From Anaerolineales bacterium (GTDB lineage: Bacteria > Chloroflexota > Anaerolineae > Promineifilales > Promineifilaceae): a stretch of 37,831 nucleotides of DNA. Made by a program: the position numbers and the translations under genes. The notes below the pieces were generated by a model, which was given only the letters and a program-made list of their open reading frames with translations, was not told where the DNA came from and did no database searches. Below, piece by piece: positions 1 through 37,831 of this stretch. The stretch is from positions 1-37,831 of the forward strand of contig WTJY01000470.1 in NCBI GenBank assembly GCA_011524645.1, in the 5' to 3' direction. Every line of letters starts with the position of its first letter. Position 1 is the first letter of the stretch.

Positions 1-41
1 CTTACATATCGCCTAAAAAGATACTTATGGGTAAAAGTTAG

Positions 42-101
42 CCTATCAGGAGAGGTTGGGGGAGATGTATCTCATCCTCTCCCCCATGGGGAGAGGGGAG
101 C
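42..101 (+). repeat. dispersed palindromic intergenic repeat, copy A
   Basis: The copy opens with CCTATCAGGAG and a G-rich tract. It closes with a near-perfect hairpin, CTCTCCCCC-AT-GGGGAGAG, followed by GGGAGC. A second copy lies inverted at 36471-36540 with the same beginning and end and a different middle. No ORF lies inside. Copies at both ends of the window suggest a genome-wide intergenic family of REP type. That last point is inference, because only two clear copies are visible. Confidence 0.6.
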
Positions 102-148
102 TTTTGATCAGACGCGAATTCAAAATCATTGGACCTGCGGGCTGAACT

Positions 149-298
149 ATTTTTAATTCAACTCATTATTTTATCTTTGAGGACAATTTTTCAGCGTTGA
201 CCTCTAAAAATGGTGAAAGTATTGTAAAATGGATTGTAGCATTTATCTCTCTGATTATAGGGTTTTTACTGGTGGCGTACAGGTCGCCTATCAATTAA
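149..298 (+). pseudogene. possible 3' remnant of a small membrane-protein gene
   Basis: One frame is open from a stop at 143-145 to TAA at 296-298 (49 codons). It reads as a short polar stretch, then a convincing transmembrane helix (WIVAFISLIIGFLLVAY), then a short tail. No ATG or GTG start is present in frame, and the only TTG is at 197. It lies just downstream of repeat copy A, so it may be the end of a gene that was cut off. A random hydrophobic reading is also possible because the stretch is AT-rich. Confidence 0.25.
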
Positions 299-396
299 CA
301 AGGTAAAGATAAGCAAAATAGGTTACTATAAGATTGAACGCTGTGCGATACACTCTTAAAAAGTTGTTCAGGGTAAGTGACAATTAGGATAACGCA

Positions 397-2208
397 ATGA
401 CTTCTGGGGAACAATTCAATTTAGATGAGGGGAAAGATGGGAGTATTATTGGATCGCAAACAGAAATTTACTTGCGAACAATCAATGAATTTGCCATTTT
501 GATCTCTTCGTTAAATCAAATCGAAGATATCGTCTGGGCTTTGGCGAAATATGCGATCGCTCGTTTAGGGTTTGTCGATTGTGTGATCTATTTATTGGAT
601 CAAGACCGACAAATATTGATCCAGCAAGCGGCGCACGGCCGGAAGAACCCGAGCGGTAAAGAGATTTTAGACCCCATTGAAATTTCATTAGGTCATGGTG
701 TTGTGGGAACGGCCGCCCACTTAGGGGTTGCGATCCGTATTGAGGATACTCGCCTCGACGCTCGATACATTGTTGATGATGAATTGCGCCTGTCCGAGCT
801 AGCTGTGCCGATGATTCATGAGGGACAAACCATCGGCGTAATCGATTCTGAGCATCCAGATGAGGGTTTTTTCACGGAGCTACACCAAAGCATTTTGACA
901 ACCTTGGCCGCGCTGGCAGCCCCTCGGATCGCGTTTATTATCGATGCACAGCAGCAGCTATCTTCTTCCGAAATGGCCTTGCTGGCACGCACGGCCGAAT
1001 TGACCAAGATTTTGCACGAGCTACAAGACGCTCAGGAGGAAGCGTTGCAAGCGCGGGACGAAGCACAAGTGATTAGCCAAGCGAAGAGTGACTTTATTTC
1101 TAATATGAGTCATGAGCTACGCACCCCCTTAACCAGCATTTCTGGATATGCACAACTGTTGCTGCGGGACCCCAATTTAACGTATGCTCAACGGAAAGGG
1201 TTGACGATCATTAATAATAGTACACGCCATATGGCGACTATGATCGAAAATATCTTAGACTACTCGAAACAAGAGTATCATGGGGTCGCGCTAGAACCAG
1301 AAACGGTCGATTTTGCTAAGTTCTTGCCTGAAATCGGCGAGATATTACGTCTGCAAGCCTCTGGAAAAGGGGTCGGTTTTTTTGTTGATGTGCCTGATAA
1401 TTTGCCCCACGTGATTGTGGATGCCTCCCGTTTGCGTCAAGCCTTGCTCAATCTATTGGGGAATGCGATTAAATTTACCACAGAGGGATATGTCACCTTG
1501 AATGTCACCCTGTTGCCTGATGATGACCAACAGGCAACCCGATTTAACGGCCGTTTTGAGGTGATCGATACGGGGCAAGGGATTACGGCCGAAGATATCG
1601 ACCGCATATTTATTCCATTTGAACAAGCCGGTCCTCGTGCCCATCAAATCAAAGGGACAGGGCTTGGCTTGCCGATTAGCCAGCAAATTATTCAACACTT
1701 TGGCGGCGAAATTAAAGTCGAGAGTCGTGTGGGGCATGGAAGCCGCTTTTGGTTTGATATTTCTTTGCCTTTGGCGAAAGTGGAGAGACCCCCTACGCCA
1801 CCGGAATCTATGGTACGTAAATATCAAGGGGAGCGCCGCACTATTTTGGTGATTGATGATCTCAATACGACCCTTCTTTTGTTCCGTACCATGCTGTCTG
1901 TTTTAGGATTTGATGTGATCGAAGCGACGACTGGGGCGGCCGGTATAGCGACCGTGGCCCAAAATCGGCCCGATTTAATCATTATCGACTGGATGATGCC
2001 CAATATGGATGGGCTGGAAACGATTAAGGTGCTACGTGATTCCGGTAGCACTGATATTCCGATTATTATGAGCTCCGCTTATGTAGCCAATGAAACGGAA
2101 ATGGCGCGTGTGTTAGAGATCGCCGATGGTTTTTTGAAAAAACCGATTGAACTGAGTGAGTTGCAAGCTTGTTTAACCCGATTACTTCAATTAGATTGGG
2201 TTAAGTAA
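397..2208 (+). CDS. soluble GAF-domain hybrid sensor histidine kinase with C-terminal receiver
   Basis: 603 residues with no signal peptide or membrane segment, so the sensor is cytosolic. Order: an N-terminal GAF domain (about 25-182), a helical linker likely to be a coiled coil (about 183-230), and a HisKA dimerisation domain with the phospho-accepting His239 in SNMSHELRTPL. Next comes a HATPase_c domain with N-box LLNLLGNAIKF (about 351), G1 box DTGQGI and G2 box GTGLGLPIS (about 420-428). A receiver domain follows from 482, with the acceptor Asp531 in IIIDWMMP. AGGA at 386-389 is a good Shine-Dalgarno for ATG 397. A downstream effector domain is absent, so the receiver probably passes phosphate on or feeds back on the kinase. 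The GAF ligand cannot be told from sequence. The next gene follows after 51 bp on the same strand. Confidence 0.9.
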   Translation: MTSGEQFNLDEGKDGSIIGSQTEIYLRTINEFAILISSLNQIEDIVWALAKYAIARLGFVDCVIYLLDQDRQILIQQAAHGRKNPSGKEILDPIEISLGHGVVGTAAHLGVAIRIEDTRLDARYIVDDELRLSELAVPMIHEGQTIGVIDSEHPDEGFFTELHQSILTTLAALAAPRIAFIIDAQQQLSSSEMALLARTAELTKILHELQDAQEEALQARDEAQVISQAKSDFISNMSHELRTPLTSISGYAQLLLRDPNLTYAQRKGLTIINNSTRHMATMIENILDYSKQEYHGVALEPETVDFAKFLPEIGEILRLQASGKGVGFFVDVPDNLPHVIVDASRLRQALLNLLGNAIKFTTEGYVTLNVTLLPDDDQQATRFNGRFEVIDTGQGITAEDIDRIFIPFEQAGPRAHQIKGTGLGLPISQQIIQHFGGEIKVESRVGHGSRFWFDISLPLAKVERPPTPPESMVRKYQGERRTILVIDDLNTTLLLFRTMLSVLGFDVIEATTGAAGIATVAQNRPDLIIIDWMMPNMDGLETIKVLRDSGSTDIPIIMSSAYVANETEMARVLEIADGFLKKPIELSELQACLTRLLQLDWVK

Positions 2209-2259
2209 CAGAATTGGGAATCTGCTCCACTTAACGTCCAACTTGAAAGGAAATATGAT

Positions 2260-3252
2260 ATGACCTTGATGAACCCATATCTTGATCCCCCCTTGCGGAT
2301 CGAGCTGCCGACGCCGTTTAGCATGGGAACGGTTAATGCTTACCTTTTTTTAGAGCCGGAACCTGTTTTGGTGGATTGCGGGATGAGTACAGCAGCCAAC
2401 AAAGAGGCGTTAACGGCCGCTTTGGGCGAACATCAATTAACTATACAGGATTTAAAGAAACTGATTATTACCCATGCCCATGTCGATCATGCGGGAGCGG
2501 CCGGATGGATCGCGGATAATAGCGATACTGAGATTTGGGTGTCCAATCTTGTTTACCCTTGGGTTGTTGATTTGGAAAGCATGTGGGTGAGCCGGATTAA
2601 TTTTATCGAGAATATCTTAAAATTGGGTGGGTTACCCCCAGAGCGGGCCGCGCCTTATCTCGCTTATATGCGTCAGATTGATCAGATATGGGAGGCGGTT
2701 CCGGCTGATCGCGTGGTCCGTTTTCCGATTGAAGGGGAATTGACCTTTGGCGGCCGTACGTGGCAAACACTCTATGCGCCGGGCCATACGCAAACGCAGA
2801 GTTGCTTTTATCATGCGGATAGCAAGGTGCTGATTTCGGCCGATATGTTGTTGCCGATTGTGCCTCTACCGGTGATTGAGCAGCTGGTCGGCGGCCGTGA
2901 TGATCGGGTGCTAGGGTTGCCCCAATATCTCATTTCGATGGAGCGGTTTGCGAGTCTGGATGTCGATACCGTTTATCCGGGACATGGGGCTCCTTTTACG
3001 GAACATCGGGCGATTATTGATCAGCAGAGAGCTCGCATTGCGGCGCGTCGGTCGGAGTGCCTGCGGTTGGTTCAAGATGGGGTCGATTCGGTACATGCTT
3101 TGACCGAAACGATGTATTCACATTACCCGGCCGTGGCGCGCATGACCGGCTTTAGTATGATGATCGGCTATTTGGATTTGTTGTTAGAGGATCGCTCGAT
3201 CAAACGGGAGATAACAAGCGACGGCCGCTGGCGCTTTTTCATTAATAAGTAG
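2260..3252 (+). CDS. metallo-beta-lactamase-fold hydrolase
   Basis: 330 residues. The metal-binding signature THAHVDHAG is at residues 71-79 (His72, His74, Asp76, His77). The later ligands sit in YAPGHTQTQS, SADMLLP and VYPGHGAP, so both metal sites look complete. The C-terminal third (about 240-330) is helical and resembles the winged-helix tail of the glyoxalase-II-like/LACTB2 branch. Those enzymes hydrolyse thioesters, esters or nucleic acids, and the substrate here cannot be assigned. AAAGGAAA at 2246-2253 fits ATG 2260. An overlapping ATG at 2255 is out of frame. It may be co-transcribed with the kinase gene upstream. Confidence 0.85.
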   Translation: MTLMNPYLDPPLRIELPTPFSMGTVNAYLFLEPEPVLVDCGMSTAANKEALTAALGEHQLTIQDLKKLIITHAHVDHAGAAGWIADNSDTEIWVSNLVYPWVVDLESMWVSRINFIENILKLGGLPPERAAPYLAYMRQIDQIWEAVPADRVVRFPIEGELTFGGRTWQTLYAPGHTQTQSCFYHADSKVLISADMLLPIVPLPVIEQLVGGRDDRVLGLPQYLISMERFASLDVDTVYPGHGAPFTEHRAIIDQQRARIAARRSECLRLVQDGVDSVHALTETMYSHYPAVARMTGFSMMIGYLDLLLEDRSIKREITSDGRWRFFINK

Positions 3253-3371
3253 AACGCTGATGTGGCAAATCGATCGTTAGCCGTGACATAAGAGAAAGAT
3301 GCAAAAAACAATCGCTTTTGTCATAATCTAGTAGAGAGCCTAAATTAAAAACAGCAAGTGGAAATAAAATC

Positions 3372-3860
3372 ATGTCAAAATTGACCCATATTGATGAACA
3401 AGGCCAAGCGAAAATGGTAGATGTTGGCCGTAAAGATGTGACCCAGCGCATGGCGACCGCCCGTGGTGCGGTATTTATGGAAGCGGCGACATTAGAACTG
3501 ATTGTCGCGGGGCAAATGAATAAAGGTGATGTTTTTACTGTGGCGCAGCTTGCCGGTATTATGGGGGCGAAAAAGACGAGCGATTTAATTCCGCTATGCC
3601 ATCCGTTGCCGGTTAATCATATCGATGTTGTCTGCACGGCCGATCCCGAGGCACAAGCGATTCAAATCGAAGCGAGTGTCCGTGTGGGGGGGAAGACCGG
3701 TGTCGAAATGGAAGCGTTGACGGCCGTTTCTGTGGCGGCGTTGACGATTTATGATATGGCCAAAGCGGTTGATCGGGCGATGCGAATTGGAGATATCCGT
3801 TTGGTATACAAAGCGGGCGGTAAAAGCGGTGAGTATCGCGCTCCAGAGATCGATTCATAA
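3372..3860 (+). CDS. moaC: cyclic pyranopterin monophosphate synthase MoaC
   Basis: 162 residues, the usual MoaC length. It carries the hallmark LIPLCHPL motif (about 76-83) and the catalytic block [20 protein letters not shown] followed by AKAVD. With the radical-SAM protein MoaA it converts GTP to cyclic pyranopterin monophosphate, the first step of molybdenum-cofactor synthesis in the cytoplasm. The fused moaD-moaE gene begins 14 bp after the stop, so the two are almost surely one operon. moaA is not in this window. The 119-bp upstream gap was inspected for a Moco riboswitch and none was seen. Confidence 0.95.
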
Positions 3861-3874
3861 TCAAGGATAGGGGT

Positions 3875-4615
3875 ATGGAACTAAAAATTCGTTTATTTGC
3901 CACACTAAAAGATGCGGCGGGTCAATCTTATTTGATGGTCGAACTGAATGAAGGGGGGTCTGTGGCTGAATTGCGCCAAAAAATCGCGGCCGGTTGGCCC
4001 GATTTGGCGATGCATGCACAAGCGGCCGTAGTTGCCGTTAACCGCACATTTGCCGAACCGGATGATGTTATTCAAAATGGGGATGAAGTGGCGATGTTCC
4101 CACCGGTGAGCGGCGGCTCACAATCGCTGATTGTGGCGGATGCGCCGGCCGATGCTTTCCCGACTTATTTCGCTTTAACGGCCGATACAATGGACTTGAA
4201 TGGGATTCATGCCCACCTGATCCGACCCGATGTCGGAGCGATCGCCACCTTTGCCGGATCGGTACGAGGGCAAACCACACGCGAAGGGCTTCCGCCAGAA
4301 ACGCTCAATTTAGAATATGAAGCATATGAAGAGATGGCGGTTGAAAAGATGGCCCAGATCGCTCGTGAAATTTGGGAACAATGGCCTCAAGTCAAGGGGA
4401 TTGCGATTGTACAGCGCATCGGGTTGCTTCAAGTTGGTGAAATGACAACCTATGTGGCTTGCGCTTCAGGACATCGTGATGAAGGGATTTTTGCGGCCGC
4501 TCGTTACGGGATTGACCGTTTGAAAGAGATTGTTCCGGTCTGGAAACGTGAGATCGGCCGTGATCAAAGCGTCTGGGTAGAAGGTGATTATCGGCCGACC
4601 GGTGCAGATAATTAG
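3875..4615 (+). CDS. fused molybdopterin synthase, MoaD (sulfur carrier) + MoaE (catalytic)
   Basis: 246 residues in two parts. Residues 1-81 are a beta-grasp MoaD domain ending in PPVSGG (Gly80-Gly81), the double glycine that carries the thiocarboxylate in stand-alone MoaD. Residues from about 82 to 246 are MoaE: FAGSVRG, LEYEAYEEMA, the SGHR motif and LKEIVPVWKREI, which holds the two expected active-site lysines. The enzyme adds two sulfurs to cyclic pyranopterin monophosphate to give molybdopterin. MoaD needs a free C-terminal Gly-Gly, which a fusion blocks. The mycobacterial MoaX fusion is known to be cleaved after the double glycine, and the same may apply here (inference). A frameshift artefact is unlikely because the frame is continuous. 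Confidence 0.93.
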   Translation: MELKIRLFATLKDAAGQSYLMVELNEGGSVAELRQKIAAGWPDLAMHAQAAVVAVNRTFAEPDDVIQNGDEVAMFPPVSGGSQSLIVADAPADAFPTYFALTADTMDLNGIHAHLIRPDVGAIATFAGSVRGQTTREGLPPETLNLEYEAYEEMAVEKMAQIAREIWEQWPQVKGIAIVQRIGLLQVGEMTTYVACASGHRDEGIFAAARYGIDRLKEIVPVWKREIGRDQSVWVEGDYRPTGADN

Positions 4616-4734
4616 CCCGTCCTGTTTTGTGTAAAGCAAAACCAAAAGTAATAATTGGGGTTTATGTGAGTGTGTAGATGTCCTAACTTCGCAGATTGGG
4701 GCATGAATCATCTTGAAAAGGAGAATGTAGGACC

Positions 4735-5988
4735 ATGACAAATGGGACAATCAATAAACGTCGCGTGGTGATTACCGGTTTGGGACTTGTCACCCCGGTC
4801 GGAAATACGGTTGACGAAACTTGGGCCAATATTTTGGCTGGTAAATCAGGGGTTGCACGTACCTCTCAATTTTTTGATCTATCTAAATTAGATGTAGGCG
4901 GTATTTGTGAACTTAAAGGGTTCGATGCGGCCGGTGTGTTGGGCCGCCGTGAAGCGCGTCGTCGTGATCGGGTGCAACAAATGGCCTGTGTTGCGGCCAA
5001 TGAAGCGATCGCAGACTCGGGGTTACAAGTGACAGACGACAACCGAGAACGTGTTGGTGTGTTTATGGGAACCGGTGCAGGTGGGATTCAGAGCATTGTT
5101 CAAACGGAATGGACCCGTCAAGAAAAAGGGCCGCGCCGCGTGAGCCCTTTTGCGGTAACCATGATTATGTCAAATGGTGCGGCCGGTATGATCGCGATCG
5201 ATCATGGCATTCAAGGGCCTGCCTTGACCTCTGTGACCGCTTGTGCGGCCGGTTCAGATGCGATCGGGCAAGCGTTTCGCTATGTGCAAAACGGAATGGT
5301 CGATGCGGCCGTAACCGGCGGAACCGAGTGTCCGATGACCGCCATGACCGTGGCCGGTTTTGCGCGGGCGGGAGCGCTCTCAGTTCGGACTGAAGGAACA
5401 CCAAGCCCATTTGATAAATCACGCGATGGCTTGATTCCGGGTGAAGGTGCTGGTATGTTGGTTTTGGAAAGCTTGGAACATGCCCAAGCGCGTGGGGCCA
5501 ATATTTTGGCGGAAGTGACCGGGTATGGGGTGACAACAGATGCGTTCCATGTGACCGCACCCCCAGAAGATGGCTCTGGCGCGGCCCGTGCGATTCGTCA
5601 GGCGGTAAACGAAGCTGGGATTACCGGTGCAGATATCGACTATATTAATGCACATGGTACAGGGACCGTTTTGAATGACCAAGCGGAAACGGCCGCGATT
5701 AAATTGGCTCTCGGCGAAGATGCCTATGGGATCGGGATTAGCTCGACCAAGTCGATGACCGGCCACATTATGGGTGGGACCGGCGCGATTGAAGCGGTTT
5801 TCTGCACTTTGGCGATGCGAGATAGCTTGATGCCACCGACTATTAACTTGGTTGAGAAGGATGAGAAGTGTGACCTCGATTATGTGGCAGGCACCCCACG
5901 TGCGGCCGAAATTAATGTGGCCACGACTCATGCGTTTGGCTTCGGCGGGCATAATTCTGTGCTTGTGCTAGAAAAATTGGGTCGCTAA
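4735..5988 (+). CDS. fabF: 3-oxoacyl-[acyl-carrier-protein] synthase II (KAS II)
   Basis: 417 residues, the normal FabF length. The Cys-His-His catalytic set of condensing enzymes is present: Cys170 in VTACAAGSD, His307 in INAHGTGT and His344 in SMTGHIMGGTGA. The glycine-rich end FGFGGHNS is also intact. It condenses malonyl-ACP with a growing acyl-ACP in type II fatty-acid synthesis. AAGGAG at 4718-4723 precedes ATG 4735, with slightly long spacing. It stands alone here: no acpP, fabD or fabG is adjacent. A strong bidirectional terminator follows at 6061-6102. A secondary role in polyketide or specialised lipid synthesis cannot be ruled out, but nothing nearby suggests it. Confidence 0.95.
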   Translation: MTNGTINKRRVVITGLGLVTPVGNTVDETWANILAGKSGVARTSQFFDLSKLDVGGICELKGFDAAGVLGRREARRRDRVQQMACVAANEAIADSGLQVTDDNRERVGVFMGTGAGGIQSIVQTEWTRQEKGPRRVSPFAVTMIMSNGAAGMIAIDHGIQGPALTSVTACAAGSDAIGQAFRYVQNGMVDAAVTGGTECPMTAMTVAGFARAGALSVRTEGTPSPFDKSRDGLIPGEGAGMLVLESLEHAQARGANILAEVTGYGVTTDAFHVTAPPEDGSGAARAIRQAVNEAGITGADIDYINAHGTGTVLNDQAETAAIKLALGEDAYGIGISSTKSMTGHIMGGTGAIEAVFCTLAMRDSLMPPTINLVEKDEKCDLDYVAGTPRAAEINVATTHAFGFGGHNSVLVLEKLGR

Positions 5989-6060
5989 ATCGCGCGTTAT
6001 AGTGCGTTTTGCGCTTGGTGTCTGTTTTATAGACGGCCGATAGCAGATGTGAAATATAGA

Positions 6061-6102
6061 AAGGGTTGTTTTCGCAGAAAATTTGCGAAAACAGCCCTTT
6101 TT
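6061..6102. terminator. bidirectional intrinsic terminator between fabF and rel
   Basis: The stem has arms AAGGGTTGTTTTCGCA and TGCGAAAACAGCCCTT (one mismatch) around a 7-nt AT-rich loop. It is followed by T's on the + strand and is mirrored on the - strand by the A-rich left side. It can serve both convergent genes. Confidence 0.85.
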
Positions 6103-6157
6103 GCGTTTAACAGAAAAATGAGTCAGGCTATTTCAGTGGTGTTGTTTGGCGCATCAC

Positions 6158-8383
6158 TTACGCGGAGCCTTTTCGTTGGCGGCGTACATCCAAGACCGCA
6201 CTCATGCCGTTTAATTTTTGGGTGAGCCATTCGATGTCGTCTAAAGTGTGAACATGGACGGTCATATAAACGGTGGTGAGCCCTTTTTTGTTGGTAGCCG
6301 ATTTGGTTCTTGAGAGTTGAATCGGTCGGCCGCTGACTAATGTCGCGATGTCTTCCGCCAGTTCTGAGCGGCGATAAGCTTGGACAATCATTGGGATTTG
6401 GTGAATTTGCTGTCCTTGGCCAAAGCCCCAATCGACTTCGATTAAGCGGCCTGGTTCTTCATAGACCATCGCCATGAATTGGTCGCACCCTTTGCGGTGA
6501 ATACTCACCCCACGGCCACGGGTAATATAGCCGATAATCGGTTCAGGGGGAATGGGGGAACAGCAGTTTGCCATGCGGTGGTGTAGCCCCTCTAGCCCTT
6601 GAATCGTTAAACCCTTCTTCTGTTGATATTCTGGGGCACGATAATTAAGCTCTTCAATTTCATCTTCTTGATCACGTGCGATTTCTTGTTTCTTTTTATC
6701 TTGAATGAGGCCGATCGATCCTGAGAGTTGGCTATATTGAATATCCCCAAAACCGACCTTGGCATAGAAATCCTCTTCCGTTTCGCGGAAGGATTCGGCT
6801 AGCTCTTTAGCGGTGATCCAATTGCTCAGTTTTAGTCGCTTGAGCTCTTGTTCGACCATGTCCATGCCGCGCAAGATATTTTCCTCGCGGTCATTGATCC
6901 GAAACCATTGGCGGACTTTGCTTCGTGTACGGCCGCTTTGTGTGTAACCGGCCGCTTCACTCATCCAGTCACGGCTCGGTTTCGAATGTTTCGCTTTGAT
7001 AATCGAAATGGTGTCTCCTTGCTTGAGCTGGTAGTTAAGCGGCACCATTTTTCCATTGACCTTGGCCCCACGACATTTGTGACCCACTTCAGTATGGATT
7101 TGATAAGCGAAATCGATCGGGGTGCCACCCTCTGGGAGTTCGATGAGGTCGCGGTTAGGGGTGAAGACATAGATTCGCTTGCTCAGGTCATCGACATTGA
7201 TCATGCGTTGCTCGGTGGGGGCATCGGCCGGTTCTTCGTCGCGTAAGTCGATGAGTAGTTGGCGCAGCCAGGTCACTCGGCGGGTGAGTTCACCACTCGG
7301 TCGGCCGCTGTCCTCTTTGTAGGCCCAGTGTGCCGCGATCCCTCGTTCCGCTTCATCGTCCATGGCGCGGGTCCGTATTTGGACTTCGAAGATTTGACCA
7401 TCTTGGTCATAAACGGCCGTGTGCAAAGAGCTGTAGCCGTTCGGTTTGGGGTTGGCGATGTAATCATCAAACTCCTCGGGGATCGGCACCCACATATTGT
7501 GGACCATGCCCAAGATTTGGTAACAGGCGCTTAGATCATTTTCCGCTACGATAATTCGTAGAGCATGTAAGTCGTAGATTTCTTCGAAGGGGAGATTTTT
7601 GCGCACCATTTTGCGATGAAGTGAGTAGATATGTTTGGAGCGTCCTTTGACTTCGGCTTCGATTTTTGCCGATTCTAGTTTTTGGCGTAGCTCTTGGACC
7701 CGTTTGGCTATGCGCTCATCCCGTTGGTGCCGCTTTTGTGATAGTTTGCTGGCGAGCTCTTTATAGACATTGGGATGCAGATAGCGAAAAGATAGATCCT
7801 CTAATTGCCATTTCATTGACCAGACACCCAAGCGATTGGCGATCGGGGCGTAGATTTCGGCCGCTTCACGGGCGATTTCGACCTGACTTTCCCGAGGGAG
7901 AGCTTTAGCGACCAATAAATCGTTTAAGCTGTCCGCCATGCGGATCAACAAGATGCGAATGTCATTATCGACAATATGTAAGATGGCACGACGTAGCTTT
8001 TCTAACTTACGATCATCTTCAGAGCCGTCGAGCGAGGTATAGGGGGCGATTTTGTTAAGTCCGACAACGAGATTGGTTACATCGGGGCCGAACTGATCGG
8101 CCATGCGTCGCTCTGTTTTGTCTGATTCGGCGTAAGTGAGCATGAGTGTGTCGTGTAGCAGACCGGCTGTGATGGTGGAGATGTCGATGCCCACTTGACC
8201 GAGTGTATGGGCCACGGCGCGATCATGTTCGATATAGAGTTCACCTGAGGGGCGACTGTTTTGACCGTGAATATCGGCCGCAAAGAGATGGGCTTCGTGT
8301 ACTTGTTGTACCATTTTGCTTGAAGACAAAATCGGTAGGACATTAATCACTTCTTGAATGGAAGGCAAGACTATTTTCGCCAT
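6158..8383 (-). CDS. rel: RelA/SpoT-family (p)ppGpp enzyme, hydrolase site degenerate
   Basis: 741 residues with the full Rel layout. It has an N-terminal HD region (about 25-190), a synthetase domain (about 240-370), a TGS domain (about 405-465, RIYVFTPNRD onward) and a C-terminal ACT domain (about 660-735). Synthetase motifs are intact: GRSKHIYSLHRKM, DLHALRIIV, PNGYSSLHTAV and FEVQIRT. In the HD domain His53, His77 and Asp78 are present. The acidic pair of the usual HDxxEDT motif is replaced by Met81-Leu82 (LLHDTLMLT). Those residues are needed for pyrophosphohydrolase activity in characterised Rel enzymes, so this copy is probably synthetase-only or weakly hydrolytic (inference). AGAGGT at 8391-8396 is a good Shine-Dalgarno 7 nt before ATG. 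Confidence 0.92.
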   Translation of the reverse strand: MAKIVLPSIQEVINVLPILSSSKMVQQVHEAHLFAADIHGQNSRPSGELYIEHDRAVAHTLGQVGIDISTITAGLLHDTLMLTYAESDKTERRMADQFGPDVTNLVVGLNKIAPYTSLDGSEDDRKLEKLRRAILHIVDNDIRILLIRMADSLNDLLVAKALPRESQVEIAREAAEIYAPIANRLGVWSMKWQLEDLSFRYLHPNVYKELASKLSQKRHQRDERIAKRVQELRQKLESAKIEAEVKGRSKHIYSLHRKMVRKNLPFEEIYDLHALRIIVAENDLSACYQILGMVHNMWVPIPEEFDDYIANPKPNGYSSLHTAVYDQDGQIFEVQIRTRAMDDEAERGIAAHWAYKEDSGRPSGELTRRVTWLRQLLIDLRDEEPADAPTEQRMINVDDLSKRIYVFTPNRDLIELPEGGTPIDFAYQIHTEVGHKCRGAKVNGKMVPLNYQLKQGDTISIIKAKHSKPSRDWMSEAAGYTQSGRTRSKVRQWFRINDREENILRGMDMVEQELKRLKLSNWITAKELAESFRETEEDFYAKVGFGDIQYSQLSGSIGLIQDKKKQEIARDQEDEIEELNYRAPEYQQKKGLTIQGLEGLHHRMANCCSPIPPEPIIGYITRGRGVSIHRKGCDQFMAMVYEEPGRLIEVDWGFGQGQQIHQIPMIVQAYRRSELAEDIATLVSGRPIQLSRTKSATNKKGLTTVYMTVHVHTLDDIEWLTQKLNGMSAVLDVRRQRKGSA

Positions 8384-8405
8384 ATGTTTTACCTCTACCG
8401 TAAAT

Positions 8406-8440
8406 AAAAAACGTCCTCTTTGTGGCTAAAGAAGACGTTT
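8406..8440 (-). terminator. intrinsic terminator after the YtxH gene
   Basis: Read on the - strand, the stem AAACGTCTTCTTT / AAAGAGGACGTTT (one mismatch) ends in six T's. It lies between the YtxH gene and rel, so rel probably has its own promoter or relies on read-through. Confidence 0.8.
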
Positions 8441-8475
8441 ACAAGGGTTTGGGCTATGCGATTTTGGGTGAATCG

Positions 8476-8841
8476 CTAACTTGTTGCACTGTCCTCAGCT
8501 TGATCGTTTTGAATTTCGGTCCCGTTCATCATTCGCGAGCTTGGTGCTGGTGCGCCGGTGACTCGTGCTCGGCCGGCATCTAGCACAATACGCGCTCGAT
8601 TCTGGACATCCGTGCCAGCATCCTGTAGGCGGCTACGAGCCCCTGCAAGATAGTCGCCACTTTCTTGGGCCGATTGGCTGGCACGGCTACGCAATTCGTC
8701 GCTCTGTTGACGTAGCTGCTGGCGGGTTTCTTCCCCAGATTGGGGCGCGAGAATCAAGGCGACGGCCGCACCGACCAAACCACCTATGACAAATCCGGCT
8801 AAGAATGCACCGACATCGCTACCGTTATTTGAATCGCTCAT
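8476..8841 (-). CDS. YtxH-domain small membrane-associated protein
   Basis: 121 residues. One glycine-rich transmembrane helix near the N-terminus (about 11-32, FLAGFVIGGLVGAAVALILA) is followed by the YtxH signature APQSGEETRQQL. A long amphipathic helical tail then runs to about residue 85 (repeated QS, RSRA and ARSRL stretches), with a disordered acidic end. Family members are small envelope or stress proteins of unknown biochemical role. It lies downstream of another small membrane protein (8965-9420) on the same strand, a pairing that recalls the YtxH-DUF948 stress pair of Bacillus. It has its own terminator downstream. Function is otherwise unknown. Confidence 0.8.
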   Translation of the reverse strand: MSDSNNGSDVGAFLAGFVIGGLVGAAVALILAPQSGEETRQQLRQQSDELRSRASQSAQESGDYLAGARSRLQDAGTDVQNRARIVLDAGRARVTGAPAPSSRMMNGTEIQNDQAEDSATS

Positions 8842-8964
8842 TTTTTAACCTCGTATGTTGAATGCGGGCCGTTGTTAAGTTCGTTTCGGTTGAAGGAAAA
8901 CGGCCGTTATTCGTATCTCTCTATCGTTCTTATATCACATTTGACGTACAAGTGAGACGTACCG

Positions 8965-9420
8965 CTAGTCGGGCAAATTTCGTTTGGGATCCCCAAATAA
9001 GACGCGGAAGCCACGTCGCAGACCTGCGAGTTGACTGCGCACGGTAATTGCGGGCTGGACAACATTGCGGCTGACAAACTTTGTGGTGCCCTGTAGCGCT
9101 CCCATTGTTTCGTTGGTTTTGTGCAAAATCGGTTTGATTTCAAACTCTAACATATTGATCAGGCGAATGATCGCGACCAATAACATGACCAACACAATGA
9201 CAGAAGCACATGAAACCAAAGCGAATAGCATAATAAATATGTCACGAATCGCTTCGATTTGATTTGGATAGTGCAGGGCAAGCCAAACGACAAACACCGC
9301 AAATCCGAGAATTAGCACAATTGATCCGATGATGATACTGATAACGATACCACGTGAGATCAATGGTTTGTTGGGAGTTGGGGTATTTTGGCTAGGGGTA
9401 GGATAACTGCTTGTACTCAT
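8965..9420 (-). CDS. small two-helix membrane protein, DUF948-like
   Basis: 151 residues. A Pro/Thr-rich N-terminus (about 1-20) is followed by two strong hydrophobic helices (about 24-48 and 60-86). The cytosolic C-terminal helix (about 90-140) ends in GFRVLFGDPKRNLPD. Two helices plus a YtxH gene immediately downstream suggest a DUF948-like envelope protein, but no diagnostic motif is seen and the call is tentative. On the - strand, TTATAC about 20 nt before the ATG is a candidate -10 element. No enzymatic residues stand out. Confidence 0.6.
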   Translation of the reverse strand: MSTSSYPTPSQNTPTPNKPLISRGIVISIIIGSIVLILGFAVFVVWLALHYPNQIEAIRDIFIMLFALVSCASVIVLVMLLVAIIRLINMLEFEIKPILHKTNETMGALQGTTKFVSRNVVQPAITVRSQLAGLRRGFRVLFGDPKRNLPD

Positions 9421-9491
9421 AAGATGGACCCAAGTATAACATTAGAAGAGAGAAGAATGAAATAAAAAGTAGGATATACAGATAGGTTTTC

Positions 9492-9520
9492 TACTCAAGG
9501 TGGCGAGAATAGCCTATAAT
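9492..9520 (+). promoter_or_regulatory. candidate promoter of the acyltransferase gene
   Basis: A perfect TATAAT at 9515-9520 lies 45 bp before the ATG at 9565. The -35 position (TACTCA at 9492-9497) is weak, so the call rests on the -10. Confidence 0.45.
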
Positions 9521-9564
9521 TTGCAAACCGATTGAAGAATTGCCAATTTTGGAGAAAAGATATT

Positions 9565-11352
9565 ATGGAACCGTTGAGTGGTTTAGACGCAACATTTTTG
9601 TACATGGAGAATGCTACGACCTATATGCATATAGGTGGGGTTGGCGTTTTCGAAGGAAGTTTGGCTTTTGAGAATTTTCGTGAGTTAATGGCTTCGCGTA
9701 TTCACCTGTTTCCCAAATTGCGTCAACGCTTGGTGGAGGTTCCATTAAGTATTGATTATCCGTATTGGGTTGATGATCCGCACTTTAATTTGGATATGCA
9801 TTTGCAGCATTTGGCTTTGCCCAAGCCGGGGAGCTGGCGTGAGCTACGTGCTTTGGCTTCTAGTGTGTTTAGCAAGCCGCTGGATCGTTCACGGCCGTTA
9901 TGGGAGTTTATCTTTGTTGAAGGGTTGGACAATGTGTCACAGGTTCCGGCCGGTTCTGTTGCTGTCATTTCAAAGATTCACCATTCTGTGATTGACGGAG
10001 TTGCTGGGGCGGGGTTGTTTAGCATCTTGTTTGACTTTACACCGAATCCGCCCAAGCTTGATCCGCCACAACCTTTTGACCCTAAGCCATTGCCTAGCGA
10101 ATTGACTTTGGTGCGCAATAGTACGATGAACTTTTTGTCAGATCCGCTTAAATTGCCCCGTTTAGTGACCGATGCGGCAACGGCAACGATCAAAGCGGGG
10201 ATGCTCACACGGGTGCAAAATGTGGAGCCACCAACTGTGCCATTTACCGCGCCACGGACACCACTAAACGGTATTATCTCTTCACAACGGAAATGGAATA
10301 CCGCTATTTTGTCTTTGGATCGGGTGAAAAAGCTTAAAAAAGTGATGGGCACAACCGTGAATGATGTTGTCTTGGCGATTTGTGCCGGTGGTTTACGCCG
10401 CTATCTAATCGAAAAGAATCAGCTACCAAATAAACCGCTCGTGGCGATGGTGCCGGTGTCGGTCCGTTCGAACGATGAAAATGTGAAAACCGGCAATCAG
10501 ATTTCCAATATGTTGGTCCAATTAGCGACCAATATCGAAGATCCGATTGAGCGGTTGGAAATTATTCATGAGAATGCGATGCGCAGTAAGATGTATCAAG
10601 GGGCACTTGGTGCGGACACCTTGAGCAAGGTTGCAGAGATGGTTCCGTTCGGTTTGGCGCATCAGGCGGCTCGTATTTATTCTCGCTTTGAATTGTCGAA
10701 ATTGCATAATCCCGTTTATAACGTGGTGATTACCAATGTGCCGGGGCCACAATTCCCGATGTATATGTACGGCCATAAATTGTTGTCGTATATGGGAATG
10801 GGGCCGGTGATTGATGGGATGGGGATGATTATTACGGTTCTCAGCTATAACGGGTTGATCACGATTAGTCCGACTAGTGACTCGAACAGTATGCCGGATA
10901 TCGATCTGTTTAGTCGCTATATTCTTGAAGCGGCCAATGAGCTCGAAGAGCTGGTGTTGGCTGTGGAAGAGGAACGGGCTGGGCAAGAAGTAGAGGTGAC
11001 TACGGCCGTTTCAGATGCTCTGTTCGAGCATGTTAATCAATATTTCCAAGACAATCCGGACTTTTTACGGCCGGATGCTGGCTTATTTCAGTTCAATATT
11101 AAAAATGACGCGGGTAAAGATATCGCTCATTGGATTCTTGATTGCAATACCCCACCCGGTAGTGCGACGAAAGGGAAAACGGATGAGGCTGACGCGGTTT
11201 TGAATATTAGTGATGAGCATTTGATGCGGATCGCTAAGGGAGAAATTAGTGTGCAGATCGCGTTTGTGCAAGGGCGTTTGCAGTTTACAGGGGATATGAA
11301 TAAGGCTCTGAAGCTGGGAGCGATCTTGGGTAAGATTCCGCCGTTGGAATAG
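9565..11352 (+). CDS. wax-ester synthase/diacylglycerol acyltransferase with C-terminal SCP2 domain
   Basis: 595 residues from the ATG at 9565, chosen because GGAG (9551-9554) sits 10 nt upstream and MEPLSGLDATFLY is the classic family N-terminus. The WS/DGAT active site HHSVIDG is at residues 139-145. The middle of the protein carries the C-terminal half of the acyltransferase (NDVVLAICAGGLRRYL, then NVPGPQFPMYMYG). Residues from about 485 form an extra domain resembling the sterol carrier protein SCP2 fold, ending in FTGDMNKALKLGAILGKI. WS/DGAT enzymes esterify acyl-CoA to fatty alcohols or diacylglycerol, making storage lipids at the membrane. An appended lipid-binding domain could hold or deliver substrate (inference). 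Most WS/DGATs are near 460-480 residues, so this is a clear extension. Confidence 0.9.
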   Translation: MEPLSGLDATFLYMENATTYMHIGGVGVFEGSLAFENFRELMASRIHLFPKLRQRLVEVPLSIDYPYWVDDPHFNLDMHLQHLALPKPGSWRELRALASSVFSKPLDRSRPLWEFIFVEGLDNVSQVPAGSVAVISKIHHSVIDGVAGAGLFSILFDFTPNPPKLDPPQPFDPKPLPSELTLVRNSTMNFLSDPLKLPRLVTDAATATIKAGMLTRVQNVEPPTVPFTAPRTPLNGIISSQRKWNTAILSLDRVKKLKKVMGTTVNDVVLAICAGGLRRYLIEKNQLPNKPLVAMVPVSVRSNDENVKTGNQISNMLVQLATNIEDPIERLEIIHENAMRSKMYQGALGADTLSKVAEMVPFGLAHQAARIYSRFELSKLHNPVYNVVITNVPGPQFPMYMYGHKLLSYMGMGPVIDGMGMIITVLSYNGLITISPTSDSNSMPDIDLFSRYILEAANELEELVLAVEEERAGQEVEVTTAVSDALFEHVNQYFQDNPDFLRPDAGLFQFNIKNDAGKDIAHWILDCNTPPGSATKGKTDEADAVLNISDEHLMRIAKGEISVQIAFVQGRLQFTGDMNKALKLGAILGKIPPLE

Positions 11353-11381
11353 TGTAGAACTGATGTAAATTTGGTTTTGAG

Positions 11382-11415
11382 ACGGCCGTTTCGCGAAGAT
11401 GAAACGGCCGTTTTT
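11382..11415 (+). terminator. intrinsic terminator of the acyltransferase gene
   Basis: Perfect 11-bp stem, ACGGCCGTTTC paired with GAAACGGCCGT, with an 8-nt loop and TTTTT. Both arms carry the over-represented CGGCCG word. Confidence 0.85.
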
Positions 11416-11417
11416 GT

Positions 11418-11582
11418 TTAGTTATGTGTGTCTCCAAAGTTTGGGGCGAAACTATCGATAAATTCATGGCCGAGCTGTGCATATTCATCTGGCCGAGTGC
11501 CTGAGTCCGTTCCGTGATCGGAACCCCCGTCGAGGTGGTGGAAAACGGTGGTTTCGGCTCGGTTTTCGCATCCCTTTTGCCC
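11418..11582 (-). pseudogene. possible coding remnant downstream of the dehydrogenase-like gene
   Basis: A - strand frame is open for 54 codons between a TAG and a TAA and has no ATG, GTG or TTG. Its end reads like real protein (RPDEYAQLGHEFIDSF then APNFGDTHN) with the window's usual codons. It could be the 3' remnant of a lost gene. No family was recognised and chance cannot be excluded. Confidence 0.25.
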
Positions 11583-11593
11583 CTATAGGCTTT

Positions 11594-12349
11594 TTATTGT
11601 TTATATCGATAAAACCCTTCGCCGGTTTTACGGCCGAGACGGCCGGAGAGGACCATGCGACGCAGTAATGGGTTTGGACGATAACGGTCTTCGCCCCGTT
11701 CGTCGTGTAACCCTTTGAGGATACCTAAAATCGCGTCTAGGCCGATATAGTCGGCCCAAGCGAGCGGGCCATAAGGGGCTTCGGGGGAGATTTTCATGAT
11801 TTGATCGATCTCTTGAATCGAAGCACTGCCTTCGGCGTACGCACCGATCGCTTCATTGATGTAAGAGCTGATGGAGCGGGCGCGCACAAGACCTGCGCAA
11901 TCTTGAACGGTAATCGGGAGCATGCCGAGCCCTTCCCAGAACTCTTTAGCCCAGATCATGCTGTCGTTTGAGGTGTTGAGACCGGCCGCGACTTCGACGA
12001 CACCACCGGTGGCGATCGGTGGCATCACGCCGAAACCGACTACGCGGTGCTGGTTGGGCATCCATGTGGCCGCTTGGGTGGTACTGGTCGCGATAGCGGA
12101 GGTGAGCACCAAGCAGTCCATCGAAAGGGATTTGCTGAGCCACATGAGTAGCTCTTGTTTTGCGTTTTGGGATTCGTTGTGTAGCTCAATGGCGACATCG
12201 ACATCTTCTAAGTCTGTCATGATATAGCCGCTATCGACGGCGTCCATGAAATCTTCGACCAAGTACATTTTGGTATCGTGTCCGGCGTTACGGCATAATT
12301 TGCCGACTTCGGCCGCAAAGGGATGTTCTCCTGCGATAACAACTTTCAT
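11594..12349 (-). CDS. 3-hydroxyacyl-CoA dehydrogenase-like protein, degenerate N-terminal fold
   Basis: 251 residues, shorter than the usual 280-310. The C-terminal half is a good 3-hydroxyacyl-CoA dehydrogenase C-domain: QDCAGLVRARSISSYINEA (about 149-167), EIDQIMK, the APYGPLAWADYIGLD stretch and the final GRKTGEGFYRY. The N-terminal half keeps a Rossmann-like pattern (MKVVIAGEHPFAAEVGKLC), but the dinucleotide-binding GxGxxG is not recognisable. The usual His-Glu dyad surroundings are also altered (VVGFGVMPP where HFFNPP is typical). It may bind no NAD or act on a different substrate. AGAGGT upstream is a good Shine-Dalgarno. It converges with the acyltransferase gene, which is a suggestive lipid pairing and not proof of a shared pathway. 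Confidence 0.75.
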   Translation of the reverse strand: MKVVIAGEHPFAAEVGKLCRNAGHDTKMYLVEDFMDAVDSGYIMTDLEDVDVAIELHNESQNAKQELLMWLSKSLSMDCLVLTSAIATSTTQAATWMPNQHRVVGFGVMPPIATGGVVEVAAGLNTSNDSMIWAKEFWEGLGMLPITVQDCAGLVRARSISSYINEAIGAYAEGSASIQEIDQIMKISPEAPYGPLAWADYIGLDAILGILKGLHDERGEDRYRPNPLLRRMVLSGRLGRKTGEGFYRYKQ

Positions 12350-12372
12350 GATTTACCTCTTTTGGGTTTGTT

Positions 12373-12397
12373 AGTATACCGTCTCAGAAACCTTCTG
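12373..12397 (-). promoter_or_regulatory. candidate -10 and dyad upstream of the dehydrogenase-like gene
   Basis: On the - strand TATACT (forward 12373-12378) is a good -10 about 25 nt before the ATG. A 13-bp dyad CAGAA-ACC-TTCTG (12385-12397) overlaps the -10/-35 spacer and could be an operator. No convincing -35 is visible. The MITE-like element begins about 30 bp upstream. Confidence 0.35.
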
Positions 12398-12420
12398 AAT
12401 TTTTACAATTTGTTTGTTTT

Positions 12421-12609
12421 GCAAAATTCCTATTCCTGTCGGATTTGGTGGGAGTTGATCAATTAACGATTGTCATTCCCACGAAGGTGGGAATCCAACT
12501 CTGTTTGAGCGGTGGATCCCCGCCTACGCGGGGATGACAGCCTTGTAAATCGACTGTTTTTGAATGATTTACGCTTATCCCACCAAATTCGGCAGTATCA
12601 GCAAAATTC
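12421..12609. mobile_element. MITE-like nested inverted-repeat element with candidate 9-bp target duplication
   Basis: The outer inverted repeats are TGTCGGATTTGGTGGGA (12437-12453) and, on the other strand at 12578-12594, TGCCGAATTTGGTGGGA; 15 of 17 positions match. Inside are two further hairpins of the widespread GTCATTCCC.../...GGGGATGAC type (12471-12540). The element is bracketed by the direct repeat GCAAAATTC (12421-12429 and 12601-12609), as a transposition footprint would be. There is no transposase ORF, so it would have to be moved in trans. Total length between the direct repeats is 171 bp. Confidence 0.6.
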
Positions 12610-12676
12610 AAACTATTTCTGGAACAATGTAATTAAATTACTGATTTTAGTTGCGATGAATGTTTCGTGCTTGTTG
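12610..12676. other. AT-rich spacer between MITE-like element and purB
   Basis: Nothing coding is seen. It contains one short perfect palindrome, GTAATT-A-AATTAC (12629-12641), of unknown meaning. Confidence 0.4.
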
Positions 12677-12711
12677 ACTCGTCATTCGTTACTCGTCACT
12701 CGCTATCGCTT
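12677..12711. repeat. heptanucleotide tandem repeat overlapping the purB stop codon
   Basis: Successive 7-mers ACTCGTC, ATTCGTT, ACTCGTC, ACTCGCT and ATCGCTT share a CG core in fixed phase. The purB stop (TTA at 12689-12691 on the + strand) and its last codons lie within the array. Confidence 0.6.
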
Positions 12712-14095
12712 GTTGAATCATTTCTGCCATTGCGCGGGCGCGTTGGGGGGCGGTACCGACATGGGCCTCGGCTGACATGAGATTATACACTTCTTCGGCC
12801 GTTAAGTAGGCCAGAATGTGGGGGTCTTGAGCGAGGATGTCGCTAAGTGGGTTGGGCTGGCCGTTTTGAATGGCGGACCAAGCTTGTAAGCTGGCATCAC
12901 GTAGCCATTCATGCCCATCTTGACGGCTGGCCCCACGGCCGACCACCGCCATTAAAATCCGTTCGGTGGCCGCAAATGGGCCGTAGATGCTCATGTTACG
13001 GGTCATGGCTGGTTCGTTTAGGACCATTTGGGACATGATGCGATTGGCGCGTTTTAGTAATTCGTCCGCCACCAAGAACCCTTCCGCCATAAAGACGCGC
13101 CGGTTGGCTGAATCATCGAGACTGCGTTCTAAGATCGCTTGGCTGGCATTGTCCCACGCGACGGCCGGTAGGGCGGCCACATAGCGGGCTAGCGAGCAGA
13201 TGTTTTCGGTATTAATCGGATTACGTTTAAAGGGCATCGCGGAAGAACCGACCTGATTTTTACCAAACGGTTCGGCCCATTCCCCGAACGAGGGGGTTTG
13301 CAAGACCCTAAAGTCCATGGCCCATTTGTGCAATGAAGCGGCCAGACCGGCCAAGCAGTTCATGACCCGAATATCTTGTTGGCGGGTATAGGTTTGGGTC
13401 GCGATGGGAAAATAGCCGACCCCTAACTCTTTCATGGCGATTTTTTCCATTTGTTGAGGGGATATGTCGCTATCATGGAGGATTTCTTCATAGCTGGCTT
13501 GGGTGCCGACCGCCCCCTTAAACCCTTTGCCACGTAATTTGTCTAGCAATTGGGTCAGGTCATGCCAATCTTCCAGCAGGTCTTGACCGTAGACAGCAAA
13601 GCGATAGCCGAGCGTCGTCGGTTCGGCCGGTTGAATGTGGGTAAAGGCCATAACCGGTACATCGGCCGTGTCTGTGATGCGCTGGGAGACGGTTTGCAAG
13701 AGTGTGCCCAATTTCTCTTGGAGTAACTGAAGTGACGCCTGAATCCGCAAGGCGTAGACATTGTCATTAACATCGGCACTGGTGGCACCCCAGTGAATGA
13801 TGCCACCCCCAACAGGGCATTGTTCCGCATAGGCGCGGATTTCGGCCATGACATCGTGACGCGTTTCTTTTTCGATTTCAAGAGCGCGGGGGATGTTGAT
13901 ATCGGTGATATGGGCTTCAAGGTCAGCGACTTGCTCCGCTGTGACCAAACCGGCCGCCTGCTGTGCTTTGGCTAGGGCGACCCAAACGCGACGCATTTGT
14001 TGTCGTTTATTTTCTTCAGACCAGATAAAGCGCATGTCATCGCTGGCATAGCGCCAAGTAAACGGAGAGATAAAGGTATCGTGTGAAAAATTCAT
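12689..14095 (-). CDS. purB: adenylosuccinate lyase
   Basis: 468 residues of the fumarase/aspartase superfamily. The signature loop GSSAMPFKRNPINTENICSL (about 286-305) carries the mobile-loop serines. The conserved HWGATSADVNDN block (about 104-115) and AFTHIQPAEPTTLGYRF (about 154-170) supply the other two active-site segments. It cleaves SAICAR in IMP synthesis and adenylosuccinate in AMP synthesis. No clear Shine-Dalgarno precedes the ATG at 14095. The last residues (ASDE) are encoded inside a heptanucleotide repeat. guaB lies upstream on the same strand, but about 600 bp and a small gene lie between, so a single operon is not implied. Confidence 0.95.
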   Translation of the reverse strand: MNFSHDTFISPFTWRYASDDMRFIWSEENKRQQMRRVWVALAKAQQAAGLVTAEQVADLEAHITDINIPRALEIEKETRHDVMAEIRAYAEQCPVGGGIIHWGATSADVNDNVYALRIQASLQLLQEKLGTLLQTVSQRITDTADVPVMAFTHIQPAEPTTLGYRFAVYGQDLLEDWHDLTQLLDKLRGKGFKGAVGTQASYEEILHDSDISPQQMEKIAMKELGVGYFPIATQTYTRQQDIRVMNCLAGLAASLHKWAMDFRVLQTPSFGEWAEPFGKNQVGSSAMPFKRNPINTENICSLARYVAALPAVAWDNASQAILERSLDDSANRRVFMAEGFLVADELLKRANRIMSQMVLNEPAMTRNMSIYGPFAATERILMAVVGRGASRQDGHEWLRDASLQAWSAIQNGQPNPLSDILAQDPHILAYLTAEEVYNLMSAEAHVGTAPQRARAMAEMIQQAIASDE

Positions 14096-14142
14096 AGCTA
14101 TAAAGAAGGGTAACTGATTAATGGCTAGTATTTGAAAGGTGT

Positions 14143-14376
14143 GTGGTGGAGAGGAGAGGGCGCAGGAGGATAGCGCTCAGACCAGCATGGCCTGAAACAG
14201 GATATAGGCTGAATCGGTTATCAAAAAGCTGGGGAGGTCACACAGTCCATGAAGAACTGTTGGTTCTGCGTGACCGGTTATATCTTGGCGAGAAGTCTGT
14301 AGAGCCGCATGTTATCCCTAACTGGCGGTGGAATGCGAAGATGAGACACCAAGATATGATCAGGGCGAGAAAATAG
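14143..14376 (+). other. unexplained segment: weak 77-codon ORF or structured RNA
   Basis: A GTG-started frame of 77 codons is open but has no Shine-Dalgarno and no recognised family. The composition (Arg, Trp and His rich) is unconvincing. The DNA contains clear local stems: CCAGC/GCTGG (about 14183/14228), CCTG-AAA-CAGG, and a nested hairpin GGTCAC-A-CAG / CTG-C-GTGACC enclosing AGAAC/GTTCT (about 14236-14275). A structured non-coding RNA is therefore as likely as a protein. It was compared by eye with RNase P, SRP, tmRNA and group II domain V cores, and none fitted. Confidence 0.3.
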
Positions 14377-14378
14377 TC

Positions 14379-14546
14379 TTAATCAAGGATCTTGCGACGG
14401 CGGCGGCGACGTTTTTGAGTACTCCATTGCTCTTGTAAAGCACGGGTTTCCTCTACTAAACGAGCTTTTTCGTTCTCAATCCGGCCGAGAATCGCTGCAT
14501 TCTTTTCCATTTGAGCATTCGTTAAGACGATTTTTTTCTTTGCCAT
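14379..14546 (-). CDS. 55-residue basic coiled-coil small protein
   Basis: This short frame starts at ATG 14546 behind a strong Shine-Dalgarno (AGGAGAG, about 9 nt upstream), which is better than that of most large genes here. The protein begins MAKKKIVLTNAQMEKN and continues as a charged heptad-like helix (about 12-44, with IENEKARLVEE). It ends in a block of six arginines (46-51) followed by KILD. Positive charge at both ends around a helix suggests binding to RNA, DNA or the ribosome, but no family is recognised. It lies between purB and guaB on the same strand. The clean start, codon bias and end make it very likely real; function is unknown. Confidence 0.7.
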   Translation of the reverse strand: MAKKKIVLTNAQMEKNAAILGRIENEKARLVEETRALQEQWSTQKRRRRRRKILD

Positions 14547-14591
14547 GATATTATCTCTCCTGAATTACACGGTTTGTAAAGATTTAACAGT

Positions 14592-14636
14592 CTAGAGCGG
14601 TAGTTCGTTCCTCCTCGAACAAAGCGGGTGCTCTAG
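14592..14636. other. nested hairpin between guaB and the small basic protein gene
   Basis: The outer stem CTAGAGC/GCTCTAG (14592-14598, 14630-14636) encloses GTTCG/CGAAC. On the - strand the apical loop is GAGGAGGA, purine-rich and Shine-Dalgarno-like. On the + strand the hairpin is followed by TTTT. Its role is unknown. Confidence 0.4.
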
Positions 14637-14666
14637 TTTTGGGCAAATTGATAGATATTCAGTTGT

Positions 14667-14698
14667 AAAACAGCTTGGGGGACAAATTACCCCCAAGC
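14667..14698 (-). terminator. intrinsic terminator of guaB
   Basis: Perfect stem GCTTGGGGG/CCCCCAAGC with an 8-nt loop; on the - strand it is followed by TGTTTT. Confidence 0.75.
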
Positions 14699-14717
14699 GT
14701 TTAGACTGGCATATGCG

Positions 14718-16241
<1,524 letters not shown>

Positions 16242-16258
16242 CTATTCTACACGTAAAT

Positions 16259-16297
16259 GAAAAGAGATGGTATTCCAATTTTGAAAACCATCTCTTT
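16259..16297 (-). terminator. intrinsic terminator of lgt
   Basis: Stem AAAGAGATGGT / ACCATCTCTTT with a 15-nt loop; the - strand continues TTTTCATTT. Confidence 0.75.
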
Positions 16298-16307
16298 GTA
16301 ACGCATT

Positions 16308-17222
16308 TTAGCTATTACGTTGCCGTTTTGGCTTGGGTGTTCGTTTTTGACGTAGCTCTTGGCGACGCATCCGCTCACTTTGCGGAATCATGTCGTAGAC
16401 CAAGAGAAGGACATACACACCGGCGAGGGCGATGCCGATGGCCATGACCATTGAGAGCGTAATTGGGCTGTTGCCCAGTGTGGGTTGATCGGGGCGGAAG
16501 AGCTCGATCCATGCGCGATTGCCACCCCACCACAACATGAAGAAGCCGAATAGGGTGCCGGGGCGCAAATTGTCGCGGTACATGTTGGTTAAAACAACGA
16601 CGATGACAAAGCCGAGAAGTAAGGCGATTGATTCATAGAAAAAGGTGGGATGGAAGCGGGTGGTTTCGACCGGATATGCGGTCAAATTGATATAAGCACC
16701 GATTCGATTGTGAGCATCGATCAAGAGTCCCCATGTGGGTGAATTGGTCGGTGGGCCATAAAGTTCTTGGTTGATGAAATTTCCCCAACGGCCGATCCCT
16801 TGAGCCAAGAAGACGGTGGGGGCGACCATATCGGCATAGTGCCAAAACGGGATCTTGCGAGAACGAACAAACCAAGTGGTGACGATGGAGGCTCCGATAA
16901 AGCCCCAAATGATATTGACCCCGCCGGCGCGGATATTGATCATATCGATGAAGGAGTCATAGGTTGCCCCATTGAGTACAATGTCTTGTGTGACATAGCC
17001 GATACGGGCGAAGAGATAGCCGGACAAAACGGCGATTAACAGGGCGTTAAACAAATCATCAGAGCTATAGCCACGCCGTTCGATTTCGCGGCTTGACCAC
17101 CAAGCACCGAGACCGATGCCGACAGCGATGATGATGCCGTACCAATAGATTGGAAAACCGTTTTCACCGATTGGAATGGTGAATGCGATTGGACTGAGGA
17201 GTTCTTGTAATTGATCAAACAT
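16308..17222 (-). CDS. lgt: prolipoprotein diacylglyceryl transferase
   Basis: 304 residues, a multi-pass membrane protein of about seven helices. The family signature GQGIGRWGNFINQELYG (about 141-157), FHPTFFYES and the late Arg/Glu motif WGGNRAWIELFRPDQP are all present. Lgt moves diacylglycerol from phosphatidylglycerol onto the lipobox cysteine of prelipoproteins, the first step of lipoprotein maturation in the cytoplasmic membrane. The C-terminal tail (about 275-304) is a very basic cytosolic extension (RRQELRQKRTPKPKRQRNS). It lies 33 bp downstream of the sulfatase-like gene on the same strand and probably shares its transcript. The gap holds a heptanucleotide repeat. Confidence 0.95.
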   Translation of the reverse strand: MFDQLQELLSPIAFTIPIGENGFPIYWYGIIIAVGIGLGAWWSSREIERRGYSSDDLFNALLIAVLSGYLFARIGYVTQDIVLNGATYDSFIDMINIRAGGVNIIWGFIGASIVTTWFVRSRKIPFWHYADMVAPTVFLAQGIGRWGNFINQELYGPPTNSPTWGLLIDAHNRIGAYINLTAYPVETTRFHPTFFYESIALLLGFVIVVVLTNMYRDNLRPGTLFGFFMLWWGGNRAWIELFRPDQPTLGNSPITLSMVMAIGIALAGVYVLLLVYDMIPQSERMRRQELRQKRTPKPKRQRNS

Positions 17223-17226
17223 GTTG

Positions 17227-17261
17227 TTAGTAATTCGTGGTGAGTAAATTAGTGATTAGTC
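17227..17261. repeat. heptanucleotide tandem repeat between sulfatase-like gene and lgt
   Basis: Fixed-phase 7-mers TTAGTAA, TTCGTGG, TGAGTAA, ATTAGTG and ATTAGTC. The stop of the upstream gene (17256-17258) lies inside the array. Confidence 0.5.
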
Positions 17262-18824
17262 GATGTACCCGAGACCACGTAGATGTTCGACGAGGTCGGG
17301 GTCTTGGTCAATCGTCAGCGGGGTGCCAGCTATGAGGCTGTCTCGCTGGCTTTCGACTGTCCCAATGATACGGTTCATTTGCTGGTAAAGGGGTTGAAAA
17401 TCGGCCGGTGGGGTATCGAGGATGCTGGCGAGTTCGAGCTGATCGCTTTGCAGATCGAAAAACTCATAGGGTTGATCATCGATTTGGATCAGTTTCCGGC
17501 CGCCTTTGACGATCGCTCGCCGTAGCTCATCGCACTGGAATTTTTCTACCGCTCCCGGTTGTCGGTCATGAATGGCCGAAACTAAGTTGAGCGGTGGATA
17601 CACTTCTGAGAAGGCGGTTGCTTGCTCGACATCACGGCCGTGGGCGACTTCACAGAGGGAGAGGCCGTTGACTTTGGCTTGGTCGATATTTTGAGCATCT
17701 TTGGGGAGTTGACCGGCCGCGCTGAGAATAGTGTGGAAGATACGGCGGGTGCTGACCGCTTGATCGATGCGCTGTCCTGCTGGAAGTTGTGCGGGCCATT
17801 TGACAATAAGTGGGACGTGAAGTAGCTCTTGATAGGCGACAAATGAGTGGCCATAAAAGTTATGTTCCCCGATACCGTCCCCATGATCGGCCGCAATGAT
17901 TACTAGCGTGTTTTCTTTGTTTTGCCGTTTTTCTAATTGGGCGAATAGCTTTTTTAAATAATCATCTTGATAAGCGACTTCGGCGCTGTAATAGGCGTTT
18001 AAGACGTTCTTCTCTAAATCGGTTAACCCATCTGGCAGGGGCATGGCCCAGCGATATGCTTCGCTGTTCCATTCGCGCATGACCTGTTGTGCGGCCGGAT
18101 CATTGGCGACTTCTGGAGCGACCTGTTGTACAAATTTGTGTGGTGGCACAAAGGGCATATGGGTTTCCATCAGATTAAGGAAGAGAAAGAGAGGCTGGTC
18201 GCTGTCTTTAATTTCACGGTCTTGTAAGTAGCGGGTGATATCGCCGACCGATTTTTCATTTTGCCCTTTGAAACGGCCGAGTTGGGACCAGAGTGGTGTG
18301 AACCAGCTATTAATCGACAGACGAAAGGCGAAGTCTGAGCGGCTAAAGAAGTTTTGAATGGGATAGGCGATGTTGTGTCGAATGACGGCCGATAGTTTTT
18401 CCCATGTACGGCCGAACCAAGAACGATTTTGATTGGGGTAAGGGTTGGGGAAGGTCCCGCCGTAGTTGTGAAAGGTTTGGAATCCCCGTTTGAGATCATT
18501 ATCTAGGACACCGACTAGTGGATTGTTGCAGAATCCGACCGTTTCGTATCCCATTTTGCTGAGCAGGTCCGCGACATGGGGAACCTCGGGAGAGAGTTTG
18601 AGGTTGGGTTGCGTGACTTGATGAGCGGTCGGGTAAAGACCGGTAAACATTGATGTATGGCTCGGGATGGTCCATTGAGCGGCCGAGAGAGCCATCTCAA
18701 AGAGGGTTGATTGTTGGGCGAAGTGATCTAGGTTGGGGGTTAGATGTTGTTTGTTGCCGTAACAACCGAGTCGGTCCGCCCGCTGTGTGTCGAGTACGAT
18801 AAAGACAATGTCTGGTTGGGTCAT
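17256..18824 (-). CDS. alkaline-phosphatase-superfamily 'sulfatase' with Thr at the nucleophile position
   Basis: 522 residues, annotated by fold as a sulfatase. It starts IVFIVLDTQRADRLGCYG (Asp12 as metal ligand), has WTIPSHTSMFTG at 51-62, and has a second metal site AADHGDGIGEHNFYGHS (about 315-331). True sulfatases have Cys/SerxProxArg, in which the Cys or Ser becomes formylglycine. Here the motif is Thr52-Ile-Pro-Ser-His, with no Cys or Ser and no Arg. Thr is the nucleophile in phosphoethanolamine and phosphoglycerol transferases of this superfamily, so a phosphodiesterase or transferase role is as likely as a sulfatase role. No signal peptide or membrane helices are seen, so it is probably cytosolic. 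A good - strand promoter lies upstream (18926-18954). Confidence 0.75.
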   Translation of the reverse strand: MTQPDIVFIVLDTQRADRLGCYGNKQHLTPNLDHFAQQSTLFEMALSAAQWTIPSHTSMFTGLYPTAHQVTQPNLKLSPEVPHVADLLSKMGYETVGFCNNPLVGVLDNDLKRGFQTFHNYGGTFPNPYPNQNRSWFGRTWEKLSAVIRHNIAYPIQNFFSRSDFAFRLSINSWFTPLWSQLGRFKGQNEKSVGDITRYLQDREIKDSDQPLFLFLNLMETHMPFVPPHKFVQQVAPEVANDPAAQQVMREWNSEAYRWAMPLPDGLTDLEKNVLNAYYSAEVAYQDDYLKKLFAQLEKRQNKENTLVIIAADHGDGIGEHNFYGHSFVAYQELLHVPLIVKWPAQLPAGQRIDQAVSTRRIFHTILSAAGQLPKDAQNIDQAKVNGLSLCEVAHGRDVEQATAFSEVYPPLNLVSAIHDRQPGAVEKFQCDELRRAIVKGGRKLIQIDDQPYEFFDLQSDQLELASILDTPPADFQPLYQQMNRIIGTVESQRDSLIAGTPLTIDQDPDLVEHLRGLGYID

Positions 18825-18925
18825 AAATAAAAGGGTTGTAACGCGAGAAGTTTGCGGATGTCTTGTTGTGTTAGGGGGAAGGATGTTTGGATAGAGGTCC
18901 GCGAAAAGCGTTCAACTGTGACTCT

Positions 18926-18954
18926 ATTGTACTAGCTGGAAATGGGGAGAACAA
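18926..18954 (-). promoter_or_regulatory. promoter of the sulfatase-like/lgt transcript
   Basis: On the - strand TTGTTC, a 17-bp spacer, then TACAAT, about 100 bp upstream of the start at 18824. The spacing is ideal and five of six -10 bases match consensus. Confidence 0.55.
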
Positions 18955-18974
18955 CAAATCCATCTGAAAATCGA

Positions 18975-19676
18975 TTAGGGGCCAAAGCGATAGCCCACGC
19001 CACGGACCGTGCGAACCCAGAAGGGGGAGGCCGGATCGCGTTCTAATTTTTTGCGTAGGTAGTGGATATAGGGTTTGATGTTCTTTTTAGCGTCTTGGTA
19101 CTCTTCCCCCCAAGCTTTGTCAAGTAGGTCGGCCGTGCGAATCACTTGGCCAGGGTAGCGGGCGAAAACCTCTAGGATTTGAAATTCACGGGTGGTGAAA
19201 CTGACTGTTTCGCCACGTACTTTGGCGGTGCGATTTTTGAGATCGATTTCGATTTCATCGTTGCCAAACATAATGAGCTGATGTGGAACGGCACTTGATA
19301 CGCGTCTTAAGTGGGCACGAATACGGGCTTGAAATTCGATCGGATCGAACGGTTTTGTTAGGTAATCGTCGGCCCCTAAATCTAGGCCACGTACGATATT
19401 GTCACGGCCGGTGAGTGCGGTCATGAAAATAATCGGTGTGTTGGTACGGGCTCGGATTTGCTGACAGATACTCCAGCCGTTAAGCCCTTCGGGGAGCATG
19501 ACATCTAGGATAACGAGATCAAATGTACGTTTGTTGATCCATGCGATGCCATCATCGCCGTTGTGGCAGATTTGGGGTTTGCAATTGATTTCTTGTAGCA
19601 GAAGTGCCATTTGTTTGCATAGGGCTAAATCGTCTTCGACGATCAAAACGGAATGAGGAGGGTGTGATTGAGACAT
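18975..19676 (-). CDS. OmpR/PhoB-type response regulator (orphan)
   Basis: 233 residues from ATG 19676 (MSQSHPPHSVLIVEDD). An upstream start adding 15 residues lacks support. The receiver domain has the acidic pair in VEDD (14-16), phospho-acceptor Asp58 in VILDVMLP, Thr in FMTALTG and Lys in DYLTKPFD. The C-terminal winged helix (about 135-233) is of OmpR type and ends in VRTVRGVGYRFGP. It is a DNA-binding transcription factor. No histidine kinase is adjacent; the hybrid kinase at 397-2208 is 17 kb away. No Shine-Dalgarno is visible, and a weak TTGCCC-17-TTATCC pair lies just before the start, giving a very short leader. Confidence 0.9.
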   Translation of the reverse strand: MSQSHPPHSVLIVEDDLALCKQMALLLQEINCKPQICHNGDDGIAWINKRTFDLVILDVMLPEGLNGWSICQQIRARTNTPIIFMTALTGRDNIVRGLDLGADDYLTKPFDPIEFQARIRAHLRRVSSAVPHQLIMFGNDEIEIDLKNRTAKVRGETVSFTTREFQILEVFARYPGQVIRTADLLDKAWGEEYQDAKKNIKPYIHYLRKKLERDPASPFWVRTVRGVGYRFGP

Positions 19677-19746
19677 GATGGGTGTAGGATAACATGAGGG
19701 TGTGAGGGGGGGCAAATTCAAGAGTTGATTACTTTGGTGAAGGCAT

Positions 19747-19781
19747 TGGTACTAAGTAGGAAGAGAGAAGTAAGAAGCTCT
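19747..19781. repeat. heptanucleotide tandem repeat in the regulator spacer
   Basis: Fixed-phase 7-mers AAGTAGG, AAGAGAG, AAGTAAG and AAGCTCT, preceded by TGGTACT. It lies in the divergent spacer between the response regulator and tetR genes. Confidence 0.45.
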
Positions 19782-19844
19782 GCATTATCGTGAGATCGTT
19801 AAGCTTCGCTTTCAAAGAAATTGCTTCGCTACGATTAAAATCGA

Positions 19845-19872
19845 ATATTGTTGAACGATATGTGCACAATAT
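19845..19872. promoter_or_regulatory. inverted repeat ATATTGT/ACAATAT
   Basis: Perfect 7-bp arms separated by 14 bp in the spacer between divergent regulator genes. It is a possible operator; no bound protein can be named. Confidence 0.3.
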
Positions 19873-19911
19873 AAAGTTTGGCAGAAGGGTAATCAATCAT
19901 TAAAATGGGCT

Positions 19912-19933
19912 AAATGTTCATTACTGGACATTT
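19912..19933. promoter_or_regulatory. candidate TetR operator
   Basis: A dyad AAATGTTCA-TTAC-TGGACATTT (8 of 9 arm positions symmetric) ends 36 bp before the tetR start. It overlaps a -35-like TGGACA. Its length and place are typical of autoregulated TetR genes. Confidence 0.5.
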
Positions 19934-19969
19934 GTCTATGGTTGTGCAAGTTATGGGTAACATCTGTTT

Positions 19970-20563
19970 ATGAACGAGAGAAAAATAGACCGACGGGTGC
20001 AAAGAACTCGGCAACTATTACGAGATGCCTTGTTGTCGTTGATTGTAGAAAAAGGGTATGAGGCGATTACGGTGCAAAATATTATTGATCGGGCGAATTT
20101 GGGGCGCTCGACATTTTACTTACACTATCAGGATAAAGATGATTTATTGGCGAGCGGGATGGATGAGTGGGTGCATGGGCTGATTGATGGATTGGATGAG
20201 CACGAGGGAGAAGGAATGTTCGAAGGGGATGTACGAGAGGGGCGATTGCAAATCCGGCCGTTATTTGAACGTTTACGTGGCGATTATGATTTGTATAAGC
20301 AGATTTTAGGGCATCAAGGCGTGACTGTGATTCGTCGTCAAGTTGAGCATCATATGGGGGAGCACATTGAAGAATGGCTGACACGCTACGAGCTCAATGA
20401 TAAGTTGCCCGTGAAGGTGGCTGCGATTTATATCTCTGGAGGTTTGATGACATTGGTGCAGTGGTGGCTAGATGAACGGATGCCACATGCGCCGGAGCAA
20501 ATGGAAGAGATGGTCTGGTGCTTGGTGCACCAAGTTGTTCATTGTTCGGCCGATAGTCAATAG
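19970..20563 (+). CDS. TetR/AcrR-family transcriptional regulator
   Basis: 197 residues. The N-terminal helix-turn-helix spans about 10-57 and carries the typical AITVQNIIDRANLGRSTFYLHYQDKDDLLA pattern (residues 33-62, quoted by position). The ligand-binding half (about 75-190) is helical and resembles the C-terminal domain of TetR repressors with a WWLDERMPH-like end, but the inducer cannot be inferred. A palindromic candidate operator lies immediately upstream. The exporter gene starts 12 bp after the stop, so the regulator most likely controls its own operon and the exporter. Confidence 0.9.
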   Translation: MNERKIDRRVQRTRQLLRDALLSLIVEKGYEAITVQNIIDRANLGRSTFYLHYQDKDDLLASGMDEWVHGLIDGLDEHEGEGMFEGDVREGRLQIRPLFERLRGDYDLYKQILGHQGVTVIRRQVEHHMGEHIEEWLTRYELNDKLPVKVAAIYISGGLMTLVQWWLDERMPHAPEQMEEMVWCLVHQVVHCSADSQ

Positions 20564-20574
20564 AATAGGGTAGG

Positions 20575-21438
20575 GTGGTGGCGCAGAAATGGAATCGGCC
20601 GACCGGGTTGGCGACGATGTGGATGTGTGGGGCTTTGGCGTCGTTTTTGTTGATGGGGGTCGGCGGACGAGAATTGGCTGGGGTGCTAACCACATTCCAA
20701 ATCTTGTTTTTTCGTAGTTTGATCGGTTTGATTGTGGCGAGTGTTATTGTCGGCCGTACCGGTTGGAAACAGTTGCAGACCGACCAATTTGGCTGGCATG
20801 TTCTACGGAATGTGGCTCACTATGGGGGGCAATATGGCTGGTTTTATGGACTGGGGTTTATTCCACTGGCTGAAGTGTTTGCGATTGAATTTACGGTGCC
20901 GATTTGGGTAGCCTTGCTGGCTGTATTTATATTGGGCGAGCGGTTAACGCGTTCACGAATGGCGGCGATCGGGTTGGGATTTGTCGGGTTTCTGGTTATT
21001 TTACGGCCCGGTTTAGAGGTAATCCATCCGGCCGCGCTGGCTGTTCTAGGGGCGGCGATTGGGTATGCGATCGCCCATACATTGACCAAAAAATTGACTG
21101 CGACAGATTCGGCCTGGAGTGTTGTTTTCTATATGACAATGATTCAACTTCCCTTCGGGTTGATCCCTAGTCTATGGAATTGGGCGACACCTACAGCTGC
21201 GGATTGGCCTTGGTTGATTTTGGTGGGGATTGCGGCCTTGACGGCCCATTACTGCATGTCTCGCGCGTTGGCTCTCGCTGATGCGACTGTCGTTGTACCG
21301 ATGGATTTTTTACGTTTGCCATTAGTCGCGCTCGTTGGGGCCGTCTTTTACGACGAGCCACTTGACTGGTTGGTGTTAGTCGGCGCTGCTTTGATGCTTT
21401 TCGGCAATTGGATTAATATTTGGTGGGAGCGTAAATAA
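20575..21438 (+). CDS. EamA/DMT-family membrane transporter
   Basis: 287 residues with about ten hydrophobic helices arranged as two EamA repeats. The second repeat starts near residue 150. Typical features are PLAEVFAIEFTVPIWVALLA in the first repeat and VVPMDFLRLPLVALVGAVFY in the second. It starts at a GTG (20575 or 20578) right after AATAGGG. Drug/metabolite transporters of this type export small metabolites or take up solutes. Substrate is unknown. Coupling with a tetR gene 12 bp upstream suggests inducible export. Confidence 0.88.
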   Translation: MVAQKWNRPTGLATMWMCGALASFLLMGVGGRELAGVLTTFQILFFRSLIGLIVASVIVGRTGWKQLQTDQFGWHVLRNVAHYGGQYGWFYGLGFIPLAEVFAIEFTVPIWVALLAVFILGERLTRSRMAAIGLGFVGFLVILRPGLEVIHPAALAVLGAAIGYAIAHTLTKKLTATDSAWSVVFYMTMIQLPFGLIPSLWNWATPTAADWPWLILVGIAALTAHYCMSRALALADATVVVPMDFLRLPLVALVGAVFYDEPLDWLVLVGAALMLFGNWINIWWERK

Positions 21439-21464
21439 GCCACGTGGGTGAGGGAATACGGAAC

Positions 21465-21494
21465 CATGCGCGAGTTCCGCTTAAACCGCGCATG
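21465..21494. terminator. hairpin between convergent exporter and ATPase genes
   Basis: Perfect 8-bp arms CATGCGCG and CGCGCATG around a 14-nt loop, in the 76-bp gap between convergent genes. It lacks a T-tract, so its role as a terminator is uncertain. Confidence 0.4.
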
Positions 21495-21514
21495 ATTCAT
21501 ATGGGGAGCGTAAT

Positions 21515-23230
21515 TTACCTGAGGCGTAACGGCCGGTAGCGATTCACTGCTGCACCGAGTTCGAACGGCCGGAAAGCGGCTAAATCACCAACATAGCGTC
21601 GGTCTAAGACATCAAGCCCCTTATTGGCGATATCTTGCATTGTTAGATCGAGCGCTTCCGCAAGAGAGCGTCGGCCGTCGAAATGATTGTCCAGCGCATA
21701 GACCAACGCGGCCCCGATCGCTCTGGTTTGGCTCTCATCGACCAGTTGGCTCACCGACCAGAGATCGATATGTTCTTCGCCGAACTGTAGTCCATCAACG
21801 CCACGGCTTTTGACATTGGTATCGCGCCGTCCTTTGCGCGGGTCGAGACTTTTGGGGGTCGGAATACGCGCGGTGATTTGACCGAATGATTGTCCTCCTT
21901 CGGAGGTTCTGGGACGGCCGTGCTGGGCTGCGATTTCTTTGGCTTCGCTGGTGACATCATGAACATGATAGCTATCGAGTGCGATGACATGGTCGGCCAC
22001 TTCGAAATAGTCGCCACTGCCACCGATGACCAGAATGGTAGAAACACCATGTTCATCATAAAGTTGGCGTACTTTGTCGATAAACGGGGTGATCGGCTCT
22101 TTGTCTTTGGCGATCAGGGCTTGCATGCGTTGGTCGCGAATCATGAAGTTGGTGGCTGCCGTGTCTTCATCGATTAAGAGGAGTTGAGAGCCCAATTCGA
22201 GTGCTTCTACGATATTAGCCGCTTGAGAGGTCGAGCCAGAGGCATTTTCGCTGGAAAAGTTTTGGGTATTGCGGCCGTGTGGCAGATTGTTGATAAAGGG
22301 AGAGATATTGACCCCGACCACGCTACGGCCGTCTTCGGCCCGAATTTTGACCGCTGTGGGGTCACTGACCACGAGGTCACGGCCGTCGCCGGGCCGATGA
22401 TTATAGATGCCGCGTTCTAACGCATTGAGCAGGGTCGATTTTCCATGAAAACCACCACCCACAATGAGCGTTACACCGGCGGGGATCCCCATGCCGCTGA
22501 CTCGGCCGCGATTGGGCAGTTCAAATGAAACCCGTAAGCTTTCTGGAGAGCTAAATTGAACAACATTATCCCCTTTTAGCGGCCGATTATCGATACCGGA
22601 GCGACGGGGTAAGATGCTATCATCGGCGACAAATGCGACAAGATTCTGTTCCTGTAGTGCTTGCCTCAGTGTGTCTGCGTCTTCATTCGTTTCCGCGAAA
22701 CGGCGCATGACCTCGGGGCGGCCGTTGGCATAGATTAGAGCGGCATTGACGAGCTTGGGTAGATCTTCGCAGAGCATTTTTGCAGCGGCTCGCCCCATGA
22801 CGGACCGGCCGCGAGCAGGTAGACCCACGACGAAGCGGGCTTCGACAAAGTCGGTATTGATGTGAACAGCGGTGCGTTCGATGAGTTCCTGCCCCGGCCG
22901 GTCGATGGCGATAAGCCCGCTTTTCCCTGAGCCATTGCGACCGGCGGCCGTTTGGCAGGCTTGTGCAAAGGCGGCTGCGATATAAGCTTCGAGCCCGATC
23001 CGGCGACTGTTATGGTTAAAAAGAGTGGTTGGATAGCCTGCGATTTGTTGTGATACGCGGACGCGTAGACGACTGGGAGAGGCGAATGGGTCTCCTTGAA
23101 CATAGTCGATGAAGAGATCGAAATCATCGAACCGGTATTTTCCTGCGATGTCTTTATACGCTTTATAACCACGGCCGTCGATGCGGCTGAGTTGTTGTTT
23201 GAGCTGTTGTTGAGATTGCCAATTATTCAT
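21515..23230 (-). CDS. predicted ABC-class ATPase (PF09818-like)
   Basis: 571 residues, close to the usual length of this soluble family. The core holds a Walker A VGGGFHGKST (257-266), an unusual ABC-like signature region (ASGSTSQAANI, about 330-340) and Walker B QLLLIDEDTAATNFM (349-363). A second conserved element, GRNGSGKSG (97-105), looks like a P-loop. It is a feature of the family's N-terminal domain and need not bind nucleotide. The C-terminal region (about 450-571) is family-specific. No membrane domain is nearby, so it is not a transporter. Eukaryotic relatives are linked to RNA editing; the bacterial role is not established. It converges with the exporter gene. Confidence 0.88.
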   Translation of the reverse strand: MNNWQSQQQLKQQLSRIDGRGYKAYKDIAGKYRFDDFDLFIDYVQGDPFASPSRLRVRVSQQIAGYPTTLFNHNSRRIGLEAYIAAAFAQACQTAAGRNGSGKSGLIAIDRPGQELIERTAVHINTDFVEARFVVGLPARGRSVMGRAAAKMLCEDLPKLVNAALIYANGRPEVMRRFAETNEDADTLRQALQEQNLVAFVADDSILPRRSGIDNRPLKGDNVVQFSSPESLRVSFELPNRGRVSGMGIPAGVTLIVGGGFHGKSTLLNALERGIYNHRPGDGRDLVVSDPTAVKIRAEDGRSVVGVNISPFINNLPHGRNTQNFSSENASGSTSQAANIVEALELGSQLLLIDEDTAATNFMIRDQRMQALIAKDKEPITPFIDKVRQLYDEHGVSTILVIGGSGDYFEVADHVIALDSYHVHDVTSEAKEIAAQHGRPRTSEGGQSFGQITARIPTPKSLDPRKGRRDTNVKSRGVDGLQFGEEHIDLWSVSQLVDESQTRAIGAALVYALDNHFDGRRSLAEALDLTMQDIANKGLDVLDRRYVGDLAAFRPFELGAAVNRYRPLRLR

Positions 23231-23578
23231 GTCTTTTACACAGAGAGATATTTTTCGTTTGATATAAATGATAAATTTGATTTACCGTACGATAGTTATA
23301 CTAGTTTGGCCCAAAAATGAGAATAATTACGGATGTGCATAGGGGGAAGGCTATGTTACATTTAGCTTATTGTGTACAACATTTTTTGATAATAGATTTT
23401 TCACATTTATAGTCAACTATTCTACCTTGGGGATGGATAGTGTAAGGGTTTATAAGGCTTATCGTAAGTTTAGAGATGTACAGTACATTGGTAATATTTT
23501 ATTGTGAATCATAGTATCTATTGCTCGCATTTGCCTTTAAAGTAGACAAAAAGACAAAGCTTGATTGAGTTGCATTTG
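23231..23578. other. AT-rich divergent intergenic region
   Basis: About 350 bp without a credible ORF on either strand. It holds one perfect 13-bp palindrome, ATGTAC-A-GTACAT (23476-23488), a possible operator. No RNA gene is recognised. Confidence 0.4.
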
Positions 23579-23608
23579 TTGATATTGAAAGGTTATTCCC
23601 CGTAAAAT
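23579..23608 (+). promoter_or_regulatory. promoter of the large secreted protein
   Basis: TTGATA (23579-23584), an 18-bp spacer and TAAAAT (23603-23608). The implied transcript start is near 23615, so translation should begin at ATG 23665 and not at the upstream TTG 23611. Confidence 0.5.
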
Positions 23609-23664
23609 TATTGGCACATGAGGCTCTCTACGCATTAAAAGGTTTAGAAAGGATTAAACCCGAT

Positions 23665-26600
23665 ATGTCAAAAGGTTTTTATAAATTTTTACTAATTACA
23701 GCTTTCATTCTTTTATTTAGTAGTTGGCTGACAACTGCTCAAGCTGCGAATTACCCTTCAGATTTGCTATCTACTCATGGAAATAGCGAGTTAATGTCGG
23801 GTGCAAGCGATGTGTCAAAAGCACCTGCTTTAGATGTCGCGGCCGAGATGGCTTTGCTGAATCAGCAAACACTCCCTCGATTTTCTTGTGATGGTACCGT
23901 TTTTCATATTCGAGACAATCTTCTATATGAAATCGATGTATCTAGCGATGCCCCTATTCTAAATGGACCGATTTTTGTCTATTATGAACGGATGAATAGC
24001 TTAGGCTTTAATCCGCTAGATAACTATTTGTATATGATCACCCAAAGCGCAGATTTGTTGCGTGTAGGGCAAGGGGGGACTTTCGAAAACCTCGGCGGTA
24101 TTGACGGTATTAACCGGAGTTATTTTGTTGGAGACTTTTTACGGGACGGGACTTATGTTCTGGGTAATGGCCGTACTTTGTTTCTGGTTGATATCTCTCG
24201 TATGGAGGTGATCGATACTGTTTCTGTTAAATTACAGAGACCAAATGGCACAGAAAGAAATCCGAGCTTTTCCGATCTTGCGGTTAATCCGATTGATGGC
24301 AAAGTTTATGCCAAGGATCAGTCAACCAATGAATTAATTACAATTGACTTAGATTCTGGTAAAGCCACGGCTGTAGGGCCATCATTTCAGGGAAACTCCG
24401 GTTCTGTTTGGTTTGATCAAAACGGGATATTCTATGCCCACTCTTTCACTGGTAGTGGGGACTTTTATCGAGTTGATACGGCGACAGGCGCGTATGAATG
24501 GTTAGGGAATGGGAGTACACCGAGCGCACATGATGCGACTAGTTGCCCATATAGCTTCGGCTTGGAATTGTCCTTAGATGATATTTCCTGTGATGTGGCG
24601 GATGCTCAGCATCTCCGGATGGTTAATCGGACTTATCAAACTTTAGAAGATTTGTCTTTTACACAAACGTTACCGACCGGCTTTTCGTTCGCTGATGACG
24701 CATCAACAATCCAAAGTGATTGGCGGTCTAAATTTGGCGGTTCTACAACCGTTTTGATTGACGGCCAAACAATTACCGCAACCGGATTACGTGTGAACCT
24801 TGGGGATACCGATTTCGAACTAAATATCTTACGAGAGAATAAGGGTGTCTTTAGCGCAATCTTCCGTGCTGATATCGCAAATTTACCGAGCTTGTTGGGG
24901 GAAACAGTCCAGTCTGATGACCCGACGACACCGCCCCAACCTGATGTGACGGCTGTGGATTTTGCAGCCTGCCCCACACTGGTTGATGAGGATGCTGTTT
25001 GTTCGGTCGGTTATACACAGCTTGATCGATACGATGAATCGGTGGGGAACGGCTTGTCTTACATTGCATCGTTTTCTGTTACGCCGGGGACCAATATCCG
25101 TGTTGAAGGGTTCGTAGCGGAAGGTCATCCTGAGTTGGGTTGTGCGCTAGATGGGAATAGCGGGGCAGATGCGTATTGCACACAAAAGCAAGATTCTGAA
25201 AATATGGATATTCTTTTCAATGGATCTATCATCGGTAGTTATCGAGATGGGGAAGGTGCAAATAATTGGGAAAATTTCTATCTTCCTTTCGGTCCCATTG
25301 ATCAGGTTGCTACAAGTGGCAATTTTACACTGGAGTTTGTCCATCCCGATTCTACAAATGATCACTCTTTGACGACCGATTTGGTGGTATGTGCTGCAGA
25401 TGCTGGGATTTTAAATAGAGACTTGGGTGATGCTCCGGCGAGTTATGGGGACGCAGACAGCATGATTGTAAATGGTATTCAATTAGGTAGCGCAGTTGAT
25501 TTAGATCCATCTGCACACTACTCTAGTGATGCGATGGGAGATGACAACAATGGAAGTGATGATGAGGACGGGATTGATTTTGTTGGCGGGATAGACCTTA
25601 TGGTCGGTGAGACAGGCTATGAAGTCGATGCGACTATGTATAACTCTAACGATGCTTATGGTAATGCGCGACTTCAAGGGTGGATCGATTTTGATCGGGA
25701 TGGGCTGTTTGATCATCCTGCAGAAAGAATTGGAACCTATCTGTTTGAAGGGAATCCATCTGGGGCGAAAACGACAACATTGACTTATGATATTCCTGAT
25801 TCGGCCGATGTTTGCGGCCAATCTACCTATGCTCGCTTTCGATTTACCCCTGACTATGTTACGCCGACTGAATCAGCTTTAGCCGGAGAAACCGAAGATT
25901 ATTTGGTCAATTTGGTTTGTGGTTCGATTAGCGGTCAGGTTTGGAATGATGAAAATGATGATGGGTTTGTTAATACCAACGAAGGCCCTATGTCTGTAAC
26001 AGTAACTGTGTATAACAGTTTAGGTCTCCCTGTTGGTTTTACGACCACGGATGCTAATGGTAATTACACGGTTGGAAATTTGCCGGCCGATACCTATCGC
26101 GTCGTTATTACCGGTATTCCAGCAACATACCAACCGACATTTGATCCCGATGGGGTTTTGGATGGTGAAACATCTTTGGGACTCTCCCTATCTCGACGTA
26201 ACGTAATCGCCAATTTTGGTTATCATGATACACGTTATGATGTGAAAGGAACCGTTTGGTATGACCAGAATGCGGATGGCGTGATGAATATCGATGGTGC
26301 TACCGGCTTACCACCTGAAGACGAAGCTCCGTTACCCGGTGTAACTGTAAATCTGGTTGATTCGTCAGGAAGTATTATCGACTCAACAACAACAAACGCG
26401 GATGGGGTATATAAGTTTTTGAATAACTTGCCGGGTGAGTATCGGATTGAAATCGATGATACGGTCACGGCTGGCCTGATTGACTATCAATTGACCTATG
26501 ATGCGGATGGCTCGCTTGATGGGCAGACCTATTTCGAGATTACAAATGCTGGTGAGATGAAGGTTAGCTTTGTGGACTTATTCACAACTGTGCCGGAAGC

Positions 26601-27906
26601 TTCTGGTGAGACAGTCGCGACTCTGGATTCGGATCCACGTACAAGCGCTGTTGCCAAACGCGTGGCTCAATCATCTGAGATTCCAAACCCATTGGAGACC
26701 TTAGACTTTGGTTATGTGACAGGGGATTTATCCATTGAAATCACGGCCGATCCAGATCCGAAAGTCGCACTCGAGCAAGATGTGACTTGGGAAATTCGTG
26801 TAGGTAGTATGGCTCCGGCCGAAGGGGTTACGGTAACTATGACACCACCGGCTTCTCTGGTTTCGCGATTAATTACTAGTGAGTCACCAAACCCACCGGG
26901 TTATTCATTTTCGGCCGCAGATGGGTGGAGTTGTAGTTACGATACAGGTGATCCTCTAGGTAATAATGCCCAGCTAAATTGTGCTTGGGCTGGGACCTAT
27001 CCTGTAACCGATTTAAGCGAGAGTGACAGAGCTATTTACTTTACGATGCGTGTTCCTGGTACATTTGTCGATACTGGATTTGTAGCTGAAGCACTTGTTG
27101 GGGCGACCTCTATTGATGCAGATACCGATAATAACCGTGATACGGCCGCGACCGCAGTTGGTCGATCTTGGTCAACGCCAGAGTTTTCTGGTGATCTAGG
27201 TGTTTTCGCCCATATTCAATACGATCCAGTTTTAGATTTGACTGAGCGGGAACAAGATTCAACCCAAACTATCCTGAATCCATTGCAAGTGCCGATTAGC
27301 ATCACATTTGGTTTGACGACAACTGAACAGCCGAAACTTACCGTTGATTATTGTATCAATTCAGGCGATCCTGACTGTGTGGTGGGGAATGGTGATGCTT
27401 ATATTACCGGCACAATGATCGTGAGAAGCTTTACGATTACCGGTGTAATGCATAGTGAAGATAATACCAATTTGCTCACAGAGCCTCTGACCGTTACCTT
27501 GGGCGCAGATGTCGATGGCGATGATGTTTCTGATGGTCGAGCTGTCGCACGAGGTGCGCTTGAGTGTAGCTCTTATACGGTCAATTGTTTGTTACCGCAT
27601 GTTGAAATTGAAGCGATTGTTGCGTCTCTTAGTGACGAGGATGAGCGACCTCGCTACGAATGGCAAGACGCTGAATATATGGTTATCAATCTTCTAACGA
27701 AAGGGGGGCGTGATATCGAAATTACCACACCTTATCTAGTAGAGGATGATAGTGCGAAACCGGGTCTATACAACATTCAAGGATTTGTTTCGGCGGAAGT
27801 TGTCTTTAGTGATTATCGTTTGGACAGAGATTACTCAGCACCATTGATTGCGCCGATTAATTTTTCTTTGCGGATTATTGCGCCGTTTGTTGAGCCGGAA
27901 GGATAA
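23665..27906 (+). CDS. large secreted multidomain protein (propeller-like N-terminus, GEVED, SdrD B-like repeats)
   Basis: 1413 residues from ATG 23665, preceded by AAAGGA. The signal peptide is clear: MSKGFYKFLLITAFILLFSS then WLTTAQA, cleaved before ANYPS. Residues about 60-310 have repeated short strands resembling the DUF6923 propeller. GEVED domain: about 586-752 (DLGDAPASYGD, GWIDFDRDGLFD, GETEDYLVNL). Two SdrD B-like Ig domains: about 754-820 (GQVWNDENDDGFVNTNEG) and 862-932 (GTVWYDQNADGVMN), with Ca-binding-type Asp clusters. DUF11-like: about 1022-1130. There is no LPXTG or C-terminal membrane anchor, so it may be released or held by other means. It is more AT-rich and has far fewer CGGCCG words than its neighbours. 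A role in surface adhesion is inference. Confidence 0.85.
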   Translation: MSKGFYKFLLITAFILLFSSWLTTAQAANYPSDLLSTHGNSELMSGASDVSKAPALDVAAEMALLNQQTLPRFSCDGTVFHIRDNLLYEIDVSSDAPILNGPIFVYYERMNSLGFNPLDNYLYMITQSADLLRVGQGGTFENLGGIDGINRSYFVGDFLRDGTYVLGNGRTLFLVDISRMEVIDTVSVKLQRPNGTERNPSFSDLAVNPIDGKVYAKDQSTNELITIDLDSGKATAVGPSFQGNSGSVWFDQNGIFYAHSFTGSGDFYRVDTATGAYEWLGNGSTPSAHDATSCPYSFGLELSLDDISCDVADAQHLRMVNRTYQTLEDLSFTQTLPTGFSFADDASTIQSDWRSKFGGSTTVLIDGQTITATGLRVNLGDTDFELNILRENKGVFSAIFRADIANLPSLLGETVQSDDPTTPPQPDVTAVDFAACPTLVDEDAVCSVGYTQLDRYDESVGNGLSYIASFSVTPGTNIRVEGFVAEGHPELGCALDGNSGADAYCTQKQDSENMDILFNGSIIGSYRDGEGANNWENFYLPFGPIDQVATSGNFTLEFVHPDSTNDHSLTTDLVVCAADAGILNRDLGDAPASYGDADSMIVNGIQLGSAVDLDPSAHYSSDAMGDDNNGSDDEDGIDFVGGIDLMVGETGYEVDATMYNSNDAYGNARLQGWIDFDRDGLFDHPAERIGTYLFEGNPSGAKTTTLTYDIPDSADVCGQSTYARFRFTPDYVTPTESALAGETEDYLVNLVCGSISGQVWNDENDDGFVNTNEGPMSVTVTVYNSLGLPVGFTTTDANGNYTVGNLPADTYRVVITGIPATYQPTFDPDGVLDGETSLGLSLSRRNVIANFGYHDTRYDVKGTVWYDQNADGVMNIDGATGLPPEDEAPLPGVTVNLVDSSGSIIDSTTTNADGVYKFLNNLPGEYRIEIDDTVTAGLIDYQLTYDADGSLDGQTYFEITNAGEMKVSFVDLFTTVPEASGETVATLDSDPRTSAVAKRVAQSSEIPNPLETLDFGYVTGDLSIEITADPDPKVALEQDVTWEIRVGSMAPAEGVTVTMTPPASLVSRLITSESPNPPGYSFSAADGWSCSYDTGDPLGNNAQLNCAWAGTYPVTDLSESDRAIYFTMRVPGTFVDTGFVAEALVGATSIDADTDNNRDTAATAVGRSWSTPEFSGDLGVFAHIQYDPVLDLTEREQDSTQTILNPLQVPISITFGLTTTEQPKLTVDYCINSGDPDCVVGNGDAYITGTMIVRSFTITGVMHSEDNTNLLTEPLTVTLGADVDGDDVSDGRAVARGALECSSYTVNCLLPHVEIEAIVASLSDEDERPRYEWQDAEYMVINLLTKGGRDIEITTPYLVEDDSAKPGLYNIQGFVSAEVVFSDYRLDRDYSAPLIAPINFSLRIIAPFVEPEG

Positions 27907-27942
27907 TCACACTGCTGAAGTTGCCGTATAATTCATAAATAG

Positions 27943-27978
27943 AGCCCCGTTGTTTGACACAAGCAACGGGGCTTTTTT
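27943..27978 (+). terminator. intrinsic terminator of the large secreted protein gene
   Basis: Perfect 10-bp stem AGCCCCGTTG/CAACGGGGCT with an 11-nt loop, followed by TTTTTT. Confidence 0.9.
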
Positions 27979-28021
27979 GTTTGATTGAGCTACTTTGTGG
28001 GCGGGTGAGAATCTAAGATTT

Positions 28022-28051
28022 TTGGGCGTTTTGCGTCGGCGGGTTTATACT
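28022..28051 (+). promoter_or_regulatory. candidate ybaB-recR promoter
   Basis: TTGGGC (28022-28027) and TATACT (28046-28051), spaced 18 bp, about 50 bp before the ybaB ATG. The -10 is good and the -35 moderate. Confidence 0.45.
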
Positions 28052-28101
28052 AAGGCTATTATTTTTAGCTGATTACAGACCCTAGTGATGGAGAAAATCT
28101 G

Positions 28102-28479
28102 ATGGCAAGACGAACCATTAAAAAGAAGAAACCGATCAAACAAAAAAGCAACCCAAATGCGATGTTGGCCCAAGTGCAACAGATGCAACAAGATATGGCG
28201 GTTGCCCAAGAAGCTCTGGAAAACGAATATATCACGGTCACGGCCGGTGGTGGCGCGATTAGCGTCGAAATTTCAGGTCATCAACGGATTAAATCGATTG
28301 AAATTGATCCGGAAATGATGGATCCAGAAGAACAAGAAATGTTACAAGATATGTTGGTTGCTGTCATGAACCAAGCGATTGAACAGTCTCAAGCGATGGC
28401 TGCGCAACGGATGGAAGGGATTTCTTCTGGTATGGGTGGTTTAAGCGACATGTTAGGCAATTTCGGGCTAAGCATGTAG
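28102..28479 (+). CDS. ybaB: YbaB/EbfC nucleoid-associated protein
   Basis: 125 residues. It has a lysine-rich N-terminal extension (about 1-17, ARRTIKKKKPIKQK) and then the YbaB core: MLAQVQQMQQDMAVAQEALE, the beta-hairpin TVTAGGGAISVEISG and ISSGMGGLSDML. The family binds DNA as a dimer and is regularly paired with recR. Here recR starts 23 bp downstream. GGAG precedes ATG 28102. The basic N-terminal tail is longer than in E. coli YbaB and could add non-specific nucleic-acid contact (inference). Confidence 0.92.
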   Translation: MARRTIKKKKPIKQKSNPNAMLAQVQQMQQDMAVAQEALENEYITVTAGGGAISVEISGHQRIKSIEIDPEMMDPEEQEMLQDMLVAVMNQAIEQSQAMAAQRMEGISSGMGGLSDMLGNFGLSM

Positions 28480-28502
28480 GGCACGGCCGTAGCGAGGAAA
28501 AA

Positions 28503-29108
28503 ATGGCTAATATTTTGCCCCGCTCGGTTCAGCGGTTGATTAATGAATTATCCCGCTTGCCCGGTATCGGCCCCAAGTCGGCGTCCCGCTTAACGTTTTA
28601 TCTGTTACGCGGGACCGATCAAACGCTGGCACTCGATTTGTCTGAAGCGTTGGTGGCCCTTAAAGAAAATACTAAATTCTGTTCAGTTTGTTACAACATT
28701 ACCGAATCAGATCCGTGTGAAGTGTGTAGCAATACGGAACGGGATGAAACCCTTTTGTGTGTGGTTGAAGAGCCGTTAGACGTGGTGGCGATCGAACGAT
28801 CACGTGCATTTACCGGCCGTTATCATGTGTTACACGGGGCGATTTCACCGGTTGAAGGGATTGGTCCGGATGATTTGTATATCGAGCCTTTGATTCGCCG
28901 TGTTGAAGACGGCCGATTTACCGAAATCATTATTGCGACCAATGCGACCCTTGAAGGGGATACCACGACTCGCTATTTAGAGCGACGCTTGGCGGGGTCT
29001 GGTGCGCGATTGACATCACTGGCGCGCGGGTTGTCTGTGGGTAGCGATTTGGAATACACAGACGAAGTGACATTGAGTCGCGCTTTAAACGGCCGACAAA
29101 AGCTGTAA
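28503..29108 (+). CDS. recR: recombination mediator RecR
   Basis: 201 residues, the normal RecR length. Order: helix-hairpin-helix LPGIGPKSASRLTFYLL (about 19-35), a four-cysteine zinc finger CSVCYNITESDPCEVC (about 60-75), and a Toprim domain (about 82-175) with VVEEPLDVVAIER and the ATNATLEGDTTTRYL motif. A Walker-B-like C-terminal end follows. RecR with RecO or RecF loads RecA at gaps. GAGGA precedes the ATG. It is co-transcribed with ybaB. Confidence 0.96.
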   Translation: MANILPRSVQRLINELSRLPGIGPKSASRLTFYLLRGTDQTLALDLSEALVALKENTKFCSVCYNITESDPCEVCSNTERDETLLCVVEEPLDVVAIERSRAFTGRYHVLHGAISPVEGIGPDDLYIEPLIRRVEDGRFTEIIIATNATLEGDTTTRYLERRLAGSGARLTSLARGLSVGSDLEYTDEVTLSRALNGRQKL

Positions 29109-29141
29109 ATTGGATTGTAGATTGAAATCGAGGTCAAAACG

Positions 29142-29687
29142 ATGACAAAACAATTGGAACGGGCGACATTAGGTGGTGGTTGCTTTTGGTGTACCGAAGC
29201 GGTTTACCTAGATGTAATCGGTGTAGAAAAAGTTGTTTCTGGCTATGCGGGTGGGGAGATTCCGAACCCGACATACGAGCAGATTTGTACCGGCCGTACC
29301 GGCCATGCGGAAGTGATCGATATTTATTACGATCCGGCCGAGATTTCTTTTGCGGAATTGCTCGATATTTTTTGGCAGACCCATGATCCGACCACGCTGA
29401 ATCGCCAAGGGGCGGATCGAGGAACACAGTATCGCTCGGTGATTTTTTACCATAGCGATGAACAAAAAGAGATTGCGGAACAGTCGATGGTGGCCGCTGA
29501 AGCGGCTGGGGTTTGGCCAAACCGGTTTGTGACGGAAATTTCGCCTGTACCAACTGTGTATCCGGCCGAAGCATATCATCAAGATTACTATGCCAATAAC
29601 CCTTACCAAGGGTACTGTATGGTAGTGATTAGTCCGAAAATGCGTAAGTTTCGCCAAAAGTTTAAGGACAAAAGCAGAACCGCTTAA
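29142..29687 (+). CDS. msrA: peptide methionine-S-sulfoxide reductase MsrA
   Basis: 181 residues. The catalytic motif GGGCFWCTEA places the nucleophilic Cys14 near the N-terminus. GYAGGEIPNPTYEQICTG, GHAEVIDIYYDP, FWQTHDPTTLNRQGADRGTQ (about 84-103) and the YHQDYYANNP end are all typical. It reduces methionine-S-sulfoxide in proteins with thioredoxin as donor. GAGGT precedes ATG 29142. It follows recR by 33 bp and may share that transcript. The C-terminal cysteine is limited to the YCMVVI segment, so the recycling cysteine may be that residue or Cys17. Confidence 0.95.
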   Translation: MTKQLERATLGGGCFWCTEAVYLDVIGVEKVVSGYAGGEIPNPTYEQICTGRTGHAEVIDIYYDPAEISFAELLDIFWQTHDPTTLNRQGADRGTQYRSVIFYHSDEQKEIAEQSMVAAEAAGVWPNRFVTEISPVPTVYPAEAYHQDYYANNPYQGYCMVVISPKMRKFRQKFKDKSRTA

Positions 29688-29696
29688 CATAAAACC

Positions 29697-29725
29697 GTGA
29701 CAACTCGGGCCGAGTTTGCTACAAT
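29697..29725 (+). promoter_or_regulatory. rpsD promoter
   Basis: GTGACA (29697-29702), an ideal 17-bp spacer, and TACAAT (29720-29725). The predicted start is near 29732, which gives rpsD a leader of about 112 nt. Confidence 0.65.
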
Positions 29726-29730
29726 TCTTG

Positions 29731-29834
29731 GCCGCTGAGAAATTGACAAATTAAAACCAAGTGCGACTGATTCCGTAGATGAAGCAGTCGCGCTTTTTTG
29801 TGTCTCAGCCATTTGCTTAATTTGTGATTCGGAG
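29731..29834 (+). promoter_or_regulatory. rpsD 5' leader: attenuator hairpin plus possible pseudoknot
   Basis: The leader has three helices. P1 pairs GCTGAGA (29734-29740) with TCTCAGC (29803-29809). P2 is an 11-bp hairpin (29759-29769 with 29785-29795) ending in six T's, a complete intrinsic terminator. P3 pairs ACAAATTAA (29746-29754) with TTAATTTGT (29817-29825). P1 and P3 cross, so they would form a pseudoknot ending 5 nt before the Shine-Dalgarno GGAG (29831-29834). S4 is known to repress its own mRNA in E. coli through a pseudoknot and in Bacillus through a leader. That this leader does the same is inference. P2 could instead simply terminate msrA transcripts. Confidence 0.5.
29759..29799 (+). 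terminator. intrinsic terminator inside the msrA-rpsD gap
   Basis: Stem AAGTGCGACTG / CAGTCGCGCTT (one G-T pair), loop of 15 nt, then T6. It can end msrA read-through or attenuate rpsD, depending on where transcription starts. Confidence 0.8.
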
Positions 29835-29843
29835 AAAAATCGC

Positions 29844-30452
29844 ATGAAATATACAGGACCAAAAGTACGTCTTTCACGCCGTTTGGGCGTCCCGTTGACC
29901 GATAAAGCGGCACGAATTATGGAAAAACGGCCGTATCCACCCGGCCAACATGGGCCAGCGAAACAATATCGTCGCGGCCGTCAATCTGCTTACGAACGTC
30001 AATTGTTGGAAAAACAACGGTTACGTTCACAATACAACATCCATGAACGCCAAATGCGGAACTACTACCGCAAAGCGGTTGGTATGGATGGCAACACCGG
30101 TGATAACTTGGTGCAATTGTTGGAAACTCGCCTAGACGCAGTTGTCTTGCGTTCAGGTTTGGCTCCTACGATCTATGCGGCTCGCCAATATGTGTCTCAT
30201 GGGCACGTGATGGTAAACGGCCGTCGGGTCAACATCGCTTCTTATCAAGTTGCGATTGGTGACAATGTATCAATTCGCCCGAAAAGCCAAAAAATGGACA
30301 TCTTCCAAGGTGCCATTGAGAACGCTTTCCCACCAGAATACATCTCTTTGGATAAAGGAACGATGTCATTCAGTGTGCTCTACTTGCCTCGCCGTACCGA
30401 AGTGCCGATTGTGTGCGAAGTGGCTCAGGTTGTGGAGTATTATTCACGTTAA
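29844..30452 (+). CDS. rpsD: 30S ribosomal protein S4
   Basis: 202 residues, the usual S4 length. It begins MKYTGPKVRLSRRLG and carries the conserved RPYPPGQHG motif (29-37). The S4 RNA-binding domain spans about 91-155 (RLDAVVLRSGLAPTIYAARQ, then YVSHGHVMVNGRRVNI). It binds the 5' domain of 16S rRNA early in assembly. The cysteine pairs of zinc-binding S4 forms are absent, so it is the zinc-free type. The gene is monocistronic here, outside the S13-S11-S4-alpha cluster, with its own promoter, structured leader and strong terminator. That layout is typical of autoregulated rpsD genes. Confidence 0.98.
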   Translation: MKYTGPKVRLSRRLGVPLTDKAARIMEKRPYPPGQHGPAKQYRRGRQSAYERQLLEKQRLRSQYNIHERQMRNYYRKAVGMDGNTGDNLVQLLETRLDAVVLRSGLAPTIYAARQYVSHGHVMVNGRRVNIASYQVAIGDNVSIRPKSQKMDIFQGAIENAFPPEYISLDKGTMSFSVLYLPRRTEVPIVCEVAQVVEYYSR

Positions 30453-30514
30453 TGGTTGCTGACCATTTTCGATTCATAGCAGGGTAAATTACCCCTCAGC
30501 AAATTAAGCAAATC

Positions 30515-30559
30515 AAAAACGGCCGTGTTTTCTTGATTAAGAAAACACGGCCGTTTTTT
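30515..30559 (+). terminator. intrinsic terminator of rpsD
   Basis: Very long stem: AAAAACGGCCGTGTTTTC (30515-30532) pairs with GAAAACACGGCCGTTTTT (30541-30558), extended by CTT/AAG into the loop, with a T6 tract. CGGCCG again forms the stem core. Confidence 0.92.
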
Positions 30560-30712
30560 GTTTGTTTGCTGCCATTCTCAATCTAAAATCGATTTTGGCT
30601 GTCAAAATCAACGAATTTAGTTATAGCAATGGCCTATCGCCTCCGTAAAGCGGGCTGTTCCCCGTGTGGCAAGGTGTGATGATAAGGGAGGTGCATAATC
30701 TCACGATGAGAA
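30560..30712. other. intergenic region between rpsD terminator and gshB terminator
   Basis: No credible gene is seen. A 16-codon frame with a CxxC (30632-30682) has no ribosome binding site and is not called. Confidence 0.4.
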
Positions 30713-30749
30713 CAACGCCCTGCAGGTTTAGATCGCTCTCAGGGCGTTG
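30713..30749 (-). terminator. probable terminator of gshA-gshB
   Basis: Perfect 10-bp arms CAACGCCCTG/CAGGGCGTTG, 17-nt loop, just after the gshB stop on the - strand. The T-tract is weak (TTCTC). Confidence 0.55.
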
Positions 30750-30762
30750 AGGGGTGCTTTTG

Positions 30763-31725
30763 TTAGCCGTTTTGGGCGTTGATTTGGATTTCGATCGCAT
30801 CCATGAGTTGTGTGCCGATGTCTAGCCCGATTTGGGTATCGAGCTCACGGATACCGGTGGCACTGGTGACATTGATTTCGGTGAGATAGTCGCCGATGAC
30901 ATCGATTCCGACAAAGAAGAAGCCGTTATCGCGTAGAAATGGGCCGACTTGGGCACAGATCCAGTGATCACGTTCGGTAAAGGGGCGAGCGATGGGGGTT
31001 CCTCCGGCCGCTATGTTAGCCCGTGTTTCCCCATCGGCTTGCATGCGTGCGAGCGCATAGGGGACCGGTTCACCATTGATGAGCAAAATCCGTTTGTCGC
31101 CGGTTTCTGAAATGGCGGGGACGTATTTTTGGGCGACTGTCAGCGTTGAGTCATGTTGGGTCATTGTTTCAAAGATGACACCGATATTGGGTGAGTCGGC
31201 TATGACCCGGAAAATTGAATGGCCCCCCATCATGTCGAGCGGTTTGACGATGATGTCTTGGTGTTCAGCGAGAAATTCCCGTAAGCGGCTCTGCTCCCGG
31301 GTGAAGAGAGTGGGTGGGGTGCATTGTGGGAAGAGTGATGTCGAGAATTTTTCATTGGCATCGCGCAATCCGCTTGGTTTATTGATGACTAATGTGCCTT
31401 CATTTTCAGCCAATTCTAGCATATAGGTGCTGTAAATGTATTCCATATTGAAGGGGGGGTCTTGGCGCATGATGATGACATCTAGATCGCCAAGAGGGCG
31501 GGTTTCTTCATCTAAGAAGGTGTAGTAGTCGGTTTTTTGATCGACAACGGTTAGACGGCGGGTGCGAGCATAGGCACGGCCGTCGCGGGCGAATAGGTCT
31601 TGGGGCTCCATGTAATAGAGTTCCCACCCTTTCGCTTGGGCGGCTAGAAGCATGGCGAAACTGCTGTCTTTATAAGTTTTAATCGTTTGAATGGGGTCCA
31701 TTACCATTCCGAATTTAATAGTCAT
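30763..31725 (-). CDS. gshB: glutathione synthetase
   Basis: 320 residues, matching the proteobacterial GshB length. The N-terminal GshB domain starts IKFGMVMDPIQTIKTYKDSS and includes DVIIMRQDPPFNMEYIY (about 79-95). The C-terminal ATP-grasp domain has VKPLDMMGGHSIFR, DKRILLINGEPVPYALAR and the glycine loop TRANIAAGGTPIARPFT (about 234-250). It ends in FVGIDVIGDYLTEINVTSATG. It joins gamma-glutamylcysteine and glycine using ATP. GAGG precedes the ATG by 9 nt. It lies 19 bp after gshA in one operon. Glutathione synthesis is not a usual Chloroflexota trait, but the CGGCCG density is that of the host genome, so any acquisition is old. Confidence 0.95.
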   Translation of the reverse strand: MTIKFGMVMDPIQTIKTYKDSSFAMLLAAQAKGWELYYMEPQDLFARDGRAYARTRRLTVVDQKTDYYTFLDEETRPLGDLDVIIMRQDPPFNMEYIYSTYMLELAENEGTLVINKPSGLRDANEKFSTSLFPQCTPPTLFTREQSRLREFLAEHQDIIVKPLDMMGGHSIFRVIADSPNIGVIFETMTQHDSTLTVAQKYVPAISETGDKRILLINGEPVPYALARMQADGETRANIAAGGTPIARPFTERDHWICAQVGPFLRDNGFFFVGIDVIGDYLTEINVTSATGIRELDTQIGLDIGTQLMDAIEIQINAQNG

Positions 31726-31744
31726 GATGTTTGCCTCTTTTTGC

Positions 31745-33307
31745 TTAGTTGGAGAAATAGTTCGCTAGATATTGGTCGAAAGAGATGTCATCGGCCGCTT
31801 CGATTTCTGCTTGTTTGGCGTGGGATGTTTGGGCTAGAGCGGTAAAGTGTTGTTTGACATCGTCTGATAACGGCCGTTTTGCATACCGATCTTGCCATTG
31901 TTTAGAAAGCTGAATGGCATAGCCATAGAACGATAAATTTTGCTCACGCATTTTGCGTAGCATGATAGCTGATGGGGTTAGGTTAGGGTTTTCTACCTTT
32001 TGTTGCTGCGTGTTAAGCGCTTGTTGATATGGGATGTTGTCTTCATGTTCGTCTAGGGAGGCCGCGAGAGGTTTGAGTTGTTGCATGAGGTTACCCGCCC
32101 AAGATTGCAATGTTTTTTCCCCCTCTGGCGAGGTGAGTGGCAGGTCGGGTTGACGGCCGTAGAGGGCGACTTGACGCTGATTGTGGCGAATCATTTCTTC
32201 GCTTGTTTGGTCAAATTCTGGGCTATCTTGGAGAGCGCAGAAAATGAGTAGCATTTCAGTAAAGCGCAGTTGATCTTCATTGACTCCGATCGGATCGAGC
32301 GGATTGATGTCGAGGGAGCGGACTTCGACATACTGTACCCCACGATTGGCGAGGGCTGTGGTCGGCCGTTCACCCGCTTTCATGATCTGCTTCGGCCGGA
32401 TCGCATTGTAGTATTCATTGGCGATTTGCAGGATATGATCACTGATTTGCCGATATTCCCCTGCGATTTGTACCCCGATTTCGCTAAATGGAGGGTGAGG
32501 TGTGGCGACCGCTTGATTAAGTGAATCGACATATTCAGCGACATGATTGAGAGAGACATCAAGCCCCGGTTTGTTTTGGTAGCCGATGTCACTCATGCGT
32601 AAAGTTGTGCCGTACGGTTCAAATACGGTGTGTTCGTCGAGCGTTTGGAACATCCTTCCTTGGTGATCGGTAAAGAAGGAGACACAGAGGGCGGGGGATG
32701 CGCCGAAGAGATAAAGGGTGAGCCAATCGTGACGCAAATAGTTGCGAATGAGGCGGAAGTAACCGGCCGAACGAAACGCTTGAGAATCGCTGGTATCTTT
32801 TTCAAGGGTTTGGAGCGCGGGCCAGAAATGATCGGGTAGGGAGTAGTTAAAATGGACGCCGGCGATCGCTTGCATGACACGGCCGTAGCGATGGCCGAGA
32901 CCGAGCCGATAGACCTCTTTCATTTTTGCGGCATTGGAACGGCCGTAACGGGCGATCGGAATGGCTGACTCGCCATGGACGATACAAGGCATGCTGGCAT
33001 TCCAGAGGAGGTTGCCACCTAAGTTCGCATAGACAAAATGATGGATGTCGTCGAGTTCTTGGATCGCATCCCGAATATTTTTATGGGGGGCGGTGACCAG
33101 TTCGAGTAGCGCTTCTGAATAGTCGGTGGTGATATTGGGATGGGTGAGGGCGGCACCTAGCTGGGTGGGATGTGGGGTCTGGGCCAGATAGCCTTCGGAT
33201 GTGGTGCGGAGGCTTTCTTTTTCGATCCCTTTGCGGCCGCCGTGAAAGATTTTACTCCCGTTTGTGGTGAGTAAACGGTTGAGTCTCTGTTGATAGCTGT
33301 TGTACAA
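31745..33307 (-). CDS. gshA: glutamate-cysteine ligase, proteobacterial (type 1) form
   Basis: 520 residues, the length of the E. coli-type enzyme. It starts at a TTG (33307) behind a strong AAGGA. The frame has no better start, and the N-terminus lines up with the family up to FHGGRKGIEKESLR (about 21-34). Family features follow: TDYSEALLELVTAP, WNASMPC (about 102-108), GVHFNYSLP (about 151-159), RNYLRH and YVEVRSLDINPLDPIG (about 329-344). It makes gamma-glutamylcysteine, the rate-limiting step. gshB follows in the same operon. A class I amidotransferase-like gene lies 109 bp upstream on the same strand. A heptanucleotide repeat (33357-33405) fills that gap. Confidence 0.95.
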   Translation of the reverse strand: MYNSYQQRLNRLLTTNGSKIFHGGRKGIEKESLRTTSEGYLAQTPHPTQLGAALTHPNITTDYSEALLELVTAPHKNIRDAIQELDDIHHFVYANLGGNLLWNASMPCIVHGESAIPIARYGRSNAAKMKEVYRLGLGHRYGRVMQAIAGVHFNYSLPDHFWPALQTLEKDTSDSQAFRSAGYFRLIRNYLRHDWLTLYLFGASPALCVSFFTDHQGRMFQTLDEHTVFEPYGTTLRMSDIGYQNKPGLDVSLNHVAEYVDSLNQAVATPHPPFSEIGVQIAGEYRQISDHILQIANEYYNAIRPKQIMKAGERPTTALANRGVQYVEVRSLDINPLDPIGVNEDQLRFTEMLLIFCALQDSPEFDQTSEEMIRHNQRQVALYGRQPDLPLTSPEGEKTLQSWAGNLMQQLKPLAASLDEHEDNIPYQQALNTQQQKVENPNLTPSAIMLRKMREQNLSFYGYAIQLSKQWQDRYAKRPLSDDVKQHFTALAQTSHAKQAEIEAADDISFDQYLANYFSN

Positions 33308-33356
33308 GAGATTTTCCTTGTTGAATGAATGTTTTTTGAGGGATTGCGGAGGGGAG

Positions 33357-33405
33357 GGTGATGGATGTGAATGGTAAATGGTAAATTGTCAATGAATGAG
33401 TGCTT
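33357..33405. repeat. heptanucleotide tandem repeat upstream of gshA
   Basis: Seven fixed-phase 7-mers: GGTGATG, GATGTGA, ATGGTAA, ATGGTAA, ATTGTCA, ATGAATG, AGTGCTT. It lies just after the stop of the amidotransferase-like gene. Confidence 0.55.
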
Positions 33406-33416
33406 TGAGCACAATG

Positions 33417-34154
33417 TTATGTGTTTTTGGCTTGTTGGACGAGGGTGTTGAAGAGATTTTGCTGGCTGGGATCGGTTTTGGCCGATTTTTCGGGGTGCCA
33501 TTGGACTGCGACGAGCCACGGGTGATCAGATAATTCGAGTGCTTCGATGATGCCGTCGGGGGCGACCGCTGTGATGTTGAGTCCGGCCGCGACCGTTTCG
33601 ACCGCTTGATGATGGCCGGAAAATGTATGGGCTTGGGATTGTCCCATCGCTTGAGCGAGTGCGCTTTCGGGGGTGCTGTTGATTTCTTGAATGGTCCAGA
33701 ACCCTTGTTCATTCCGATGAATGTCACGTTCACGGATATCGGGAATGTGTTCGTGGAGTCGGCCGCCGAGCGCGATATTGAGAACTTGGAAGCCTCGGCA
33801 GATGCAAAGGGTGGGCTGTTGCTCTTCTTGCGCAAGATATTGGGCGAGCGCGAGTTCTGTTTTGTCTCGTTCTGAATCCAGCTTGGTTAAACTGGGATGG
33901 CTCGGATCGCCACCATAGTGGGATGGGTTGACGTCACAGCCACCGATGATAACGATACCATCTGTCACATCGAGCCACCGTTTCCAGCTGGGTTCTCCCG
34001 GTGGGAGCAAAATGGGAACGCCGCCTGCGTGACGGACCGCATCGACATAATCGGCCGGTATCGCATAATATTGATCATAATAGCCATTGCCGGTAACGTG
34101 TTGTTCATAACGGCCGTAGGTTGTCAGGCCGATGATAGGTGGGGTTTGAGACAT
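33417..34154 (-). CDS. class I glutamine amidotransferase-like gamma-glutamyl hydrolase (PuuD/peptidase C26 type)
   Basis: 245 residues from ATG 34154 (MSQTPPIIGLTTYGR). The GTG frame start 23 codons earlier has no ribosome site. The catalytic triad is in place: nucleophile Cys119 in LCICRGFQVLNIALGG, and His220 and Glu222 in AVQWHPE. IIGGCDVNPSHYG (about 69-81) is the oxyanion-side motif of this family. PuuD hydrolyses gamma-glutamyl-GABA; relatives cleave folylpolyglutamate or other gamma-glutamyl amides. Its position upstream of gshA-gshB on the same strand suggests a gamma-glutamyl peptide substrate, but the sequence alone does not prove this. Confidence 0.88.
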   Translation of the reverse strand: MSQTPPIIGLTTYGRYEQHVTGNGYYDQYYAIPADYVDAVRHAGGVPILLPPGEPSWKRWLDVTDGIVIIGGCDVNPSHYGGDPSHPSLTKLDSERDKTELALAQYLAQEEQQPTLCICRGFQVLNIALGGRLHEHIPDIRERDIHRNEQGFWTIQEINSTPESALAQAMGQSQAHTFSGHHQAVETVAAGLNITAVAPDGIIEALELSDHPWLVAVQWHPEKSAKTDPSQQNLFNTLVQQAKNT

Positions 34155-34320
34155 AAGTTTAATTTGTGAACGGGGATGATAGATTTGTGATAATGGGTTC
34201 GCTTGTGGCTCGCTTCCTATCACTTAAATTCTCGATTATAGCGTGGGACGCCTACTGTCTGACAAGGTTAAAAACTATTTTCATACCAAATTTACCAAAT
34301 CAGGTTTGGCTTGAGCAGGA

Positions 34321-34332
34321 TATAATGGGGGC
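34321..34332 (+). promoter_or_regulatory. -10 element giving a possibly leaderless transcript
   Basis: A perfect TATAAT (34321-34326) ends 6 bp before ATG 34333, which would put the transcript start at the start codon itself. No good -35 is present, and no properly spaced Shine-Dalgarno exists. Confidence 0.35.
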
Positions 34333-35541
34333 ATGGAACAATTATATTCACATCAAAGACGATTTTATCCCTATTTATTTGGCGGTGCGCTGTGGTTCGC
34401 ATGGTTGTTGAGCCTGTTTTTGGGTGGAAATAATGTCGATATGGCGGGGCAAGTGGTTGGGACCGACTATTTGATGTTTTACACGGCTGGACAAACGCTG
34501 GCGGATGGTGCGACCGAAGATCTTTACGATTTTGTGGCGCAGAGTGAGCGACAGCAGGCGATTATCGGGCCTGCGCTAGAGGATTTCTTCGCTTATATCA
34601 ATTTGCCGTTTTTAGCATGGTTATATGTCCCATTTTCGGCCGTGCCCTATGTATGGAGCTTTGTGCTTTGGAGCTTGTTAGGGTTGCTGATTCTGTGGCT
34701 TTGCCTGAAAGGGTTGGGCAAAGGTGATGCTTGGCCCTTGGCCTTAACTTTTGTTCCGGTTTTTTCGACGATTAGTTTTGGGCAAAACGCTTTTCTGAGT
34801 TTGGGTCTGTTGACCGCTGTTTACCTGCTTTGGCGCAAAGATCAAAAAGTGGCGGCCGGTTTGGTGTTGGCCCTTTTGGTGTATAAGCCGCAACTGGTTT
34901 TAGGTGTTGGCTTTCTTTGGTTGCTTAACTGGCGACAAGATTGGAAAGCTTTGGTCGCCTTTTGGGCCGGAGAGGTCGGTTTGATCGCTTTAACGGCGAC
35001 GGTAATGCCGGAGGCGCTCGCCGCTTATGCTGTTTTGACCCAAGAGACATTGCCTGTGTTAGCGAGTTTAGAGCAGTTTCCTGTGTGGCATATGCATCAT
35101 ATTCGTGGGTTTTGGCAGTTGCTATTCCCCTCGCTTGTTGCGGATGGGCTGTGGCTTTTCGGTAATTTGATGGCTTTGTGGCTGTTTTGGCGGTTGTGGC
35201 GTGGTGGAAACCATGATGTTGAAGGGGTTCGTTTAGAGGCACGGCCGTTTTGGTTTGCTTGGGCGATTTTGATTACGTTATGGACCACGCCCCATGCGAT
35301 GGTTTATGATTGGTCCCTTTTGCTGATTCCGGCCGTGTTGCTTTGGGAATGGGATGGGGGATTTCGGCCGTTGTTACGCCGCCTGATGATTGTCGGGTGG
35401 TTGGTTTATTTAATCAGCGGGCCACTGACGGCCGGACAACTGGCTATCTTGCCGGTTGCGGTGCAGATTAGCCCCTTATTTTTCGCTTGGGCTTTGTGGA
35501 GCTTGTGGCAACAATCCCAATCCTGCTCGCTGGTCCGCTAA
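34333..35541 (+). CDS. GT87/DUF2029-type polytopic membrane glycosyltransferase
   Basis: 402 residues with about ten hydrophobic helices. After the first helix comes a long loop with the typical VGTDYLMFYTAGQTLADG pattern, where acidic residues near the membrane are catalytic in C-fold glycosyltransferases. The central sequence VAAGLVLALLVYKPQLVLG matches the conserved K-P motif of the GT87 (alpha-mannosyltransferase) family. Such enzymes use polyprenyl-phosphate mannose to build cell-envelope glycans. Nothing nearby identifies the acceptor. The start lies 6 bp behind a perfect -10, so the mRNA may be leaderless. Confidence 0.8.
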   Translation: MEQLYSHQRRFYPYLFGGALWFAWLLSLFLGGNNVDMAGQVVGTDYLMFYTAGQTLADGATEDLYDFVAQSERQQAIIGPALEDFFAYINLPFLAWLYVPFSAVPYVWSFVLWSLLGLLILWLCLKGLGKGDAWPLALTFVPVFSTISFGQNAFLSLGLLTAVYLLWRKDQKVAAGLVLALLVYKPQLVLGVGFLWLLNWRQDWKALVAFWAGEVGLIALTATVMPEALAAYAVLTQETLPVLASLEQFPVWHMHHIRGFWQLLFPSLVADGLWLFGNLMALWLFWRLWRGGNHDVEGVRLEARPFWFAWAILITLWTTPHAMVYDWSLLLIPAVLLWEWDGGFRPLLRRLMIVGWLVYLISGPLTAGQLAILPVAVQISPLFFAWALWSLWQQSQSCSLVR

Positions 35542-35640
35542 TTATTACGCAATCATTACGCCGCTAAATTCCCGTAAGCGTTGTCTGTGATGATTCATCT
35601 ATAAAACATAGAATTAAACAATTAGGAGTACAAACCAATC

Positions 35641-36300
35641 ATGACTAAAAGAAATATTATTATCGGTGTGATCGCCCTCGGTTTATTACTTTCGCCACTG
35701 GTATGGTGGCTGGCTTCGCCGCTGTGGCGCACCGATGCGGTGGATGAAGAATTTCCTTTTGCGGTCCCCTCGGCGGCCGAGATCGAAGATATGACGGCCG
35801 AAGAAGCGGAAACTGTCGCCAATGAACTGGCTGATAAAGCGATGGAAATGGTGGATGAAATGAGCGATGAGCAAATGGATCAGCTCGAAGAACAGATTTC
35901 TGAAATATCGACCATGATGGAAGATAAAGAAATGGAAGAAGAGATGCCTGAAGCGGCGGCCGATGAATGGGTTTTGACTGCGCAAGGGAATTTCCAAGAT
36001 GCGGACCCCTCCCATCGCGGGTCTGGTGTGGCTGCGATTTTCACCCAAGGGGAACAGAGCATTTTGCGGTTAGAAGATTTTATGGTGACCAATGGACCTG
36101 ATTTGCATGTATTGTTGGTGGAAAATGTGAATGGCACTCGCAGTAGCGAATTTGGAGAGTATGTTGATTTGGGCCAGTTGAAAGGGAATGTGGGGAATCA
36201 GAACTATGAAATTCCGGCCGATATCGATTTGTCGAAATATAGTGGGGTGATTATTTACTGTATGCCGTTTCATGTGGTGTTTGCCACGGCCGGATTTTAG
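35641..36300 (+). CDS. membrane-anchored DM13-domain protein with Met-rich acidic linker
   Basis: 219 residues. One N-terminal membrane helix (about 6-26, IIIGVIALGLLLSPLVWWLA) acts as a signal anchor. It is followed by an acidic linker (about 33-106) full of Glu, Asp and Met (KAMEMVDEM, DEQMDQLEEQ, MMEDKEMEEEMPE). A DM13 domain follows (about 108-219) with the diagnostic VIIYCMPFHVVFATA end. Cys207 is the conserved family cysteine, proposed to act in redox or electron transfer. The clustered methionines could bind a soft metal such as copper (inference). AGGAG lies upstream of the ATG. Confidence 0.85.
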   Translation: MTKRNIIIGVIALGLLLSPLVWWLASPLWRTDAVDEEFPFAVPSAAEIEDMTAEEAETVANELADKAMEMVDEMSDEQMDQLEEQISEISTMMEDKEMEEEMPEAAADEWVLTAQGNFQDADPSHRGSGVAAIFTQGEQSILRLEDFMVTNGPDLHVLLVENVNGTRSSEFGEYVDLGQLKGNVGNQNYEIPADIDLSKYSGVIIYCMPFHVVFATAGF

Positions 36301-36470
36301 ATGGTCTGGGACTAAAAAAGAGAAAGAGACGCTTCGCTTAGAGCGAGAGGATATTCATGCTGCGATACCAATCGTTGACCTGCAAAACCGATCCCTCTTA
36401 CGCTTGACTAAAATTTGACACCTGTATAGATATAGTATCGAAAAATCATAACTGTTCAGTAGCTTTCTTG
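36301..36470. other. intergenic region after the DM13 gene
   Basis: No ORF is supported. A promoter-like TTGACT-17-TAGATA (about 36402-36430) points at the repeat beyond it and has no gene downstream, so it is not called as a promoter. Confidence 0.35.
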
Positions 36471-36540
36471 GCTCCCCTCTCCCTTGAGGGAGAGGGGATA
36501 TTTATTTAAATCCACCTCCCCCACCCCCTCCTGATAGGAG
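36471..36540 (-). repeat. dispersed palindromic intergenic repeat, copy B
   Basis: Read on the - strand it repeats the beginning (CCTATCAGGAG and G-rich tract) and the terminal hairpin (CCCCTCTCCCT-CA-AGGGAGAGGGG) of copy A at 42-101. The central 15 or so bases differ. It lies between convergent genes and may also act as a bidirectional transcription stop. Confidence 0.6.
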
Positions 36541-36584
36541 GGGAGCAAATCCAGTTAGACGGTTGCTGCATACCCAGACTACAT

Positions 36585-37532
36585 TTAAGCTTTGGTCCAG
36601 CGGCTAGGAATGTCTACATAGGTGCGATCCTGCTCGACACAGCTTTCCATGTCCTCGGTTTGATAGATAAAGGTGCGCCCTTGCTTGCTGGTAAAACCGG
36701 CCGGATTTCCATCTTTGTCGATGGCAACTAAATTCATGACGGCGATATAAGGACCGCTGAGATCACGTAAATCCTCCATGACTCGCTGGGCGGCCTCTGT
36801 GACCGATTGCCCCATCTTCATGTAGAAAACAAGGCTGTGGGCGGTGCAAGCCCGAATCGCCATTTCTCCCATACCGGTACACGCGGCCGCTCCGTATCGA
36901 TTATCGGCGTAGTTGCCCGCGCCAATGATGGGTGAATCGCCAACACGGCCGGGGTATTTCCATGCCCAGCCGCTGGTGCTAACGGCTGAGGCGATGTCCC
37001 CATTTTTGTCTTGAGCGATAAAGTTAACTGTTCCGTAGGTGCGTTCCGGATCTGTCGCCATTTTGACCCAGTCCCAGAGTTCGATGTCGGTTTGAAGTTT
37101 GGCGATCTTTTCGGCCGACATGCCACCGGCTGTGAGTAAATTTTTGCGGATCGCTTCGATTTCAGGGGAAACCATTTGCTCATCACGGGCCAGCCCCATC
37201 TCGGCTGCAAATCGTTCGGCCCCTTCACCGGCGAGGAGAGCATGGGGGAGTTTATCCATGACTTTGCGGGCGACCGTAATGGCGGCGGGGACATTTTTCA
37301 TGGCGGCGACCGCACCACTTTCGAGGGTCCGGCCGTTCATGATTGAGGCGTCGAGTTCGAGATCACCCAAGATATTGGGGTAACCGTTACGGCCGACTGT
37401 GTGATCTTGTAAATTGTCTTCAACGAGGCGGGTGGCGGCTTCCACCGCTTCGATGGCGGTGCCGCCCGATTTAAGGATGTCTATTGCTGTTTGGATGCCA
37501 ACACGGCCGTTGGCGCTTGCGACTACGATCAT
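36585..37532 (-). CDS. isoaspartyl peptidase / N4-aspartylglucosaminidase family (Ntn hydrolase)
   Basis: 315 residues. The autoproteolytic site and nucleophile Thr168 are seen in RTYGTVNFIAQDKNGDIASA. It is followed by STSGWAWKYPGRVGDSPIIG and AGNYADNRYGAAACTGMGE, the substrate-binding arginine and TGxGE elements of the plant-type asparaginase superfamily. The precursor should cleave itself before Thr168 into alpha and beta subunits. It has no signal peptide, unlike the secreted aspartylglucosaminidases, so a cytosolic role in degrading isoaspartyl dipeptides, asparagine or glycoasparagine is likely. The exact substrate is not readable. It stands alone. No clear Shine-Dalgarno precedes the ATG. 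Confidence 0.92.
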   Translation of the reverse strand: MIVVASANGRVGIQTAIDILKSGGTAIEAVEAATRLVEDNLQDHTVGRNGYPNILGDLELDASIMNGRTLESGAVAAMKNVPAAITVARKVMDKLPHALLAGEGAERFAAEMGLARDEQMVSPEIEAIRKNLLTAGGMSAEKIAKLQTDIELWDWVKMATDPERTYGTVNFIAQDKNGDIASAVSTSGWAWKYPGRVGDSPIIGAGNYADNRYGAAACTGMGEMAIRACTAHSLVFYMKMGQSVTEAAQRVMEDLRDLSGPYIAVMNLVAIDKDGNPAGFTSKQGRTFIYQTEDMESCVEQDRTYVDIPSRWTKA

Positions 37533-37542
37533 AAGGTTTTGG

Positions 37543-37577
37543 TTGTTAGGGGCTAGGGGCTAGGCACTCGCCACGAG
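37543..37577. repeat. heptanucleotide tandem repeat upstream of the Ntn hydrolase gene
   Basis: Fixed-phase 7-mers TTGTTAG, GGGCTAG, GGGCTAG, GCACTCG and CCACGAG directly upstream of the start codon of the - strand gene. Confidence 0.5.
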
Positions 37578-37654
37578 CCTTGGTTTGTGTTGAATTGATT
37601 GATAGTGCCTTGTTTGCGAATAATATAATGTTCTGAGTGAGATGCAATCAATAA

Positions 37655-37831
37655 TCGGTTTAGGGGGCATTGATGCCCCCCTGCACATCAGTGGGGGTCA
37701 GGGCGATTCAATAAAATTAACTTTTGGGATTTAGATTGGCTTTACAATTCCACCCCCACCCTAAATCCCCAATGCCATTAAGTTAAGCGTAATGTACGTT
37801 GTTTCTACGGCTCATCCCCCCACCCCAACCC
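37655..37831. repeat. C/G-tract palindromic intergenic repeat at the window edge (partial)
   Basis: It contains a hairpin GGGGGCA-TTGA-TGCCCCC (37663-37680). A related inverted motif follows (GGTTTAGGGGGCATTG against CCCTAAATCCCCAATGCC at about 37759). It ends in CCCCCCACCCCAACCC, which resembles the G-rich part of repeat copies A and B on the other strand. It is cut by the window end, so its extent is unknown. No gene is seen here. Confidence 0.35.

Follow-up and report, generated by a model that had tools for sequence, protein, structure and literature searches.

The rpsD locus and its genomic context

The window (the whole stretch of DNA analysed, 37,831 nucleotides) belongs to a draft Anaerolineae genome of 5.8 Mb that is 95% complete (G000). 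It carries rpsD, the only match to an S4 gene in this genome, which is preceded by recR and msrA. The comparison set comprised G000 and four further genomes of the same genus (G001, G002, G003 and G004), all of them drafts; five species carry this rpsD, corresponding to about three or four independent lineages. The nearest named relative of G000 is G003, deposited as Ardenticatenaceae bacterium. No further members of the genus with this leader were found in the family, class and viral collections. The gene and the main features of its leader are as follows.

29697..29725, + strand: sigma-70-type promoter GTGACA-17-TACAAT with an extended -10 TG (GTGACA at 29697-29702, 17 nt spacer, TACAAT at 29720-29725); transcript start predicted near 29732
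29759..29799, + strand: P2, intrinsic-terminator hairpin followed by six U, a candidate attenuator, -18.0 kcal/mol (arms GTGCGACTG at 29761-29769 and CAGTCGCGC at 29785-29793; T6 at 29794-29799)
29831..29834, + strand: Shine-Dalgarno (SD) sequence GGAG, conserved; ATG at 29844
29844..30452, + strand: rpsD, ribosomal protein S4, 202 aa (Pfam Ribosomal_S4, 7.6e-25; S4, 2.6e-17)

The alpha operon consists of rpsM-rpsK-rpoA without rpsD in G000, G003 and G004. The S4 protein of G000 shares 74-80% identity with S4 of the four other genomes of the genus and about 60-64% with S4 of Kapabacteria/Chlorobiota, but only about 45-49% with the S4 proteins of most members of its family. The alpha-operon rpsD has probably been replaced here by a foreign or divergent copy. 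A more distant relative (G009) has two S4 genes, one of the alpha-operon type and one divergent (G009:C124 and G009:C121), which perhaps represents a stage of such a replacement. In this genus, rpsD would then be a displaced, monocistronic transcription unit, which we consider moderately probable as part of a joint explanation that also includes attenuation and a clamp between the 5' and 3' ends of the mRNA. Outside the alpha operon the gene therefore needs control of its own, and a putative S4 autoregulation plausibly fits this gene context.

Promoter, leader terminator and the proposed pseudoknot

The promoter described in the first-pass annotation is present in the sequence, and equivalents with scores of 9-11/12 lie upstream of P2 in G001-G004, 6 nt upstream of the assumed transcript start. 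The internal terminator that was placed 44 nt before the start codon was likewise confirmed, this being the distance in G000 from the end of the P2 U tract to the ATG. The minimum free energy of the leader is -33.5, against a mean of -22.9 (sd 3.5) for dinucleotide shuffles, about three standard deviations better; P2 and the overall leader fold are clearly above chance. A GC-rich hairpin with a U tract lies between promoter and start codon in all five species (-18.0 to -20.7 kcal/mol, invariant U6, 41-65 nt upstream of the ATG), with 8-9 of the 9 pairs kept in each, and provides the structure conserved upstream of the gene that is characteristic of S4 leaders. Unguided RNAalifold recovers P2 with double changes. 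Its compensatory changes are few: 27 of 28 cells are paired in the directed count and two pairs are changed on both sides, a result equalled by 68 of 500 shuffles.

The msrA stop codon of G000 precedes P2 by about 70 nt, as would be expected if it were the msrA terminator only and rpsD were transcribed from a start further downstream. However, the gene upstream of rpsD is msrA in G000, a YceI-like gene in G003 and a sugar-binding regulator in G004, and P2 is kept behind these three unrelated genes as well as next to the divergently transcribed FG-GAP protein gene of G001 and G002. Moreover, each of the five genomes has a consensus promoter ahead of P2, and the interval from P2 to the ATG contained no promoter-like site. 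The msrA terminator reading is thus extremely unlikely, in agreement with the first-pass annotation, which had taken the hairpin to be more than that. A general genomic terminator was also considered and rejected, as the P2 stem pattern is confined to rpsD fronts: G000 and G003 each have a single occurrence, located before rpsD, and there is no other in the five genomes. Since P2 is kept behind differing or divergent upstream genes and its stem pattern is unique, the comparison supports a conserved leader attenuator, at which some transcripts would terminate. No antiterminator was found for P2, upstream segments pairing with its 5' arm by at most 4-6 bp.

Two further helices had been proposed to cross within the leader:

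29734..29740, + strand: P1 5' arm GCTGAGA, in G000 only
29746..29754, + strand: P3 5' arm ACAAATTAA, which competes with the 3'UTR for 29817-29824
29803..29809, + strand: P1 3' arm TCTCAGC
29817..29825, + strand: P3 3' arm TTAATTTGT, overlapping helix A (described below)

As annotated, P1 (7 bp) and P3 (9 bp) are perfect in G000 and P3 ends 5 nt before the SD. A Watson-Crick helix of 9 bp between the leader halves occurs in 3% of dinucleotide shuffles and one of 7 bp in 30%, while a crossing arrangement of the size of P1 plus P3 occurs in 0.14%. P1 alone is therefore not above chance, and the crossing of P1 and P3 is moderately above it, with no correction for how the region was chosen. The crossing had been interpreted as an H-type pseudoknot at which bound S4 would block initiation, with covariation of P1 and P3 among relatives as a check set beforehand. 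Instead, the alignment shows that the helices are not kept in the four relatives: P1 keeps 2-4 of 7, P3 keeps 3-4 of 9, and no crossing pair is kept. In addition, the 3' arm of P3 shares bases with helix A, which is longer and covaries; in G000 the two helices are mutually exclusive. Unprompted, the relatives show a shorter helix that joins the 5' end of the leader to SD-adjacent bases (AGTAAC/GTTACT in G001, G002 and G004; about five pairs in G003), and P3 of G000 sits at a comparable place. The pseudoknot operator is unsupported, and S4 binding to it is very unlikely to be the means of control. Of the two control levels originally suggested, transcription from an own promoter through a conserved terminator hairpin is borne out, but the initiation block by P1 and P3 is not, as its pairs are not kept.

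An alternative for G000 is a 7-bp hairpin (TGTGATT/AATCGCA, 29823-29844) that ends at the ATG and would hold the SD in its 8-nt loop. This candidate was set aside, being not clearly better than shuffles across the five genomes (0.08-0.48).

Predicted pairing between the leader and the 3'UTR of rpsD

A second set of features links the region before the SD with the short 3'UTR:

29811..29824, + strand: helix A 5' arm ATTTGCTTAATTTG, 6 nt upstream of the SD GGAG; conserved with covariation
29842..29848, + strand: start-codon region GC-ATGAA, invariant in five genomes; tentative partner in helix B
30473..30484, + strand: conserved 3'UTR box TTCATAGCAGGG, 16-20 nt past the stop codon in all five
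30482..30494, + strand: 3'UTR hairpin GGGTA-AAT-TACCC; GGG...CCC pairing occurs in the folded 3'UTRs of all five
30500..30513, + strand: helix A 3' arm CAAATTAAGCAAAT, perfect 14-nt complement of 29811-29824
30515..30558, + strand: rpsD transcription terminator, 20-bp stem with T tail, directly after the helix A 3' arm

From the sequence comparison, the best-supported structure of the rpsD mRNA is the predicted helix A, which lies partly outside the originally reported span of 29697-29843 and had escaped the first-pass annotation. The longest perfect complement between leader and 3'UTR measures 14 nt in G000 (shuffle P < 2e-4), 13 nt in G003 (TTTGTTTGTAGAG; P < 2e-4), 10 nt in G002 (TTTAGTCAGA; P = 0.0086), 11 nt in G001 (TTTTAGTCAGA; P = 0.0054) and 11 nt in G004 (TTTGGTCAGAT; P = 0.0046). 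The leader arm begins at -33 to -29 in 5/5 genomes, and its sequences differ. Swaps of non-cognate leaders and 3'UTRs give at most 8 nt, except between the near-identical G001 and G002. Among 131 rpsD loci from many phyla, a match at the helix A place occurs in this genus only; the roughly 125 loci outside the genus yield 0 matches at that place, and only three of them reach 10 nt or more. For the 28 other genes of the window, the leader/3'UTR complement does not exceed 10 nt. In a ten-pair block of helix A, 6 of 10 pairs are changed on both sides and 40 of 40 cells are paired, with none upon sliding one strand, although the blocks were picked by complementarity and the 100% pairing arises partly by construction; the shuffles, the swaps and the 131-locus control constitute the independent evidence.

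Folding predictions point in the same direction. In whole-mRNA partition functions for each of the five genomes, the pairs of helix A average a probability of 0.81-0.97, and cofolding gives a ddG of -12.4 to -16.5 kcal/mol for cognate ends, compared with -3.5 to -11.3 kcal/mol for unrelated ends. RNAduplex, applied to the whole leader and the whole 3'UTR, does not separate them from shuffles because it ignores internal structure, whereas cofolding does. The rpsD mRNA has the extended complementarity beyond chance by which cis 5'-3' UTR pairing is recognized. A short inverted repeat flanking an S4 gene displaced from the alpha operon could also be read as the terminal repeat of a mobile element, or as a chance repeat. 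Yet the sequence of the match changes from one species to the next, with the two arms of any one species remaining perfectly complementary, and the third copy of the 14-mer in G000, like the two copies in G003, sits at an unrelated site that is not near rpsD. The probability of this reading is negligible.

The 3'UTR elements follow the same order in all five species, namely box, GGG/CCC hairpin, helix A arm and terminator, and the box consensus TTCATAGC[A/C]GGG is present in 5/5 rpsD 3'UTRs. As a genome-wide element the box was rejected: 5 of the 7 copies outside rpsD were examined, and all lie inside ORFs. The TTCATAGC motif is complementary to the start-codon region GC-ATGAA with one bulged A (helix B), an order that would extend helix A across the SD. 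In cofolds of G001-G004 the pairing of box and start codon appears, together with some pairing between SD and CCC. The whole-mRNA pair probability of helix B ranges from 0 to 0.63 and is negligible in G001 and G002, and there is no covariation in the five genomes, neither side being variable; helix B is a tentative element of the model.

Helix A itself ends 4-10 nt upstream of the SD and does not cover it in the manner of icaR. Repression is therefore not assured, and both repression and protection are possible. As the main rival to the repressing clamp that we favour, a real 5'-3' helix may protect the mRNA while the SD is left open, so that S4 output is raised with no need of S4 feedback. 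The place where helix A stops agrees with this, and so do the predicted accessibilities: the pairing probability of the SD with the 3'UTR is 0.01-0.45 in the five genomes, and inclusion of the 3'UTR has no consistent lowering effect among them on the predicted accessibility of SD and AUG. An abundant, stable S4 mRNA would also be expected, and B. subtilis hbs, with a helix of likewise 14 nt, is a direct precedent (PMC7821165). However, a clamp accounts better for the conserved TTCATAGC box facing the start codon and for the partial pairing of SD and CCC, and we regard protection as unlikely, though deserving serious consideration.

Putative control of rpsD and its relation to known systems

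On balance, we favour a displaced single-gene rpsD mRNA that combines leader attenuation with a clamp formed over the start site by the 5' and 3' UTRs, a combination somewhat more probable than not in our judgement. The two ends of the mRNA probably join to control the amount of S4. Transcription would begin upstream of P2, where some transcripts would end, leaving a leader RNA about 56-71 nt long, and read-through past P2 would yield the rpsD mRNA. In the full-length mRNA, the segment upstream of the SD would pair with the 3'UTR before the terminator (helix A, 10-14 perfect bp) and, together with the weaker pairing of box and start codon, may form a clamp across the ribosome-binding site. The icaR mRNA of S. 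aureus provides the model for such a clamp, which would lower translation or direct RNase III to the transcript. Through P3 in G000 and AGTAAC/GTTACT in G001, G002 and G004, the 5' portion of the leader would compete for the SD-proximal region and may oppose the clamp. By analogy with established ribosomal-protein biology, we infer both that S4 is the ligand and in which direction the control works: S4 in excess over 16S rRNA would bind the leader or the joined ends. A bipartite S4 operator, in which excess S4 binds a junction made only when both finished ends of the rpsD mRNA meet, seems rather unlikely; if true, it would place feedback on complete mRNAs, whose number is set by the leader terminator, and would divide a ribosomal-protein feedback element between the two UTRs.

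An intrinsic terminator inside the leader of a ribosomal-protein mRNA recalls the E. coli S10 leader, on which L4 causes transcription attenuation; for rpsD, unlike that leader, the ligand is only inferred and no antiterminator was found. S4 leaders are known from the E. coli alpha operon and from Bacillus and have been predicted in Bacteroidia, Clostridia, Flavobacteria and Fusobacteriales (PMC7247131). As in these, a structured RNA precedes the S4 gene, and Bacillus rpsD also stands alone with its own leader; unlike them, the element described here matches no Rfam family and spans both mRNA ends. No Rfam match at the gathering threshold was obtained in the window or in 18 relatives, consistent with the initial impression that this leader differs from known S4 leaders. 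RF00140 (Alpha_RBS) was not among the matches with E<=10 on 29500-30000, and the conserved pseudoknot enclosing the start site that defines it has no counterpart here, since P1 and P3 are not kept in the four relatives.

Pairing between the 5' and 3' UTRs of one mRNA is known from only a few bacterial examples. A review of 2021 described RNAIII/hld, icaR and hbs as cis pairs and left open the use of such pairing by other genes (PMC7821165). In S. aureus icaR, a 3'UTR UCCCC pairs directly with the SD, and the 5'-3' pairing leads to lower translation and exposure to RNase III (PMC3868564); in S. epidermidis it has no conserved partner (PMC7821165). The rpsD mRNA resembles that of icaR in being monocistronic and in pairing its 3'UTR with its own ribosome-binding-site region, but its main helix lies upstream of the SD and covaries across species, the gene encodes a ribosomal protein and the leader contains a terminator. 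In B. subtilis hbs, a 14-nt 5'-3' UTR helix shields the 5'UTR from RNase Y (Braun et al. 2017, in review PMC7821165). Like it, the rpsD mRNA would be a short, abundant housekeeping mRNA with a predicted 14-nt helix between the UTRs; unlike rpsD, hbs encodes HU, and the review mentions no leader terminator or start-codon box there.

An mRNA 3' end that regulates its own gene, as proposed for rpsD, is also found in OppZ and CarZ of Vibrio cholerae, 3'UTR-derived sRNAs with autoregulatory feedback that operate in trans (PMC7398697). With this precedent, the short rpsD 3'UTR with its strong terminator, its conserved box and its complement of the SD-proximal leader might act in trans, as an sRNA cut from the rpsD 3' end that pairs with other rpsD leaders. 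However, the predicted cis pairing already has a high probability in unprocessed mRNA and suffices for rpsD, and we consider action in trans improbable.

No published 5'-3' UTR pair in a ribosomal-protein mRNA was found in the open-access literature searched. If compensatory change has indeed preserved a 5'-3' helix in the mRNA of an essential ribosomal protein, such pairing can be under lasting selection, and ribosomal-protein regulatory elements, usually sought in 5' leaders only, may require consideration of both mRNA ends. Together with the leader attenuator, and following the exit from the alpha operon, the helix would provide a natural case of a displaced ribosomal-protein gene gaining new control.

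Helix A was not found in more distant S4 genes (G009, G020, G034, G286, G352 and Kapabacteria), some of which have structured leaders of other kinds. In the rpsD leader L115 (G352), a helix of 9-11 bp (CTAAAAACGGT/ACCGTTTTTAG) encloses a perfect 10-bp hairpin, a similar plan but without U6 and without 3'UTR complementarity. About 90 nt upstream of rpsD of Kapabacteria/Chlorobiota (L003, L004, L005 and L022), a common GTACC...GGTACG encloses a hairpin, and ACAAAAG...CTTTTGT adjoins the ATG; this is possibly a separate S4 leader. In L009 (G020) and L088 (G034), a hairpin loop GCTAC about 80 nt before rpsD is complementary to GTAGC just upstream of the SD, possibly forming a pseudoknotted S4 leader. 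Over the whole window, the palindrome CGGCCG was observed 146 times against 7.7 expected and ACGGCCGT 26 times against 0.5. CGGCCG is a highly iterated palindrome here, like HIP1, the highly iterated palindrome of cyanobacteria.
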